This document shows positions 1 to 64,000 of a stretch of DNA of 64,000 nucleotides, one piece after another (the first letter of the stretch is position 1; every line of letters begins with the position of its first letter). A program made the position numbers and the translations under genes. The notes beneath the pieces are model-generated. The model searched no databases, was not told the origin of the DNA, and worked only from the letters and a program-made list of their open reading frames with translations. Source of the stretch: Bernardetia sp. ABR2-2B (GTDB lineage: Bacteria; Bacteroidota; Bacteroidia; Cytophagales; Bernardetiaceae); contig NZ_CP147020.1 in NCBI RefSeq assembly GCF_037126435.1, positions 4,539,001 through 4,603,000 on the forward strand, in the 5' to 3' direction.

Positions 1-1787
1 TCATTGCTCACGTTGACCACGGCAAGACTACTCTTGTTGATAAAATGCTCGTTACTGGAAATTTGTTTAAAGAACACGAACGTCCAGGCGAACTTATCAT
101 GGATAACAACGACATTGAGCGTGAACGTGGAATCACAATCTTAGCAAAAAACGTTTCTATTGACTACAAAGGAACAAAAATTAATATTATCGACACTCCT
201 GGTCACGCCGATTTTGGTGGTGAAGTAGAGCGTGTTTTGAATATGGCTGATGGTGTGCTTTTGTTGGTAGATGCTTTTGAAGGTGCTATGCCTCAAACTC
301 GTTTCGTACTTCAAAAAGCAATCAACTTAGGTTTAAAGCCTATCGTAGTTGTAAATAAAGTAGATAAACTTAACTGTAAGCCTAACGAAGTTCAAGACCA
401 AGTTTTTGATTTGATGTTTTCATTAGGTGCGTCAGAAGACCAATTAGACTTCCCTACTATTTTTGGTTCTGCCAAAAATAATTGGATGAGTGATGATTGG
501 GAAAAAGAAACAGATAGTATTGTTCCACTTTTGGATGCTATTATGGAAACGATTCCTGCTCCAGAAATTGAAGAAGGAACTACACAACTTCAAATTACGT
601 CTTTAGATTACTCTACGTATATCGGTCGTATCGCTGTTGGTCGTTTGGTTCGTGGAACGCTGAAAGTAAATCAAACGGTTTCATTAATGAAACGTGATGA
701 AACAATTAAAAAGAATAAAGTAAAAGAACTTTATGTTTTTGAAGGATTAGGAAAACGTAAGGTAGAAGAAATACAAGCAGGAGATATTTGTGCGATTGTA
801 GGGTTAGAAGACTTCGAAATCGGAGATACAGTTGCAGATAGAGATGAGCCAGAAGCATTGCCTCCAATTTCTATTGATGAGCCTACCATGTCAATGGTAT
901 TTACTATCAATAACTCTCCTTTTTATGGTAAAGAAGGTAAATTTGTTACTTCTCGCCATATTAGAGAGCGTCTGGAAAAAGAATTAGAAAAAAATCTTGC
1001 TCTTCGTGTTGAGCCAACTGAATCAGCAGATTCTTTCAATGTATTTGGTCGTGGTGTTCTTCACTTGTCAGTTCTTATCGAAACGATGCGCCGTGAAGGG
1101 TATGAATTGCAAGTAGGTCAGCCTCAAGTAATCATCAAACAAATTGATGGTAAAAAATGTGAGCCGATTGAAGAATTAACAATTGACCTTCCTGAAAATC
1201 TTTCTGGAAAAGCTATCGAACTTGTTACGCAGCGTAAAGGTGATTTATTAGAAATGAATCCGAAAGATGACCGTGTTATCTTGAAATTTGAAATGCCTTC
1301 TCGTGGAATTATTGGTCTTCGTAACCAACTTCTTACTGCAACAGCAGGAGAGGCAATTATGTACCACCGTTTCAAAGCATTTGAGCCGTTTAAAGGAGAA
1401 ATTAAAGGTCGTCAGAGTGGTTCGCTTATTTCTATGGAACTTGGAAATGCTATTCCTTATAGTATCAATAAATTGCAAGATAAAGGTATTTTCTTTGTTG
1501 ATCAGAATGAAGCAATCTATGAAGGTCAAGTTGTTGGTGAGCATACTCGTGGTACTGACCTTGTTGTGAATATCACAAAAACGAAACAATTGACAAACAT
1601 GCGTTCTTCGGGAACAGACAGTAAGAACAAGATAGCTCCTCCTGTAAAGTTCTCTTTAGAAGAGGCATTAGAATATATTCAAGCTGATGAGTATGTAGAA
1701 CTTACTCCAGAATCTCTTCGTATTCGTAAAATTTATTTGAACGAAGGTGAAAGAAAGCGTAATGCTAAAACATTTGTTACTGCTTAA
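1..1787 (+). CDS. typA: Ribosome-associated GTPase TypA/BipA, 5' end cut by window
   Basis: Translation factor-type GTPase of the EF-G/LepA family that binds ribosomes and acts in stress and cold adaptation and ribosome assembly. The frame is already open at base 3 and reads IAHVDHGKTTLVDK, the G1 P-loop, so only some 10 residues of the start lie outside the window. G2/switch (ERERGITI), G3 (DTPGHADFGGEVE) and G4 (NKVDK) motifs follow, then the domain II barrel and the BipA C-terminal domain. The visible ~595 codons fit the family length of ~600. It ends in two hairpins that separate it from the convergent BspA-like gene. Nothing looks damaged. Confidence 0.97.
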   Translation, partial: IAHVDHGKTTLVDKMLVTGNLFKEHERPGELIMDNNDIERERGITILAKNVSIDYKGTKINIIDTPGHADFGGEVERVLNMADGVLLLVDAFEGAMPQTRFVLQKAINLGLKPIVVVNKVDKLNCKPNEVQDQVFDLMFSLGASEDQLDFPTIFGSAKNNWMSDDWEKETDSIVPLLDAIMETIPAPEIEEGTTQLQITSLDYSTYIGRIAVGRLVRGTLKVNQTVSLMKRDETIKKNKVKELYVFEGLGKRKVEEIQAGDICAIVGLEDFEIGDTVADRDEPEALPPISIDEPTMSMVFTINNSPFYGKEGKFVTSRHIRERLEKELEKNLALRVEPTESADSFNVFGRGVLHLSVLIETMRREGYELQVGQPQVIIKQIDGKKCEPIEELTIDLPENLSGKAIELVTQRKGDLLEMNPKDDRVILKFEMPSRGIIGLRNQLLTATAGEAIMYHRFKAFEPFKGEIKGRQSGSLISMELGNAIPYSINKLQDKGIFFVDQNEAIYEGQVVGEHTRGTDLVVNITKTKQLTNMRSSGTDSKNKIAPPVKFSLEEALEYIQADEYVELTPESLRIRKIYLNEGERKRNAKTFVTA

Positions 1788-1944
1788 TGAAAATATTAAA
1801 CTATTTATGCATTATTATTGAAATAGTGATATAAATAAACCGTTTTTTAATAGGATAGCTACTTGTTTTTGATAAAATTTCTTCTTTTATATTTTCATTT
1901 TAATAAAGAAAATAGAAAAAGATTGAAAATATTGCAACAAATGG

Positions 1945-1976
1945 CTTCCTTCTTCCGTAAGAAGGAAGATTAAGTT
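1945..1976 (+). terminator. Hairpin downstream of typA
   Basis: A perfect 10-bp stem (1945-1954 with 1959-1968) closes a 4-base loop. The T-run after it is weak (attaagtttt). It is the first of two hairpins after typA and probably stabilises the mRNA end or helps termination. Confidence 0.55.
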
Positions 1977-2010
1977 TTATATCTGTAAAGGGGATATAGA
2001 GTAAATTAAA

Positions 2011-2043
2011 GGTAACCACAGTTGTGGTTGCCTTTTCTTATTT
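2011..2043. terminator. Bidirectional terminator between typA and the BspA-like gene
   Basis: A 10-bp stem (GGTAACCACA with TGTGGTTGCC, one G-T pair) has a 2-base loop, is followed by ccttttcttatttt, and is preceded by an A-rich run that serves the opposite strand. It sits between two convergent genes, as expected for a shared intrinsic terminator. Confidence 0.7.
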
Positions 2044-2059
2044 TATGGGGTTTTGTATT

Positions 2060-3646
2060 TTAGTCTTCACAATCAAGTTCATCGCCCTCTATTGTCCAGC
2101 CATATTCTTTAATAAGTTTTTGACGAGCTTCTTTGGATTTGCAGTATTTCAAACCATTTGCAGTTAATGTAATATTTTTTGGAGCGTTTTTATTATTAGC
2201 CCAACCTATCAAAGTAGCATCATAATTTTCTTTATTCATACCACAATATTCAAAAATATTTATCAGTCCATTTTCTTCATAAGATTGGTCATTATATTTT
2301 ATGTTGCTAATATTCCATTTTCCAATAGGTTGATTGAATACAGCAGCATAATAAAATATTTCACTCATATGTCTTACCTTCTCAGTATTCCATTCTTCAA
2401 TGGATTGATTAAATGCATTAGCAACATAAAACATAGACCTCATATCTGTAACATTTTTAGTATTCCACTTTTCAATGGGTTGGTTGAAAGAGGTAGCATA
2501 ATAAAACATCTCACTCATATCTTTTACCTTTTCTGTATTCCAGTTACCAAGGGATTGATTAAATGAACTGGCAATATAAAACATTGCTTTCATTGTAGTT
2601 ACATTCTGCGTATTCCATTCTCCAATAGGTTGATTGAATGAAGTTGCATTATCAAACATAGACCTCATATTTTCTACATTTTGAGTATTCCAATTTCCAA
2701 TAGATTGATTGAATGAGGTTGCTTTATAAAACATATAACTCATATCAGTTACCTTTGAAGTATTCCATTTTTCTAGGGGTTGATTGAAAGAAGTAGCTTT
2801 ATAAAACATTCCATCCATCTGAATTACATTTTTTGTATTCCACTTTTCAATGGGTTGATTAAAGGAAGTTGTTGCATAAAACAAAGCACTCATATTTATT
2901 ACATTTTGTATATTCCATTTTCCAATGGGTTGGTTAAAAGAAGTCGCTGCATAAAACATACTCCCCATATCAGTTACATTTTCTGTATTCCAATCTCCAA
3001 TTGGTTGGTTGAATAAAGCAGCTCCATTAAACATTTGATTGGTATTAGTTACGTTCTGCATATCCCAATCTCCAATTGGTTGATTGAATGAATCAGCATA
3101 TTTAAACATACCAGACATGTCGGTTATAGTTGAAGTATTCCATTTATTCATAGTGCTATTACCATCAAGTTTATTACAATTATAAAACATATAAGACAGA
3201 TTTTTTACTTTCCTCAAATCAGGACTATCAGTAGCTTTATAGGTAAGATTAATACAACCCATGAAGGCATGGTTCATAGACTGCCATTGAATAGTACCCC
3301 ATTCTTCTAAAGTTTGTAATTTTACCTTTTCAATTTTATTATAATCCATAAAAAAATGAGGAAATTTGCCTATAATAGCTATTTCATAAGTACTACCATT
3401 TTCTAAATTTTTGATAGTATAATTTCCTTTTTGATTTTTGGCAGAACCATTTCCCACACCTCTATTAGTAAGGTTTTTCCAAATTATTTTGTAGTCATAT
3501 TCTAAACTATCATTTGTTGGAATGGTAATTTCAGAATCAGTAGTTTTCCAAGTAGTACGAAAAGCTTGAGAATAAGCAGTATTTGTAGCGAGAAAAAAGA
3601 GAGTCAAAATTGAAAAAGAAAACAAGAACACAAAGACATTTTTCAT
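2060..3646 (-). CDS. Secreted BspA-like (DUF285) repeat surface protein
   Basis: Starts with a clear signal peptide (residues 1-27, ending AYSQA). A short beta-rich N-terminal domain follows (to about residue 115), then 11 tandem 25-residue repeats of the DUF285/BspA type with consensus MxxMFYxATSFNQPIGxWNTxNVTD (residues ~178-455). A C-terminal cap ends in a Lys/Asp-rich tail. DUF285 repeats fold as leucine-rich-repeat-like surface solenoids and are usually linked to adhesion. No T9SS C-terminal sorting domain is visible, so how it stays on or leaves the cell is unclear. The repeats are 75 bp at DNA level (about 2295-3120) and could change copy number by recombination. The exact ligand is unknown. 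Confidence 0.85.
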   Translation of the reverse strand: MKNVFVFLFSFSILTLFFLATNTAYSQAFRTTWKTTDSEITIPTNDSLEYDYKIIWKNLTNRGVGNGSAKNQKGNYTIKNLENGSTYEIAIIGKFPHFFMDYNKIEKVKLQTLEEWGTIQWQSMNHAFMGCINLTYKATDSPDLRKVKNLSYMFYNCNKLDGNSTMNKWNTSTITDMSGMFKYADSFNQPIGDWDMQNVTNTNQMFNGAALFNQPIGDWNTENVTDMGSMFYAATSFNQPIGKWNIQNVINMSALFYATTSFNQPIEKWNTKNVIQMDGMFYKATSFNQPLEKWNTSKVTDMSYMFYKATSFNQSIGNWNTQNVENMRSMFDNATSFNQPIGEWNTQNVTTMKAMFYIASSFNQSLGNWNTEKVKDMSEMFYYATSFNQPIEKWNTKNVTDMRSMFYVANAFNQSIEEWNTEKVRHMSEIFYYAAVFNQPIGKWNISNIKYNDQSYEENGLINIFEYCGMNKENYDATLIGWANNKNAPKNITLTANGLKYCKSKEARQKLIKEYGWTIEGDELDCED

Positions 3647-3956
3647 TAGATATTAATGATTAAGATTATTTTAAAATTCAAAAATATACAAAATCAATGT
3701 AATTAGAATGATTGCATTAGAAACTGTTTTTTTAAAATTTAAAACTCTTAAATCATTTTTTCGTAATTTTGAATTCTCAAATTCTAATAAAATATTTTTG
3801 CTAAATAATTTAGCATTTTAAAGAAAAATACCTATTTTTGTAAGACTGAATCACGCTAAAACGACTTAGATAATTTTTGACTAATATCTTTAGCAAAAAA
3901 AATAAAAAATACTACCGTTGCTTGTGTCCCCACGAGTGACGTATAAAATAAAATAT

Positions 3957-6638
3957 ATGAGCGCAGACAATACAAACGGACACGCAGACGACGAATCATT
4001 ACAAGAACACGCAGACGACGAATCATTACAAGAACACGCAGACGACTTTAATGCCCTCAATGGAGGTAGCGTTTCTGATGTTTTGCCTGTTTCTGGACTG
4101 TATCAAAACTGGTTTTTAGATTATGCTTCGTATGTAATCTTAGAACGTGCTGTTCCTCGCATAGAAGACGGACTAAAACCTGTGCAGCGACGACTTATGC
4201 ACGCCATGAATGAAATGCATGATGGTCGTTATCATAAAGTGGCAAATATTATTGGTCAGACGATGCAGTATCACCCACATGGCGATACGTCTATTGGCGA
4301 TGCTCTCGTAAATATGGGACAAAAAGATTTGCTCGTCGATGCTCAAGGAAACTGGGGAGACGTCCGTACTGGCGATGGTGCTGCTGCTTCTCGTTATATT
4401 GAGGCTCGTTTGTCTAAGTTTGCAACTGATGTTTTGTTTAATCCTCAAACGACGGATTGGCAGCTTACTTATGATGGAAGAAAGCGTGAACCGATGGCTC
4501 TGCCTGTAAAATTTCCGTTGCTTTTGGCGCAGGGTGTTGAAGGTATTGCAGTTGGTCTTTCTACCAAAATTTTGCCTCACAATTTTAATGAACTTATAGA
4601 TGCTTCTATAAATGCACTAAAAGATAAGAAAGTAAATCTCTATCCCGATTTTCCGACAGGAGGATATATCGATATAGAAAATTATAATGGTGGAAAGCGT
4701 GGTGGAAAAGTCCGTGTACGTGCTAGAATGGAACAATTTGATAAAAATACACTTGTTATTCGTGATATTCCTTTTGGCACAACAACAACAAGTTTGATTG
4801 ATTCTATCCTAAAAGCAAATAATAAAGGAAAGGTAAAAATCAAACAAGTAATAGATAATACGGCAGCTGAAATAGAGATTTTGGTAAAACTAGCTTCTGG
4901 TGTTTCGCCTGATGTTACGATGAGTGCGCTCTATGCCTTTACGGATTGTGAAGTTTCTATTTCACCAAATGCATGTGTAATTATTGCAGACAAACCTCAT
5001 TTTATTGATGTCAATGAAATGCTCAAGACGTGTGCAGACTTTACTAGAGAATTATTAAAAAGAGAATTAGAAATTAGAGAAGCAGAGTTACTAGAAAAAA
5101 TATTTTTCTCTTCTTTAGAACGTCTTTTTATTGATGAAGGAATTTATAAACGTATAGAAGATGCCAAAACATGGGAAGAGGTCATTCAGACAATCCATAA
5201 AGGCTTAGAGCCTTACAAAAAAGACTTTTATAGAGAAGTAACTGATGAAGATGTTGTAAAGCTAACAGAAATTAAAATCAAAAGAATTTCTAAGTATGAT
5301 ACTTCAAAGGCAGATGATTTGCGTTTGAAAATGGAAACAGAGCTAAAAGAAGTTCGTTACAACCTTGAAAATATTACGTCTTATTCGATTGATTATTATA
5401 AAGAATTAAAGAAAAAATACGGAAAAGGAAAAGAACGCAAAACTCAAATTTCTTCATTTGATAATATTGAAGCAAGTGTAGTAGCAGCTAATAATGCAAA
5501 ATTATATGTCAATAAAAAAGAAGGCTTTATCGGAACAGGTTTGAAGAAAAACGAATTTGTTTGTGAATGTTCTGATTTAGATGATATTATTATTTTCAGA
5601 GAAGATGGCGTTATGCAAGTGGTAAAAGTGGCTGATAAAGTTTTTGTAGGCAAAAATATCATTCATATTGACGTTTTCAGAAAAGGCGACGAGAGAATGG
5701 TCTATAATATGTCGTATCTAAATGGCAAAACAGGAGTAAGTTATGTAAAACGTTTTCAAGTCTTGGGAGTAACTCGTGAGAGAGAATATAACCTTGCCAG
5801 TGATCATAAGCTCTCAAAAGTCCATTATTTTTCTGCCAATCCAAATGGAGAAGCTGAAGTAGTCAATATTTTGCTATCAAATGCCTGTAAAGCCAAACAA
5901 AAAACATTTGATTATGATTTTGCTGAATTAGATATAAAAGGACGTGGAGTAAAAGGAAATCAACTTACAAAATACCCTGTCCGTAGAATCAAGTTAGCCA
6001 AAGAAGGAGAATCTACTCTTGGTGCATTAGAAATTTATTACGATGCAGTAACAGGAACACTCAACAAAGACGAAATAGGTGAAAAGTTAGGGGAGTTTGA
6101 TAATGAAGATACGATTTTAGTAATTTATAAAGATGGAAGCTACGAACAAACAAACTTTGAGCTTACCAATCGTTATGATGTGAAACGAGTATTAGCTATC
6201 AAAAAATTCAATCCAGAGGCTGTAATTTCTGCTGTTTATTATGATGGAAAAGGAAAGTCTCATTATATAAAACGTTTCAAAATAGAAACTTCAACTATTT
6301 CAAAAGAATTTGGTTTTATTCCAGAGCATCAAAAATCAGAAGTTTTGGCTGTTTATTTTGAGAATGAAGAGAAAGAAAATAAGAACCTAAAGGTAGAAAT
6401 ATTCTATCAACAGAACCGTAAGAAATTCAAAATCTCTTATCTACTTCATACCTTAGAAGACGTGAAAGGGTGGAGAGCTTTAGGACGAAAATTAGAAGAA
6501 CCAGCCATCTATAAGGCAAATTTTGTGCTTCCCGAGCCTTCAGCAGCAGAATCTTTATTTGACCCAACTGTAAAAGGAGACATAAAAAAGGGAGATGCTG
6601 AAAGTGGAAAAGGAAAAGACGATTCACTTTTTGGATAA
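3957..6638 (+). CDS. parC: DNA topoisomerase IV / gyrase subunit A-type protein
   Basis: Breakage-reunion subunit of a type IIA topoisomerase that cuts and reseals DNA to decatenate or relax chromosomes with its ATPase partner (not in this window). From the ATG at 3957 the protein has 893 residues. Hallmarks are the GLKPVQRRL segment (~72-80), the QTMQYHPHGD helix region and AAASRYIEARL, with the catalytic tyrosine at residue 147 (codon 4395). A coiled-coil segment (~residues 360-490) and a beta-pinwheel-like C-terminal half follow. The acidic N-terminal extension (residues 1-45) contains HADDESLQE twice plus a partial third copy, encoded by a 27-bp tandem repeat. A TTG at 3918 would add 13 residues, but the ATG is preferred. 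ParC rather than GyrA is the likelier name because the pinwheel lacks an evident GyrA box, though this is a weak discriminator. Confidence 0.88.
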   Translation: MSADNTNGHADDESLQEHADDESLQEHADDFNALNGGSVSDVLPVSGLYQNWFLDYASYVILERAVPRIEDGLKPVQRRLMHAMNEMHDGRYHKVANIIGQTMQYHPHGDTSIGDALVNMGQKDLLVDAQGNWGDVRTGDGAAASRYIEARLSKFATDVLFNPQTTDWQLTYDGRKREPMALPVKFPLLLAQGVEGIAVGLSTKILPHNFNELIDASINALKDKKVNLYPDFPTGGYIDIENYNGGKRGGKVRVRARMEQFDKNTLVIRDIPFGTTTTSLIDSILKANNKGKVKIKQVIDNTAAEIEILVKLASGVSPDVTMSALYAFTDCEVSISPNACVIIADKPHFIDVNEMLKTCADFTRELLKRELEIREAELLEKIFFSSLERLFIDEGIYKRIEDAKTWEEVIQTIHKGLEPYKKDFYREVTDEDVVKLTEIKIKRISKYDTSKADDLRLKMETELKEVRYNLENITSYSIDYYKELKKKYGKGKERKTQISSFDNIEASVVAANNAKLYVNKKEGFIGTGLKKNEFVCECSDLDDIIIFREDGVMQVVKVADKVFVGKNIIHIDVFRKGDERMVYNMSYLNGKTGVSYVKRFQVLGVTREREYNLASDHKLSKVHYFSANPNGEAEVVNILLSNACKAKQKTFDYDFAELDIKGRGVKGNQLTKYPVRRIKLAKEGESTLGALEIYYDAVTGTLNKDEIGEKLGEFDNEDTILVIYKDGSYEQTNFELTNRYDVKRVLAIKKFNPEAVISAVYYDGKGKSHYIKRFKIETSTISKEFGFIPEHQKSEVLAVYFENEEKENKNLKVEIFYQQNRKKFKISYLLHTLEDVKGWRALGRKLEEPAIYKANFVLPEPSAAESLFDPTVKGDIKKGDAESGKGKDDSLFG
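3981..4046 (+). repeat. In-frame 27-bp tandem repeat in parC
   Basis: Two identical 27-bp units (3981-4007 and 4008-4034) and a 12-bp partial third (4035-4046) encode HADDESLQE-HADDESLQE-HADD. The period is a multiple of three, so copy-number changes would leave the frame intact. Confidence 0.95.
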
Positions 6639-6650
6639 TACTCTAACAAA

Positions 6651-6701
6651 AAAACTTTGTCAGTAGTTTTTCGGTAATCCGAAACAACTCTGACAATAGT
6701 T
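6651..6701 (-). repeat. REP-A palindromic element, copy 1
   Basis: A 51-bp imperfect palindrome whose arms carry CTTTGTCAG and CTGACAATAG around an inner TTTCGG/CCGAAA stem. It is the reverse complement of copies beside the RAYT gene at 54.8-55.2 kb. It lies just after the parC stop codon, a typical extragenic position. Confidence 0.85.
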
Positions 6702-6713
6702 CATGCAACAGCA

Positions 6714-6752
6714 AAAAAATCCCAGTAGCTTTTTAGTTACTGGGATTTTTGA
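6714..6752. terminator. Bidirectional terminator between parC and lipase 1
   Basis: AAAAATCCCAGTAgCT and AGTTACTGGGATTTTT form a long stem with a T-rich loop, with A-runs on the left and T-runs on the right. It lies between convergent genes and would serve both. Confidence 0.8.
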
Positions 6753-6778
6753 ATTTATCTTAAAACTCTCAAAGATTA

Positions 6779-8689
6779 TTATTTAGAATAAATCATTGTT
6801 TGAGTTACACGCTCTTTTCCGTTACGGATTTCAGCGATATAAAGACCTGTTTTTACTCTAGCTTGGTTTACATTCCAAGTGTATTGGTGTGTTCCAACTC
6901 CATAAGAAGACAAATCAACTGTTTCAACTACACGTCCAACTGCATCATAAATAGTAAGCATTGCAGCAGAAGAGTTTTTCAACTCAAAGCTAATTGTAGT
7001 TTGAGTAGTGAAAGGATTTGGGTAAGTAGGCATCAATTTGATAGATTCTACGCTATTTTCTTTGATAGGGTCTTTCACATCATTATTTCCTAATGTATGC
7101 AAAACGCCATCTACAACTGCGATACTTGTAACTAAAGACTTGCTAAAGTTTCCATTTTCAGCTTGAATCGCAACACTATAAACACCTTCTGGAAGAGTTT
7201 CATTAACAGTAGCTTTAAACTGACCGTTGTTTTGTTTGAAATCTAATACAACTGCTTTTTGTGATTTTATATCATTTGAAGTAAGACTCATTACACCTGT
7301 TAATTTTGTTCCTTGTGTATTGATGCCTTGCTCATTCAAAAGAGAGATATTCAAGTTGATAGCTTCTCCAACATTATAGATATACTTTTTATCATTCAAA
7401 TCACTTGTCATACGAAGTGTTATTCCTTCATTTGCAGTAACTAAAGCAACAAATGCGCTTTCAGATTCAATAGAATACGTTCCTACTTGTGGATTTTCTA
7501 TTTTTAGCGTAGTTGCAAAACCACCTAACATATCACCTGCTTTTTCAGAAACACGTAAAGTAGTTGGGTTTATTTTGTTTCCGTTTGGAGCAATAATCAA
7601 AAACTCTTCGTTAGCATTTAAGTGATGAATATCTAACATTGTTTCTGTTACTCCCTCTTCTACCATAAAATTACGGCTTGTTTTTTCAGAGCTAAGAATT
7701 TGTACTCTACTTTCAATAACTGCATTTGGGTTTGTATTAGTACCGTTATCTACTGGTTTTGCACCTACTTTAGAAAGAGAATAAGGTAAGTTGTTTTTTA
7801 CAGTATTCCACATATACCTTCCTTCGTGTACTTCGCTGTGGTCAAGATTTGTTGTAGAGTTTCCGTAGCCACTATGTAAAGTTGTAGAATTAGGACGCTT
7901 TGAACTATTATAAGTAACAACACCATCATTTCCACCTGACCATCTTCCACCACCATTCCAGTTCAAGTATTGTCCAGGAATCCAAAGAATACCACCATAT
8001 CCCCAAGCTCCTACTGTACGGAAGCTTGTTGTGTTGTTTGAATTGTTATCTGTTTGAGAACGGAAATAACTTGCATATCCTGTTTGAAGACAGTTAGTCG
8101 CATCATTTACTTGACCAAAAACACCTGATAACCAAGAAACCCAGCCACTTTGAGCTAAATCTGCAAGAGGAGTTCCGTTGTGAGGAGAGCTAAGTGTAAT
8201 TACACGATCTACTTTATTTTTTGCTCCATAATGTACCAATGCTGCATCAGTATCTAAGCCACCTTTACTATGTGCTACTACAACTACTTTGTTTACACCA
8301 AAACGGTTTGTAATTGTTCCTAACATGTTATTGAAAAGCTGACCATTTACCCACATATCTTTGTCTGGGTTTACAGAAACAAATGCTGTACGATAGCCAT
8401 CTGCATATGCTTTGTTATACATGTCGTTTCCGTCCCACCACGTACTTGCACGAGAAGAATAACCGTGAATGAAAACAATTACAGGAGAACCTGCTCTAAG
8501 GTTTGAAGGAGTAGCTCCATAATAGATATTACCTGCATCACTCTCACCACTTCCTAAAATATCGCCAGATACGCTAGTCATTTGCGTAGGGACAACAAGA
8601 TTTGTTTCTTGAATTTGTTGAGCAACTGCTCCAAAACTAAGAAGTAAGAAAACGAAAAAGGCAACGATAGATTGAAAAATTCTTTTCAT
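6779..8689 (-). CDS. Secreted lipase-like alpha/beta hydrolase with T9SS sorting domain (copy 1)
   Basis: A 636-residue protein with a signal peptide (1-24, ending AVAQ). The alpha/beta-hydrolase domain (~65-320) has the oxyanion-type FIHGYSSRAS (73-82), the nucleophile elbow AHSKGG with Ser141, SSPHNGTPLAD typical of lipases, and GGNDGVV and DHSEVHEG segments that may hold the acid and His. Beta-sandwich regions follow. The last ~85 residues are a T9SS type A sorting domain (PTYPNPF, then YDAVGRVV and GLYIAEI). It would be exported to the periplasm, passed through T9SS and processed by PorU (encoded at 41.9-45.3 kb). The substrate is unknown; lipid esters are likely. It is a close paralogue of the next gene upstream. 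Confidence 0.9.
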   Translation of the reverse strand: MKRIFQSIVAFFVFLLLSFGAVAQQIQETNLVVPTQMTSVSGDILGSGESDAGNIYYGATPSNLRAGSPVIVFIHGYSSRASTWWDGNDMYNKAYADGYRTAFVSVNPDKDMWVNGQLFNNMLGTITNRFGVNKVVVVAHSKGGLDTDAALVHYGAKNKVDRVITLSSPHNGTPLADLAQSGWVSWLSGVFGQVNDATNCLQTGYASYFRSQTDNNSNNTTSFRTVGAWGYGGILWIPGQYLNWNGGGRWSGGNDGVVTYNSSKRPNSTTLHSGYGNSTTNLDHSEVHEGRYMWNTVKNNLPYSLSKVGAKPVDNGTNTNPNAVIESRVQILSSEKTSRNFMVEEGVTETMLDIHHLNANEEFLIIAPNGNKINPTTLRVSEKAGDMLGGFATTLKIENPQVGTYSIESESAFVALVTANEGITLRMTSDLNDKKYIYNVGEAINLNISLLNEQGINTQGTKLTGVMSLTSNDIKSQKAVVLDFKQNNGQFKATVNETLPEGVYSVAIQAENGNFSKSLVTSIAVVDGVLHTLGNNDVKDPIKENSVESIKLMPTYPNPFTTQTTISFELKNSSAAMLTIYDAVGRVVETVDLSSYGVGTHQYTWNVNQARVKTGLYIAEIRNGKERVTQTMIYSK

Positions 8690-8887
8690 AATAAGGGGAA
8701 ATTAATTGTTTGTGTGTAAAATTTGTAATTTATCTTTCATAAATCTAAATTAATAACCTATTGAATAGATAAAGTACACTAAAAGTTAATTAATTGAATT
8801 AATGAGTATTTATTTCTCTTGATTCTCATTTTATGACTGTTGGTCATTTAATGAGCTTTTATATAGTATGCTTGCATAACTATAACA

Positions 8888-8918
8888 CAAATAAAGCATA
8901 TAACTTTCTGATATGCAA
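8888..8918 (-). promoter_or_regulatory. Putative promoter of lipase 1
   Basis: Read on the minus strand, TTG and TTTATTTG are 20 bp apart, close to the Bacteroidota -33/-7 pattern (7 of 8 in the -7 box). The same block occurs upstream of the paralogous lipase 2, so it was duplicated and conserved. The implied 5' leader is about 190 nt. Confidence 0.5.
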
Positions 8919-8949
8919 GTTTTTAGCAAAATTTTTTTTAGATATTTTT

Positions 8950-8964
8950 GATAGTAAAACTATC
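8950..8964. promoter_or_regulatory. Conserved small palindrome upstream of lipase 1
   Basis: GATAGTAAAACTATC is a 6-bp inverted repeat with a 3-base spacer. It is repeated exactly at 11467-11481 upstream of lipase 2, about 32 bp upstream of the predicted -33 box in both. It could be an operator or the end of another transcript; the sequence alone does not decide. Confidence 0.35.
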
Positions 8965-9197
8965 GTTTTTGTAGAAAGGTAGAGTATATTTATTCTGTGT
9001 TTTTACTCAACATTGTACTGCTGTTCATAAAAAAGCCTTCAAAACATACATAAAGCAGTTTTTTGTGGAATTTGCTATTTTTGATTACTTGGCTTAATCA
9101 AATTGATTTTTATTAAAAAAGACAAGAAAAAAAAGTAGATTTTTTTTCGTTTTTTCAAAAAAGCCAAATAAAAAAAGGCTTTTCTCTGTTTTTGCAA

Positions 9198-9232
9198 CAA
9201 AAAAACAGAAAGCTTTTCAACTTTCTGTTTTC
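9198..9232. terminator. Terminator after lipase 2
   Basis: CAGAAAG (9206-9212) pairs with CTTTCTG (9221-9227) around an 8-base loop, with T-rich tracts on both strands. It lies about 70 bp beyond the stop codon of lipase 2. A second hairpin (AAAAGCC with GGCTTTT, 9159-9183) follows. Confidence 0.6.
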
Positions 9233-9297
9233 TTATTTTCCGTAAAATTTGATAATTCAAACCACTACATTGTGTATTTCTGAACCTTATTTGTCTA

Positions 9298-11205
9298 TTA
9301 TTTAGAATAAATCATAGTTTGAGTTACACGTTCGTTTCCATTACGAATTTCGGCAATATAAAGACCACTTTTAACTCTGTTTTGATTTACATTCCAAGTG
9401 TATTTATGTGTTCCAATTCCATAAGAAGATAAATCAACTTTTTCAACTACACGACCTACTGCATCATAAATTGTAAGGACAGCAGGAGAAGAGCTTTTCA
9501 GTTCAAAAGCAATTGTAGTTTGAGTATTGAAAGGATTTGGGAAAGAAGGCATTAACTTGATAGATTCTACGCTATTTTCATTGATAGTATCATCATTTTT
9601 ACCTAGTGTATGCAAAACGCCATCTACTACTGCAATACTTGTAACTAAAGACTTACTAAAGTTTCCGTTTTCAGCTTGAATCGCTATGCTATAAATACCT
9701 TCATCTAATTTACTGTTTACAGACGCTCTAAACTGACCATTTTTTTCGTTAAATTCTAATACAACAGCTTTTTGTGATTTCATCTCACCTGAAGTAAGTG
9801 TCATTGCACCTGTTATCTTAGTTCCTTGTGTATTAATTCCCAATTCGTTTAAAAGAGAAATATTCAAATTAATTGTTTCTCCAACATTATAGTAATACTT
9901 CTCATCATTCAAATCACTCGTCATGCGAAGACCAACGCCTTCATTAGCAGTAACTAAAGCTATAAATGCGCTTTCAGATTCAATAGAATATTCTCCTACC
10001 TGTGGGTTTTCTATTTTAAGTGTTGTGGCAAAACCTCCTAATAAATCACCAGCTTCCTTGGCAAGACGTAAAACGTTAGGGCTTACTTTTTCTCCGTTTG
10101 GAGCAATGATTGTAAATTCTGCATCTGCTTTCAAAGAATGAATATCCAACATTGTTTCTGTTACGCCTTCTTCTACCATAAAATTACGACTACTTTTTTC
10201 AGAACTAAGAACTTGTACTCTACTTTCAATAACTGCATTTGGATTAGTAGGTGTGCTATTATCTATTGGCTTTGCTCCTACTTTAGAAAGAGAATAAGGT
10301 AAGTTACTTTTGATGGTACTCCACATTTTGCTTCCTTGTTGTATTTCAAGATGATTTACATTTGTTCTCCAGTTTCCAAACCCACTAAGTAAATGTGTTG
10401 CATTAGGACGTTTCGAACTTTTATAAGTAACAACTCCATCGTTTCCACCTGTAAAAGCATTACCACCATTCAAATCAAGATATGCCCCTGGAACTGCAAG
10501 AAGAACACCATATCCCCAAGCTCCTACTGTGCGAAATTTTGCTTTAGAGTAGTTTGGATGATTAGCCGTTTGTGTACGGAAATAACTTGCATAGCCTGTT
10601 TGAAGACTATAAGTAGCTTCATTTACTTGACCGAAAACACTAGATAACCAAGAAACCCAACCACTTTGAGCCAAATCTGCTAAAGGAGTTCCAAAATGAG
10701 GTGTACTAAGCGTAATCACACGCTCTACTTTTGTATGTGCGCCATAGTGTACTAAAGCAGCATCTGAATCCAAGCCACCTTTACTGTGTGCTACTACTAC
10801 TACTTTATTTACGCCAAGGTTATTTGTAATCGTGCCGAGCATATTACTAAAAAGCTGACCGTTTGTCCACATATCTCTATCTGGGTGTACTGATACGAAT
10901 GCTGTACGATAGCCATCATTAAAAGCTTTTGTGTACATATCATTTAAAATCCACCACGAACTAGCACGAGAAAAATAACCATGAATAAAAACGATTACGG
11001 GAGAACCTGCTCTTAGGTTTGACGGAGTAGCTCCATAATAAATATTACCTGCATCACTTATCCCACTTCCCAAAAGACTGCCTGAAACGCTAGTCATTTG
11101 TGTAGGAGCTACAAGGTTGTTTTCTTGAATCTGTTGAGCCACTGCTCCAAAACTAAGCAGTAAGAAAACGGAAAGTGAAACGATAGATTGAAAAATTCTG
11201 TTCAT
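9298..11205 (-). CDS. Secreted lipase-like alpha/beta hydrolase with T9SS sorting domain (copy 2)
   Basis: A 635-residue paralogue of the lipase at 6.8-8.7 kb with the same order of parts: signal peptide ending AVAQ, FIHGYFSRAS, nucleophile elbow AHSKGG (~139-144), STPHFGTPLAD, GGNDGVV, beta-sandwich regions, and a C-terminal T9SS type A domain (PSFPNPF, YDAVGRVV, GLYIAEI). Most residues are identical between the copies. Differences cluster in the region around residues 200-290, between the nucleophile and the presumed acid/His segments, which may change substrate preference. In lipase 1 a DHSEVHEG segment follows GGNDGVV; here the matching segment is NHLEIQQG, so the position of the catalytic His should be checked. 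Direct tandem duplication is the simplest origin. Confidence 0.9.
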   Translation of the reverse strand: MNRIFQSIVSLSVFLLLSFGAVAQQIQENNLVAPTQMTSVSGSLLGSGISDAGNIYYGATPSNLRAGSPVIVFIHGYFSRASSWWILNDMYTKAFNDGYRTAFVSVHPDRDMWTNGQLFSNMLGTITNNLGVNKVVVVAHSKGGLDSDAALVHYGAHTKVERVITLSTPHFGTPLADLAQSGWVSWLSSVFGQVNEATYSLQTGYASYFRTQTANHPNYSKAKFRTVGAWGYGVLLAVPGAYLDLNGGNAFTGGNDGVVTYKSSKRPNATHLLSGFGNWRTNVNHLEIQQGSKMWSTIKSNLPYSLSKVGAKPIDNSTPTNPNAVIESRVQVLSSEKSSRNFMVEEGVTETMLDIHSLKADAEFTIIAPNGEKVSPNVLRLAKEAGDLLGGFATTLKIENPQVGEYSIESESAFIALVTANEGVGLRMTSDLNDEKYYYNVGETINLNISLLNELGINTQGTKITGAMTLTSGEMKSQKAVVLEFNEKNGQFRASVNSKLDEGIYSIAIQAENGNFSKSLVTSIAVVDGVLHTLGKNDDTINENSVESIKLMPSFPNPFNTQTTIAFELKSSSPAVLTIYDAVGRVVEKVDLSSYGIGTHKYTWNVNQNRVKSGLYIAEIRNGNERVTQTMIYSK

Positions 11206-11405
11206 AATAAAGGGATATTAATTGTTTGTGTGTAAAACTTGAAATTTATCTAACATGTATCTGATTTATAGAGTAATTGATATATAAGTTACATCGTAGG
11301 TTAATTAACTGAATTAATGAGTAGGAGCATTTTTTGATGAATAGATACTCTAATCATTGATTATTAAATTAAACCAAATATAGTATGCGTGCATAACTAT
11401 AACAC

Positions 11406-11436
11406 AAATAAAGCATATAACTTTCTGATATGCAAG
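11406..11436 (-). promoter_or_regulatory. Putative promoter of lipase 2
   Basis: Same TTG-N20-TTTATTTG arrangement on the minus strand as upstream of lipase 1, inside a duplicated block of about 110 bp (11380-11490 matches 8863-8973). Confidence 0.5.
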
Positions 11437-11466
11437 TTTTTAGCAAAGTTTTTTTTCAGTTTTTTG

Positions 11467-11481
11467 ATAGTAAAACTATCT
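11467..11481. promoter_or_regulatory. Conserved small palindrome upstream of lipase 2
   Basis: GATAGTAAAACTATC, identical to the copy at 8950-8964 and at the same distance from the predicted promoter. The rest of the 584-bp gap between lipase 2 and the next gene is AT-rich with no coding frame that I trust. Confidence 0.35.
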
Positions 11482-11693
11482 TTTTTATAAAAAAAGTACA
11501 ATTTATATCCCTGTTTTTTTAAATCAACATTGTACTGCTGTACGTAAAAAGTGTCATAAAACATACAGAGGCAAATTTTTGGAGATAATCCTTGTTTTTT
11601 AGTTAATTTGATTAATTATATAGTTTTTTCTAAAAAAAGTGCAATAAAAAAATCGTTTTATTTTGATTTTTTGTATAACTGCAAACGAAAAAA

Positions 11694-11736
11694 AGGTATT
11701 CTCTACCTTTACGATAGAAAATACCTGTTTTTTATT
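11694..11736. terminator. Terminator after the PKD-type lipoprotein gene
   Basis: A 12-bp stem with one mismatch (11694-11705 with 11715-11726) has a 9-base loop. T-runs follow on both strands. It lies about 55 bp beyond the stop codon of the minus-strand lipoprotein gene. Confidence 0.65.
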
Positions 11737-11789
11737 AAAATGTAATTAATTATTTGTTCAATAAAAATGAATTTCCAGTAAAAAAGTGC

Positions 11790-12569
11790 TTAAGAAACAA
11801 ACGTAAATTTGTAAATCACTTCTGAATTTCCTTCAGTTCTTCCTAAAGTCATGGAAGTCGGAGTCAATTCTATAATACGTACGTCGGTAGGAAAAACGTC
11901 TATTCTAGTAAATTTGATATAACGGTCACTAAAAGTAAATTCCCAGTTTCCTTTCGAATCTGCTTCTCCATTTCTTATTGTTCCTCCATCAAAAACACAG
12001 TTATATGTAGTTGTTCCTTCTGTTTGTGTTTCTCTAAAGAAAGTAATTGTATTATCTTCTTCGTGGTTTTCTATAAGTTCATTTCCATCTTCACTTAATT
12101 TTATAGAAGTAAATTTCCATTTTTTGGATACTTGTCCTGTCAGAAGGTCAATTTTTGGAGTCGGACGTGTTTCGAAGTTCAGAACTTGAATAATTACACT
12201 TTCTCCCCCTTCATTTGCCACTCTCAAACTCACGTCATATCTACCTGGATTATCAAAAGGATGAGAAAGTGAAATTAGAGTAGAATCATCATTAAAAATA
12301 ATTTCTTGTGAGTTGGTAATTAAAGTTCCATTAATTCTCCATTCTACTGTTTCTATATATCCACCTGTTTTTTCAGCTTGTAAAACGACAGCTTCATCTG
12401 TATAAAATATCTTATTAGCAGGTGCTAAATCTTTCCACGTTACGACAGGACGATTAGGAATATCTTTAGGTTTAGGGTCATCATCTTTACCTCCACAAGA
12501 AACCAGAATAAAACTGAATAGAGAAAAAGCTAATAAATAAAAAAAAGAGCGATTTGAAATATTTGACAT
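11790..12569 (-). CDS. PKD/Ig-like lipoprotein with lipocalin-like C-terminal half
   Basis: A 259-residue lipoprotein. The signal peptide ends in a lipobox (FILVSC, Cys25) followed by GGKDDDPKP; an acidic stretch just after the cysteine resembles the surface-export signal of Bacteroidota lipoproteins. Residues ~45-130 look like a PKD/Ig-like domain (HPFDNPGRYDVSLRV). Residues ~145-259 start SKKWKFTSI and have the strand pattern of small lipocalin-like domains common in this phylum. It is a single-gene unit with its own terminator. The role is unknown; probably outer-membrane anchored. Confidence 0.75.
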   Translation of the reverse strand: MSNISNRSFFYLLAFSLFSFILVSCGGKDDDPKPKDIPNRPVVTWKDLAPANKIFYTDEAVVLQAEKTGGYIETVEWRINGTLITNSQEIIFNDDSTLISLSHPFDNPGRYDVSLRVANEGGESVIIQVLNFETRPTPKIDLLTGQVSKKWKFTSIKLSEDGNELIENHEEDNTITFFRETQTEGTTTYNCVFDGGTIRNGEADSKGNWEFTFSDRYIKFTRIDVFPTDVRIIELTPTSMTLGRTEGNSEVIYKFTFVS

Positions 12570-12816
12570 AATCTAGATAGATAATTTGAAAATTGGTATA
12601 AATAATAACGGAATTAGTTTCAAAAATTCCTTAAAATAAATTTTACTTATTAATATAGACTGTTTTTTGAGTTAAATTGCTGCAAAAATGCTGTTTATAA
12701 AAATAATTTTTGGCAAAAATCGTCATTTTTTTTCTATTTTGCTTCATAATTTTGGTTTTTCATCTCTTTACTTTACTTAAAAATAGTAAGAGCAATAAAT
12801 TAGTCTTAAATTTTAA

Positions 12817-13356
12817 ATGGATACATTCGAACATATTTTAAATAGCTGTAGTACGGAAGAAAAACTATCTTATCTACAACTGGTCATTTTCATTGCCTTT
12901 AGTGACCATCATTTGTCTGATGATGAAGTCGTTTTTTTGGAAAGAATTACACAAATAGCAAATTTATCAGAAGAACAACAGCAGCTATTAGCTTCTTACT
13001 CCCGTCATCCAGCAAATATAGATATACAACTCTGTACTCAAAATATTGCTAGAAGTCCGTTGAGAGAGATTTTATTGATTGATTTAATGGTCATTGCTCG
13101 TTCTGATGACGAAGTAGCAACTGAAGAGCGAAGTGCAATTACTCAAATAGCTGTTCTTTTAGGAGTGCCTTTAGATGAAGTAATCCGTCTTACTAATTCT
13201 GTAAACAAATTTAGTAATTCAGAAGGAAAAGCTCCACAAGAATGGATTAATCAGAGTATGATTTCAATTTTGTACAAAGATAAAACGCCTACAAAATCTA
13301 AAAAACTAAGTATGATGGAGAAAATGAAAAAATTTTTGGGAGTTTTGAAGAAATAG
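12817..13356 (+). CDS. TerB-like domain protein
   Basis: A 179-residue cytoplasmic helical protein. The pattern of two repeated helical hairpins with acidic loops (SDHHLSDDEVVFLERI at ~29-44, and RSDDEVATEERSAI at ~95-108) matches the TerB/DjlA N-terminal fold, which is thought to bind metal or act in membrane-linked stress complexes. No signal peptide or membrane segment is visible. The C-terminus is a basic tail (KKLSMMEKMKKF). It is not next to other ter genes, so tellurite resistance should not be assumed. Confidence 0.65.
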   Translation: MDTFEHILNSCSTEEKLSYLQLVIFIAFSDHHLSDDEVVFLERITQIANLSEEQQQLLASYSRHPANIDIQLCTQNIARSPLREILLIDLMVIARSDDEVATEERSAITQIAVLLGVPLDEVIRLTNSVNKFSNSEGKAPQEWINQSMISILYKDKTPTKSKKLSMMEKMKKFLGVLKK

Positions 13357-13598
13357 TAAAGTTTTCTCTTTAATCGTTTAGAATCAAGCCTAAGAATAAT
13401 TTTAAAATATTTTTTATTGAAGATTGAATTTTTTTTAATAAAAGGGAGTTTAGTAATAAAGCAAAATTATGAATTTGTTAGTATTTGAAAATCAGTAATT
13501 TAGCTTTTAAAAATTATCAAAAGATGATATTGAAAATACTTTTTTGAAGTAGTAGGAAATGGAAAAGAATATTTTTTTTAGAAAAAGTCAAAATTCTA

Positions 13599-13629
13599 TT
13601 TGTAGATATAAAAAAAAGGCGTACCTTTG
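13599..13629 (+). promoter_or_regulatory. Consensus Bacteroidota promoter for tRNA-Glu genes
   Basis: TTTG (13599-13602), exactly 19 bp, then TACCTTTG (13622-13629) match the Bacteroidota -33/-7 consensus. The predicted start is about 50 bp before the first tRNA. The ~240 bp between the TerB-like gene and this promoter hold nothing else that I can see. Confidence 0.75.
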
Positions 13630-13683
13630 CATCGCATTAAGGGAAAACAAACGCACAAAAATAGTTTGAAATTCTTTAAAAAT

Positions 13684-13755
13684 GCTCCGTTCGTCTAGCG
13701 GTTAGGACGCCAGGTTTTCATCCTGGTAGCAGGGGTTCGATTCCCCTACGGAGTA
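13684..13755 (+). tRNA. tRNA-Glu (anticodon TTC), copy 1
   Basis: A 72-nt cloverleaf: acceptor stem GCTCCGT with ACGGAGT, anticodon arm CCAGG-TTTTCAT-CCTGG with anticodon TTC, and T arm AGGGG-TTCGATT-CCCCT. CCA is not encoded. Confidence 0.97.
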
Positions 13756-13864
13756 CAAAAATAAATTTAGATTTTAGAGTTGTAAATTTAGAATTAAAAT
13801 TATGCAATTAAATTAAACTAAATTTAAAAATTTAAGTTAAAGTAGAAATTTAGAGTGAAAAAAT

Positions 13865-13936
13865 GCTCCGTTCGTCTAGCGGTTAGGACGCCAGGTTTTC
13901 ATCCTGGTAGCAGGGGTTCGATTCCCCTACGGAGTA
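13865..13936 (+). tRNA. tRNA-Glu (anticodon TTC), copy 2
   Basis: Identical in all 72 bases to the copy 109 bp upstream. The pair probably forms one transcript from the promoter at 13599 and ends at the hairpin that follows directly. Confidence 0.97.
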
Positions 13937-13937
13937 C

Positions 13938-13972
13938 AAAAGCCAATTCAATATTTGAATTGGCTTTTTTTA
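13938..13972 (+). terminator. Terminator of the tRNA-Glu pair
   Basis: A perfect 14-bp stem (AAAAGCCAATTCAA with its complement) with a 3-base loop runs into a T-tract, starting 1 bp after the second tRNA. Confidence 0.9.
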
Positions 13973-14069
13973 TGCTGTTTTTTATTTTTGATAATTGCAG
14001 CATTTAGAGGTTTTATTTCGTGTTTCTTAAAAAATAAATAAGAAAAACTCAATAAAATTTAATTAAGCT

Positions 14070-14897
14070 ATGAAAATACAAATACCTCAACCTTGCCATG
14101 AAAACTGGAATGAGATGAATCTACAACAAAAAGGACGTTTTTGTGGCTCTTGTCAGAAAGTTGTAATTGATTTTACCACAATGAGTGATTCTGAAATAGT
14201 GAACCATTTCAAGAATTATAAAGGAAATACTTGTGGTCGTTTTTATGATACTCAATTAAATACAAATCTTGTCAGTTTAAAACCTCGAAAATCTACTTTT
14301 TGGTCAAAACTCGTTGCTGCTAGTTTTACGCTATTTTTCTTTTCTTCTCAAAGCTACTCTCAAAATACTATTCTAAAGACGGAAGTAATTGAGTCAAACC
14401 AGTCTGATAAAAATGAAGATGATTTAAGGAAAACTTCTACAAGTGATTATTTCCAAATCAAAGGAAGAGTAATAGATGCTAGTAAAAAATCTATTTCTGA
14501 TGCTTTAGTATCTATACAGGAAACACCTTATTCAATAATTACTGATAAACATGGAAATTTTGAGTTTAATATAACAAAAACAGAAATTCAGAATCAAGAC
14601 AGTACAGTTTTACAAGTACAAAAATTTGGTTATACTACTTTGTCTTTACAAATTGATTTTGATACAGAAAATACAACTCATTCTTATTTAGAATTGATAA
14701 TAGAAGAAGCTGTCATTCTTGAAGAAGAAGGTATAAAACAAATAAGAGAAGTAATAACAATGGGAATGACAAGTGCAACCTTTGTAGAAGAATATGATTC
14801 TTTACCAAAAAACAATAATTCTTTTGATAAAAAAGCTGAGGTAAAAGTAATTGAGAAAAAAAGTCTTTGGCAGCATTTCAAAAGTATTTTTTTTTAA
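14070..14897 (+). CDS. Membrane-anchored carboxypeptidase-regulatory-like domain protein with Cys-rich N-terminus
   Basis: A 275-residue protein. The N-terminus (1-60) carries a Bacteroidota-type pattern: PCHENWNEM, GRFCGSCQKVVIDF, MSDSEIVNHF and a further Cys at ~54, which could bind metal or a cofactor. A single hydrophobic segment (~79-97, ending SYSQ) would place the N-terminus in the cytoplasm and the rest in the periplasm. Residues ~127-210 look like a CarboxypepD_reg/CNA-B-type beta sandwich (IKGRVIDASKKSISDALVSI, ITDKHGNFEFNI). The family function is not established. TonB-linked signalling is a possibility, but no TonB box or plug is present. Confidence 0.7.
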   Translation: MKIQIPQPCHENWNEMNLQQKGRFCGSCQKVVIDFTTMSDSEIVNHFKNYKGNTCGRFYDTQLNTNLVSLKPRKSTFWSKLVAASFTLFFFSSQSYSQNTILKTEVIESNQSDKNEDDLRKTSTSDYFQIKGRVIDASKKSISDALVSIQETPYSIITDKHGNFEFNITKTEIQNQDSTVLQVQKFGYTTLSLQIDFDTENTTHSYLELIIEEAVILEEEGIKQIREVITMGMTSATFVEEYDSLPKNNNSFDKKAEVKVIEKKSLWQHFKSIFF

Positions 14898-14983
14898 AGG
14901 TAGAAGCTATTTTTTTTGAATTCAGAATCATAAATCAAAAGTAGAATACCTTTTGAAGAGGGAGTAATCTTTATTTTATCGTT

Positions 14984-15706
14984 TTAGTAAACTCCTTTTG
15001 CTATGTTATCCCAACCCTTTTGCTGAAAAAGTATTATTTTTCTTCCATTTTCAGGCAAATCAATGATAAGCAAATGATAATTATCTTTTAAAGACATTCT
15101 ATAACCGATGGCTCTTTGTCCGTTTTTTATTCCAAACTGTGAAATAGTTGGTAAAAATTTGTCTAATTGATGTATCTCAAAATTAGGTTTGTCAGAAGAA
15201 GCAAAGACGTATTTTTTTACCTCTTCTAACTGTTGAGTATTTATAAATTGCTTTCTATAAAAATCATATATACGTTCGATAGGTTGCATTTTGAATGCAG
15301 AAATAGTAGAGTCAGCCTTGTTTTCTCTCATATAAGCAATTTTATTTCTCGCCACAGCAATCGAACTATTTATACCATAATTTATATCACTAATTTCTTT
15401 CAAACGTGTTGGTGTTGCAAAATAAGCCACAGCAGCTTTGTAAGTTCTGTACGTACTTGGTTTTAAGTCTTGTAGAATTTTAATTCGTTCTAAAAAATCA
15501 CTTTCTGATAGATACGTACTAGAATCGATTTTATATTTATCAAAACGCTCTTTTATTTCTTCCAACGTATAATAAGTATATTCAGAAGCAGTTTTGTCTT
15601 TAGTAACGATTTGTGCCTTTAGGTTAGAAAAAGTAACTAAGTTTAGTAGAAAAAATAGGCTTAAAGCAAAAAGTAAGTGTAATTTTAATTTTTTTGTAGT
15701 TTTCAT
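14984..15706 (-). CDS. Secreted protein of unknown function
   Basis: A 240-residue protein with a signal peptide (1-31, cut after NLKAQ). The mature part is polar and helix-rich in the first half (LEEIKERFDKYKIDSS) with a mixed alpha/beta second half (YRMSLKDNYHLLIIDLPENGRKIILF). I do not recognise the family. There is no sorting domain or lipobox. It has its own upstream region and no partner on the same strand. Confidence 0.6.
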   Translation of the reverse strand: MKTTKKLKLHLLFALSLFFLLNLVTFSNLKAQIVTKDKTASEYTYYTLEEIKERFDKYKIDSSTYLSESDFLERIKILQDLKPSTYRTYKAAVAYFATPTRLKEISDINYGINSSIAVARNKIAYMRENKADSTISAFKMQPIERIYDFYRKQFINTQQLEEVKKYVFASSDKPNFEIHQLDKFLPTISQFGIKNGQRAIGYRMSLKDNYHLLIIDLPENGRKIILFQQKGWDNIAKGVY

Positions 15707-15810
15707 AATTTAAAGATAGTTTTGTGGATAGTCTGCAATGTTTTTGTATTAGTTATGATAAAATAAATATCAAATCATTTTATACATTTTTGTTAGTTAC
15801 TAATCAAATA

Positions 15811-15927
15811 AAGGTTATCACGGTTGTTTTTGTATAACAGTCTTCCAGACTGTTGGATAGGATAAAATACTACTTTTTATGTTCAGACAGGATGTCTGAA
15901 CTACCTTAATACAAACCGTGATAAGGT
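15811..15927. repeat. Interspersed double-hairpin element (family C), copy 1
   Basis: Two hairpins, 15836-15854 (AACAGTCT-TCC-AGACTGTT) and 15881-15901 (GTTCAGACA-GGA-TGTCTGAAC), are enclosed by an outer inverted repeat (TTATCACGGTT with AACCGTGATAA). Related hairpin pairs occur at 26477-26541 and 41317-41398. It fills most of the 257-bp gap between two divergent genes. Confidence 0.7.
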
Positions 15928-15963
15928 TTAATAGTCAAATTTCATTCTCAATTTATATAATTT

Positions 15964-16452
15964 ATGAAAAATTTAATTCTGCTTCTTTTTATTTTTTCTT
16001 TTTTGGGCTGTGCAAACACAAAAAATAATAACTCAAAAAAAAATGCTACCACAAAGGAAAGTACCACAGATACAAGCACAAAACAAGATAATCCAATGAA
16101 ATATAAAGAACTCGCTCAACAAAAATTCCAAACAACTGGGAAAGCAAAACAAAAATTAGAATACATAGAAAATGAAAATAAAACATTTGTTTTGTGTAAG
16201 TCCACTACACTAGGAACTGTAATGCAGCCTAGAGATTTTATTCAGTATGCCGTTTATAATATGAAAACAAACGAACTGGTCTATGAAGGAAGTGTAGATG
16301 GTGGAAGTGTGTCTTGGTATGACAATCAGCGTTTGGAAATTTATCAACAAGAAGGGATTCCGATACAAGGAATGACGAGAGAGGATATGATACAAATCTA
16401 TGATATAGTAGAAAAAACACAAAAACGCAAAAGTGAAGTAGAGAAAAAGTAG
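15964..16452 (+). CDS. Small lipoprotein of unknown function
   Basis: A 162-residue protein with a lipobox (FLGC, Cys16) after a short hydrophobic signal. A low-complexity Asn/Lys/Thr linker follows (to ~45), then a compact domain with strands (FVLCKSTTLGTVMQPRDFIQYAVYNMKTNELVYEGSVDGGSVSW is in that part) and a basic C-terminal helix. I do not recognise the family. Likely periplasmic and membrane-tethered. Confidence 0.6.
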   Translation: MKNLILLLFIFSFLGCANTKNNNSKKNATTKESTTDTSTKQDNPMKYKELAQQKFQTTGKAKQKLEYIENENKTFVLCKSTTLGTVMQPRDFIQYAVYNMKTNELVYEGSVDGGSVSWYDNQRLEIYQQEGIPIQGMTREDMIQIYDIVEKTQKRKSEVEKK

Positions 16453-16596
16453 AGAGAATAACCTAACTTGTTTTTAATTTGAAATCAATTAATGCTTGAT
16501 TCTTTAATAAAATAGCTTTAAATTCGTTTTGAGATAAAATAAATATAAGTTACTTCAAAAGATTTTCAAACGCTTCTTGAAAGTGTTTTATGTAGT

Positions 16597-17778
16597 ATGG
16601 AAATAAACACAATTAGTAAAAAAATATTTACAGGCGACAAAATCATTTGGGGAGTTGTTTTCCTTTTGGTTATTATTAGTGTTTTGGTAGTTTATAGTGC
16701 TACTGGAGCGATTGCCTTTAAGAGAATGGACGGAAATACAGAATATTATTTATTCAAACACGGTGTTCTCTTGTTTATGTCTCTCATCATTATGTGGGTT
16801 TGTCATCGGATAGATTATAGGTATTACTCTCGTCTCTCTCGTTTGGCATTGCTGATTTCTGTTCCTCTTTTGATTCTGACTTGGCTTTTCGGAACTACAA
16901 TAAATGAAGCAAGTCGTGTAATTACGATTCCTTTTATTAATCAATCTTTTCAAACTTCTGATTTTGCTACTCTTGCACTTATTGCCAATGTAGCTAGTAT
17001 GCTTTCCAAACGCCAACAAAGTATTAGAGAGTTTCAGCGTTCTACCTTACCAATTATTTTTTGGTCAGGTATTATCTGTGGGTTGATTGCGCTTTCAAAC
17101 TTTTCTTCTGCTGTTTTGCTTTTTGCTACCTGTCTTCTGATTATGTTTATTGGACGTGTTCCTGTTCGTTATTTGGTAATGACTATTATCATTGGTGCAG
17201 TCGTCGGAATGGTTGCTCTGAAATTGGGACAACGCTCTGGAACGGCAGTTTCACGTATGAAGGCATTTTTTGATACTGAACAAGTTACTTTTCAAGAGGA
17301 ACAGTCGTATATAGCCGTCGCAACGGGAGGTTTTGCTGGAAAGGGAGTTGGAAATAGTCAGCAACGAAATTTTCTTCCACATCCATATTCAGACTTTATT
17401 TATGCTATTATTATCGAAGAATATGGACTTATTGGAGGAGTTGTCGTTTTAGGGCTATATCTCATTTTGCTTTATCGGGGAATGGTAGCGATGGCAAAAT
17501 CCGAACGAGCCTTTGGGGGACTTTTATCGGCTGGGCTGAGTTTTAGTTTGGTGGTTCAAGCACTCGTACATATGGGTGTGGTAGTCGGTCTTGTTCCTGT
17601 TACTGGACTTCCTCTGCCACTTCTTAGTATGGGAGGAACATCTTTATTTTTTACAGGAATTTCTTTAGGAATTATTTTGAGTGTAAGTAGAGGAGAATTA
17701 GAAAAAACAGAAAAAGAAGCGATTACACCTCCTCAAACTGGAAATAATTACCGTCGAATTGTTCATACTATTGAATAG
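16597..17778 (+). CDS. ftsW: FtsW/RodA/SpoVE-family peptidoglycan polymerase, FtsW-like
   Basis: A 393-residue SEDS-family membrane protein with about 10 hydrophobic segments. SEDS proteins polymerise lipid II into glycan strands together with a class B PBP. Diagnostic parts are SATGAIAF near the N-terminus, the extracellular-loop signature GGFAGKGVGNSQQRNFLP, and SDFIYAIIIEEYGLIGG. The GNSQQR form is nearer to FtsW than to RodA, but it is not in a cell-wall gene cluster here, so the division/elongation assignment is moderate. The basic C-terminal tail is short. The SRPBCC-type gene follows 25 bp later. Confidence 0.85.
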   Translation: MEINTISKKIFTGDKIIWGVVFLLVIISVLVVYSATGAIAFKRMDGNTEYYLFKHGVLLFMSLIIMWVCHRIDYRYYSRLSRLALLISVPLLILTWLFGTTINEASRVITIPFINQSFQTSDFATLALIANVASMLSKRQQSIREFQRSTLPIIFWSGIICGLIALSNFSSAVLLFATCLLIMFIGRVPVRYLVMTIIIGAVVGMVALKLGQRSGTAVSRMKAFFDTEQVTFQEEQSYIAVATGGFAGKGVGNSQQRNFLPHPYSDFIYAIIIEEYGLIGGVVVLGLYLILLYRGMVAMAKSERAFGGLLSAGLSFSLVVQALVHMGVVVGLVPVTGLPLPLLSMGGTSLFFTGISLGIILSVSRGELEKTEKEAITPPQTGNNYRRIVHTIE

Positions 17779-17803
17779 TGTATTTTAATCAAAAATAAAT
17801 TAA

Positions 17804-18283
17804 ATGCCAATCATAAAGCTAACTACTGTCATTGAAAGCACTCAAGAAATTGTATTTGATTTATCAAGAAGCATTGATTTACATAAAATTTCGACAGAAC
17901 AAACCAACGAAGAAGCTATTGCAGGAATTACGACTGGGCTTATCAGTTTAAACGAATCTGTAACTTGGAGAGCAAAACATTTTGGAGTATATCAAAACCT
18001 CACTTCAAAAATTACAGCTTTAGAAAGACCTTATTCTTTTACAGATGAGATGATAAAAGGTGCTTTCAAAGCTTTCAAACATCAACATCTTTTCAAGAAA
18101 GTAGAAAGTAGAGTTGAAATGACAGATATTTTTGACTATCAATCGCCTTTTGGGATTTTTGGAAAAATAGCAGATACTCTCTTTTTAGAAACGTATATGA
18201 CAAATTTGTTAAAAGAAAGAAATAAGGTCATAAAAGAATTTGCAGAGTCTGAAAAATGGAAATTAGTCTTAGAAACGAAATGA
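17804..18283 (+). CDS. SRPBCC-fold (START-like) protein
   Basis: A 159-residue protein that looks like the SRPBCC/polyketide-cyclase superfamily: it begins with strand IIKLTTVIES, then TQEIVFDLSRSIDLHKIS (the loop typical of lipid or small-ligand-binding START-like folds), then SVTWRAKHFGVYQNLTSKI, DEMIKGAFKAFKH, and a long C-terminal helix. It lies 25 bp after ftsW and is probably co-transcribed. The ligand is unknown. Confidence 0.75.
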   Translation: MPIIKLTTVIESTQEIVFDLSRSIDLHKISTEQTNEEAIAGITTGLISLNESVTWRAKHFGVYQNLTSKITALERPYSFTDEMIKGAFKAFKHQHLFKKVESRVEMTDIFDYQSPFGIFGKIADTLFLETYMTNLLKERNKVIKEFAESEKWKLVLETK

Positions 18284-18372
18284 AATATATAAATTAATCG
18301 GGGGAAAATAGGTACGGAAATAACAAAACAGAAATAATAAAGAGATTTTTAGCAGCTTAGAAAGGATAATTT

Positions 18373-19203
18373 TCAATACTCAATATCAAATTCTTGTATC
18401 ATTTTTAGATATGCATTTTTCATAAATTCTATGTTTTCTTTGGAATCCCAACGATTTACATTGGGATGGAAATTATAAATGACTGACTTAGACTGACTGA
18501 AAAAATAATTGGTATAAGGGTTTACAGGATGTTCGCCGTTAATATAAAAGCAATTATCACACATGTGTCCATAATCCCATTCTGCTTTACCTAAAACTAT
18601 TCCTTTAGAAAAATCCTTATTAATGACAAATAATTCAGAACTCCATCCACCACGTATGCTACTTCTATGGATTGTAAAATAAAGATTTTTTGTACTATCA
18701 ATACAAGTTAAAATTCCATCGTCGTAAGGAGATTTTAAAATAACAGGCGCAATAGAATCAGTAGAAAAATTATAAACTTCTCTACTATGTTTTGGATAGC
18801 CATTTTCATAGTTGATAACTATTTCTCGTATATTGTCATTGTTTAAATCTATCAACTCAATGTTATTCCAAAAATAATATTCGTTTTTATCTAGAATATC
18901 AAACTGTGATGCCACCTCTTTTCTTGAAGCACGGTATCTATAATATTGAGTAATACTTGAAGATAATGTAACAAACACAAAAATTTTATCTTTGTGCTTT
19001 CGTTGGACAAATTCATAGCTGTATATTATATCCTTCTTGTATTCATCCTTAATGTGAGTATTTAGTTCGTCCTTTATAATCGTATAATAAGGAGTGTTCT
19101 TATGTTTTTTAGTAATTACATGAAAAAGTGAATCTTCATTTTGCCCAAAAATAAAAGATATTTTGAGCAAAAACAGAAGAATAAAAACAATATATTTTAT
19201 CAT
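18373..19203 (-). CDS. Secreted protein with FG-GAP/VCBS-like stretch, unknown function
   Basis: A 276-residue protein with a signal peptide (1-21, ending FIFGQ). The middle holds NNIELIDLNNDNIREIVINYENGYPKH in overlapping parts, a pattern (DLNNDNIREIVI) like the Ca-binding loops of FG-GAP/VCBS repeats, but only one clear copy is seen. Two cysteines close together (GHMCDNCFY) could form a disulfide or bind metal. No sorting domain. I do not recognise the family. Confidence 0.55.
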   Translation of the reverse strand: MIKYIVFILLFLLKISFIFGQNEDSLFHVITKKHKNTPYYTIIKDELNTHIKDEYKKDIIYSYEFVQRKHKDKIFVFVTLSSSITQYYRYRASRKEVASQFDILDKNEYYFWNNIELIDLNNDNIREIVINYENGYPKHSREVYNFSTDSIAPVILKSPYDDGILTCIDSTKNLYFTIHRSSIRGGWSSELFVINKDFSKGIVLGKAEWDYGHMCDNCFYINGEHPVNPYTNYFFSQSKSVIYNFHPNVNRWDSKENIEFMKNAYLKMIQEFDIEY

Positions 19204-19252
19204 TTTGATTGATTTTTTAATTACATAATACAGTCAAAGGTAAGCCTTTGCC

Positions 19253-20422
19253 CTACACGACTAAGCTACTTTTTTCAGTAACCTCTAAAGTCTGAATAGC
19301 ATTCGTAAGGTCTTCAATCAAATCATCAGCATCTTCAATTCCGACAGAAAGACGATATAAGTTTTCAGTAATACCCATTTTTTCACGCATTTCGACAGGT
19401 ACTTTTGCATGTGAAGTCAGTACAGGTTCAGTAAGCGTACTTTCTACTCCTCCCAAACTAACAGCCTTACACACCAATTCTAAATGACGAACAAATTTTG
19501 CTCTTCCTGCTACATCTGTGTCTAGCTCAAAAGAAAGCATTGCACCAAAACCACCTTTCATTTGCTTTTTGGCAAGTTCGTGGTCTGGGTGGGTAGGCAA
19601 TCCAGGGTAAAATACATTTTTTACTTGAGGTAATTTCTGTAATGCTTCGGCTATTTTTTGAGCATTTTGAGCCTGTGTTTTGACACGAATAGCTAATGTT
19701 TTGATGCTTCGTTCTAAAAGTGAAGTTGCCATTGCATCCAAATTTCCACCAAAATTAAAAGCTACATGATGGATTTTTTCAATCAATGCTTGAGAAGTAA
19801 CGACTGCGCCACACGAAAGGTCGCTATGTCCTGCTAGGTATTTTGTTGCACTATGAATCACAATATCAATCCCTAATCGCAATGGATTTTGAAAAATAGG
19901 CGTTCCGAAAGTATTATCAATAAATGAGACTAGGTTGTTTTCTTTAGCAAAAGATGCCATTTCTGAAATATCAACTAATGAAAGCAACGGATTTGAAGGC
20001 GTTTCGATAAAAAGAGCTTTTGAGTTTGGCTTAATTGCTCTTTTAAAGTCTTCTAATTTTCGTCCTTCTACAAAAGTAGATTCGATTCCTAGTTTTGAAA
20101 GCTGTTCACGTACAGCATAATGTGTTCCTCCATAAATATCATTCTGTAAAATCAAATGGTCGCCAGCCTGTAAAACTCCTAAAAGTGCCGACATTGTGGC
20201 AGCCATTCCAGAAGAAAAAATAAGAGCAGCTTCTCCACGTTCTAAGGCTGCAATTTTTTGAGCAACGACTTCTTGATTTATTGTATTGAAGTAACGAGGA
20301 TAAGGAATTGCACCTTCATCATTATAATTATAAGCTGTTGAAGTAAAAATAGGCGTATTTACACCACCACTTTTTTCGTCAAAATAAGTTCCACTATGAA
20401 CACATTGCGTTGATTTTTTCAT
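19253..20422 (-). CDS. PLP-dependent trans-sulfuration enzyme (cystathionine gamma-synthase/lyase type)
   Basis: A 389-residue Cys/Met metabolism PLP enzyme. It has SSGMAA (70-75) for phosphate binding, the stacking tyrosine region NDIYGGTHY, FIDNTFGTP with Asp169/170 that contacts the PLP ring, and HSATKYLAGHSDLSCG with the Schiff-base Lys194. The length fits the family. Cystathionine gamma-lyase, gamma-synthase and methionine gamma-lyase cannot be told apart reliably from sequence; the ESTLTEPVLTSHA tail fits the lyase/synthase group. No met genes adjoin it. Confidence 0.9.
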   Translation of the reverse strand: MKKSTQCVHSGTYFDEKSGGVNTPIFTSTAYNYNDEGAIPYPRYFNTINQEVVAQKIAALERGEAALIFSSGMAATMSALLGVLQAGDHLILQNDIYGGTHYAVREQLSKLGIESTFVEGRKLEDFKRAIKPNSKALFIETPSNPLLSLVDISEMASFAKENNLVSFIDNTFGTPIFQNPLRLGIDIVIHSATKYLAGHSDLSCGAVVTSQALIEKIHHVAFNFGGNLDAMATSLLERSIKTLAIRVKTQAQNAQKIAEALQKLPQVKNVFYPGLPTHPDHELAKKQMKGGFGAMLSFELDTDVAGRAKFVRHLELVCKAVSLGGVESTLTEPVLTSHAKVPVEMREKMGITENLYRLSVGIEDADDLIEDLTNAIQTLEVTEKSSLVV

Positions 20423-20547
20423 GATTTTTTGAAAGTTAATGAATAAGGTGGAAAAGTCGGTTTTTATATTTTATCTATTTATTCCAAATTTACAAAAATG
20501 TTTTGCAAAAGGAACTTTATATAATACGTTTGAAATTGATTAAGTAA

Positions 20548-20712
20548 AATTACTACTTTCCTTTTTTTGAAAATGAAGTTATAGAATATATCACAATCAA
20601 AGATGCTAGAGGTATGTTAGTTAAATCATACAAAAATGTATCAGAAGCGACTAAGACTATAGATATTTCAAAATTGAGTGTTTCAATTAGAAGCATTTTC
20701 TATTTCCTCTAA
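20548..20712 (+). pseudogene. Relic of a T9SS C-terminal sorting domain
   Basis: After an in-frame TAA, the plus strand reads a ~45-residue stretch (EVIEYITIKDARG, MLVKSYKNVS, TKTIDISKLS) that has the pattern of a T9SS type A domain: a strand, an xDxxGxxV-like turn, then IDISKLS. The usual final GxYxxxV strand is missing; instead the frame runs over the end of the neighbouring minus-strand gene. No start codon or upstream domain is present. It is read as a fragment left by deletion or rearrangement. Confidence 0.4.
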
Positions 20713-21121
20713 ATTCCATTTTTCGTCAGCGAAAGCAAATTTATAGATAACCAAAATTCCATTATCAATTCCTCTCATTTCATATGAAATTAAATTTTCA
20801 CTACTGATTTCCTTTATATATTCGTATTGGTCGTACTCGCTTATTTTATTGTCTTCAAAATCATTAAATCTCCAATCTTTTTTTTGAATAAAATTAATGG
20901 TTGTATCTCCTGTTTCATCTTCGTAAAATGATTTTAACGGAAATTTTGTGTGTTTGACTTGAAAAACTGAATCAGAACGGTATTTTTGAAAGAATTTATC
21001 AAAATCGGGTTCTTCAATCTCTTCTTTTTTGATAGAATTTTCTTGAGTAGAACCTGTGATTTCTTTGTTTTTGACAAGAAGATGAAAGCAACATTACAAA
21101 TAAAATAATTGGTCGTTTCAT
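20683..21121 (-). pseudogene. DUF4348-like lipoprotein gene with a one-base frameshift
   Basis: Minus strand, 439 nt, not a multiple of three. From the ATG at 21121 the frame gives a lipoprotein signal (MKRPIILFVMLLSSSC, then QK). In the next frame, from about 21070, an uninterrupted stretch runs KEITGSTQENS, then DFDKFFQKYRSDSVFQ, KHTKFPLKSF, to EKWNLEEIENASN and stop. The domain part resembles DUF4348 proteins (FxxFxxxFxSDxxFQ...FPL). Removing one base in the A-rich run around 21066-21075 gives a 145-residue lipoprotein. It starts 8 bp after the AIPR gene. Could be a true pseudogene, a phase-variable run, or a sequencing error. Confidence 0.65.
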
Positions 21122-21128
21122 GCGTGGT

Positions 21129-23012
21129 TTATTTAGGTTCTACATTTTCTATTCTATCTATATCAATTTCCATTTTTTCAATCTCTTGTTTCATTATTTC
21201 ATAAGATATTGGATTTACAATAAAATCATCAAAATCTCTTCTAGTTTCTTCATTTTTTAAATATGGTTTTACATAATTTGATACTAAATTTACAGCGTAT
21301 TGGATTATACTACTTGATATTTCTATATTATCCTTCCTCATTATGAAAGCATACAAACTTCTGTTTCCAGTTTTTTCAAAATACTTTTGGAACAAAATTT
21401 TTGAAATAGCAAGAGGGTAATAAGGCAATCTATTTTCTACTATTATAATGTCTAAAAATTCTGATAAAGCTCCCTGCTCCTCTTTCATTTTTGCACGACT
21501 TTTTTTAAAAAAGATGTCTAAAATTTCAAGTGAATATAAGCTACATAACATATCTTCAAATCTAGCATTTGGAAATATACTTTTATATAGTCCTTCATCC
21601 TTAAGAGAAAATAGTTGTTCCTCAAAATTTTCCTGCATAGCTTCAACTGGCTTTTGCAAGTGAAACGCAAGGTAAGCCTTGGCAAAGGCTTCATTGGGTA
21701 CAATATTAATCCCCTGTTTGTTTATGTCTTGTATATTTCTAAATTCCCCTCGTCTTTTTTCATACCAAAGACTTGTTTCAAAAGACTCTTGTTGCAACCT
21801 TCTTTGTTCGTCAAAATTTGCCACAAAATCTCTTTCTTTCATTTGATTTTGTTGGTTTGTAAAACGAGTAATTTCCATATTAAACTGTTCATCACTAGAA
21901 CGTATCAAACGAAAAGATACTCTTGCATCTGTATCCATAATTTCTCGTTGCTCTAGTGTTGCTGATTCGTAAGCCTTGTAAATAGAATAGACAGTTTGAG
22001 CTCCATTGATAATTTGCACACCTTTTACTGTCAATGTTTTTGCGTGATTTCCTACATCTGGAATACGCTTTGTGATTGCAGTTATTCCATTATTAAAATA
22101 CCAAAACGTATCTGGACGTTTCTGTAAAGTTTCTATAATTTGCTCGTTATATTTAGAAATCAATAGGGGATTTCTAATATTTTTGAAGAATAAACTAAAT
22201 TTAAATCGTTGAAAAAGAGCATGAATAGTTTTTGGTTTTAGTAGAAAAATATAAGCTTTCATACGCCCTTCAAACTCTAGCATATATCTTTTAGATTCTC
22301 TATTCTCAAACCTCTCTATAATAAGTTCAATATCTTCATCCTCTGGATTATAATTGTATTCTAAAGGATTATCCACTACAATTTTTTTATAGTTAAATTC
22401 GATGTAATCCTGCTTGATTTTATTTATGTCTATAAGTTGAAAAGTAACATTTGGTAGATGTTGCGAAGAAAAAGATTGAATAGTATCTTGAATTTCTGAA
22501 TTTGTATCTGCTGCCGTAAAAAATATAAATCTTGCCTTTCCATTAGCTTCTAAGTGTTCTATTAGCTTTTGGTACTTATCATTAAATTTTGTGTTTTTTC
22601 CTTCCTTTCTACTACCATCTAAGACTGTGTCAAAATCTCTTATAACAGCATTAAATTCTTCTTTTCCGATTTGTGGAAACTTTTGTATTATTTTTTTTCC
22701 TCTTTTTAAATTACCTTCATTATCAATTTCTAAATTTACCCATTTCGATTGGACTACATAAAACATTTTTTGTCCCTGTGAATCTGTTTTATCAAAAATT
22801 ATATCACAAGAACTATCATCTTTGCCATCAGTAATATATTGCTTATAAGAGGGAGTACGACCGTAAAAATTGAGAAACCATACCAAAAAAGCATACCCTT
22901 TATTTTGTTCTATTTTCTTATGTCTTCTCAATTCTGAATCATTTGCAGATTCATTTTCTATAATTTGTGTAAGCTCAAGGTTGAGTATCTTGTAAAAATT
23001 ATTTGTCAGCAT
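21129..23012 (-). CDS. AIPR-family (abortive infection phage resistance) protein
   Basis: A 627-residue protein. The N-terminal ~200 residues have a PD-(D/E)xK-like core: Asp70 (SSCDIIFD) and VVQSKW with Lys90, where the usual Glu is Gln. The AIPR domain (~residues 250-560) shows the family signatures FWYFNNGITAI (303-313), GVQIINGAQTVYSI (331-344) and a TRFTNQQNQ segment. AIPR proteins are named from plasmid-borne phage-resistance loci; they are cytoplasmic. It lies 63 bp downstream of the Dna2-like nuclease-helicase on the same strand, so the two are probably one operon. Function as a defence effector is inferred. Confidence 0.85.
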   Translation of the reverse strand: MLTNNFYKILNLELTQIIENESANDSELRRHKKIEQNKGYAFLVWFLNFYGRTPSYKQYITDGKDDSSCDIIFDKTDSQGQKMFYVVQSKWVNLEIDNEGNLKRGKKIIQKFPQIGKEEFNAVIRDFDTVLDGSRKEGKNTKFNDKYQKLIEHLEANGKARFIFFTAADTNSEIQDTIQSFSSQHLPNVTFQLIDINKIKQDYIEFNYKKIVVDNPLEYNYNPEDEDIELIIERFENRESKRYMLEFEGRMKAYIFLLKPKTIHALFQRFKFSLFFKNIRNPLLISKYNEQIIETLQKRPDTFWYFNNGITAITKRIPDVGNHAKTLTVKGVQIINGAQTVYSIYKAYESATLEQREIMDTDARVSFRLIRSSDEQFNMEITRFTNQQNQMKERDFVANFDEQRRLQQESFETSLWYEKRRGEFRNIQDINKQGINIVPNEAFAKAYLAFHLQKPVEAMQENFEEQLFSLKDEGLYKSIFPNARFEDMLCSLYSLEILDIFFKKSRAKMKEEQGALSEFLDIIIVENRLPYYPLAISKILFQKYFEKTGNRSLYAFIMRKDNIEISSSIIQYAVNLVSNYVKPYLKNEETRRDFDDFIVNPISYEIMKQEIEKMEIDIDRIENVEPK

Positions 23013-23075
23013 TTATATATACAGTTTTTATTGTTTTTAGCAAAGCAGAATAAAGATACTTTAAAATTTCAATTC

Positions 23076-26000
23076 TTACAACTCTACTTCGATACTTTCC
23101 TTTTCCACCCACTCCAAAAACTTCCCATAAAATTTCCCAGTCTTCAAAACTGCTGGATTTCCTAACAAAATTAACTGTTCTTTAGCACGACTAAGCGCAA
23201 CATTTAGTTTTTTATCAACACTTTGTTTTGCATTCAAGGATTCCAAAAAGCGCATTTGTGCAGCGTGATTAGTTGCCATTGATAAAATAATAATTTTTCG
23301 CTCACTTCCTTGATAGCGTTCTACGGTATCAACGGTTATTACTTTTCGTAGATTTTCGTCTAAGCGTTGATAAATTTGTGCAATTTGCGCTCTATATGGC
23401 GTAATTACTCCGACGGTTTCTTCATCAAAATCATCTCCGAAAATTCTATGAATACTGCGTAAAAGCTCTACTACTCTGTCGGCTTCGTCGCTATGAAATT
23501 TTGTTCCTTTTTCTGATTTGGTAGGAATAAACAATACTCGTTTTTGAGCTAAAAACTTCTCTAACTCGTCTTCTGAATTTGGATTGTAATAATTCAATTT
23601 CTCAAACTGCCTTTCACTTCCTGCTTTCAGCGTTTTATAAAATTCTGTACTGATAAATTCGGCAATATCTTGATGCGTTCGGTACTGTGTCGAAAGCATT
23701 GCCACACAATTATTCCAGTTTCGTTTTTCGGCATTTTCTACCAAACGCTCAAAAACAGATTGGCTCAAATCTTCAATTCCAATTTCGTGCAACAACGGAC
23801 TTTTTGCTTTACAGAGTTTCGAAGGCTGCGTAACAACGGCAGGAAGTTGTTTTTCATCTCCAATCAAAATAAAACGCTTGAATTTTGGCAAAATCCCACA
23901 CAAATGAGGCTCTAAAAGTTGTGAGGCCTCATCTACAATAAGCGTATCAAAAGTTAGTTTTCCTCCATTTGGGTCATCTCTATTCAAGATTCTAAGATTA
24001 GAATAAAAAGAAGAAACCGTCGAAACAAAAACTCTTGAAGTATGAATTTTGGCTTTTAGTTCATCCAAACTTTTTGAGGCTTTCAAGCTATTTGGATAGA
24101 AAACGCTGTCTTCTTTTACATTTCCCAAACGAACAAAATCATCTCCACAAACGAGTTTTACTTTCTGACAAATTTCGTCTGTTGCTCGGTTTGTAAAGGC
24201 TAAAAGAACTACAATTTGGTCAGTTTCATTATAGAGATAATCGACCATGTTTTTGAGCATTGCCGAAGTTTTGCCAGTTCCGGGAGGGCCTTGTAAAAGG
24301 AAATAATCTTTTGCAGAAAGCGCACGATTAAATATTTCGTTTTGTTCTTCGCTTAATCCTTTATTTTGCCCTTTTTCGGTATAATCTATTTTAAAATTCT
24401 CATCAAAACGAGGTTCTTGTTTTCCGTAAATAATTCCTTTTTTGTGATTATCAGCACCCAAAAATTCAGCAAGTGATGCGCTAAGGTCATTAAAAGTTCG
24501 TTCCATCAAATTTGGTTCAATACCCCACTTTGGATATAATTCAAAAAAGGCTTGATTGATATGCTTACTCCAAATCTTGACAGTTACTTTTTCGGATGAA
24601 ATTTCTTCAATATTTCCCTTCAAAATCTGGTATCGAAGTGGCGAATGTGCCTTGCCTTCTTGCTCTTCTTCTATTGGATAGACAACGATAATATCACCTT
24701 TTCTGAAAGAGGTAATAGACTGATTTTCTGGGCGTTTTAATGTCAGGAGTGTTTCGTCCTTGTTCCATTCTTCATAAATCAATTCATTCAATAAAGAAAA
24801 ATTATTTGTTTTTTCAGTTTGTGTATTTCTCCAAAGACTTGCAAAACCCTGTACAGGTTCGCTTCCTGCTATCCCTCCTACTTTTGCAAACATAGCCTCA
24901 CGCATTACAAGAGCAATAAATTCTATAAAATAGGCTTTATCTAATTCACTTCCTTTCTGCCATTTATCATCAAAGTCCTTTGCCTTATCTCTATCAAAAA
25001 AAGCAGGATTTGACATTTCGACAGATTTCAAAAGATTATCAAAGACTTTTACACTTCCATTAGCAATCCACATATCCATCGCTACAATTCTGTTTCTGAT
25101 TTCCATAGCTGTTTGCTTATCAAAATCAAGACTTCCACAATCTCTCAAGCCATTTTGAGAATCACTAGAATACAGAAGCGCACTAATTCCTGTTCGTTTT
25201 TCGAAAGTGCTATCAATCAATAAATTATAACAAGCTACTTGTATCAAATCATTTTTCCAACCGTTTGAAAGCTGTACTTCTGGAGCTTTCGAACTCTTCA
25301 ATTCTATAATATCTTTTCTGTCTTTTAGTTCATCTTCATTGTGTTCGACGAGTAAATCAATACGTCCTTGCAAACCATACTTGCTAGAAATAAAAGTCGG
25401 TTCTGTCGTTAATAAATTGTCAAAATAGGGACTTACATGTTTCTGAACGACAAAAAAATGTTCTTTTAGCTGTCTGCTAATCTCTTTTAGTTTTTCTTTA
25501 TCAATAAAAGCAGCATCAATACTATTTTCTATAAAAGCATCTTTATAGGCTTCTTGAAACGTAATTTCTGGATTTTCTACTAATTTATCCAAAAGTTCAT
25601 TGATTACCTTTCCTCTAAAAGTTCCTTCATTTCCTGCAAAAAATTCTAGTTTAGAAAGCAGATACAAATAAGGAGTTTGTCCTTTAAAAGTCTTACACTT
25701 TGCAATGGCAGAAGCATCTACCAAATAATCTGGATTCAATATAATGAGCGACTTGTCTGTACTGACAAATTCGTTTTCGCCTATGTGTTCCAAATTAGTA
25801 ACACTGACAGGCTGGTAAGGCATTAAGCGAGGAATTTCCCTACTCAAATTATGCTGATGAAAAATCGTATTTTTCTTGGTATAATAATGAACATCAGCCA
25901 CCGAAATACTAATCATTCCATGTTCTTCGGTAAAAAGTTGAAAGGAAGCTGTCCCACGTCCTTTATCATCATAAATAATTTCTGTATCTTTTTCTTGTAC

Positions 26001-26462
26001 TGTTCCGAAAATTCTGCTTACTTTCTGTTCTGCATCTTCTCTGAAAGCCAGACTAATTAACTCTTCATCTTTATATTTTTCTTTAAGTGATTTTGGAGCA
26101 TCTTCCGTAGCAAAAATCTGAACCAAGCGAGTAAGTAACGATAAAGCTGTCAGAAACTGAATTTCAGAAGGATTAAAAAAAACTTGAATACTATTTTTTC
26201 TCAAAAGTCGTCGTAAGCCTTGTAATTCGCTCTCCCATTCGTTCCCTAATCCATAGGCTTGACATACAAAATGTAGTTTTGCATACCAACCTGTAAAAAT
26301 TTGTTGTTCTCTATCTTCTGTCAGATTATTTAAAAGGCTCAAAAAAGCTACATACAAACGCTGTAAACGCTGTTTTGAAGTTTCATCGCTTTTAACAGAC
26401 AAGTGTTGGAGTTGGTCGTAATAATATTGAGTTTCTAGCTCGTTGAGGACAGTTTTTCGCAT
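23076..26462 (-). CDS. Dna2-like protein: PD-(D/E)xK nuclease fused to SF1 helicase
   Basis: A large protein of 1128 residues from the ATG at 26462 (numbers below count from the alternative start 8 residues earlier). Residues ~280-425 hold a RecB/Cas4-type nuclease: GRIDLL (Asp377), IELKSSK (Glu395, Lys397) and QVACY (Gln416, Tyr420). Residues ~710-1130 are an SF1 (Dna2/NAM7-type) helicase: GPPGTGKT (733-740), VDEAS (851-855), GDEKQLP (876-882), QYRTH (934-938) and NVALSRAKEQL (~1095). This order matches Dna2, which unwinds and trims DNA ends. The ATG at 26486 falls inside a repeat hairpin, so 26462 is preferred. With the AIPR gene it suggests a defence or DNA-processing module. Confidence 0.88.
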   Translation of the reverse strand: MRKTVLNELETQYYYDQLQHLSVKSDETSKQRLQRLYVAFLSLLNNLTEDREQQIFTGWYAKLHFVCQAYGLGNEWESELQGLRRLLRKNSIQVFFNPSEIQFLTALSLLTRLVQIFATEDAPKSLKEKYKDEELISLAFREDAEQKVSRIFGTVQEKDTEIIYDDKGRGTASFQLFTEEHGMISISVADVHYYTKKNTIFHQHNLSREIPRLMPYQPVSVTNLEHIGENEFVSTDKSLIILNPDYLVDASAIAKCKTFKGQTPYLYLLSKLEFFAGNEGTFRGKVINELLDKLVENPEITFQEAYKDAFIENSIDAAFIDKEKLKEISRQLKEHFFVVQKHVSPYFDNLLTTEPTFISSKYGLQGRIDLLVEHNEDELKDRKDIIELKSSKAPEVQLSNGWKNDLIQVACYNLLIDSTFEKRTGISALLYSSDSQNGLRDCGSLDFDKQTAMEIRNRIVAMDMWIANGSVKVFDNLLKSVEMSNPAFFDRDKAKDFDDKWQKGSELDKAYFIEFIALVMREAMFAKVGGIAGSEPVQGFASLWRNTQTEKTNNFSLLNELIYEEWNKDETLLTLKRPENQSITSFRKGDIIVVYPIEEEQEGKAHSPLRYQILKGNIEEISSEKVTVKIWSKHINQAFFELYPKWGIEPNLMERTFNDLSASLAEFLGADNHKKGIIYGKQEPRFDENFKIDYTEKGQNKGLSEEQNEIFNRALSAKDYFLLQGPPGTGKTSAMLKNMVDYLYNETDQIVVLLAFTNRATDEICQKVKLVCGDDFVRLGNVKEDSVFYPNSLKASKSLDELKAKIHTSRVFVSTVSSFYSNLRILNRDDPNGGKLTFDTLIVDEASQLLEPHLCGILPKFKRFILIGDEKQLPAVVTQPSKLCKAKSPLLHEIGIEDLSQSVFERLVENAEKRNWNNCVAMLSTQYRTHQDIAEFISTEFYKTLKAGSERQFEKLNYYNPNSEDELEKFLAQKRVLFIPTKSEKGTKFHSDEADRVVELLRSIHRIFGDDFDEETVGVITPYRAQIAQIYQRLDENLRKVITVDTVERYQGSERKIIILSMATNHAAQMRFLESLNAKQSVDKKLNVALSRAKEQLILLGNPAVLKTGKFYGKFLEWVEKESIEVEL

Positions 26463-26476
26463 AATGTTTTCCTGTA

Positions 26477-26541
26477 GTTCGGACATCCCTGTCTGAACAA
26501 AATGAAAATAAGTTTTTTAGCAACAGACTAGGAAGTCTGTT
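26477..26541. repeat. Double-hairpin element (family C), copy 2
   Basis: GTTCGGACA-TCCC-TGTCTGAAC (26477-26498) and AACAGACT-AGGA-AGTCTGTT type hairpin (26522-26541) are 23 bp apart. It overlaps the upstream-most possible start of the nuclease-helicase gene. Confidence 0.7.
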
Positions 26542-26620
26542 ATACAATTATTATCGAAGCTACTCTATTTTTTAGATTTTTGCAAAAAATTTGAGCAAGA
26601 TTAATTCTTGCATCTTTATT

Positions 26621-27052
26621 TTACTTCCAATATTTTGAAAATTCTTTTTCTACACTCTTGTTTAATTCTATTATTATTCCTCTAAAATATATAGAACTTA
26701 TAGTCTTTTGATAAAAGTATGGTTTATTGTTTATATCATTGTATTCATAATTGTTTCCAATTAATTTCCAGTAGAAAGTTATATTTTCTTTTTTATAGTT
26801 TGCTCTTATGATAAAATCATCAAAATTTTCTGTCAGACTAATATGTTTACTAAATAATAGATTATAACTATTCTCTTTCATAATTCTTAAACAATTAATA
26901 AAAGAACCCATCATTATTTCCTCTTGAATAGCTCCTAAGGGATTATTATTTATCCATATTCTAGTATTTCCGTATAAACGATTACTACTAGTTAAACGAA
27001 GTTTTACTTCTATAGCAAACTTAGACTTTTCTCCTATGATTTTTGTTTTCAT
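26621..27052 (-). CDS. Small protein resembling Imm42-type immunity proteins
   Basis: A 143-residue cytoplasmic protein. The start IIGEKSKFAIEVKL, then LYGNTRIWINNNPLGAIQEE, follows the pattern I know from Imm42-type polymorphic-toxin immunity proteins (GDxxxFAIE...LYGxxxxWI...G). The fit is judged by eye only. It is the last of three small genes on the minus strand, 20 bp after the 137-residue one; no toxin gene adjoins it. It may be an orphan or acquired immunity gene. Confidence 0.45.
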   Translation of the reverse strand: MKTKIIGEKSKFAIEVKLRLTSSNRLYGNTRIWINNNPLGAIQEEIMMGSFINCLRIMKENSYNLLFSKHISLTENFDDFIIRANYKKENITFYWKLIGNNYEYNDINNKPYFYQKTISSIYFRGIIIELNKSVEKEFSKYWK

Positions 27053-27072
27053 ATATTTCTATTTTTTAATTA

Positions 27073-27453
27073 CTACACTTGGTTCTTTAATATAGAATAC
27101 CAGTAAATAATATAACCTATAAATGTTTCCAGTTTGTTTTTTGGTTTTACATATAAAGCTCTCATTTTTACTCTTCCATCGACTAACATATCATTAGAAA
27201 AAGGGTTTTCAGCATATTCAGATAGATATTCATTCTTAAATTTGAAATCATCTTCCCACCAAGATTGAGGGTTTGAGGAAATGATATTTTTTTTATTCAA
27301 AAAAGTAATCTTATAAGAATACCAAAGCATGTCTTCGAAATTAGCATCACTTAACTTTGCTATTACTTGTCCATTTAATTCGACAAGCCAAATGGAATCT
27401 CTACCGTAATTAGATAGAGCTATTTTTTTAGCTCGTGTTAGAAATTTTCTCAT
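27073..27453 (-). CDS. Small protein of unknown function in the immunity-like cluster
   Basis: A protein of 126 residues from the ATG at 27453; a TTG at 27486 overlaps the stop of the previous gene by 4 bases and would add 11 residues. It reads RDSIWLVELNGQVIAKLSDANFEDMLWYSYKI in part, with several Trp and aromatic residues (SWWEDDF). The VIAxLSDxxFEDMxWxSY pattern looks like a conserved small family, but I cannot name it. The tight packing between a SUKH-type gene and an Imm42-like gene suggests an immunity or related role. Confidence 0.5.
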   Translation of the reverse strand: MRKFLTRAKKIALSNYGRDSIWLVELNGQVIAKLSDANFEDMLWYSYKITFLNKKNIISSNPQSWWEDDFKFKNEYLSEYAENPFSNDMLVDGRVKMRALYVKPKNKLETFIGYIIYWYSILKNQV

Positions 27454-27482
27454 TGAAATAATTTTAGTCTTTTGAAAAAAAT

Positions 27483-27905
27483 TCAAGAAAATAAGGATAA
27501 AATAAAGTTACTAAACTCAGCCATTCCATTAAAAGAATCTACATTTTCCCAGTTCCAAGTATCTGTGGAAGAATCATAATAGAGTTCAGCAGATTCTTCG
27601 TGGTCTATAACATATATTTTTTCGTTGGTTGAATTATTTATATCAATCAGATAGTAGTCGCCACCTCCATTTTCGCCAATGCAAAATTTATGTTTGATAA
27701 ATTTATCCTCTCCATAAAAACCTAATAATTGATTTATCCTTATTAGTTCTTCTTTACTATCATAACAGTTTGAGTAGGTTTTATCTTCATATTGAACAAG
27801 AATTTCTGTCAATATTTTTGGATAGTTTGTGATAAATGAAGTATAGAAGATTGGTAATTGAATATTGAATAATGCTTCTATTTCTTTTATATCTGATGTT
27901 TTCAT
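27483..27905 (-). CDS. SMI1/KNR4 (SUKH) family protein
   Basis: A 140-residue protein from the ATG at 27905 (an upstream start at 27953 would add 16 residues). It shows the SUKH order: helix DIKEIEALFNIQLP, then LPxFYTSFIxNYP, then FCIGENGGGDYYLID, the glycine-rich strand-turn typical of SUKH, then IYVIDHEESAELYY and a C-terminal FSNFILSLF helix. SUKH proteins often neutralise secreted polymorphic toxins. First gene of the three-gene minus-strand cluster; no toxin nearby. Confidence 0.75.
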   Translation of the reverse strand: MKTSDIKEIEALFNIQLPIFYTSFITNYPKILTEILVQYEDKTYSNCYDSKEELIRINQLLGFYGEDKFIKHKFCIGENGGGDYYLIDINNSTNEKIYVIDHEESAELYYDSSTDTWNWENVDSFNGMAEFSNFILSLFS

Positions 27906-28024
27906 TTGTTTATTGGCAATAATTTGGAAGTATTTGTTTACAATTAGTATCAAAGCTACTCTATTTTTAGATTTTTTTTTAAAACTGCGAAAACACTAAC
28001 TTTCTTTGCTTTTTTCATCAAAAA

Positions 28025-28055
28025 GTTTCCAAGTCATAAAAGTCTTGTATTTTTG
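28025..28055 (+). promoter_or_regulatory. Putative promoter of the NTF2-like gene
   Basis: TTTC about 18 bp before TATTTTTG (28048-28055), a good -7 box and a 3-of-4 -33 box for Bacteroidota. The predicted start lies ~40 bp before the ATG at 28102. Confidence 0.35.
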
Positions 28056-28101
28056 TCATTATCGTTCAAACCAAATCATTAAAATTAATTCAAACTTTAT
28101 T

Positions 28102-28563
28102 ATGACTAAAAAAATAATACTACCAATTTTTCTATTTTTTTCTGTTTATTCCCTTCAAGCACAAAACATAAAGCCAAAAGAAGAAGAAGCTATCAAACAA
28201 CTTATACAAAATGTCTTTGATGATGTTTGGGGCGAGTTAGATTCTACTAAAATAGAAAAATATCATACAGATGATTTCCTTCTTTTAGAACACGGTGAAG
28301 TTTGGACAAACGATACCATAAAAAGCTATATTGCTAAGGCTCGTCAATCAGAAAAATTGCCCAAAAGAACCAATAGTTTTGAGTTTATTAGATTTGTAAA
28401 GTCTAAAAATTCGATTTGGTTTGCCTATCAAAACTATGCAACACTTAGTGTAGATGGCAAAGTAACAAGAGAATTACAATGGCTAGAAAGTGCCGTTGCC
28501 ATAAAAACCAAACAAGGCTGGAAATTACAAATGCTACATTCTACAAGAGTAAAAAGGGATTGA
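28102..28563 (+). CDS. Secreted NTF2-like/DUF4440-type protein
   Basis: A 153-residue protein from the ATG at 28102, which begins a good signal peptide (MTKKIILPIFLFFSVYSLQAQ); longer reading upstream lacks support. The mature part has the DUF4440/SnoaL-like order: helix EEAIKQLIQNVFDDVWGELDSTKIEKYH, then DDFLLLEHGEVW, helix, and strands ending WKLQMLHSTRVKRD. NTF2-like folds bind small ligands or act as enzymes; no catalytic residues can be assigned. Stands alone. Confidence 0.75.
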   Translation: MTKKIILPIFLFFSVYSLQAQNIKPKEEEAIKQLIQNVFDDVWGELDSTKIEKYHTDDFLLLEHGEVWTNDTIKSYIAKARQSEKLPKRTNSFEFIRFVKSKNSIWFAYQNYATLSVDGKVTRELQWLESAVAIKTKQGWKLQMLHSTRVKRD

Positions 28564-28723
28564 AAAACTCAATAGTCAAGTTATTCAAACCTTAGATTTA
28601 TTTGTGGAAAATGAAAAATATATTTTCATATTAAGTATCATAATACAAAAATGAGCTTTTTTATGTATTTTAGTTGTTTAACAAAATAAGATAGAACTAT
28701 TTATCATCAAATTATTCAAAATT

Positions 28724-29236
28724 ATGAATCATGCACTCTCATTTTCTGCACAGGCGCAAACAATGCTCAAATCAGCTTCTTCTTGGGCAAAATTTTTGGC
28801 TATTTTAGGTTTTATAAATGTCTTTTTCGTTTTTACAGTTGCTGCTGGTTTGATGTCTTTTGGGACTTTTTTACCTTATCTTAATTTGTTTTTACAAAAT
28901 CCAAATTTACCAACCGAGCAGATGAGTCAAGCAGGTTTTGATGTCTCTATTCTTAGCACAGGAGCTTATAGTTATTTGCCTTTGGTAATGGGAATTATTT
29001 ATATCATTGTTGGAATCATTTATCTATTTCCTATCGTACATTTATTTCGTTTTGGTTCGAATGCAAGTAGCGCTATTCGTACAGGAAATGAAATTAGTTT
29101 AGAAAAATCAATGTCTCATCTCAAATCTCACTACAAATTTTTGGGAATGTTTATCATCATTACTTTTGTAGTTTATATTATTATAGCTGTTGTAGGAGTG
29201 ATTGGAGGAATGTTTTTTGGTTCGCAAATGATGTAA
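28724..29236 (+). CDS. Inner-membrane protein, DUF5362-like
   Basis: A 170-residue protein with three or four hydrophobic segments (~20-48, 83-107, 138-165). The polar stretch FRFGSNASSAIRTGNEISLEKSMSHLKSHYKFLG between the last two is typical of a small Bacteroidota membrane family I associate with DUF5362. No signal peptide. Function unknown. Converges with the CHAT gene, 11 bp apart. Confidence 0.6.
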   Translation: MNHALSFSAQAQTMLKSASSWAKFLAILGFINVFFVFTVAAGLMSFGTFLPYLNLFLQNPNLPTEQMSQAGFDVSILSTGAYSYLPLVMGIIYIIVGIIYLFPIVHLFRFGSNASSAIRTGNEISLEKSMSHLKSHYKFLGMFIIITFVVYIIIAVVGVIGGMFFGSQMM

Positions 29237-29247
29237 GAAGTTTTTTC

Positions 29248-31815
29248 TTATTTCCCCACCAATACGAAAGCTCCCCAATAATAAGGATGTTGATATTTTT
29301 GTTTAATAGAAAACTGTGCAGCACGTAGAGCTTGAGGTTTTGTTTTTCCCTCAAACCATGCTGCATAAAAAATGGTCATTAGTTCTTGTGTTGCTTTATC
29401 ATCTACTTTCCAAAGTGAAAGCAAAACATTTTTTGCTCCTGCTGCTCTAAAACCACGCTGCAAACCATAAACTCCTTCTTGTGAAGCCAGTTTTCCAAGT
29501 CCAGTTTCACATGCCGAAATAACGACCAATTCTGTTTTTTGTAACTCCAATAAAGAAGCTTCATAGGCTGTAAAAATTCCATCTTCTGCTTGATTGTTAT
29601 CTTTTGGTTTTGCAAGTACAATACCTGCGCCCAACATACTATTCAGAGCTGTTTGATTTTTACTTTCTTTGAAATATCCGTGTGTTGCGATATGCAAAAT
29701 GGTAGGATTAAAAACCTGTTTGAGTGTTTCTTCGGAGGCATCTGATTTTAGGAAAACTTCTGTTTTCCAATTATTTTGTTTTAAAAGTAAATCTATCGTT
29801 CTTACTTCTTGTTCAGTTTGTTTTAAGTCTGTAAAAATTTCTGTAGATAATTGTAGCGAATTAGATAAAACCGAACCTCTATCATCGGAAGTAGTATTTT
29901 CTGTATCATCTTGAGCAGAGTTTTTAATTAAATAATTTGGTCTTCCCATCAAAACGGCTGTTTTTTCAAAACCCGTATTTCCTTTACTTTCATATTCTTT
30001 ATTCTCTATAATTTCTCTCAGCGAAGTTACCGAATGAACCGTTAATTTATCTATCAAATAACTTTTTGTGGCTGGATTATAAAGCGTATAAAGATTAATA
30101 AAATTATAGATTCCATTTGGTGAAAAATAGATTTTCTTTGTTCTATCTAATTTTCTGTCAATCTGAAACCAAAGTTTTTTATAGCTTTCTTCATTTTCCA
30201 ACTGAAACTGAATTGTATTTCTATAATATGTCAATTCTTTTTCTTCATTAATATCAGTTATCAAAACAGGAATTATTTCTGATTTTTTGACAATAAGAGC
30301 AATGTACATTGTTTTTTCTTGACGAGTTTTTGCGTCCCAAAACGAATTTTTTAGAATTTCGATGGCAGCTTCCTCTGGGTTCAAACTATTTTGAAGATTT
30401 TCTAGTGTGTAGCTCTCTATATTTATGTTTTGAGAGGTCAAATAATTTGAAAGAGCCGAAAGTTGTTTTTCCAAACCATTGGCTAGGCTTTCCAATTCTG
30501 CTAGATTTAGATGTAGTTCTTGTCTTTTTCGGATAGTAAGATTATTTCCTAATGCAATTTGATGTTTTGTTTGCTTCCATTCTTCATATTTGTCTATAAG
30601 TTTTTGATTTTTACTGGACAGAATATATTTTTGAATACGTTTATTTTCATTGAGTAGAATCCCTTTACGAGCAATTTGAATAGTTACAACAGCTTTTAAA
30701 AGCTTTTCAAATCCTAAATAATCAGGCTTTTGAACGAGCATTTGCACAAAAAAAGTCGTAAAATTATCAAAATAAAACTCATTACTTTCTATATAAGCTA
30801 GTTTTTCCTTTTCACTCAAACTATAAAAATTTGATTGTAATTCTTCCAATTTCGTTTCTATGACTTCAATAAAAAGAGGTTGCGCTTTTCCATAAAATCC
30901 ATATTTTTGATAGAAAATAGCAAATGAATTTAGAAAGAAAATATAATCTGGGTGTTTTTTACTGAGTAAGGTAGCATAAATATTTTCAACTTCTTTATAA
31001 AGCGAAAGAGCCTTCTGGTAATTATCTTGAGAGGTATAAAGTTTGGCTAAGTTAGTACACGTATTGGCATATTCTAGGTTTTGTTTGCTATAATTTTCTG
31101 CATAAATCTGACGAGCTTTAGTCAGAGCCGTTTCTGCCATTGCAAAACGATTTTTATAGATATGATAATCTGCCAAACTTACCAATGAGCCCGCATAACT
31201 TGGATGATTTCTTCCTAAAAGATGCCCAAAAATATTACTTGCTTCTATTAAATATAATTCAGATTTATCATATCGATTTCCTATTTTGTAGAGCTGTGCC
31301 AAGTTCAGACACGAAGTTGCATAGGGAATACTTAGTTTTGTAAGTTCTATCTTCTGAATCTCCCTTGCTTTCAAATGCAGGTTTTCTGATTTCTTATACT
31401 TGCCTTGTAAGCGATAAATTACTGCCAAATCATTGCAACTTTGAGCATATTGAAGACTGCTTGAACCAAATTTTTTATCATTAAAATTCAGACATTGAGA
31501 AAGCAAAATTTCGGCTTCGGCGTAATTTCCTTGTTGTTGATACAGACTGGCAAACTGATTATTTACTTCAAAAAAATAAATACTGTCTTTTTCTAATGTT
31601 TGTTTTTGAAGGTTTTTATAAAGCTGAATCGCACTTTTATAATCATAACGAGCTTGTGCATAATTAGCTTCTTCTAGTAACAAATCCCAACTTTGTGTAG
31701 CTAAAGAATCAGAATCAGAAATTGGATTATAATTTATACTAGAGCTTTGAGCAAAAACAGTTGAGAGACAAAAAAAAGAGCTATAAATCAAAAATAAAAA
31801 GTAGTAATTTTTCAT
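29248..31815 (-). CDS. Exported TPR-CHAT protein (caspase-like protease)
   Basis: An 855-residue protein from the ATG at 31815, which opens a signal peptide (MKNYYFLFLIYSS to STVFAQ); a start at 31887 would bury that signal behind 24 residues. Seven or so TPR-like helical pairs (~55-330) are followed by a coiled stretch and a C-terminal CHAT domain. The catalytic dyad is visible as HIATHGYF (His ~712) and VISACETGLGK (Cys ~769), then LSLWKVDD and an HPYYWGAFVLVG end. CHAT proteases are caspase relatives; many act in the cytoplasm, so the signal peptide is notable. The substrate is unknown. Confidence 0.85.
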   Translation of the reverse strand: MKNYYFLFLIYSSFFCLSTVFAQSSSINYNPISDSDSLATQSWDLLLEEANYAQARYDYKSAIQLYKNLQKQTLEKDSIYFFEVNNQFASLYQQQGNYAEAEILLSQCLNFNDKKFGSSSLQYAQSCNDLAVIYRLQGKYKKSENLHLKAREIQKIELTKLSIPYATSCLNLAQLYKIGNRYDKSELYLIEASNIFGHLLGRNHPSYAGSLVSLADYHIYKNRFAMAETALTKARQIYAENYSKQNLEYANTCTNLAKLYTSQDNYQKALSLYKEVENIYATLLSKKHPDYIFFLNSFAIFYQKYGFYGKAQPLFIEVIETKLEELQSNFYSLSEKEKLAYIESNEFYFDNFTTFFVQMLVQKPDYLGFEKLLKAVVTIQIARKGILLNENKRIQKYILSSKNQKLIDKYEEWKQTKHQIALGNNLTIRKRQELHLNLAELESLANGLEKQLSALSNYLTSQNINIESYTLENLQNSLNPEEAAIEILKNSFWDAKTRQEKTMYIALIVKKSEIIPVLITDINEEKELTYYRNTIQFQLENEESYKKLWFQIDRKLDRTKKIYFSPNGIYNFINLYTLYNPATKSYLIDKLTVHSVTSLREIIENKEYESKGNTGFEKTAVLMGRPNYLIKNSAQDDTENTTSDDRGSVLSNSLQLSTEIFTDLKQTEQEVRTIDLLLKQNNWKTEVFLKSDASEETLKQVFNPTILHIATHGYFKESKNQTALNSMLGAGIVLAKPKDNNQAEDGIFTAYEASLLELQKTELVVISACETGLGKLASQEGVYGLQRGFRAAGAKNVLLSLWKVDDKATQELMTIFYAAWFEGKTKPQALRAAQFSIKQKYQHPYYWGAFVLVGK

Positions 31816-31906
31816 AGATTCAGAAAGTGTTTTTGTAATTGACTTTCTAAATATAACGATAATTGAGCAAATTAGTGTTTTGACCAAGAGAATGTAGAAG
31901 TTTTAT

Positions 31907-31960
31907 AAAAACTTTGTCAGTAGTCTTTTGGTAACCTAAAAGAACTCTGACAATAGTTTT
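31907..31960 (-). repeat. REP-A palindromic element, copy 2
   Basis: A 54-bp palindrome with arms ACTTTGTCAG and CTGACAATAG and an inner TTTTGG/CCTAAA stem. It lies between tgt and the CHAT gene, both on the minus strand. Confidence 0.85.
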
Positions 31961-31977
31961 AAAAGTGTTATTCCGTC

Positions 31978-33108
31978 TTACAACCTCTGCATCAAGACTT
32001 CCACTTGTTCTTTTTTCCAACTAGCAAAGTCTCCAGCCAAAATATGTTTTCTAGCTTCTCCTACCAAATGCAGATAAAAAGCTAAATTATGTGTAGAGGC
32101 AATATAAGCTCCCAAAATTTCATTGGCTTTATTCAAATGTCTTAGATATGATTTTGAATAGGTATTACTGACATGACAATCAAAACCATCATCCAAAACG
32201 CTAAAATCTTTCTCCCATTTCTTATTTTTGATATTAATAATTCCTTTTGTCGTGAAAAGCATTCCGTTTCTTGCATTTCGGGTAGGCATTACACAATCAA
32301 ACATATCTACACCAAGTGCAATTCCTTCCAAAATGTTAGCAGGTGTACCTACTCCCATCAAATAACGAGGCTTATCTTTTGGCAGAATATCACAAACAAG
32401 CTCTGTAAATTCATACATTTTTTCGGCAGGTTCACCTACTGAAAGTCCACCGATTGCGTTTCCATCTCTGTTTTGTTCAGCTACAAATTCGGCAGAAGCT
32501 CTGCGTAAATCTCTGTATGTACTTCCCTGAACGATAGGAAAAAGTGTTTGTTTATAACCATATTTTCCTTCTGTCGAATCAAAACGATTGATACAACGTG
32601 TTAGCCAACGATGTGTCATTTCCATAGATTTTTTGGCATAATCATAGTCAGAAGGATAAGGAGGACACTCATCAAAAGCCATAATAATATCTGCTCCAAT
32701 ACTACGCTGAATATCCATTACATATTCAGGCGTAAAGTTGAGTTTTGAACCATCTATATGAGATTTGAAAATAACACCTTCTTCTTTTATTTTACGCATC
32801 TGCCCCAACGAATACACTTGATAGCCACCACTATCTGTCAGAATAGGTCTGTCCCAGTTCATAAATTTATGCAATCCTCCTGCTGCCTCCAAAACTTCTG
32901 TATTCGGTCTTAGATACAAATGATAGGTGTTTCCCAAAATAATCTGAGCTTTTACGTGTTCTTTTAGTGCTTCTGGTGGAACACCTTTTACAGTTCCTAG
33001 CGTACCGACAGGCATAAAAATAGGTGTTTGTATTTGTCCGTGTGCTGTTGTGATTGTTCCTGCTCGTGCAGAGGTATCTTTATCGGTGGTGTGAAGTTCG
33101 AATTTCAT
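31978..33108 (-). CDS. tgt: tRNA-guanine transglycosylase
   Basis: A 376-residue enzyme that exchanges guanine for preQ1 (a queuosine precursor) at position 34 of GUN tRNAs. Visible are LGNTYHLYLRP (58-68), TDSGGYQV with Asp92, GGLSVGE (220-226), MGVGTP, and MFDCVMPTRNARNG with the nucleophile Asp271. Zinc site: bacterial enzymes usually have CxCxxC plus a His. Here the segment reads GFDCHVSNTY (308-317), with one Cys left, followed by the normal YLRHLNKANE and STHNL. Loss of zinc cysteines may be normal for this phylum. No other queuosine genes adjoin. Confidence 0.95.
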   Translation of the reverse strand: MKFELHTTDKDTSARAGTITTAHGQIQTPIFMPVGTLGTVKGVPPEALKEHVKAQIILGNTYHLYLRPNTEVLEAAGGLHKFMNWDRPILTDSGGYQVYSLGQMRKIKEEGVIFKSHIDGSKLNFTPEYVMDIQRSIGADIIMAFDECPPYPSDYDYAKKSMEMTHRWLTRCINRFDSTEGKYGYKQTLFPIVQGSTYRDLRRASAEFVAEQNRDGNAIGGLSVGEPAEKMYEFTELVCDILPKDKPRYLMGVGTPANILEGIALGVDMFDCVMPTRNARNGMLFTTKGIINIKNKKWEKDFSVLDDGFDCHVSNTYSKSYLRHLNKANEILGAYIASTHNLAFYLHLVGEARKHILAGDFASWKKEQVEVLMQRL

Positions 33109-33434
33109 TGAATCTAGCTTATATGAATCTGATAGAAAAGGCTTTTTGTTTTTTAGTCGTGCAAGTTCGTAAAAAATGACTAGTGTATCAAATTCTGTTT
33201 TATAGAAATACCTAAAACGACCTATTTTTGCTTAAAGTAAAATTTCTCATTTTTTTTCAAAAAGACTGTTACTTTTTAGTTTCTTTCGGATTGTATAGAT
33301 AGAAAGGCACTTATAAACTATATTTCCTTATAAAATCATTAATTTATTTGGAAAAAAACGCTTTCAGATTAGGAAGTTTATAATAGTCTTTTTACTTTTG
33401 ATTTACTGTTTTTCACTTTAAAACTAAAAAAAAT

Positions 33435-34259
33435 ATGTTAGTTATATTAACTGCTGTACTAGCTACAGTATTCTCAATCTCATTATTAATCTCTCTTTTA
33501 TTTAAAGGTATATTAGATAATAATGGTAAAAAAATATTAGCAGGCGAAATAAAACAGCCTGAAGTAGGTATCCTTCGTAAGTTTTATGATGTAGATGCCA
33601 ATTATTATTCAGGATTGCTTTTCAGCATTGGTCTTGTAATAAGTGTTGCTCTAACATTTTCAGCTTTTACTTGGGATTTCGAAGACGCACAAGATTTGGC
33701 TGAATATGTTGCTCCAGTAGCCGAAACAGAAGAAATTATTGATGTTCCTCTTACAAATATTCCACCACCACCACCACCAAAAGTACAGGTAGTAACTCCA
33801 GAGGAAATTGTAGAAGTAGAAAATGATATTGAACTTGATGAAAATATCGAAATCAAAATTGAAGATGTAGAAATCGAAATTGATAATATCGTAACTGACG
33901 TAACAGCTATTGAAGCTCCACGTCAACAAGAAGAAGTAGAGCAAGTATTTACTATTGTAGAGCAAAATGCAGTTTACCCAGGTGGAATGGATGCTTTTTA
34001 TAAGTATGTTTCAAAAGAATTGAACTATCCAAAACAAGCAAAACGTATGGGTATTCAAGGGAGAGTATTTGTTCAGTTTGTGGTAGATAAATCAGGTAAA
34101 CTTACAGATGTAAAAACTGTAAAAGGTATCGGTGGAGGCTGTGATGAAGAAGCCGAACGTGTACTTAGAGAGTCTAAAAGATGGGCACCAGCCAAGCAGC
34201 GTGGTAAGACTGTAAAAGTTCGTATGAATATTCCTATCGTTTTCAAATTGGATAATTAA
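33435..34259 (+). CDS. TonB-type energy transducer 1
   Basis: A 274-residue protein. Two hydrophobic segments (1-25 and ~60-80) suggest an N-out or hairpin membrane anchor. A proline run (IPPPPPPKVQ, ~109-118) and an acidic linker follow, then the TonB C-terminal domain (~185-274) with YPKQAKRMGIQGRVFVQFVVDK, GCDEEAERVLRESKRWAPAKQRG. TonB couples inner-membrane proton motive force to outer-membrane receptors. First of three tandem paralogues. The ~325-bp gap upstream holds only a possible -7 box (TATTTTTG, near 33223-33230). Confidence 0.9.
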   Translation: MLVILTAVLATVFSISLLISLLFKGILDNNGKKILAGEIKQPEVGILRKFYDVDANYYSGLLFSIGLVISVALTFSAFTWDFEDAQDLAEYVAPVAETEEIIDVPLTNIPPPPPPKVQVVTPEEIVEVENDIELDENIEIKIEDVEIEIDNIVTDVTAIEAPRQQEEVEQVFTIVEQNAVYPGGMDAFYKYVSKELNYPKQAKRMGIQGRVFVQFVVDKSGKLTDVKTVKGIGGGCDEEAERVLRESKRWAPAKQRGKTVKVRMNIPIVFKLDN

Positions 34260-34320
34260 AAATAAGACTAGGTAAAATAAACTTTACTTAGATAGTGAAA
34301 ACAGACACAAAATACTTTAA

Positions 34321-34352
34321 AACCTATTCATTCATTTGAATAGGTTTTTTTG
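34321..34352 (+). terminator. Terminator after TonB gene 1
   Basis: AACCTATTCA pairs perfectly with TGAATAGGTT around a 6-base loop and runs into TTTTTGTG. It separates TonB gene 1 from the next paralogue, so the three are not a single simple transcript. Confidence 0.85.
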
Positions 34353-34434
34353 TGTTTAGTAAATTAAGTTTGTTACTTTTTGATGTTTTTTGAATTGTAA
34401 AATTATAAAATAAATAACTTAAAATTATTTTACA

Positions 34435-35082
34435 ATGACCACCAATTCAACCAATTTCTTAAAGACAGCTTTAGCAATTTTACTTTTTTCAAATTCTATC
34501 TTGTTTTTCTATATCTTTAAACAAAACTCTGAATTAATTAACCTGAATACTAAGCTAGATTTATTAATTAAGAATAATTTTGAGAAGCAAAGTGAAAAAA
34601 TAACTTGTGTGAATGTTTTTATAGAAAATGAAAAAACGCAAGAGTTAAAGACAATACTAATAGACTATGTCAAAGAGGTTGGTTTAGATACTGCTGAACT
34701 AATAGACCCACCAACCTGTAATCTTATTGCACCACCTAGAGAAGAGGAAGTACCAGATTGTGGGTTTTTTTATTCTATACTCCTTGAAGCTAAACCAAAA
34801 GAAGGAATAGAATCTTTCTATAAATACATTAGTGAAAATCTAAATTATCCTGCTCTTGCAAAAAGAGAAAATATAAAAGGAAAGGTAATAGTAAGTTTTG
34901 TAATAGATAAAAATGGAGAAATTACGGATGTAAAAGCTAAAAATGATATTGGTGGAGGGTGTGCAGCAGAAGCCGAACGAGTAATCAGAAACTCTCCTAA
35001 ATGGAATCCAGCTAAACAGCGTGGCAAAACTGTAAAAACGAGATTAACTATTCCGATAATTTTTAAACTAGAAAAAGAGTAA
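34435..35082 (+). CDS. Short TonB-domain protein without proline-rich region
   Basis: A 215-residue protein. A single N-terminal membrane segment (~10-28) is followed by a polar, partly helical spacer, then a TonB C-terminal domain (~125-215) with YPALAKRENIKGKVIVSFVIDK and GCAAEAERVIRNSPKWNPAKQRG. The long proline-rich linker of typical TonB proteins is missing; only PPTCNL/APPREEEVPD remains. It may span a shorter distance or act as a regulator of the flanking paralogues. Confidence 0.85.
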   Translation: MTTNSTNFLKTALAILLFSNSILFFYIFKQNSELINLNTKLDLLIKNNFEKQSEKITCVNVFIENEKTQELKTILIDYVKEVGLDTAELIDPPTCNLIAPPREEEVPDCGFFYSILLEAKPKEGIESFYKYISENLNYPALAKRENIKGKVIVSFVIDKNGEITDVKAKNDIGGGCAAEAERVIRNSPKWNPAKQRGKTVKTRLTIPIIFKLEKE

Positions 35083-35183
35083 ACTAATGATTTTTTAATG
35101 TTACTTTTTGAAAAATAAGTGATTGTATAAAGTAAGTAATTATAATAAATAAAATAATTTTATTAATTCAAATATATACAATT

Positions 35184-36032
35184 ATGCAACTACTTATTTC
35201 TCTTAGTGCTATTTTATGTTTTTCTGTTTTGGCTGGTGTTTCCTTTCTTCGTTTATGGCTAAATTATCAACAAAGCAATGTTCTGAAATACGATTCAGCT
35301 TATAAAGAAGACAAAAATAATCCCGATAATAGAATAGACCAAACTCCAAAAAGTTTCTATGCTACTTCTATTCATAATTATTCAAAAATGCTTTTTGGTT
35401 TTGGCTTAATGGTCAGTTCTGCACTAGTTTTGTATGCTTTTACTTGGCAGACAGAGGAAGAACAAAATTTGATAAGCTATGAAAAACCAATCATGGAAGA
35501 TGAAATATTTGATTTACCTCCTATTACAGATATTCTACCACCTCCACCTCCAAAGATTCAACCAATAAATCCAACTGAAATAGTAGAAGTGGACAAAGTT
35601 GATTTTGATGAAAGTCTCGTTAAAATCAATATGGAAGAATTAGAAATTCAAATTGACGACTTAGTAAGTGATGTAACAGACATTGATAAAAATAACTTTC
35701 AATCTCAAAAAGTAGAAGAGTTGTTTTATATCGTAGAAGAACCTGCTATTTTTGAAGGAGGGATGGATGCTTTTTATAAGTATGTGGCTAAAAATATAAA
35801 CTATCCCAAACAAGCAAAAAGGCAAGGCATAGAAGGAAAAGTATTTCTTCAGTTTGTTGTGGATAAAGATGGAAGTGTTACGGCTATAAAAGTAGCTAAA
35901 GGAGTTGGTTTTGGGTTAGATGAAGAGGCAAAGCGAGTTTTGAGTGAATGCCCAAAGTGGAAACCTGCTCGTCAGCGTGGACAAATTGTAAAAGTCCGTA
36001 TGTCTATACCAATTATGTTCAAATTGGATTAA
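35184..36032 (+). CDS. TonB-type energy transducer 3
   Basis: A 282-residue protein built like TonB 1: an N-terminal membrane segment (1-25), a second one (~70-87), a short proline run (LPPPPPKIQ), an acidic spacer and a TonB C-terminal domain (~195-282) with YPKQAKRQGIEGKVFLQFVVDKDG and the GxxxDEEAKRVLxxCPKWKPARQRG end. It has the same sequence order and similar length as TonB 1, hence a duplicate. Confidence 0.9.
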   Translation: MQLLISLSAILCFSVLAGVSFLRLWLNYQQSNVLKYDSAYKEDKNNPDNRIDQTPKSFYATSIHNYSKMLFGFGLMVSSALVLYAFTWQTEEEQNLISYEKPIMEDEIFDLPPITDILPPPPPKIQPINPTEIVEVDKVDFDESLVKINMEELEIQIDDLVSDVTDIDKNNFQSQKVEELFYIVEEPAIFEGGMDAFYKYVAKNINYPKQAKRQGIEGKVFLQFVVDKDGSVTAIKVAKGVGFGLDEEAKRVLSECPKWKPARQRGQIVKVRMSIPIMFKLD

Positions 36033-36113
36033 AAATTCAAAATTATATGTTCGGACAAAGCGTACCTTTTTACTATATTTTATCTTTCAATTTCTAAAAT
36101 CTGACTTCTAAAT

Positions 36114-36959
36114 TTATTTAGGTTCTCTATAAATCATAATTGGCATTCCGTTATCAAGAGCCATTTTCCGAATGCTTGTTTTGCTTCCAAAAAGCTTTTT
36201 GAAAAAATTTTGTTCAGCTTTGAGCATTACGAGCATATCGGGTTGATGGCTAGATAAATAGCCTTCAAGCCCGTTGGTTACACTCTTCGAATCACGAATT
36301 ACTTTAAAACTGAGTTTACTAAACAAAACAACATCAAACTCTGCTTGTAGCTCTTGCATTTTCTCGTTTTCTTCTCGTAATTTTTTTCCATCCGTACAGA
36401 CATGCAAACAATCTAATTTTGCGTCAAAATTGCTTGTAAGCTCTATCAAATCACGAATCCTTGTCGCATCATTCCCATCAAAATTAGCTGCATAAACAAC
36501 ATATTCTAATGGTTTGTAAGTAGCATCTTCTGGAATAGTCAGGATAGGACAGTTTGCTTCCCTGACAACTCTATTATTTAAGAATAAATCTTTTATTTCA
36601 TTACTATCTTTATGAGACAAAACTATCATAGAAATAGAGTTATCTTGCATTATTTGTTCTGTTGCATCATCTGGATGTCCTTCCATTACTAAAGGCTCTA
36701 TCATAATGGGTTGCCCAGTTTCATTATAGGTGTGGTTTTCATATTGAGTAAGCAAAACACGCATTTCCATGTGAGCTTTATCATGTTTTTCCTTAATTTC
36801 TCGTTTATGCAAAGTCATATTTGCTCCTGCTGGTACGGTAGAGGTAACAAAATGACACATAATGATTACTTTATGAGAAGCCTGTGCAATTCCAATAGCA
36901 TGTGCTAGTGAAATCTCCGTAGCTGGTGTAAAATTAATGGGAACGAGAATATGCTCCAT
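36114..36959 (-). CDS. Tandem universal stress protein (two UspA domains)
   Basis: A 281-residue cytoplasmic protein with two UspA-like halves. The first (1-~145) starts HILVPINFTPATEISLAHA and ends NCPILTIPED; the second (~150-281) starts YVVYAANFDGNDATRIRDL and ends NGMPIMIYREPK. In the first half the loop that normally reads GxxGxxxxxxxxxGS is SHKDSNEIKDLFLNNRV, lacking the glycines of the ATP site, so it may not bind ATP in the usual way. Role in stress or redox response is inferred. Confidence 0.85.
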   Translation of the reverse strand: MEHILVPINFTPATEISLAHAIGIAQASHKVIIMCHFVTSTVPAGANMTLHKREIKEKHDKAHMEMRVLLTQYENHTYNETGQPIMIEPLVMEGHPDDATEQIMQDNSISMIVLSHKDSNEIKDLFLNNRVVREANCPILTIPEDATYKPLEYVVYAANFDGNDATRIRDLIELTSNFDAKLDCLHVCTDGKKLREENEKMQELQAEFDVVLFSKLSFKVIRDSKSVTNGLEGYLSSHQPDMLVMLKAEQNFFKKLFGSKTSIRKMALDNGMPIMIYREPK

Positions 36960-37110
36960 ATTTTCTGTAGGAATTAGAATAGTATTTTTTTGTGTGTTTC
37001 TTTTTGAAGAGGTTTTGATAAAAAACCATACTTTCTTTCAAATTAGCAACTTCTTTGCTTTTCTCAAAATGAAATAAAGATTTTTTTTATTCACCAATTG
37101 ATAAAACACC

Positions 37111-37140
37111 TGTCATTACTGGCAGTTCAAGGTAGTGACA
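37111..37140. other. Hairpin in the usp-ruvB gap
   Basis: TGTCATTACT (37111-37120) pairs fully, allowing two G-T pairs, with GGTAGTGACA (37131-37140) around a 10-base loop. It lies midway between divergent genes. It has no T-run, so a regulatory site or small RNA is more likely than a terminator. A perfect -7 box (TAAATTTG, 37261-37268) lies 47 bp before the ruvB ATG, without a clear -33 box. The rest of the 355-bp gap shows nothing more. Confidence 0.35.
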
Positions 37141-37314
37141 TCAATGAAAACGGAATAGAATTATTTTTATAATGAAAAATACACTTTTTTTGTAAAAAAT
37201 CAAATTGTTGTATGCATAAATTAGAACTAAAAAATAAATGGAATTTGCTAATTTTTTTGGTAAATTTGTATAAAAGACTTCTTGCTCTCTCTCCTCAAAG
37301 TAGAACCAAAAATT

Positions 37315-38343
37315 ATGCGTCAAGATTACATAGACCCAAATATAAAACCTGAAAACACAACCACAGAAGCAGATATCGAACGTGCTTTACGTCCCTTGTC
37401 ATTCGATGATTTTACAGGACAAGAAAAAATATTAGAAAATTTACAGGTTTTTGTAAAAGCTGCGACTAATAGAGGAGAGCCTTTAGACCACGTTTTGTTA
37501 CACGGTCCACCAGGATTGGGAAAAACAACACTTTCACATATCATTTCAAACGAACTGAATGCAGACATAAAAACCACTTCAGGACCTGTTTTGGATAAGC
37601 CAAGTGATTTAGCAGGACTTCTAACCAATTTAAAGGCTGGAGATGTTCTTTTTATTGATGAAATTCATCGTCTAAATCCTGTTGTTGAAGAATATCTGTA
37701 CTCTGCTATGGAGGATTATCGTATTGATATTATGTTGGATACAGGACCTAATGCCCGTTCGGTTCAGATAAAATTAAAACCTTTTACGCTCATTGGTGCG
37801 ACTACTCGCTCTGGTCTTCTGACTTCTCCTCTCCGTGCAAGATTTGGAATTAATCTAAGACTAGAATACTATGACGCTGAACTTCTGACAACAATTATTC
37901 AACGTTCATCAGCTATTCTAAATACGCCAATTACAAAAGAAGCTGCCTTTGAGATTGCAAGGCGAAGCAGAGGAACGCCACGTATTTCGAATAATTTATT
38001 GCGAAGAACACGAGATTTTGCACAAGTAAAAGGAAACGGAGACATAAATTTAGAAATTGCTCAAATTTCTTTGAAAGCCTTAGAAGTTGATGATAATGGA
38101 CTTGATGAAATGGATAACAGAATTTTACTTACTATTATTGATAAGTTTGGAGGAGGTCCTGTTGGCTTGACAACCATTGCGACAGCCTGTGCAGAAGAAG
38201 CCGAAACGATAGAGGAAGTTTATGAGCCTTTTTTAATAAAAGAAGGGTTTTTGAAGCGTACACCAAGAGGGCGAGAAGTTACTGCATTAGCCTATCGTCA
38301 TTTTGATATGTTGCCACCTCATGAACAGGCTAGATTATTTTAA
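37315..38343 (+). CDS. ruvB: Holliday junction branch migration ATPase RuvB
   Basis: A 342-residue AAA+ motor that drives branch migration with RuvA. ATG at 37315 gives the usual N-terminus (MRQDYIDPN); a start at 37282 would add 11 atypical residues. Motifs are [12 protein letters not shown], Walker [10 protein letters not shown], Walker [10 protein letters not shown], sensor 1 GATTRSG, arginine finger RARFG, and the C-terminal winged helix with the TPRGR segment. Two genes, a small protein and rarA, follow at 11 and 9 bp: a repair operon. Confidence 0.97.
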
Positions 38344-38354
38344 ATGCCTACTCC

Positions 38355-38690
38355 ATGAACTATAACAACAAAAAATTCCGTCCAGTTTCCAATACTGATA
38401 ATGGAGAAACATCTAGCGAAACTATGTTTGAATACAAGCAGGAAGGAAATATTCTGACTTCAACATATAGTGGAGGAAAAATAATAAAAGGTCATTTGAT
38501 AGGACTTGTTGATGAAGATGGAAATATTGATATGCGTTATCATCAAGTCAATGAAAAAGGAGAACTCATGACAGGAATTTGTAACTCAAGACCAGAAATA
38601 CTAGAAAATGGAAAAATAAGGTTACACGAAACTTGGCAATGGACATCAGGTAATAACTCAAAAGGAAATTCTATTTTAGAAGAAATTTAA
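38355..38690 (+). CDS. Small beta-rich conserved protein between ruvB and rarA
   Basis: A 111-residue cytoplasmic protein of strands: TMFEYKQEGNILTSTYSGGKIIKGHLIGLVDEDGNIDMRYHQVNEKGELMTGICNSRPEI is its core in overlapping strands, ending RLHETWQWTSG. The pattern is like the small family often mislabelled as n-acetylglutamate synthase. That label is unsupported here. It is 11 bp after ruvB and 9 bp before rarA, so it is translated with them; a repair-linked role is only context. Confidence 0.6.
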   Translation: MNYNNKKFRPVSNTDNGETSSETMFEYKQEGNILTSTYSGGKIIKGHLIGLVDEDGNIDMRYHQVNEKGELMTGICNSRPEILENGKIRLHETWQWTSGNNSKGNSILEEI

Positions 38691-38699
38691 TTCAAAAAA

Positions 38700-40022
38700 A
38701 TGCTCTCTCAAACCTCTCAAAATCCACCTTTAGCAGAACGAATGCGTCCTCAAAATTTAGAGGAAGTCATCGGACAAAAACATTTAATCGGAAATAATGG
38801 AGTTTTGGCTCGTGTTATTTCTTCAGGTGCTGTGCCTTCTATGATTCTTTGGGGCGCACCTGGAATTGGCAAAACTACTCTTGCTTTGCTTATTGCGAAG
38901 GCTCTCAAACGTCCTTTTCATACATTGAGTGCTATTTCGGCAGGTGTAAAAGATGTTAGGGAAGTGATTGAAAAGGCAAAAAGACAAACTAGAGCTATTC
39001 TTTTTATTGATGAGATTCATCGTTTTAGCAAATCTCAACAAGATGCACTTTTAGGGGCTGTTGAGCGTGGAACGGTTACGCTTATTGGTGCGACAACTGA
39101 AAATCCATCTTTTGAGATAAATTCGGCTTTGCTTTCTCGTTGTCAAGTTTATATTCTCAATCCTTTATCGGAAGAAGAATTAAAACAACTTTTGCAACAA
39201 GCCATGGAAAGAGATTTCAAGCTCAAAAAGAAAACTATTGAGATAAAATCTTACGAAGCACTTTTCAGAATTTCGGGAGGAGATGCACGAAAATTATTGA
39301 ATCTTTTTGAACTCGTTGTAGAATCTGAACCTAATTTTAATCTTCCAAATCAAGAAGACGAAGAAGGAAATACAATCAAAAATAAGATTGAAGTTACAGA
39401 TGAAAAAGTAATGCAAGTAGCCCAGCAACGAGTTTCTTCGTATGATAAAAGTGGCGAAAATCATTATGATATTGTTTCGGCTCTGATAAAGTCTATTCGT
39501 GGAAGCGACCCTAATGCTGCCATTTATTGGTTGGCAAGAATGATAGAAGGAGGCGAAGATGTCAAGTTTATTGCTCGTCGTTTGGTAATTTCGGCTTCGG
39601 AAGACATAGGAAATGCAAATCCGACAGCCTTAGTTTTGGCAACAACTACATTTCAAGCTGCTATTCAAATTGGTTTTCCAGAGGCTCAAATTGTTTTGGC
39701 TCAATGCGTAACTTATTTAGCTACTTCTCCAAAAAGTAATGCTTCTTATGCAGCCATCAAAACGGCAAGAAAAATTGTACAAGAACAAGGTGATTTACCT
39801 GTTCCGTTGCACCTTCGAAATGCACCTACAAAACTGATGAAACAACAAGGCTATGGAAAAAATTATAACTATTCCCACAATAACGTCAATAACTTTGCAG
39901 CACAAGAGTATTTTCCAAAGGAATTAGCCAATACAAAACTCTACGAACCTTCAAACAATGCAAGAGAAAATGCGATACGACAATTTTTAAAAGAACGTTG
40001 GAAAGAGAAATACGGATATTGA
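38700..40022 (+). CDS. rarA: Replication-associated recombination protein A (MgsA/RarA, WRNIP1-like)
   Basis: A 440-residue AAA+ clamp-loader-like ATPase that works at stalled or collapsed forks. LAERMRPQNLEEVIGQ opens the protein. Walker A GAPGIGKTT, Walker [20 protein letters not shown] (sensor 1) and ISGGDARKLLN follow. The C-terminal MgsA-type tetramerisation region has SYDKSGENHYDIVSALIKSIRGSDP. The stop codon abuts the start of the 36-bp inverted repeat at 40023. Confidence 0.95.
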   Translation: MLSQTSQNPPLAERMRPQNLEEVIGQKHLIGNNGVLARVISSGAVPSMILWGAPGIGKTTLALLIAKALKRPFHTLSAISAGVKDVREVIEKAKRQTRAILFIDEIHRFSKSQQDALLGAVERGTVTLIGATTENPSFEINSALLSRCQVYILNPLSEEELKQLLQQAMERDFKLKKKTIEIKSYEALFRISGGDARKLLNLFELVVESEPNFNLPNQEDEEGNTIKNKIEVTDEKVMQVAQQRVSSYDKSGENHYDIVSALIKSIRGSDPNAAIYWLARMIEGGEDVKFIARRLVISASEDIGNANPTALVLATTTFQAAIQIGFPEAQIVLAQCVTYLATSPKSNASYAAIKTARKIVQEQGDLPVPLHLRNAPTKLMKQQGYGKNYNYSHNNVNNFAAQEYFPKELANTKLYEPSNNARENAIRQFLKERWKEKYGY

Positions 40023-40058
40023 CAGTTACCAGTAAATAGTAACCAGTTATCAGTTAAT
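40023..40058 (+). repeat. 36-bp inverted repeat, left arm
   Basis: Starts at the base after the rarA stop. Its sequence (CAGTTACCAGTAAATAG...) matches the reverse complement of 40531-40566 at 32 of 36 bases. It holds four short related CAGTTA-type words. Confidence 0.8.
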
Positions 40059-40069
40059 TTCAATGACAC

Positions 40070-40255
40070 TTATTTATTTACTTTGTTAATAAATCGAATT
40101 GTAATTTCTCTAGGTTTTTCTTCTTTCTCCTTGGTTTCTGTTTCTTCTTTAGAAATAGATTTTTGATTAATATCTTCTTCGATATTAGTTTTTTTCTCTG
40201 TAATAGGAGACAAAGCCTCATCTAAAAGCTTGTCTAGTTCGTTAATAGTCATCAC
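40070..40255 (-). CDS. Small charged protein A inside inverted-repeat cassette
   Basis: 61 residues. The N-terminus INELDKLLDEALS is an amphipathic helix. The middle is very rich in Lys/Glu/Thr. The end EEKPREITIRFINK is shared with protein B, 25 bp upstream on the same strand. I do not recognise the family. The matched N- and C-terminal motifs in two copies argue that both are real genes. Confidence 0.55.
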   Translation of the reverse strand: MMTINELDKLLDEALSPITEKKTNIEEDINQKSISKEETETKEKEEKPREITIRFINKVNK

Positions 40256-40280
40256 TTGATTTGTAAATAGTGAATCTAAT

Positions 40281-40463
40281 TTATTTTTTTATGAATCTGA
40301 CTGTAATTTCTCTAGGTTTTTCTTCTGTTTTATTCTTTTCGTTTTTTGAGTTTTGCTCAGAGTTTATTTGTTTTTCGGTATCTCTAAGCTGATTTTCCAC
40401 TAAAGAGCTAAATCTGTCATCAGACAACAGCTTGTCTATTTCTTCCATAGTAAGATAATTCAT
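40281..40463 (-). CDS. Small charged protein B inside inverted-repeat cassette
   Basis: 60 residues. The N-terminus MEEIDKLLSDDRF resembles the INELDKLLDEA helix of protein A, and the C-terminus EEKPREITVRFIKK is nearly identical. The middle differs and is rich in Asn/Glu/Lys. Probably the first gene of a two-gene unit; the region between its start and the repeat arm is ~70 bp of AT-rich DNA. Function unknown. Confidence 0.55.
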   Translation of the reverse strand: MNYLTMEEIDKLLSDDRFSSLVENQLRDTEKQINSEQNSKNEKNKTEEKPREITVRFIKK

Positions 40464-40530
40464 TTCATTTGTATTTTATTAAAAATAAACAAAAGTAATC
40501 AAAACAGAAAATTCAAAATTGAAATTTCTC

Positions 40531-40566
40531 ATTAACTGGTAACTGATTACTACTTACTGATAACTG
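40531..40566 (-). repeat. 36-bp inverted repeat, right arm
   Basis: Reverse-complement partner of 40023-40058 (32 of 36). It ends 5 bp before the stop codon of the convergent VLRF1-like gene, so the 544-bp cassette fits exactly between two convergent genes. Confidence 0.8.
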
Positions 40567-40571
40567 AAATA

Positions 40572-41303
40572 CTACCATTCAATCACATCTCCCAAATTAT
40601 CCAAGAAAGGCAAATCATCTTTGTAAGTAGTTAGTTTTCCTTGATTAATATACGTATTTATACGCTGTAATTCTTCAAAGTTGGGAGAGTGAACTGTTAC
40701 AGGAATCTTACGAAGACGAGCATCATCTTTTTGAAAAGGAGCTTCTTCTTTAGAAGTATAAAATAAATGCCACAAATCTGTTGAGCCACTCCAACCAATC
40801 CGTTCGATTTTATCAAAAATATTAGATTGCTTGTGCCACTCTTTTAGTTTTAAGTTGATTTGTTCGAAAAAATGAATTGTATTTTGAAGTCTAATACGAG
40901 AACCCAAACGAGACTTTCCTTTAGAGTTTAAATGTTTTATTTGTGATTTCCCTTGCTTCTTTCTGACCATATATGCTGTAATCGCTTTGTGATAAACAAG
41001 CTCTCCTTCTTCAAAATAACCTAAAGAAGCATACCCAGCTTGTATCAGAATGAGTAAATATGGTTTTGGTAAAAAAGTAATTTTGTCAGAATAATTTGAA
41101 AGACAAAGTGATTTTTCTTCATCTTCTCTTTTTGGAAGAGTAGGAAAAGTAATTGGAGTGCGAAAGTCAAGAATTTTTTCTCCTTCTTGATTTGTTCCAT
41201 ACAAAGTCCCTTTCTTTGTGTCAGAATCCCAAAAAATAGACTCCATAGAATCATCTAAGGAAGCTAATCGTTCTATTAAATCTATTGAATCTGAATAATC
41301 CAT
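40572..41303 (-). CDS. Vms1-like release factor (VLRF1) family protein
   Basis: A 243-residue cytoplasmic protein. AITAYMVRKKQGKSQIKHL (108-124) carries the Q-G-x-x-Q form of the release-factor loop (Gln117, Gly118, Gln121), then SKGKSRLGSRIRLQNTIHFFEQI, with the basic and aromatic pattern known in the Vms1/ANKZF1 peptidyl-tRNA hydrolases. Those free nascent chains from stalled ribosomes. The preceding ~105 residues (ITFLPKPYLLILIQAGYASLGYFEEGELV in part) fit the first strands of the eRF1-like core. Recognition is by motif only. It is convergent with rarA. Confidence 0.7.
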   Translation of the reverse strand: MDYSDSIDLIERLASLDDSMESIFWDSDTKKGTLYGTNQEGEKILDFRTPITFPTLPKREDEEKSLCLSNYSDKITFLPKPYLLILIQAGYASLGYFEEGELVYHKAITAYMVRKKQGKSQIKHLNSKGKSRLGSRIRLQNTIHFFEQINLKLKEWHKQSNIFDKIERIGWSGSTDLWHLFYTSKEEAPFQKDDARLRKIPVTVHSPNFEELQRINTYINQGKLTTYKDDLPFLDNLGDVIEW

Positions 41304-41316
41304 TTTGTGTGTGTAT

Positions 41317-41398
41317 CACAGACTTCCTAGTCTGTGCAAAAGTGAAAAAGAGTTTTTGAATAAGAAATACTTTATACGTGTTCTGTGGCACATAGAAC
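41317..41398. repeat. Double-hairpin element (family C), copy 3
   Basis: CACAGACT-TCCT-AGTCTGTG type hairpin (41317-41336) and GTTCTGTG-GCA-CATAGAAC (41380-41398), about 43 bp apart. Compared with copies 1 and 2 the outer pair is changed from A-T to C-G, so pairing is kept. Confidence 0.6.
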
Positions 41399-41411
41399 AA
41401 GGTTCGTTTAT

Positions 41412-41849
41412 CTATTCTAATTTTAATCTAAATAATAATACTTTGTCAGGTTTTTCGTATTCTCCTCTTTCTATATAAAAAACGTCATAGTATTTATTTT
41501 TTGTTCTTTGATAATATTGAACGACACTAGAAAAAGCAATTTTAATTGGTGTTGAAGTTCCTTTTGATTTACCTGTTGTTATTGTTTGTCCTTGTGTATT
41601 ATCAACAAAAACAAAACCTTCACAATTAGAACAAGGTGTATCATTGACATAAATTATAAATAAATAATCTAGCAGAAAGTCTATTTTATCTTTATCTGAT
41701 ACTTTAATGGTTAGTTCTTCTTTGCTGAAAGTATTTAACTCTACTACTTTCACTTGATTATAATATACATGCCAATAATCTAACGTATCAGCTTTCGCAA
41801 CGCTGAAAAATCCAATAAGAAGAAAGACTAAAAAGATTAATTTTTTCAT
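41412..41849 (-). CDS. Secreted protein of unknown function next to porU
   Basis: A 145-residue protein from the ATG at 41849, which opens the signal peptide (MKKLIFLVFLLIGFFSVAKA). The mature domain is mostly strands and has a CSNC pair (NDTPCSNCEGFVF) that could be a disulfide. The end is YDVFYIERGEYEKPDKVLLFRLKLE in part. I do not recognise it. Lies 32 bp after the porU stop, likely co-transcribed; a link with T9SS is only positional. Confidence 0.6.
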   Translation of the reverse strand: MKKLIFLVFLLIGFFSVAKADTLDYWHVYYNQVKVVELNTFSKEELTIKVSDKDKIDFLLDYLFIIYVNDTPCSNCEGFVFVDNTQGQTITTGKSKGTSTPIKIAFSSVVQYYQRTKNKYYDVFYIERGEYEKPDKVLLFRLKLE

Positions 41850-41880
41850 TAAAGATAATAGTTTAGAAAAAAACAATAAT

Positions 41881-44800
41881 TTACCTATTCAAAACAACTT
41901 TTACCGTATTAGTTCCAACAGCATTATCTTGAAGTGAACGAATATAAATTTTACAGATATACATTCCATTTTTGACAAGTTCACCTTCGTTTCCTCTACC
42001 ATTCCACGAAATATTTGTAAAACTTCCATTATTATCTTGATAATTTTGGCGAATTGTTCTGACTGCTCTTCCCAAAACATCATAAACCACCAAAATAACC
42101 TCTATATCATCGCCTGTACGAGTATGAGTAACATCGAAATCAACACTACTCCAAAAAGGGTTTGGAAAAGGTGTAATTTTTGTAATTTCGATAGGCTTGT
42201 TTTCTACATAAAAATCAACTTCAATGGTAGTAGGATTAGAATAATTATCCCAAACAGTAAAAGTAAGTGTGTGTTTGCCAACTGTTAAGTCTTGCAACGG
42301 AAAAGCGATTGTTCCCTTCTGATAACTTCCTTCATCATATTCAAAATAATCGTTCAGAATAAAAGTTTGTGTTGCTTCTCCATCCAAAACGGCTGTTATT
42401 TCTCTTCCCACACCATAACCAGTCAAATTAATTCCATTCTCATCACTAATTTCTGCCAAAAAAGTTGTATTTGAAGGAACTTTTGCACCAGAAACAAACG
42501 TCTTATCTTCTATCCAAATCTGTGCTGTTGGTGCTGCATTATCAGTTGGTGGATTAGTGTTACTTGCTCCAATCTGAATGCCATAAAATCCATTTGCATC
42601 TCTATTTTGAGTTTCATGTTTGGCATACATAACTACTCTTCCACTCGCCAAATTATAATTTATATCCTTCGAAACTACAAAGGTAATTTCAAATCTGCCT
42701 TCATTAATTCTTACTTTTCCTCTATATAAAACATTCTGCCAATCGTTATAAAACGTAGGTTGGGATTCATCTCCGTAGGTTCTAAGTTCAGCAGGTTTGT
42801 CATAAATGGTAATATCCAAATCGCCAGAAAAATCAGAGCTTAAAGTATTATTATTTACAATCTGTCCAGAAAGAGTAACTTTATCTAATGCTTTTACAGA
42901 CTCTACAACGCTTCCATTTGCTCTTACTTCTGTAATAATGGCTTCTGCTTTTGGATAGTTTAGACGAAGCGCAGGGTCTCCTAAAAGTGTAAAATTTCTA
43001 TTTAATTTCGAAAGACTTTCATTTTTGGTTGCCTTAATAACATCTCCTAATCTTGGCATTTCTCCATTTGGCAAACGCTTAAAAACATTGTTATAAAACG
43101 CTTTTGCCAAAATAAAATTTGTCGAAGCTGTTACGGGTCGTGTTGTCGTTACGAGCGCAATTCCTCCTCCATCTTCATTTGTCATTAATCTTTCTCCTAC
43201 TGAAAAAACTTGAGGGTTATCGTAGCGTCCAAACTCACATGTCGCTGTAACAAACATAGGTAAATTGTTAAGGTTTTTCCAATTTGAAACCGAAGCCAAA
43301 TCTACCACAGCTTCTGTAGCCAAACTAGCTTCTGAACCGTGTCCCATATAATTGACAATCAAAGAACCATTGTTTACATTCTGATTTAGACTTTCACGTA
43401 CTTTTGGTGAAAACTTTCCATTTGAGGTAGAAATTTGAGGAAAAGCATCAACATATAATTTTTCTGCTTGATAACCTTTATATCCTTCAACAATTTCGAT
43501 GAGCTGTTCAGAATCTCTCAAATGAATATTTCCATCGCCATCATCAGCTACAAAAACGACTTTATTTCTCCATTTTCCTAACGTCTGTGGAAGCGAATAA
43601 CCAATAATTTTATCAACAACTAAATTTGCTTGACTAGCATTTCTGACAGGAATACGTCCGATTCCAATATCTAAATCTTCTCTCTGAACTTGAAAAGTTT
43701 CTGCCCATTCTCCTTCATTATCTTCCAAAAGACCATAAAAATCTTCTGATGAAAACGTTTCGACAGGCTCTAAAGATTGCCTAGACTGATACACAGGAAC
43801 AAAATTATTATTTGCCTGAACTCTATCTTTATAATCATAACTTGTGTCTCCAAAAAGAAGTAAATATTTCAATTTGTCATTTTGATTTTTGTATAAAAAA
43901 CGAACAAAATCACGAATAGCAGAAACATCTTGCTTTCCAGATGAAAACTCATTCCAAATCTGATTTACCGTTATTACCAATACTTCCATATCGTCATTTT
44001 CGCTATGAAAAGCAGCTAATTTTTGAGCTGCATCTAAAAAGTCTGTATGCGTAATAATCAAAAAATCAGGCGTAGAAAGACCGTGTAAATTTTGATTAGT
44101 CAAAGCCGTTATTTCTACTGGTGCAGGTAATTCTGCATTTATATCAAAGGCAACTAATTCTTGTAAACTTCTATTTGTGCGAACTGTAAAAGCATTTGGA
44201 TTAGAAGAGCTAACAGGAATTTCTTGAATATCAAATAAATTATTTATGCTCCAAACACGCATAGAAGCAGGTTTTTGAGCAAACTCAAAACTAGCAATTT
44301 CATTTTGAGAAGAAGCTATCGAACGAAAATGTGTGTTTTGTTTGTAAAATGATAGAGTACGAGTAAATTCTAAAGTCAGAAAATCTAAATTACCAAAGGC
44401 TGTATTATCTGTTTTATTATAGGTAACTTTTACAGGAAGAGAAGCTACCGAAGAACTAATATTTGATGAAAAAGTAGCTGTATTGATATCTCCTTTTTTT
44501 GAATAGGTAGAAATTTGAGAAGCTGCAATAGGAAGTTTTCCAAACTCTTGACCTGCCACAGAAAAGCTATAATCACTAGCACGAGATGAATACGCTGTTG
44601 CCGAGGCACGTAACAAAACAGGACGAGAAGTAACCAAACCTTCGGACTCAAAATCAATAGTTTCTTCTACAACAAAATCAAAACGTTCTCCAAACCACAT
44701 TCTACCAGAACCTCCACCACCAGAGTTTGCTAAATCTCCGATGATATTTACTTCGTCTAATTCGTGATGTGCTATTTCATTGTAGGTTGTAATTTTTGTT

Positions 44801-45306
44801 CCTCCACTTAGGCTTTCAGCTGTCTGAATGCGTTTTCCTGTCTGATTTCCTACTTTAAGATAATAATAATTAAAATCATCATATAGGTTTTTCTCAAAAC
44901 TAAATTTTAAAGCATCATTTGCTTGTGCATCATAGGTATGAACATCGGCTGCTTGTGCATAAAAAAGAATATAATCTCCTGTACCAAAGGTATTATCATT
45001 TTCCAATTCTATAAAAATAGGATTTTCTTTCAAATCTGAAATACGTAGTGCCGAATTTGCTTGAGGGAGCATTCCTCCACCATTTCCAAAAATCTGAATA
45101 TTATTTGGGTTTATAGAAGAAGGATTCAGACCTGCCGTTTGAAGGTCTTGAAAGGTAATTTTGTGTACTCCTTTTTCTTCTATTTTGAGTTTCAAAATTT
45201 GTCCGTCTGAAAGAACAGAGTTTTGAGCAAAACTAGTAGAAATAAAGAAAAAAGTAAGAACAACTGAAAATGAATACTGAATATATTTTGATGTATGAAG
45301 ATTCAT
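41881..45306 (-). CDS. porU: Type IX secretion system sortase PorU
   Basis: A 1141-residue C25 (gingipain-like) protease that cuts T9SS C-terminal domains and links cargo to surface lipopolysaccharide. A signal peptide (1-27) is followed by a beta-rich region with FGNGGGMLP, then the protease domain. The catalytic His lies in NYMGHGSEASL (~650) and Cys in VTATCEFGRYD (~690). Its own T9SS-type domain ends the protein (TPFPNPFW, YDVLGRAVRTI, GMYICKI). Full length. The usual partner porV is not adjacent. It would process the two lipases at 6.8-11.2 kb. Confidence 0.92.
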   Translation of the reverse strand: MNLHTSKYIQYSFSVVLTFFFISTSFAQNSVLSDGQILKLKIEEKGVHKITFQDLQTAGLNPSSINPNNIQIFGNGGGMLPQANSALRISDLKENPIFIELENDNTFGTGDYILFYAQAADVHTYDAQANDALKFSFEKNLYDDFNYYYLKVGNQTGKRIQTAESLSGGTKITTYNEIAHHELDEVNIIGDLANSGGGGSGRMWFGERFDFVVEETIDFESEGLVTSRPVLLRASATAYSSRASDYSFSVAGQEFGKLPIAASQISTYSKKGDINTATFSSNISSSVASLPVKVTYNKTDNTAFGNLDFLTLEFTRTLSFYKQNTHFRSIASSQNEIASFEFAQKPASMRVWSINNLFDIQEIPVSSSNPNAFTVRTNRSLQELVAFDINAELPAPVEITALTNQNLHGLSTPDFLIITHTDFLDAAQKLAAFHSENDDMEVLVITVNQIWNEFSSGKQDVSAIRDFVRFLYKNQNDKLKYLLLFGDTSYDYKDRVQANNNFVPVYQSRQSLEPVETFSSEDFYGLLEDNEGEWAETFQVQREDLDIGIGRIPVRNASQANLVVDKIIGYSLPQTLGKWRNKVVFVADDGDGNIHLRDSEQLIEIVEGYKGYQAEKLYVDAFPQISTSNGKFSPKVRESLNQNVNNGSLIVNYMGHGSEASLATEAVVDLASVSNWKNLNNLPMFVTATCEFGRYDNPQVFSVGERLMTNEDGGGIALVTTTRPVTASTNFILAKAFYNNVFKRLPNGEMPRLGDVIKATKNESLSKLNRNFTLLGDPALRLNYPKAEAIITEVRANGSVVESVKALDKVTLSGQIVNNNTLSSDFSGDLDITIYDKPAELRTYGDESQPTFYNDWQNVLYRGKVRINEGRFEITFVVSKDINYNLASGRVVMYAKHETQNRDANGFYGIQIGASNTNPPTDNAAPTAQIWIEDKTFVSGAKVPSNTTFLAEISDENGINLTGYGVGREITAVLDGEATQTFILNDYFEYDEGSYQKGTIAFPLQDLTVGKHTLTFTVWDNYSNPTTIEVDFYVENKPIEITKITPFPNPFWSSVDFDVTHTRTGDDIEVILVVYDVLGRAVRTIRQNYQDNNGSFTNISWNGRGNEGELVKNGMYICKIYIRSLQDNAVGTNTVKVVLNR

Positions 45307-45575
45307 AGAATTTATTTTACGATATAAATTTGTAGGACTGGTCGGTTTTTTTGGTGTATACTACTGATTATCAAGTTTTTGTTTGATAAAACAGTTTGTA
45401 AAGATACAATTTTTTCAATTATTTATTTTCTTAAAAATTTGGAAATCCACGAATCTTACAAAAACATTTCACTTTTCCGAAGTATCTTTTATGAGGCTTT
45501 AGAAATAAAATTTCATAAGTTTTTTATAGCTAAATCCTTCTCATTTGAATAATTTGATTTCAAAGAAACAGGCTT

Positions 45576-45604
45576 TCAAAAAAATCTTGTATTTTAGAGA
45601 AAAA
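45576..45604 (+). promoter_or_regulatory. Shared promoter-like motif upstream of the TetR gene
   Basis: TCAAAAAAATCTTGTATTTTAG then AGAAAA. Nearly the same sequence lies at 47148-47174, before the giant LTD gene. TATTTTAG (45590-45597) is 7 of 8 to the -7 box; there is no clear -33 box. It lies 28 bp before the start codon. The remaining ~270 bp of this gap to porU holds nothing else I can assign. Confidence 0.35.
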
Positions 45605-45624
45605 AACAACTAAATCTGCTAAAA

Positions 45625-46197
45625 ATGAATAAATCGTGGCTGCCTTGGATTGAGATAGGTTATACTACTTTTGCTTATCAAGGAATGGAAGAGTTGAAGA
45701 TAGAACGATTGGCAAAAAAAGTAGGTAAAAACAAATCATCGTTTTATCATCATTTTGCTGACATGGAAATATTTATTAGCCAACTTTTAAAATATCATAT
45801 TGAACAGTCCAAAATTTTAGCTATAAAAGAAGGAAACTGTATTTCTAAAGAAGAGCTTATTGATATTTTGGTAGAACATAAAACAGACTTACTCTTCAAC
45901 AGACAGTTGCGTATTCATCGTCAAAAAAAAGAATTTGAAGACTGTTTTGTCAAAACAAACGAAATTACGCTTCCTAATTTTTTAAATCTTTGGTCAGAAA
46001 TATTAGGTTTAACAGGAAATACCGACCTATCTAAAATGATGCTCAATCTAAGTCTTGAAAACTTCTATTTACAGATTACTGAAAAGACATTGAATCATAC
46101 TTGGTTAAATAATTACTTCAAAGAATTACAACGCTTAACAAAAGAATTCAAACGCACTTCTCAAATAAATCTTCCTATATTGAACGGTAGCGTCTAA
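45625..46197 (+). CDS. TetR/AcrR-family transcriptional regulator
   Basis: A 190-residue DNA-binding protein. The N-terminal helix-turn-helix shows MEELKIERLAKKVGKNKSSFYHHFADMEIFISQLL, with the usual SSFYHHF recognition helix. The C-terminal ligand-binding part (60-190) is not assignable. It probably controls the two membrane genes 67 bp and ~470 bp downstream and perhaps itself. Confidence 0.88.
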   Translation: MNKSWLPWIEIGYTTFAYQGMEELKIERLAKKVGKNKSSFYHHFADMEIFISQLLKYHIEQSKILAIKEGNCISKEELIDILVEHKTDLLFNRQLRIHRQKKEFEDCFVKTNEITLPNFLNLWSEILGLTGNTDLSKMMLNLSLENFYLQITEKTLNHTWLNNYFKELQRLTKEFKRTSQINLPILNGSV

Positions 46198-46264
46198 AAT
46201 TACTCCTCTCAATTCTTCAATTTTGTATTAATTAATCATTCAATTATATACAAAATTTGAAATT

Positions 46265-46618
46265 ATGCAATCTTTGAAACGACAACCACTTTTATTTATA
46301 ACACTTCTTCTACAAGCTATTGTGGTATTTATTTATACGGCTTATGTAGGTCTGCAAGATGGATGGATTTTTATAGAAGTGGCTATTACTAACCTTACTT
46401 CTCTTACTTGGAACGGACAATTTACGGCTGACTTTAGCTGTTACCTATTACTTTCTGGGTTGTGGATAATGTGGAGAAACAAATTTTCTATTTCTTCTAT
46501 TTTCATTGCTTTATTTGCTATGGTATTAGGTATAATAATATTTGCTCCTTATTTCATTTGGCTTCTCTACAATGAAAAAGGAAACTTAATTAAAGTATTG
46601 ATAGGAACAAGAAATTAA
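46265..46618 (+). CDS. Small membrane protein, DUF2834-like
   Basis: A 117-residue inner-membrane protein with three hydrophobic segments (~8-30, ~50-68, ~80-105). The stretch GQFTADFSCYLLLSGLWIMWRN and the end FAPYFIWLLY resemble DUF2834-type proteins. Lies after the TetR gene, as regulated transporter or membrane genes often do. Function unknown. Confidence 0.6.
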   Translation: MQSLKRQPLLFITLLLQAIVVFIYTAYVGLQDGWIFIEVAITNLTSLTWNGQFTADFSCYLLLSGLWIMWRNKFSISSIFIALFAMVLGIIIFAPYFIWLLYNEKGNLIKVLIGTRN

Positions 46619-46667
46619 TTATTCAAAATTCTATTTTTTATTAAATCATCAAATACAATTTTATAAT

Positions 46668-47120
46668 ATGACTACTTCACAAAACTCTAAATTCAGAACA
46701 CAATCATTTCATAAATTTTGGCTCAAGATTACAGCTATTGTAGTAGGAATTGCAGCTCCAATATTTTTTCTAGGAACAATGATAGAAACATCAGAAGCTG
46801 CTCGTCTGACTTTAGACATACTGAGCTACCCAATAGATGGCAATATCACATACAAATCTAATGATGTCCGTTTTTTATCAGCTCTGACAGGTGGCTTTTT
46901 GTTAGGTTGGGGAGTTATGATTTGGCTGCTTTCTAGTTGGGTTTATGACAAAGCACCAGAAGCTGTACGAAAGGTTGTTTTGATAGGACTTTTATCTTGG
47001 TTTTGCTTAGATAGTACAGGTTCTATCGCATCAAGTAATTCTTCAAATGCAATATTTAATATTTTTGTATTACTCCTTGCCGTTGGTCCTTTGTGGTTAC
47101 CAGCTAAATCTGAATATTAA
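46668..47120 (+). CDS. Small membrane protein of unknown function
   Basis: A 150-residue protein with four hydrophobic segments (~18-40, ~68-90, ~100-120, ~128-145). The loop after the first holds ETSEAARLTLDILSYPIDGN, fit for a periplasmic side. I do not recognise the family. Together with the gene before, it is the likely target of the TetR regulator. Confidence 0.6.
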   Translation: MTTSQNSKFRTQSFHKFWLKITAIVVGIAAPIFFLGTMIETSEAARLTLDILSYPIDGNITYKSNDVRFLSALTGGFLLGWGVMIWLLSSWVYDKAPEAVRKVVLIGLLSWFCLDSTGSIASSNSSNAIFNIFVLLLAVGPLWLPAKSEY

Positions 47121-47138
47121 AAAAGGATAGCCTGACTG

Positions 47139-47174
47139 TTTGGATTATCAAAAAATCTTGTAATTTAGAGAAAA
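47139..47174 (+). promoter_or_regulatory. Putative promoter of the giant LTD gene
   Basis: TTTG (47139-47142), 18 bp, then TAATTTAG (47161-47168), near the Bacteroidota form. The downstream half (47148-47174) is almost identical to 45576-45604 upstream of the TetR gene. Confidence 0.45.
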
Positions 47175-47202
47175 TAAAAAATCTCTCAAATCATACAAGA
47201 AA

Positions 47203-50200
47203 ATGAAACAGTTTCTACTCTCTCTTTTATTTGGCTTTTTCCTTTGCATTTCTATAATATTTCCTAGCTTCTCTCAACTAACTGATGATTTTTCAGATGG
47301 AGATTTTACAAATAACCCCACTTGGAACGGTGGAAACTCTGTAAATGCAAGTGTAGGTTTTCAGGTCAATGGAAGCAATCAATTACAGCCAGATTTACCA
47401 ACTGGAGGAAGTGGAACTCGCACGGCTTACCTTTCTACACCCATTATAGTCAATCCAACAACGACTAATTATGAATGGAATTTTGATGTAGAATTGACTT
47501 TTACCTCTCCAAACCCACCAAACAATACCAATAAAGCAGAAATTTATTTGCTTTCTGACCGAAATGACCTTTCTGGTTCTCTAAACGGTTATTTTATTGA
47601 AATTCAAGATGTTGTTACCTTGCAAAGAAAAGTTGGAAATACCGAAACGGTTATTCCTCTTTCAAACGGAACGACTACGCCACTTTCTAACCCTGTGAGT
47701 GTTTCTGTGCGTGTGATTTATATTGCTGATACTGGTTCTGGTGGTTCTTGGCTCGTTTTTGTTAATGGAGTTTTGCAAGGAGAAGCGACTGAAACGATTA
47801 GCATTGCGCCTTCCCATTTTGGAGTTTTGTATAATTATTCTGCCAATTCAAGAAGAGAAAGTTTTTTGTTTGATAACGTAACCATTGCGCCCTACATAGA
47901 CAATACGCCACCAACAGTTACAGGTGTTTTGGGAGCTGCGCCTAATCAAATTAGAGTTTCTTTTGATGAGCCTTTGAATATTGCTTCCCTTCAAAATACT
48001 GATTTTAATGTGGCAGGTTTTGGCAATCCAACACAGATAACAGCCGAACCCAATCAAGCACAAAACTTTAGACTTACTTTTGCTATTAACTTTACGGTCG
48101 GAACTTCTTATACTTTAGATGTACAAGATTTTGAAGACCGTTTTGGAAATGTAATCGTTCCTTCTTCTACGCCTTTTACTTTCAATGATAATGCTGCTCC
48201 ACTTGGGCAAACTTTGACTGTCCTTAGTCCTACAACTTTACAGTTAGATTTCACAGAAGAAGTAACCACAGCCACAGCACAAAACACAGCAAATTACAAT
48301 CTTGCAGGAAATACGGCTTTGTCTGCTGTTCGTGATAATACCAATTTTAAGCGTGTTTATTTGACCTTTTCTAATGAATTTGATGATAATACAATTTCTT
48401 CTTTAGACATTTCGAATATTGCAGACCCAGCAGGAAACGCAATGCCAGTTACTCAAACGCTTACTTTCAATTACGATACCGACCGTCCAGATGTTTGTTT
48501 CTTGGGTTGCGTACAGGCTCTTTCTGCTAATCAGCTTAGAGTCATTTTTGATGAAGATATAGACCCAGTTTCTGCTCAAATTATTGGAAATTATGAGGTT
48601 TTGGATGGAATTGGAAATCCTACTTCTGCCGTTTTGGAAACTTCAAGCACTGTTTTGATTAATTTTTCGTCTTCTTTTACTCCTCAACAAGTTTATGAGC
48701 TTAGAATCCGAAATGTAAAAGATTTACAAAACAACTCAATGACAACTCGTACAAGGGAATTTTCCTTTGACCCTCTTTCGCCTTCAGTGATTTTAGCTAT
48801 TTTACTTCCCAATAACCAAATTGAACTCACTTTTTCAGAAACAGTAGAAAGTTCGTCTAGTCAAGATGTCTCAAACTACTCTTTGGATAATGGAATTGGA
48901 AATCCTACAAGTGCCATTTTATTGTCTTTTGATACAAAACGAGTTCGTCTTACTTTTGGAAGTTCTTTAAATGATATTTCAAACCTTACTCTGACAGTTC
49001 AAAATGTAAATGATTTACAAGGAAATGCTTCAACTCCCCAAACCTTTAATTTTAATACATTAGCTCCAAGCATTTCAAAAATAGATGTTCTTTCAAGAAC
49101 ACAGATTCAAGTTACTTTCTCTGAAAATGTAGAGACTTCGACATCTCAAAATACAGCAAATTATACTGTAAACAATGGTCTTGGTAATCCGATAGTACTT
49201 GCTCCACTTTCTCCTAATATTATCATTTTAACTTTTTCAAATGACTTTATCGTAGCAGAAAATTATACGTTAACAGTTCAGAACGTACAGGATTTAAATT
49301 CTAATGCTATTATTTCAAGTTCAAGAACATTCGTTTATCGTCCTAGAATTACAAATGTTTCGGTTGTTTCTCCAACAGTTTTAGAAATTGATTTTGATTA
49401 CCCTCCTACTATTGCCGATGCACAAAATATTGGAAAATATGGCGTTGATAATTCGATATTCAGTCCGTTATCAGCACAACTTGTAAATGGAGAGACTACA
49501 AAATTTCGCCTTACTTTCGGTTCTGTTTTCGTTCCAAATCTAGATTACACACTTACAGCAGGGTTTTTTAACCTTCAAAATGAAGAAATTGCACCTGTTT
49601 CAGACCATATTTTCCGTAGAGACACGCAGCCACCAAGTGTTTTGAGTGTCTTGGTTTTAGATGATAATGAAACTCAGCTTACTTTTTCAGAAGAAATTGA
49701 AGAAGTTACGGCAGAAGCATTAAATCATTATAATCTATCAGGTTTTGGGCAGCCGATTGATGCAAACCAAACTTCTCCTACTACGGTAGAATTAGAATTC
49801 AATTCAGATTTTCAGCCTTCTACAACCTATTCATTAACTGTAAATTCTATCCAAGATTTATTGGGAAATACGCTCACAAATCAAACGGTTACTTTTTCTT
49901 TGCCAACGCCACCTGCTCCAAATTCACTGGTTATTACGGAAATTATGGCAGACGAAGACCCACAAGTTGGCTTACCAGCTTACGAGTATATCGAAATCTA
50001 TAACGCTTCAAATGCTACACAATCTTTGCAGGGAACAAAACTCTACGACGGAGAAGGTTTTTCTAATTTTGCGACTTTGGGAAGTTATAGTTTAGGAGCA
50101 GGTCAGTATTTAATTTTATGTGGTAATTCGGCTTTTGATAGTCTTTCACAGTTTGGAAATACACTTGCTGTTACATCTTTTCCTTCGCTTTCCAATACGG

Positions 50201-53200
50201 GCGAAACGCTGCGTTTGGTAGGGGCAGATGATGTAGAAATTTCAAAAATCACTTATTCATCGTCGTGGTATCAAGACGAACAAAAAGATGATGGAGGATA
50301 TTCTTTGGAAAGAATTGATATAAATTCAGACTGTGAAAGCCCTGCAAATTGGATAGCTTCAAATGACCCACGAGGAGGAACACCAGCAGCTCAAAATTCA
50401 GTTTTTGGAACAGTAAATGATACGATTCCACCAAATTTAGTGAGTGTTTTCTTAGGACAAAATGGAACTACTGACAGTTTAGAAGTCAATTTTTCTGAAT
50501 CTCTGGACAGTTTGGATTTAGTAAATACTTCTTTTTATTCTGTTGATAATGGACTTTCTATTTCAGAAATTATTTATAAAAATGATAGACAGGTAGTTTT
50601 AAAATTTGGTTCGGCATTGTCTTCTTCTGCCATTTATACTTTGATAATTCAAAACATTGAAGATTGTGCAGGTAATAATATTACAGCAGGAATTAGAAAC
50701 ATATCTACTTTTGGAGTAGGCAGAATGCCAAATCAGTACGAACTTATCATTACCGAAATTATGGCAGATGAAGACCCACAAGTTGGATTGCCAAAAGCTG
50801 AATATTTAGAGATTTATAATGCGACAAATTCGCCTTTGAACCTTGGAACAGTAAAATTATCTGATGTTACAAACACGATTGACTTACCTTCTTTCTTGAT
50901 TGCTCCAACATCTTATTTGATTTTGTGTACCACTTCAAAAGTAGATAGTTTGAGAAGCGTTGCAGGGCAAAACGTTTTAGGAGTTTCTGGTTTTCCATCG
51001 CTCAATAATTCAGGAGAAAAGTTAGTTTTGAGAGATTCTACAAATGCAGAAATTCATAGCGTAGATTATAAAACGTCTTGGTACGGCGACCTTCAAAAAG
51101 CAAACGGAGGATATTCCTTAGAAATGATAGACAAAACCAATTTCTGTGGAGAAGAAAGCAACTGGAAAGCCTCCGAAGACCCACGAGGAGGAACACCAGC
51201 AGCCGAAAATTCGGTTTCTGCACCTAATCCAGATAATGAAAGCCCTGTTTTATTAGAAGTTAGAATAATAAACACTACGGCAAATGCAACAGAAATTTTA
51301 CTTACTTTTTCTGAAAAATTAGATTCACTTTCTGCTGTCAATATTGCAAATTATTCTATTTCAGGAATTGGAATTGATAGCATTTCTCAGCCTACAAATA
51401 ATGAAGTTCTATTAAAAACATCTTCCCCTCTAAACTCTTCAATTAGCTATACTTTGAGAGTTCAAAATCTTACAGATTGTGCAGGAAATATCATTCAAGC
51501 TACTACAAGAACTATTGGAATTGGAAGAATGCCAACTTTTGGAGAGCTTTTAATTACCGAAATAATGGCAGACGAAGACCCACAAGTTGGCTTACCAGAT
51601 GCTGAATATTTAGAGATTTTCAATACAACAAACGACCTTTTGAATTTGGGAACAGTTCGCCTTTTTGATGCAACAAATAGTGTAATTTTGCCAGAAGTCG
51701 CTATTTCGCCAAACAGTTATCTTACGCTGACCACGACTTCAAAAGTAGATTCATTTTTAGTTCAGAATATTGAGGTTTTGGGTGTTCCTTCAATGGTTAG
51801 TTTGAATAACGGAGGAGAACTTTTACAGCTTAGAAATATTGATGGACAACTTTTGCATGAGGTAAATTATTCTACTTCGTGGTACAGAGATTCTGAAAAA
51901 TCTAATGGTGGTTATGCCTTGGAAATGATTGATACAGAAAATCTATGTGGAGAGGCGCAAAATTGGAGAGAATCAGAAGACCCAAGAGGAGGAACACCAA
52001 GCCAAGAAAATTCGGTAGCTGCACCAAATCCAGATAATGAAAGACCTACTATTACAACGGTTGCATTAATCGGAACTAATAGAATTTCTGTTACTTTTTC
52101 TGAAAAAATGGATAGTCTTTCTATCGTAAATCCCTCAAATTATGGCTTACAAAATGCAACTATTGAAACGATAAATTGGCAAGAAAATAACCAAATCGAA
52201 ATTGAGTTTTCTCCAAACTTAGAACCAAATCAAGTCATTATTCTGACGATTAGTAATGTAGAAGATTGTGCAGGAAATAGTCTTTTAGAGAGTGAGAGTT
52301 TTGAGTTGGGAATTGGAGCAACACCTTTGGAGTTTGAAGTTTTGATAACAGAAATTATGTCTGACCCAGACCCAGCCGTAGGACTTCCAAACCGTGAGTA
52401 TCTTGAAATCTATAACAATTCAGATAAGCGTTTGGATATTGGAAAACTGACTCTTACAGATGCCACAAATACAATTTCTTTGCCTTCAAAAATCTTACAA
52501 CCAAATGAATATTTGACTTTAGCGAGTACGACAGCAGCCACAGAATTTAGAAATCAAGGCATTGAAGTGTTGGGAGTAACCTCTTTCCCAAGCTTGGGGA
52601 ATGAAGGCGAACCTCTAATTTTAATAAATACAAACAATGAAACAGTCTTTGAAATTTCTTATGAAAAGGATTGGCACGAGGATAATGAGAAAGCAGACGG
52701 AGGTTATTCTCTTGAAATGATTGATGTAAATAATCCGTGTGGAGAAGCAAATAACTGGACTTCTTCAAGCGACCCACGAGGAGGAACACCAAGTGAGCAA
52801 AATTCCGTTTTTGGAGCAAATCCAGATTTGCAAAGTCCACAAGTTACTAACTTACAAGTCGTGAATAATCAAACTTTAGTAGTGGTTTTTAATGAAAAAA
52901 TTGATTTACTTTCGGCTGCTTTAGTTTCAAATTATGTTATTTCTCCTTCTATTCAGATTGATAGCATTGAAATTATCACTTCAAAATCTGTTCGAATAAA
53001 ATTACAGAACGCACTTCAAACGGCTACTTTGTATGAGCTTTTGATAAATGGAATTACGGATTGTTCTGGCAATGAAGTTTCGAATCTTCGTTTGCCTTTC
53101 GGACAGGGAACAACACCACAATTTGGGCAGCTTTTGATTACCGAAATTATGGCTGACCCTGCGCCAGTTGTCGGATTGCCTGAAAGCGAGTATTTAGAAC

Positions 53201-54765
53201 TGACCAATACCACCGACCAAATTTTGAGTATCAATGGCGTTACGCTGACAGATGCGACAGGAACATCGACACTACCCGTCTTTCAATTATTACCAAACGA
53301 AAGAGTTATTTTGTGTCCAACCAGTTCGGTAACGGCTTTTTCAAGGTTTGGAAAAACAATCGGAATGAGCAGTTTCAGAACGCTTGATAATGGTGGTGAA
53401 AGATTGATTTTGAGAAATAATCAAGGAGAATTACTTTTTGAAATTACCTATGATGATGCTTGGCATTCTGATAATGACAAAAGAGATGGTGGTTATTCTT
53501 TAGAAATGATTGATGTTTCTAGTTTTTGTTTGGAAAGAGAAAACTGGACTTCTTCGGTTTCTAATTTGGGAGGAACACCAGCACAACAAAATTCGGTTGC
53601 AGGAACAAGTGGCGATAATATTGCGCCAAAAATAGTGAGAGCAGAAGCCATAAATCCGACAACAATTAGAATTGTTTTCGATGAAAAACTGGATAGTTTA
53701 CAAGCCGTTCAGTCAAGAATTAGTATTCAAAATAGCAATGTTACGATTACAGAAAAGTCATTAGACGAAACTAGAAAAATCTTGACGCTTTCACTTTCTG
53801 ATAATTTAGATTTCAGAACCGTTTATACGTTAGAAGTCGAAGCTATTACAGACTGTGCAGGAAATTTGATTGCTCAAAACACAACTACAGAAGTAATCTT
53901 GCCAGAAGAAGCTGAAATAGGAGATATTATTTTGAATGAAATTTTGTTTAATCCACCAACCAACGGAACTGATTTTGTAGAGCTTTTCAATAATTCAGAT
54001 AAATATATTAACCTACAAAACTTTAGCCTTGCCAATCTAAATACCGACGGAACGATACGCACACAATACGCAATTTCGGAAGAGGTTTTGATTTTGAAAC
54101 CTTATGAATATGTAGCTATTTCTACTTCCAATGAACAGCTTTTGATACAATATCCGAATGGAAATGAAGAGGGTTTTGTGGAATCTCGTTTACCAACCTT
54201 TGCAGACGATGATGGAACAGTAATTCTATTTGATAATCAAGACAATGAGCTAGACCGTTTTACTTATGATGAGGATTTTCATTTGGGACTTTTGAGAGAT
54301 GAAGAAGGCGTTTCGTTAGAGCGAATTAGTGCAGATGCACCTACACAAGATGAAAATAACTGGGCTTCGGCAGCCGAAAGTGTAGGTTTTGGAACACCAG
54401 CCTATCAAAACTCACAGAGCAGAGGAAACTCCACACCAAGTACGGAAGACTGTTTTAGAGCAGAACCACAGGTTTTTTCTCCAGATAGTGATGGCTTTGA
54501 AGATTTTACACAGATTTACATAGATTGCGCCGAAGTTGGCGACCTTATCACTATTAAAATCTATGATGTGCAGGGTAGGAAAGTCCGTGATTTGGTGCAA
54601 AATCAGTCGGTAGCCTTAGAAAACACCTTTATTCGTTGGGATGGAACAGCCGACGACGGTAGGAAAGTTCGTATAGGACATTATATTCTACTTTTAGAAA
54701 AATACAATCTCAATGGCGATGTACAGTATTTGAAAATGCGTGTTGTGGTGGCTAGTAGGTTTTAA
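47203..54765 (+). CDS. Giant secreted protein with Ig-like and six lamin-tail (LTD) repeats
   Basis: A 2520-residue protein. Signal peptide 1-25. Residues ~26-230 look like a concanavalin-like/LamG-type domain (LTDDFSDGDF, NYEWNFDVELTF). About seven tandem Ig-like (SbsA/Big_5-type) repeats of ~95 residues follow (~235-900; each with xRVSFDEPL-type and LTVQNVxDLxGN strands). Then LTD domains begin near residues 908, 1180, 1448, 1712, 1977 and 2242 (ITEIMADEDPQVGLP in the first three), each followed by a further Ig-like unit. The last ~95 residues (FSPDSDGFEDF, then KIYDVQGRKVRDL, GHYILLLEK) resemble FlgD-like or type B T9SS ends. Likely a large surface adhesin or structural protein. Confidence 0.85.
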   Translation: MKQFLLSLLFGFFLCISIIFPSFSQLTDDFSDGDFTNNPTWNGGNSVNASVGFQVNGSNQLQPDLPTGGSGTRTAYLSTPIIVNPTTTNYEWNFDVELTFTSPNPPNNTNKAEIYLLSDRNDLSGSLNGYFIEIQDVVTLQRKVGNTETVIPLSNGTTTPLSNPVSVSVRVIYIADTGSGGSWLVFVNGVLQGEATETISIAPSHFGVLYNYSANSRRESFLFDNVTIAPYIDNTPPTVTGVLGAAPNQIRVSFDEPLNIASLQNTDFNVAGFGNPTQITAEPNQAQNFRLTFAINFTVGTSYTLDVQDFEDRFGNVIVPSSTPFTFNDNAAPLGQTLTVLSPTTLQLDFTEEVTTATAQNTANYNLAGNTALSAVRDNTNFKRVYLTFSNEFDDNTISSLDISNIADPAGNAMPVTQTLTFNYDTDRPDVCFLGCVQALSANQLRVIFDEDIDPVSAQIIGNYEVLDGIGNPTSAVLETSSTVLINFSSSFTPQQVYELRIRNVKDLQNNSMTTRTREFSFDPLSPSVILAILLPNNQIELTFSETVESSSSQDVSNYSLDNGIGNPTSAILLSFDTKRVRLTFGSSLNDISNLTLTVQNVNDLQGNASTPQTFNFNTLAPSISKIDVLSRTQIQVTFSENVETSTSQNTANYTVNNGLGNPIVLAPLSPNIIILTFSNDFIVAENYTLTVQNVQDLNSNAIISSSRTFVYRPRITNVSVVSPTVLEIDFDYPPTIADAQNIGKYGVDNSIFSPLSAQLVNGETTKFRLTFGSVFVPNLDYTLTAGFFNLQNEEIAPVSDHIFRRDTQPPSVLSVLVLDDNETQLTFSEEIEEVTAEALNHYNLSGFGQPIDANQTSPTTVELEFNSDFQPSTTYSLTVNSIQDLLGNTLTNQTVTFSLPTPPAPNSLVITEIMADEDPQVGLPAYEYIEIYNASNATQSLQGTKLYDGEGFSNFATLGSYSLGAGQYLILCGNSAFDSLSQFGNTLAVTSFPSLSNTGETLRLVGADDVEISKITYSSSWYQDEQKDDGGYSLERIDINSDCESPANWIASNDPRGGTPAAQNSVFGTVNDTIPPNLVSVFLGQNGTTDSLEVNFSESLDSLDLVNTSFYSVDNGLSISEIIYKNDRQVVLKFGSALSSSAIYTLIIQNIEDCAGNNITAGIRNISTFGVGRMPNQYELIITEIMADEDPQVGLPKAEYLEIYNATNSPLNLGTVKLSDVTNTIDLPSFLIAPTSYLILCTTSKVDSLRSVAGQNVLGVSGFPSLNNSGEKLVLRDSTNAEIHSVDYKTSWYGDLQKANGGYSLEMIDKTNFCGEESNWKASEDPRGGTPAAENSVSAPNPDNESPVLLEVRIINTTANATEILLTFSEKLDSLSAVNIANYSISGIGIDSISQPTNNEVLLKTSSPLNSSISYTLRVQNLTDCAGNIIQATTRTIGIGRMPTFGELLITEIMADEDPQVGLPDAEYLEIFNTTNDLLNLGTVRLFDATNSVILPEVAISPNSYLTLTTTSKVDSFLVQNIEVLGVPSMVSLNNGGELLQLRNIDGQLLHEVNYSTSWYRDSEKSNGGYALEMIDTENLCGEAQNWRESEDPRGGTPSQENSVAAPNPDNERPTITTVALIGTNRISVTFSEKMDSLSIVNPSNYGLQNATIETINWQENNQIEIEFSPNLEPNQVIILTISNVEDCAGNSLLESESFELGIGATPLEFEVLITEIMSDPDPAVGLPNREYLEIYNNSDKRLDIGKLTLTDATNTISLPSKILQPNEYLTLASTTAATEFRNQGIEVLGVTSFPSLGNEGEPLILINTNNETVFEISYEKDWHEDNEKADGGYSLEMIDVNNPCGEANNWTSSSDPRGGTPSEQNSVFGANPDLQSPQVTNLQVVNNQTLVVVFNEKIDLLSAALVSNYVISPSIQIDSIEIITSKSVRIKLQNALQTATLYELLINGITDCSGNEVSNLRLPFGQGTTPQFGQLLITEIMADPAPVVGLPESEYLELTNTTDQILSINGVTLTDATGTSTLPVFQLLPNERVILCPTSSVTAFSRFGKTIGMSSFRTLDNGGERLILRNNQGELLFEITYDDAWHSDNDKRDGGYSLEMIDVSSFCLERENWTSSVSNLGGTPAQQNSVAGTSGDNIAPKIVRAEAINPTTIRIVFDEKLDSLQAVQSRISIQNSNVTITEKSLDETRKILTLSLSDNLDFRTVYTLEVEAITDCAGNLIAQNTTTEVILPEEAEIGDIILNEILFNPPTNGTDFVELFNNSDKYINLQNFSLANLNTDGTIRTQYAISEEVLILKPYEYVAISTSNEQLLIQYPNGNEEGFVESRLPTFADDDGTVILFDNQDNELDRFTYDEDFHLGLLRDEEGVSLERISADAPTQDENNWASAAESVGFGTPAYQNSQSRGNSTPSTEDCFRAEPQVFSPDSDGFEDFTQIYIDCAEVGDLITIKIYDVQGRKVRDLVQNQSVALENTFIRWDGTADDGRKVRIGHYILLLEKYNLNGDVQYLKMRVVVASRF
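49900..53630 (+). repeat. ~800-bp tandem coding repeats (LTD plus Ig unit)
   Basis: Repeat starts lie near 49927, 50743, 51547, 52339 and 53134, so spacing is 792-816 bp. Short DNA words are shared (CACGAGGAGGAACACCA recurs near each unit end), which allows recombination. Repeats are diverged, so they are an old amplification. Confidence 0.8.
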
Positions 54766-54778
54766 ATGAAACTACTAA

Positions 54779-54830
54779 AACTATTTTCAGAGTATTTTGG
54801 ATTACCAAAAACTACTGACAAAGTTTTTTT
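54779..54830 (+). repeat. REP-A palindromic element, copy 3
   Basis: AACTATTTTCAGAG...TTTTGG-ATTA-CCAAAA...CTACTGACAAAGTTTTT. Lies 14 bp after the LTD gene and may act as its transcript end. Confidence 0.85.
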
Positions 54831-54852
54831 ACGATAAAATGGCAACATTTTT

Positions 54853-54887
54853 AACTTTGACAGTCCTTTCAGAAGGCTTCAATAGTT
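54853..54887 (+). repeat. REP-B palindromic element, copy 1
   Basis: AACTTTGACAGTCCTTTC...GAAGGCTTCAATAGTT, an imperfect palindrome; this copy has one mutated arm (GGCTTCAA for GGCTGTCAA). Confidence 0.8.
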
Positions 54888-54950
54888 AGAAATATGTACA
54901 ATATAGAAATACAAGCAACTAAGTTTTCTTGTAACTTTGAAAAAACGAGC

Positions 54951-55002
54951 AACTATTGTCAGAGTTATTTTGGATTACCAAAACAACTACTGACAAAGTT
55001 TT
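54951..55002 (+). repeat. REP-A palindromic element, copy 4
   Basis: AACTATTGTCAGAGTT, inner stem TTTTGG-ATTA-CCAAAA, then AACTACTGACAAAGTTTT. Inner pairs are T-A/T-A where copy 5 has C-G. Confidence 0.9.
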
Positions 55003-55007
55003 CTCAT

Positions 55008-55043
55008 AACTTTGACAGTCCTTTCACAAGGCTGTCAATAGTT
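55008..55043 (+). repeat. REP-B palindromic element, copy 2
   Basis: AACTTTGACAGTCCTT-TCAC-AAGGCTGTCAATAGTT, arms complementary apart from two bulges. Confidence 0.85.
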
Positions 55044-55106
55044 AGAAATACGCACAATATAGAAATACAAGCAACTAAGTTTTCTTGTAACTCTGAAAAG
55101 ACGAGC

Positions 55107-55157
55107 AACTATTGTCAGAGTTATTTCGGATTACCGAAAAACTACTGACAAAGTTTT
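55107..55157 (+). repeat. REP-A palindromic element, copy 5
   Basis: AACTATTGTCAGAGTT, inner stem TTTCGG-ATTA-CCGAAA, then AACTACTGACAAAGTTTT. The paired change T-A to C-G relative to copy 4 keeps the stem. Confidence 0.9.
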
Positions 55158-55162
55158 CTCAT

Positions 55163-55193
55163 AACTTTGACAGTCCTTTCACAAGGCTGTCAA
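55163..55193 (+). repeat. REP-B palindromic element, copy 3
   Basis: AACTTTGACAGTCCTT-TCAC-AAGGCTGTCAAA, slightly truncated at the right arm. It ends 25 bp before the RAYT start codon. Confidence 0.8.
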
Positions 55194-55217
55194 ATAAATA
55201 ACTCTAAAACTACGCAC

Positions 55218-55874
55218 ATGGCAAAAAACTATTATCCACCTTTAGAAGCAGGAAAAGTTTATCATATCTACAACAAAGGAATTAATGGAGAAAATATTTT
55301 TAGAAGTGATGAGAACTACAAACACTTTTTGAAACTTTATAATCATCATTGTTCGTGTGTAGTGGAAACGTATGCGTATTGTTTGCTAGGAAATCACTTT
55401 CATTTGTTAGTACGAATAAAAGAAATTTTGCCTACTTATGGAGATTTATATCCAGAATTTTCAAAAGATAAAGCCAATAAAAAAGTTCTCAAAACAGTAG
55501 AACCAAGCAGACAATTTGCTCATTTTTTTACAGCTTATGCTCAAGGCTTTAATAAATATTTCAGCCCAATACGCACAGGTTCACTTTTTCAAAGTCCGTT
55601 CAAACGATTAGTTGTTGAAAGTGATAGTTATTTTTCAAATTTAGTTTCTTATATCCATAGAAATCCACAAAAACATGGATTTGTAGAAGATTTTAAAACT
55701 TATCCTTACTCTTCTTATCATAGCCATTTATCAGATAAAATTACTCGCTTAGACAGAAAAGAAGTTTTAGAGTGGTTTGGAAATAGAGAGGAATATGTAA
55801 AATTTCAAAATGAAGAACTAGATGAAAGTTTGATTGAAGATTGGATAATTGAAGAGGACGACGATTTTTTATAA
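55218..55874 (+). CDS. REP-associated tyrosine transposase (RAYT, Y1/HUH family)
   Basis: A 218-residue single-strand DNA transposase-like nuclease. The ATG at 55218 is preferred; an earlier start at 55167 would put 17 residues inside a REP-B palindrome. GKVYHIYNKGINGENIF opens the fold. The HUH motif is LGNHFHLLV (His60, His62). The catalytic Tyr145 is in NLVSYIHRNPQKHGF. FSPIRTGSLFQSPFKR matches the RAYT signature. RAYTs cut REP palindromes and are thought to spread them. Palindromes lie on both sides, as in known REPtrons. It seems intact. Confidence 0.92.
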   Translation: MAKNYYPPLEAGKVYHIYNKGINGENIFRSDENYKHFLKLYNHHCSCVVETYAYCLLGNHFHLLVRIKEILPTYGDLYPEFSKDKANKKVLKTVEPSRQFAHFFTAYAQGFNKYFSPIRTGSLFQSPFKRLVVESDSYFSNLVSYIHRNPQKHGFVEDFKTYPYSSYHSHLSDKITRLDRKEVLEWFGNREEYVKFQNEELDESLIEDWIIEEDDDFL

Positions 55875-55892
55875 AAAACGTTGTCTTTTCGC

Positions 55893-55928
55893 AACTATTG
55901 ACAACCTTAAAAGGACTGTCAAAGTTTT
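55893..55928 (-). repeat. REP-B palindromic element, copy 4 (inverted)
   Basis: AACTATTGACAACCTTAAAAGGACTGTCAAAGTT is in reverse orientation to the copies upstream of the RAYT gene, so REP-B elements flank the gene in opposite orientation. Confidence 0.85.
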
Positions 55929-56031
55929 GATTTAATTGGTATTGGTTTTAGCTCTCATGAAAAAAATATCTATCAAAAGCAAATAAAAATTATTTTTGGT
56001 ATTATTTTTGCACATGTTTCCTGCGATAATT

Positions 56032-56138
56032 AATACCGTTTTAAGTAGTATTTTCGGAATTTTTATAGATATGTACGGTATTTTATCTGTCTAAAAGTGT
56101 TTTTCATTAAGAAACACTTGACAAAAGGTCATTTAGAC
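56032..56138 (+). promoter_or_regulatory. Structured leader upstream of the PemK-like gene
   Basis: Two nested inverted-repeat systems: AATACCGT (56032-56039) with ACGGTATT (56075-56082); and GTCTAAA (56089-56095) with TTTAGAC (56132-56138), which encloses AAGTGTTT/AAACACTT (56095-56102 with 56112-56119). A -7 box (TATTTTTG, 56003-56010) lies just upstream. The structures would sit in the 5' leader, 28 bp before the ATG. Confidence 0.5.
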
Positions 56139-56166
56139 AAAAATGGTGGGAGCAAAATGATAATTT

Positions 56167-56835
56167 ATGTCAAAAAAACAGTTTCCGTACTTTACAAGTG
56201 CGAACATTGATGATAATTATGGGGTAGAAATAGGAAATAACCCCAACAAAAATAGTAGAAGGAGAGCAGTTTTAGTATTAGGAGAGATGTATTTAAATAC
56301 ATTATTAGTGATACCCTTAGAGAGTTTGAAAGAAAATGATAGATTATACAAGCCTTTTGAAGTATTGTTACCAAAAAGCTGTGGATGTCCAAAAGATTCC
56401 AAGCTATTGATACTAGATATAAGAACGATAAGAAAAGAATGGCTGAAAATACCTCAAGAAAAGTATAAGATAAATATTAGACTTAATAATGATATAGAAA
56501 AAGAGGTAAGGCAAAAATATAGACAGTTAAGAAACCCTTCTCTTTATTTAACTCGTAATTTACATGACCCAAATGATCCAACAATGAAAATAAGGAATAA
56601 GTTGGTAGAGTACAAAATAGATGAAGATAACGTAGGTTATGCTATAGGAGTTTCTGATTATGTAAGAGTAGACAAAACAGCCAAAGCATATTTTTTTACA
56701 GAAACACAAGAGATACGCTCTTTTGATAGAAATAGAGTTAGAGTTATAGATATGGAAGAAAAAAAAGAAATAGAACTTTTTCCATACAATGAAATAGAAA
56801 CACCTTCTATAATAAGCAATTTATATTTTAATTAA
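56167..56835 (+). CDS. PemK/MazF-like domain protein with C-terminal extension
   Basis: A 222-residue protein. Residues ~30-95 follow the PemK/MazF order: RRRAVLVLGEMYLNTLLVIPLESLK, then FEVLLPKSCGCPKDSKLLILDIRTIRKEWL. The Arg31-33 and the Asp77-Ser78 positions fit the family pattern of an RNase fold. A Lys-rich helix and a ~100-residue strand-rich extension (GYAIGVSDYVRVDKTAKAYFF, then FDRNRVRVIDMEEKKE) follow, which canonical MazF (~110 residues) lacks. No antitoxin gene adjoins. Toxin activity is unproven. It is bounded by REP elements. Confidence 0.6.
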   Translation: MSKKQFPYFTSANIDDNYGVEIGNNPNKNSRRRAVLVLGEMYLNTLLVIPLESLKENDRLYKPFEVLLPKSCGCPKDSKLLILDIRTIRKEWLKIPQEKYKINIRLNNDIEKEVRQKYRQLRNPSLYLTRNLHDPNDPTMKIRNKLVEYKIDEDNVGYAIGVSDYVRVDKTAKAYFFTETQEIRSFDRNRVRVIDMEEKKEIELFPYNEIETPSIISNLYFN

Positions 56836-56870
56836 TTTATAACCACTCCCACTTAGTCTAAAAAGACCTT

Positions 56871-56917
56871 AAAAAACCGTATTTGATAGAAATAGTCTAT
56901 CAGATACGGTTTTTTAT
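56871..56917. terminator. Strong terminator after the PemK-like gene
   Basis: AAAAAACCGTATTTGATAGA and TCTATCAGATACGGTTTTTT form a long stem with one internal mismatch and a 5-base loop, T-run on both sides. Confidence 0.9.
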
Positions 56918-56922
56918 TTTAA

Positions 56923-56960
56923 GCTATTTTTGATTACCAAAAAACTACTGACAACGTTTT
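56923..56960 (+). repeat. REP-A palindromic element, partial copy 6
   Basis: GCTATTTTTGATTACCAAAAAACTACTGACAACGTTTT lacks the left arm (no TTGTCAG). It lies between the terminator and REP-B copy 5. Confidence 0.75.
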
Positions 56961-56990
56961 CAGTCGGATAAAATGGTAATATATATTTCT

Positions 56991-57026
56991 AACTTTGACA
57001 GTCCTTTTAGAAGGCTGTCAATAGTT
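56991..57026 (+). repeat. REP-B palindromic element, copy 5
   Basis: AACTTTGACAGTCCTT-TTAG-AAGGCTGTCAATAGTT; the spacer before it shares GATAAAATGG with the spacer before REP-B copy 1, so the REP-A/REP-B pair was copied as a unit. Confidence 0.85.
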
Positions 57027-57037
57027 ATAAAACCACT

Positions 57038-57841
57038 CTACCCAAAAAGCCCACCATCATCTTTAGGAAAACGCTTAATTTTTTGAGGATTTTCTGTATA
57101 AACAACTCCTCCTAACTTGTTGATAGTATCTTTTACTAAAGAAATAGATTGTTCTAGTTCGGATTCTATTTGATGTGTGGTAAAACGTAGAATATTCCAG
57201 CCAAGGCTACTGATTTCATTGTTTCTGACTTTATCATATTTGACATCTTTTACTTTTGTGTGGTACTGGTCGCCATCACATTCTACATTGATATTTCTGT
57301 CTTTGCAGAAAATAGCAAAGTCCAAAAAACGGTTTTTGCCTTGTGCATTGATAAAATATTGTCGTTCTGCTGCTATGTCGTGATTTACAAGAGCTTCCCA
57401 AAACTTATCTTCTATCGGACTGTCATTGAAAAGGTAATTTATTTCTGTAGCCGAAAAGAATTTTTGTTCGGTTGTGGGAATAAATAATATTCTACGTCCT
57501 TTTTTACTTATGATGGGTTCTCTTAGTTGGCGCAACTTATCAAATTCTATTTTGTAGTATTCCTTATTAGATTTACTGTTTTTGGGTTCGTCTGCAAATA
57601 GGGCTTTACGAAAAACTTTATCTATTCTTTTTACTTCGCTATACCATTTTACACTATATTTTTCTTTGCCAAAAACTTTAGTTTGATAGAATGCTATGTA
57701 TTTTAGTTTTGTTTTATCTCGTATGTTTTTTGGTGCAGATTTAACAGGAATCCTGTACCAGCTTTTTTCTTGAGCTATCAAAAAATCCTTCTTGTTGTTC
57801 ATCAAAGCCACTAAGACATTATTCTCAAAATTTTTGGACAT
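57038..57841 (-). CDS. DUF559/Vsr-type PD-(D/E)xK endonuclease-like protein
   Basis: A 267-residue protein. The N-terminal ~125 residues are unassigned and basic. The C-terminal part has the DUF559/very-short-patch-repair-like fold: PIEDKFWEAL (Glu144), then NRFLDFAIFCKDRNINVECDGDQYH (Asp174, Glu187, Asp189, His194), then WNILRFTTHQI. The nuclease core looks complete. Function could be DNA repair, defence or plasmid maintenance. Its stop codon lies 12 bp from a REP-B element, so it is at the edge of the REP island. Confidence 0.7.
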   Translation of the reverse strand: MSKNFENNVLVALMNNKKDFLIAQEKSWYRIPVKSAPKNIRDKTKLKYIAFYQTKVFGKEKYSVKWYSEVKRIDKVFRKALFADEPKNSKSNKEYYKIEFDKLRQLREPIISKKGRRILFIPTTEQKFFSATEINYLFNDSPIEDKFWEALVNHDIAAERQYFINAQGKNRFLDFAIFCKDRNINVECDGDQYHTKVKDVKYDKVRNNEISSLGWNILRFTTHQIESELEQSISLVKDTINKLGGVVYTENPQKIKRFPKDDGGLFG

Positions 57842-58028
57842 ACTTATTCTTTTTAATCATAAATTTAAAACTAATTTTTTACGATGGTAAAAATAATAAT
57901 TAATTAACATTTTTTAATTAATTATTTCAAATTCATTGGGTGATTAAATCAAGTTTTGGGTATAAAGAAGTATAGATAGATATTTAAGACTATTTACTTA
58001 CTAACTTTTTTAAACTCAAAAAAATCTT

Positions 58029-58640
58029 ATGCAAAGATATTCGTTTTTTACTCGTTCCCTTTTCTTTGGTCTTCTTATCCTAATGGTAGGTGTTTTTGTA
58101 GCTTTTTCCCCATTAGCTGATGCTACTAAATGGAAAGTAGATGATTCTCACAGTAGCATTAGTTTTGCAATTGATCACGGATTTGTTCCCACAACAGGAC
58201 GTTTTGATAAATTTAAAGGTAATTTAAATTTTTCCCCAGAAAATTTAGCTGATAGCAAAGCTGATTTTACGATTGATATCAATAGCGTAAACACACAAGA
58301 GCCAAAGCGTGATAAGCATCTCAAATCAAAAGACTTTTTTAATGCAGATAAATATCCTTCTATGACTTTTGTATCTTCAAAGTTTACTAAAGTGGATGAT
58401 AAGAATTATATAGCTCACGGAAAACTGACTATCAGAGAAGTAACTAAAAATATTGAGTTACCTTTTAAAGTTTTAGGAATTGGACAACATCCAGCTTTTA
58501 AAAATAAAACTGTAATGGGTATAAAAGCAAAAACGACCATCGATCGTACAGATTATGAAGTTGGAACAGGAAGCTGGGCAGCCACGGCAATTGTAGGAGA
58601 TGAAGTAGAGATTACGATTATTATGGAATTACATAACTAA
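58029..58640 (+). CDS. YceI-family periplasmic protein
   Basis: A 203-residue protein with an N-terminal hydrophobic signal (~1-32). TKWKVDDSHSSISFAIDH opens the family; FDKFKGNLNF, DFTIDINSVNTQEPKRDKHLKSKDFFNADKYPSMTF and GKLTIREVTKNIELPF are its hallmark strands. YceI proteins are lipocalin-like and bind isoprenoids. Full length. Alone on its strand here. Confidence 0.9.
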   Translation: MQRYSFFTRSLFFGLLILMVGVFVAFSPLADATKWKVDDSHSSISFAIDHGFVPTTGRFDKFKGNLNFSPENLADSKADFTIDINSVNTQEPKRDKHLKSKDFFNADKYPSMTFVSSKFTKVDDKNYIAHGKLTIREVTKNIELPFKVLGIGQHPAFKNKTVMGIKAKTTIDRTDYEVGTGSWAATAIVGDEVEITIIMELHN

Positions 58641-58705
58641 AATTCAACCAGCTACAAAAAGACATTTTTAAGAAATTCAAGACTGTATTATCTTTCCCCT
58701 TACTG

Positions 58706-58740
58706 AAAAAAGCATTATTCTTTTGAATAATGCTTTTTTG
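58706..58740. terminator. Bidirectional terminator between yceI-like gene and a membrane-protein gene
   Basis: AAAAAAGCATTATTC-TTTT-GAATAATGCTTTTTT is a perfect 15-bp stem that includes the stop codon of the minus-strand gene (58715-58717). Confidence 0.9.
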
Positions 58741-59140
58741 TTTTTAAAGAATCTTTGATTAGTTTGATAAAAACATAGCTAAAGAAAATAAAGAAAAGTA
58801 AATCATTAATTCCATAGATTGAATAAAAAATTCCTGCCATCATATCTTCATTAAAAACAGAAGAAACATCGTTTTGCACTCTCCAATCTATCCATACTAT
58901 TCCATATATTAGCTTTTCAATAGCAAAAACAGCAACCAACCATTTTATCTTTTTATAGTCTTTTGCCACAGAAATATAAGCTAGTCCCCAAACGATAATC
59001 ATCAATAAACCAAAATTAGACATTACTGTACTATCATATTTTGGAATAAATTCGTTGGTAAAAAAACGAGATAAAATCAAAACAGCAACTATATTAGAAA
59101 GTCCTGAAATAATAAAGCCGAGTTTGATTTTGTTTTTCAT
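58715..59140 (-). CDS. Small membrane protein of unknown function
   Basis: A 141-residue protein with four hydrophobic segments (~8-25, ~40-60, ~67-85, ~103-127). The polar end KTKKHYSKE is cytoplasmic. Similar small four-segment proteins are common in Bacteroidota; no function can be assigned. Its stop lies in the shared terminator. Confidence 0.6.
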   Translation of the reverse strand: MKNKIKLGFIISGLSNIVAVLILSRFFTNEFIPKYDSTVMSNFGLLMIIVWGLAYISVAKDYKKIKWLVAVFAIEKLIYGIVWIDWRVQNDVSSVFNEDMMAGIFYSIYGINDLLFFIFFSYVFIKLIKDSLKTKKHYSKE

Positions 59141-59299
59141 TCTTTGTGATTTTTGATAATAGATTTAGAACTTAAATTATCAACAACAAATAAGATATAG
59201 AGTTCAAAAAAACTCTAAATGATTTCATTTCTAGTTTTGAAAAACTAAATTTATTCAAAAAAAGGAGATAATTAAATATCATACTTTCTTAATTGAAAA

Positions 59300-59887
59300 C
59301 TAAGCATACCTTAAATCAACAGAAAATTTATTTGGATATTTACCTATTTTATCTTTATAAAAATCCATTATTTGTTTCAAGTCGGCTTCCATGTCGTCTG
59401 TTGGAACAATTAGTTTTGTAACTCCTGCTTCTCTTTTTTGATAATCTAGGTAACCAAGTGCAATCGGAACATTTGCTAGTTTTGCAGCGTGATAAAAACC
59501 CATTTTCCATTCTGTTACTTTATTGCGTGTAGCTTCAGGTGTAAATACAACAGCTAATTTTTCGTTTTCTGTAAAAAGATTTGCCATTGCTTGTACCATT
59601 GAAGGACGCTTTTCTCCAGCTTTTTTGGGCGTTCGGTCTATTCCTATTGCTCCCATTTTCAAAAGCATTTTTCCGAAAGGAGGTTTTATCCACTCTTTTT
59701 TTATAGTAAAACGCCAGTTTATGTTGGCTATATCAAACCAAGCAATTGTATAAACAGCATCCCAGTTGGAGGTGTGTGGTGCTGCAATAATTACACAGCG
59801 ATCCAATATTTCTTGTGTAACTTCTTTGCTATTAGTGATTTTCCAACCACGAAAACGAAATAAAAAACGAAAAAGAGCAAGTACCAT
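59300..59887 (-). CDS. PlsC-type 1-acylglycerol-3-phosphate acyltransferase-like protein
   Basis: A 195-residue acyltransferase of the LPLAT/PlsC superfamily. The H-x4-D motif is HTSNWD (His38, Asp43); IGIDRTPKKA and FTPEATRNKVTEWKMGFYHAAKLANVPIALGYLDY are the later blocks. The normal EGTR is PEATR. It has no long membrane anchor and is shorter than classical PlsC (~240). It may act on lysophospholipid or other lipids. The 453 bp upstream, to 60340, hold nothing I can assign. Confidence 0.85.
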   Translation of the reverse strand: MVLALFRFLFRFRGWKITNSKEVTQEILDRCVIIAAPHTSNWDAVYTIAWFDIANINWRFTIKKEWIKPPFGKMLLKMGAIGIDRTPKKAGEKRPSMVQAMANLFTENEKLAVVFTPEATRNKVTEWKMGFYHAAKLANVPIALGYLDYQKREAGVTKLIVPTDDMEADLKQIMDFYKDKIGKYPNKFSVDLRYA

Positions 59888-60340
59888 TCTTTTAATTATT
59901 AATGTTTGATTGTTAGTTATTGGTAAGAGGGTGCTTGAAAATTTTTATTTTAGCTTTAAACGAGTAATTTCATTACAATCTTTGTTATTTTATCGTTAAA
60001 TAGCTCTCTATTTTCCTTAAAAATAATTTGATTATACTAAAATTTACCTTCGGTACTACTCCGTGGTATTTCATTTTCACTATCAAGATAAAAATCAAAA
60101 CAAACTCTAAATGAAAAATATATCTTTTTCATTTATCTGCAAGTTACAAATTAGAGAAACTCAATTCTTATAAAAGTAGTTAATAGTATTTTTTTAGACA
60201 AAATGGCGATTAACATTACTCATTAAAAAAATCAATAATGGTAGCAGAAGCTTTCAAATCTCACTTTTTGAAGGGGTAGAAAGAGACCAAAAAGTAAAGT
60301 GTAGTAGTATGAATCAAAAGTTTAAGTTCGTGATTATTTC

Positions 60341-60886
60341 TTATAATCTTTTGCCTGTTGTTTTTGTGTCTGTAAATGTTTTTTGCTTTTTTGATGCTAT
60401 CTGTTTTGCTGGATTAGGTAGTTCTTTTTTAGCAGAATTTTGAATCTGTGAAGTTTGATTTGGGTTTGGGTCTAACATAACTCTATTTGATAACCATGTA
60501 CTAGCATCTGATAACTGCTCAAAAACCTGTACTTTATACTGTCCTTCACTATTTTTATTCAAAAACATCTCTAGCGAAATATTTGAAAAAAGATCATTTC
60601 CTGTATTTATTGCCCAATAAAACATACCTGCTTCTCTAGCACGAGGTGTCCAATCATTAGTAAGCCAGTCATTTGCTTCATTCCAAGGCCCTACAATTTG
60701 GCTATGGTCTGCCAAAACTGCCACAGCATTATTTTCAGCTACCTGTTCAATAATTTTATTATAGCCTAATTTTATATCTTGCATACGAATAAAACCCTTC
60801 CATTGATAAAAAACCCATTGAGAGTTTTCGTCATATTCTACGGTTAGACAAACAGAACCAAATTCGTTATTTACATGATGAATCAT
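60341..60886 (-). CDS. STAS/SpoIIAA-like protein of unknown function
   Basis: A 181-residue cytoplasmic protein. VYYQWKG-like strands (QWVFYQWKGFIRMQDIKLGYNKIIEQVAENNAVAVLADHSQIVGPW in part) have the order seen in STAS/SEC14-like SpoIIAA-type domains. The C-terminal ~50 residues are a basic, Lys/Ser/Thr-rich tail. No catalytic residues can be named. Confidence 0.5.
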   Translation of the reverse strand: MIHHVNNEFGSVCLTVEYDENSQWVFYQWKGFIRMQDIKLGYNKIIEQVAENNAVAVLADHSQIVGPWNEANDWLTNDWTPRAREAGMFYWAINTGNDLFSNISLEMFLNKNSEGQYKVQVFEQLSDASTWLSNRVMLDPNPNQTSQIQNSAKKELPNPAKQIASKKQKTFTDTKTTGKRL

Positions 60887-61074
60887 AGCAAGTATATTTT
60901 AAAAAGACTTAACAATATAAAAAAAACAACTACATTTTTTGTAATCACTCAAAACAAAATCTAAGATACCAAAATACTAATTTTATATTTATTTTCAAAA
61001 ACAAAGATAATATGAAAAGTTAAAAGTATTTTCTTACTCTTCCTTATTAGTTAGAGACTATATTGTTTGATTCT

Positions 61075-61851
61075 CTACTTTGCTTTTTCTGGTCTTGGTC
61101 TAGTAAAGACCCATTCTGTTTCATCAGATAAATCAGCATTAAATTTATAACCATCTTCATCGTATGATTTTAGTTTACTTTCTTGTTTTATTTTGTTCTG
61201 AATAATATAACGAGCCATTTTTCCTCTTGCTCTTTTTGCATAAATAGCAACCGTTTTTAGCTCTCCATCTTTTTCTTCCTTAAAAAGAGGTACTATTTGT
61301 TTTAGCTTAAAATGCCTATTAAAAATAGCTTTTGAATACTCTTGAGAAGCTAGGTTAAGAATAGTCTCATTAGGATAACGAGTATTAAAATAATCTGTCA
61401 GAAACTTTCCCCAAAACTCATATAAGTTCTTTCCTCTTGATGTTTTTAAGGCTGTCTTCATCTCCAAACGATACGGCTGAATCAAATCAAAGGGACGCAA
61501 AATGCCATAAAAACCTGAGATAATACGCAAGTTATCTTGAGCAAAATATAAATCTTCATCTGTAAGCGTATCTGAATCCAAACCATCATAAACATCTCCA
61601 CGAAATGCTACGATTGCCTGTCTGTCATATTTTGGGTTGAACGGAAATTGCATGTCTTGAAAACGATTATAATTCAAGAAAGCCAATCGTTCACTTATAT
61701 CCATTACTTCTTGTAACTCCTCAATATCTTTTTTCTGAATTGTATCTAAAAGCTCTTTAGTATCTAACGTAAATTCGGGGTGAGTATGTGACTTTGTCCT
61801 ATTTTTATTATCAAACTCTTGTGTTTTGGAAGGCGAAAGTATAGTAATCAT
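61075..61851 (-). CDS. yaaA: Peroxide stress protein YaaA family
   Basis: A 258-residue protein. It opens MITILSPSKTQEF, then RLAFLNYNRFQDMQFPF, QAIVAFRGDVYDGLD, LRIISGFYGILRPFDLIQPYRLEM and KTVAIYAKRARGKMARYII follow. These are the YaaA (DUF328) blocks. YaaA limits free iron and DNA damage under peroxide stress. Full length. Divergent from tpiA. Confidence 0.92.
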   Translation of the reverse strand: MITILSPSKTQEFDNKNRTKSHTHPEFTLDTKELLDTIQKKDIEELQEVMDISERLAFLNYNRFQDMQFPFNPKYDRQAIVAFRGDVYDGLDSDTLTDEDLYFAQDNLRIISGFYGILRPFDLIQPYRLEMKTALKTSRGKNLYEFWGKFLTDYFNTRYPNETILNLASQEYSKAIFNRHFKLKQIVPLFKEEKDGELKTVAIYAKRARGKMARYIIQNKIKQESKLKSYDEDGYKFNADLSDETEWVFTRPRPEKAK

Positions 61852-61872
61852 AAGTATTTATTTTGTAAGTAG

Positions 61873-61904
61873 TTGAGAAGGGCAGTTTAGTTTTGTTATT
61901 TTTG
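61873..61904 (+). promoter_or_regulatory. Possible tpiA promoter
   Basis: TTG (61873-61875) 21 bp before TATTTTTG (61897-61904). Spacing is slightly long. Leader about 130 nt. Confidence 0.3.
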
Positions 61905-62044
61905 CAAAAATACATAATTCATAAACTGTATTTGGTCTGTACAAAAAATCAAGTGCTTTAATTAGGATTTATTGCGCTTTTTTAACAAAAAAACAGAAAA
62001 TAAATTTATATTCAAAACATACACCAAACTTAATTCAAATTATT

Positions 62045-62815
62045 ATGCGTCAGAAAATTGTAGCAGGAAATTGGAAAATGAACCTTACTAAAGAAGAAGC
62101 ACAAAGTCTTACTTCCGAAATTGTAGGAATGAGTAATGATGAACTAGGAACGAGTCAAAAAGATGTAAAACTTATTCTTTGCCCTTCTTTTGTTCATATT
62201 TCTACTATAAAATCACTTTTCAAAAACTCAAAAAATATTCATTTGGGAGCGCAAAATGTTGCTTCTCAAGAAAAAGGAGCTTATACAGGAGAAATTTCGG
62301 CTGCTATGCTCTCTTCCTATCAAGTAGAATATGTAATTATCGGACACAGTGAAAGAAGACAATATTTTAAAGAAACAAATCAAGAAATCGCTCAAAAAAT
62401 TGATTTAATTTTTTCTAATAAAATGCTTCCAATTTTTTGTTGTGGCGAAACATTAGAGCTTAGAGAAGCAGGAAATCATATTGATTTCATCAAAAAACAA
62501 ATTTCAGAAAGTCTTTTTCATTTATCGTCTTCTGATTTTGAAAAAGTAGTAGTTGCTTACGAGCCTATTTGGGCAATCGGAACAGGAAAAACAGCTTCTA
62601 GCAACCAAGCACAAGAAATTCATGCAGAAATAAGAAAACATATTTCTACAAAATATGGAAAAGAAATTGCTGACAAAACGCCAATTCTTTATGGTGGAAG
62701 CTGCAAACCAAGTAATGCAAAAGAGCTTTTCGCTTGTCCTGATGTAGATGGTGGACTTATTGGAGGTGCTGCACTAGCATCAAGAGATTTTGTAGAGATT
62801 GCTAAGTCTTTTTAA
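62045..62815 (+). CDS. tpiA: Triosephosphate isomerase
   Basis: A 256-residue glycolytic enzyme that interconverts dihydroxyacetone phosphate and glyceraldehyde-3-phosphate. GNWKMN (Asn9, Lys11), IIGHSERRQ (His101), VVAYEPIWAIGTGKTA (Glu173 and the loop 6 hinge), YGGSCKPSN and DGGLIGGAAL are all present. Full length and no odd residues. Confidence 0.98.
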   Translation: MRQKIVAGNWKMNLTKEEAQSLTSEIVGMSNDELGTSQKDVKLILCPSFVHISTIKSLFKNSKNIHLGAQNVASQEKGAYTGEISAAMLSSYQVEYVIIGHSERRQYFKETNQEIAQKIDLIFSNKMLPIFCCGETLELREAGNHIDFIKKQISESLFHLSSSDFEKVVVAYEPIWAIGTGKTASSNQAQEIHAEIRKHISTKYGKEIADKTPILYGGSCKPSNAKELFACPDVDGGLIGGAALASRDFVEIAKSF

Positions 62816-63018
62816 GAATTTCTTATTTGATTTAGTAATTATGTAAATAGATTTTGAAGTTATTTGATACTGTTTTATTGAATAGCTTCATTATTTTTTT
62901 ACAACCTTCTGAAACTTGACAGTTAGGTAAAACATGTACACTAACAAAATTTCAAATCAAAAGCATATTCATTTTTATAAAAGAAATACATTATTTTAAA
63001 TCAAAAATACTTAACTCT

Positions 63019-63783
63019 ATGAAATTTCTAAAAACTACCATCTTTTTTCTAATTGTATCATTTACTTTGTTTTCTTGTTTACAAGAGAGTAGAAGTCAAA
63101 CTCAAGTTCAAGATTCTGTAAAAACAGAAGTTTTACAAAAAATAGAAGTAGATACATTATTCAAAGAATATCCAAAAGATTTTTATGATAGGCTTAAAGC
63201 TCAAGGGCTGCTTCAATTACAAATTTATGATAAAAAATTAGATGCTAAGTACTCAAACAAAAATATAAAATTTAGTAAAAGTTCAGCTTATGGAATTCCT
63301 AAATCTTTACGTGATTCTCCACTAAGAATTTATATTTTAAGAGGAACTGATATAAAGGAAGAAATGATCAACAGAAATGTAAAACTCTATATATCTTACC
63401 TACATAGATTAATGCCAAATAGTGCTGAATTGAGATATGAAACTAATTTTGGAGAAGTAAAGGATAGACTTGATCTGGGAGGAGTATATTTAGTCATTCA
63501 TGAAAAAAGATTAGAAAAATCATCTTCACAAACAGAATATATTCTTGCAGCTACTTTATTTACTTTTGAAGGTAATGCAATAAAATATTTACCTATAAAA
63601 AATGAAATTACTGATGAGCAATCTGAGGGTTTGTCTGTATCAAGAACGTTTCCTAAAAATCAAGATAACCCAAATATTGAATTAGTTTATAACGATAAAA
63701 CTAAAATATTGACTTATGTAGATGAAGAAGGAAAACAAGAGAGGTATGAATGGAAGGAAAAGGCATTTGTGTTTTTAGATTAA
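63019..63783 (+). CDS. Lipoprotein of unknown function
   Basis: A 254-residue protein with a lipobox (TLFSC, Cys20). A polar linker is followed by helices (DFYDRLKAQGLLQLQIYDKKLDAKY) and a strand-rich second half (ELRYETNFGEVKDRLDLGGVYLVIHEKR; TEYILAATLFTFEGNAIKYLPI). I do not recognise it. Single gene. Confidence 0.6.
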   Translation: MKFLKTTIFFLIVSFTLFSCLQESRSQTQVQDSVKTEVLQKIEVDTLFKEYPKDFYDRLKAQGLLQLQIYDKKLDAKYSNKNIKFSKSSAYGIPKSLRDSPLRIYILRGTDIKEEMINRNVKLYISYLHRLMPNSAELRYETNFGEVKDRLDLGGVYLVIHEKRLEKSSSQTEYILAATLFTFEGNAIKYLPIKNEITDEQSEGLSVSRTFPKNQDNPNIELVYNDKTKILTYVDEEGKQERYEWKEKAFVFLD

Positions 63784-63934
63784 AAAAATATCATAATTAA
63801 AATTGGATGAAAAACACCTCTCTTTCATAATTATTTCCCTTGCTAATTTTTCTGTAACTTTGCTTAGTAGAATAGAAAAAACGATATCTCGTTAGACGGC
63901 AAAGCCTCAACGACGGTTTATAAAAACATACAGC

Positions 63935-64000
63935 ATGATAGATTTCATAAAAGACTTAAACGAAAAGCAGCAGTTAGGCGTACTCAACACCGAAGGAGCT
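63935..64000 (+). CDS. UvrD/PcrA-type DNA helicase, first 22 codons only
   Basis: MIDFIKDLNEKQQLGVLNTEGA fits the start of UvrD/PcrA/Rep SF1 helicases (LNxxQxxAVxxxEG before the P-loop). The rest is outside the window. A -7 box (TAACTTTG, 63855-63862) lies ~73 bp before the ATG. SF1A helicases act in repair and replication restart. Confidence 0.8.
   Translation, partial: MIDFIKDLNEKQQLGVLNTEGA

Follow-up and report, generated by a model that had tools for sequence, protein, structure and literature searches.

Short heptamer tandem arrays scattered between genes are found in cyanobacteria, as STRR heptamers and small dispersed repeats. The arrays described below are likewise short, intergenic and heptameric, a likeness at the level of this general description. 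Inverted ends around a short interior recall MITEs and other non-autonomous transposons; here, in contrast, no target duplication was seen, no repeated interior was found, and the ends stay with the neighbour genes.

TAACTGA intergenic direct repeats were described by MacGregor in 2015, with a proposed role in RNA-level control upstream of start codons (PMC4679880). In Flexibacter litoralis, 14 TAACTGA sets were reported, of which 12 precede a start codon in forward orientation and one follows a stop codon in reverse orientation (PMC4679880); as far as the accessible part of that paper goes, these orientations agree with the inward polarity that we observed in the genome analyzed here. The same part of the paper neither states a polarity rule that covers both starts and stops nor describes inverted pairs flanking genes or a link to IVP genes, and we found in it no mention of S23 or 'intervening'. 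The unit of our arrays, CAGTTAY (on the reverse strand TAACTGA with drift), is also intergenic and adjoins gene boundaries. The arms of our locus differ in being degenerate, in following stop codons and in facing each other.

A third related system is formed by 23S rRNA intervening sequences with an S23/IVP ORF (PF05635). In the Coxiella IVS, terminal inverted repeats surround a small gene and heptameric repeats lie beside the S23p ORF, according to the accessible part of its description (PMC4990558). Our locus resembles it in having terminal inverted repeats and heptamers around small genes, and differs in that it holds no IVP gene and lies outside an rRNA gene.

Structure of the rarA/bVLRF1 gap

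We analyzed a window of 64,000 nucleotides, the whole stretch of DNA under study, from the genome of Bernardetia sp. ABR2-2B (G000), together with relatives of the genus (G001-G006). A 544-bp segment (40023-40566) lies in the gap between the convergent genes rarA and bVLRF1 (Table 1). The pair of 36-bp inverted arms reported in the original prediction was confirmed, with 32 of 36 positions matching. The best local inverted score of the gap was 29, while 1000 dinucleotide shuffles reached a maximum of 23. When the 35 intergenic gaps of at least 70 bp in the window were surveyed, this was the only one whose ends matched in inverted orientation above the 99% level of cross pairings (score 28; runner-up 12). 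The arms had been said to bound the gap exactly. This held on the left, where the arm starts on the base after the rarA stop, and was slightly too strong on the right, because that arm ends 5 bp before the bVLRF1 stop.

The arm sequence has a period of 7 (CAGTTAC CAGTAAA TAGTAAC CAGTTAT CAGTTAA), a feature absent from the original prediction, and because this period is present in each arm, we regard both as degenerate heptamer tandem arrays. Two perfect adjacent TAACTGA units were found in neither arm, both being period-7 arrays of CAGTTAY variants.

Table 1. Features of the gap and its flanking genes, in window coordinates
Feature	Position	Strand	Description
rarA/mgsA	38700..40022	+	Stop abutted by the left arm
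Left arm	40023..40058	+	About five degenerate CAGTTAY units, first base directly after the rarA stop; inner tail TTAATTTCAAT
Small ORF 2	40070..40252	-	60 aa from ATG (40255 from GTG in the ORF list); tandem paralogue, MTINELDKLL ... PREITIRFINKVNK
Small ORF 1	40281..40463	-	60 aa; N-terminal helix LTMEEIDKLL, charged linker, C-terminal PREITVRFIKK
ORF 1 upstream region	40464..40530	-	Common to an ORF of G005 and, without ORF, to the bVLRF1 end in G001
Right arm	40531..40566	-	About five degenerate CAGTTAY units, 5 bp past the bVLRF1 stop, pointing into the gap
bVLRF1 (Bacteroidetes VLRF1 release factor)	40572..41303	-	PF18826, E 2.9e-32; right arm past its stop

Elsewhere in the window, eleven 75-bp tandem units (2311-3145) probably belong to a repeat-protein gene, and two tandem tRNA genes with equal scores are present at 13684-13755 and 13865-13936.

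A small family of motif-bearing ORFs

As predicted, the gap contains two small ORFs with common terminal motifs, E-[LI]-D-K-L-L near the N terminus and EEKPREIT-x-RFI-x-K at the C terminus. They are tandem paralogues, arranged as direct repeats with a step of 202 bp, and are 50% identical. Relatives were found only in G000 and G005, both in a protein search of 39 genomes and, at E <0.001, in a profile search of 291 genomes of the order. At E <=0.5 the same profile search lists 28 of the 291 genomes; beyond G000 and G005, one weak match (G101) was followed and the remainder was taken as chance. Two weak profile matches within G000 and G005 turned out to be small ORFs with the family tail: a 57-aa ORF in G000 (E 0.032), in which the tail is internal, with an acidic stretch after it, and a 94-aa ORF in G005 (E 0.003). 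With these, the family comprises five ORFs in two genomes with the tail EI[TQ][VI]RFI[KN]K, two of the five having little in common beyond the motif.

A degenerate DNA pattern of the tail, searched in 29 genomes with at most one mismatch, gave 10 matches, of which five were the family ORFs (reversed control, 3); the exact matches were four, all family ORFs. A profile built from the five tails recovered all five in 12 genomes at E <1e-7, as it must by construction; the next match, at E 0.03, was a possible decayed relative of the motif ORFs at G004:C121 3692-3751, where 33 codons end in KNIQIRFIKK and have no start codon.

The reading frame and the tail are kept in independent loci, and the substitution pattern points to purifying selection. 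Among the three full-length ORFs, pS was 0.58-0.81 and pN 0.30-0.33, and in their conserved ends 0.44-0.73 and 0.13-0.18, respectively; for the tail of all five ORFs (ten pairs), pS was 0.59 and pN 0.10. The ORFs are therefore conserved, though only in two genomes, and the alternative proposal of a small-protein family with a common ending motif was borne out. Judged from these sequences, the small ORFs are very likely genuine coding genes of a narrow, lineage-restricted protein family.

No family for the small ORFs was found above the curated cut-off in Pfam, NCBIfam or PHROGs, the best weak match being PHROG 3017 (E 0.0032). Alignment searches of a genome-contig and a viral-contig collection returned no relatives; for the genome contigs this silence is weak evidence, because the search missed the two G005 loci present in that collection. 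The motif pattern itself matched 27 stretches in the genome contigs, among them the two G005 loci, where it is C-terminal in plausible small genes; the other 25 were judged by eye to be chance or other proteins. Both matches in the viral contigs were chance-like.

An AlphaFold model from three sequences, only moderately confident (mean pLDDT 69.8), predicted a helix at the N terminus, a middle part of uncertain helical structure and a tail in extended form. The gene between the arrays duplicated in tandem, and the paralogue and the G005 relative have chiefly kept the short N-terminal helix and the strand-like C-terminal tail around a free linker. The tail may be a short linear motif docking on one common partner, with the linker as a spacer.

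The upstream region of ORF 1 was similar to that of the G005 ORF (score 77; maximum of 200 shuffles, 44.5) and to the bVLRF1 end in G001 (score 67; maximum of 1000 shuffles, 52). Since the region persists in G001 without the ORF, the ORF may have been lost there.

In the window, a 156-bp tandem repeat with CTATTGTCAGAGTTA and GACAGTCCTTT motifs was noticed at 54852-55193, and a similar sequence adjoins the 57-aa motif ORF (L081, approximately 2210-2300).

Dispersal and polarity of the heptamer arrays

The original prediction proposed a search of the genome for the 36-bp arm. With the array pattern and at most two mismatches, G000 gave 90 matches at 66 places, and the reversed pattern gave none. 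A BLAST search of the gap against its own genome, in which 40 of 256 first-look candidates were scored, yielded 56 matches, consisting of the gap itself and of arms with a few tens of bases beside them.

The flanks of all 66 arrays were analyzed, with genes defined by a simple rule as ORFs of at least 80 aa from the first ATG. The arrays were outside genes in 64 cases. In 52 of these, no more than 15 bp separated the outer end (the CAGTTA side) from a start or stop codon, nine of the 52 arrays overlapping the stop codon; the inner end was that close in only 4. The arrays are thus intergenic and placed next to gene boundaries, as the TAACTGA repeats are. The median distance to a gene boundary was 4 bp for the outer end and 101.5 bp for the inner end, and the outer end was the nearer one in 56 arrays and the farther one in 8. 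Within 25 bp, the boundary was a stop in 28 cases and a start in 25. Arrays therefore tend to begin at a gene edge, whether start or stop, and to point into the gap. The inner tail ATTTC followed 15 of the 66 arrays, compared with 8 of 264 control stretches.

An inverted partner (score at least 16, within 900 bp) was found on the inner side of 10 of the 66 arrays and on the outer side of none; direct partners numbered 4 inner and 3 outer. There were six inverted pairs among the 66 arrays, in two of which the second arm fell below the pattern threshold. Paired arms are not specially matched to each other, because arrays matched their own inner flank at score 16 or more in 10 of 66 cases (15%), close to the 13.6% of cross pairings with other arrays. 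At the opposite end of the gap, an array of a different heptamer was found for 1 of the 18 unpaired arrays with a long enough gap. Three further CAGTTAY inverted pairs were read in G000, so that the contents of four of the six are known, including the rarA/bVLRF1 pair: of the three, one holds an IVP gene, one a 138-aa ORF resembling a membrane protein, and one no ORF.

Samples of the genomes gave 10 heptamer arrays for G000 (400 kb; other periods gave 0 or 1), 4 for G001 (200 kb) and none for G007 (120 kb), G008 (280 kb) and G013 (200 kb). Array sides could not be distinguished as synteny breakpoints: at 12 sites compared with G002 and G001, the neighbour was kept on the array side in 11 of 24 cases, compared with 13 of 24 on the gene's opposite side, and ordinary neighbour pairs were kept in 67 of 100 under a nearly equal criterion.

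Arrays at orthologous gene ends

Of the 52 boundary-hugging sites, 13 were compared with G006, G002 and G001, and 12 of them gave the 30 orthologous boundaries that were examined, some further matches having no retrievable locus. At least two units were present at 24 of the 30 and at least three at 16, against 3 and 0 of 90 control stretches. At site 237613, G000 has ten units and its relatives one or two. The sequence beyond the array is often unlike between relatives at the same gene end.

In G000, G006, G001, G003 and G005, at least two CAGTTAY units come after the bVLRF1 stop; G004 has a single unit there, and G002 has TTAGTGA heptamers instead. The next gene, on the other hand, is rarA in G000, G002 and G006 (across a contig break), a CRP-like gene in G001, and an SDR gene in G003, G004 and G005, and small ORFs are beside bVLRF1 only in G000 among the genus genomes compared. 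The rarA stop, covered in six genomes (in G003, rarA is cut by the contig end), carries CAGTTAY in G000, G006 and G005 (two units). In G002 the array there is of GAATTAC heptamers, and G001 and G004 have no array at this stop.

Arms and ORFs are found apart. In G006, both arms are present in the same positions, and the sequence between them is different and free of the ORFs; its contigs break inside the right array, and both contig ends show that array. G002 has the same gene pair without the ORFs and without CAGTTAY arms. In G005, one ORF adjoins rarA with a two-unit left array and different heptamers on the right. The two further motif ORFs, of G000 and G005, have, by eye, no arms around them. 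Empty sites in relatives, which the original prediction proposed to look for, are thus present in G002 and G006 as far as the ORFs are concerned, but G006 keeps both arms.

The same gene end can carry different heptamers in different species: where G000 has CAGTTAY, GAATTAC is found at the G002 rarA end, TTAGTGA at the G002 bVLRF1 end and GGAATTA at the G005 pyrB end. An exchange of downstream neighbours between pyrB and bVLRF1 was also observed between G000 and G005, with junctions at heptamer arrays. In G000, an SDR gene comes next after pyrB (C1:1873992), whose end carries CAGTTAY, and the ORFs and rarA lie opposite bVLRF1. In G005 (C301, C279), the SDR gene is instead the downstream neighbour of bVLRF1, and the ORF and rarA lie opposite pyrB, whose end carries GGAATTA/GGAAATG heptamers.

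IVP genes between inverted heptamer arms

G000 contains five PF05635 genes (23S rRNA IVP, S23; four-helix bundle), at C1 85003, 566433, 861429, 2229086 and 2922496, one of which sits between CAGTTAY arms. A PF05635 search of 13 genomes of the order gave 44 matches in 11 genomes, and 31 loci (L200-L230), some cut by contig ends or with internal stop codons, were tested for the best inverted match between their 250-bp flanks, with 411 pseudo-centres in the same loci as controls. Inverted arms scoring at least 16 were found at 28 of the 31 (four of five in G000) and at 6 of the 411 controls; at a score of at least 18, the counts were 25 and 0. Clear period 7 in the arms was seen at 20 loci and in no control. 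The 31 loci are not independent, because several are orthologous. By eye, the arm unit varies between loci and is largely kept within a locus. Period 8 instead of 7 was seen in the IVP arms at L221 (G013) and L215 (G005).

The arrangement was also present on plasmids, where 12 of 27 matching records (L358-L369) were analyzed: arms scored at least 16 at 10 of 12 loci and in 0 of 33 controls. The loci with arms span Cyanobacteriota, Spirochaetota and another Bernardetia (Bacteroidota); the two misses were a Chloroflexota plasmid (score 15, period 7 present) and a Pseudanabaena plasmid (score 12). On plasmids of Nostoc sp. TCL26-01 (L360) and Anabaena cylindrica (L361), the IVP gene with its inverted arms lies between cas2 and cas1; these arms are A-rich and their period is less clear-cut. 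We found no description of IVP genes between heptamer arms in the literature searched, which was covered mostly at listing level and in which subscription journals were mostly not included.

Since IVP genes are mostly bounded by inverted, often heptameric arms, the dispersed arrays may be ends or scars of IVP cassettes. The tails of the arrays matched IVP cassette flanks at score 16 or more in 21 of 64 cases, and stretches lying further in did so in 8 of 64, but a reversed library gave 18 of 64, so that the tails in general are not distinguishable from that control. Six tails were tested against 200 shuffles each; the one exception was the tail of array 237613, which no shuffle equalled but which had been chosen because it was the best of 64. 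Array density does not simply follow the presence of IVP genes, because G007 and G013 have such genes yet no arrays in the samples.

Origin of the inverted arms

We consider it likely that the locus is a composite of two gene-end heptamer arrays facing each other, and not a cassette. One array would have been inherited with the 3' end of rarA and the other with the 3' end of bVLRF1. The arrays face each other because the two genes converge and the direction of such arrays is nearly always inward, away from the gene boundary, and two inward-pointing arrays make an inverted repeat. The sequences themselves show that the arrays are dispersed, hug gene boundaries with a fixed polarity, are conserved there and can change in unit number and unit type at one and the same gene end; they also show arms without ORFs and ORFs without these arms. 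The arrays may expand and shrink by slippage, and they may have spread to gene ends from IVP (S23) cassettes, which have the same kind of inverted heptamer arms in the genus. Three observations are against a composite: both arms are of the same heptamer type and 32 of 36 positions alike, as in IVP cassettes; six inverted pairs in 66 arrays are more than independent decoration of gene ends would give (by a rough estimate, below one); and the rarA end carries an array in only three of six genomes.

For the arms, two readings remain, gene-end arrays facing by chance or IVP cassette scars. The second can be put more broadly: the heptamer arrays of cyanobacteria, Beggiatoaceae and some Bacteroidetes would be terminal arms or scars of IVP/S23 cassettes, and both arms at rarA/bVLRF1 would be such scars. 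Each IVP lineage would have its own heptamer and install inverted arms abutting the neighbour genes; loss of the interior would leave single inward-pointing arrays at gene ends, which could later be overwritten by another heptamer. The polarity, the heptamer types shared in the genus and the tail of array 237613 (best of 64) speak for it. Against it are the array tails, which are about as frequent a match as the reversed library, and the right-arm tail of our locus, which does not exceed shuffles. We consider this broad form less likely than not, and the connection of the arrays to IVP cassettes is plausible but unproven.

It seems rather doubtful that the arrays are RNA-level control sites whose pairing only reflects a role at each of the two 3' ends, such as a common hairpin that ends or protects the convergent transcripts. 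In the predicted RNA fold of the gap, the arms do pair with each other (z -5.9). The gap contains no recognizable intrinsic terminator-like site, although chance alone would give only 0.2, and the 25 arrays within 25 bp before start codons recall what MacGregor reported for other genomes, in the accessible part of that paper (PMC4679880). However, arrays hug stops as often as starts and in the opposite sense relative to the gene, so that a single RNA signal fails to explain the polarity, and fewer than two units are present at 6 of the 30 orthologous gene ends.

Derivation of this very segment from an IVP (S23, four-helix-bundle) cassette, in which the heptamer arms were kept while the IVP gene disappeared or gave way to the small ORFs, is unlikely. 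It would fit the inverted, mostly period-7 arms of the IVP loci of the order, the G000 IVP cassette with the same CAGTTAY arms, and the IVP gene in one of the three other inverted pairs read; the inverted heptamer-array arms of an IVP/S23 locus are indeed present here. But neither ORF matches PF05635, and the five IVP genes of G000 lie elsewhere. CAGTTAY also follows bVLRF1 in five other genomes of the genus (in four with at least two units), where the small ORFs are absent beside it, and no IVP gene is among the neighbours listed for G001, G002 and G005. The ORF upstream region, which is the tail of the right arm, was not above shuffles in comparison with IVP cassette flanks (22 of 200 as good), and the lack of special matching between paired arms is a further point against such a derivation.

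The original prediction suggested a non-autonomous mobile element whose arms are terminal inverted repeats mobilized with the two ORFs as cargo; the likeness of the arms, the enclosed ORFs and the absence of the ORFs from the same gene pair in G002 and G006 agree with it, but this reading is already contradicted and highly improbable, as the arms are copies of an abundant extragenic repeat (66 places) that is conserved at gene ends and comes apart from the ORFs in G006, G005, G001 and G003, genome matches outside the gap consist of arms with a few tens of bases only (among the 40 of 256 candidates scored), and no target-site duplication is visible at the outer flanks of either arm (ATTGA before the left, AAATA after the right). 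A MITE-like transposon was rejected as a candidate for the same locus: its ends are not element-specific but mostly single at gene ends, with and without an interior, the interior has no further copies among the scored candidates, and the flanks are unlike.

Significance

If the locus is a composite, it serves as a warning that inverted repeats around genes can come from two gene-end repeats of fixed polarity, without a mobile element. Because the polarity rule is identical at starts and stops, TAACTGA-type repeats need to be explained anew. Where heptamer repeats come from and what the S23 protein does are old puzzles, and the association, across three phyla, of inverted heptamer arms with IVP genes offers one hypothesis for both.
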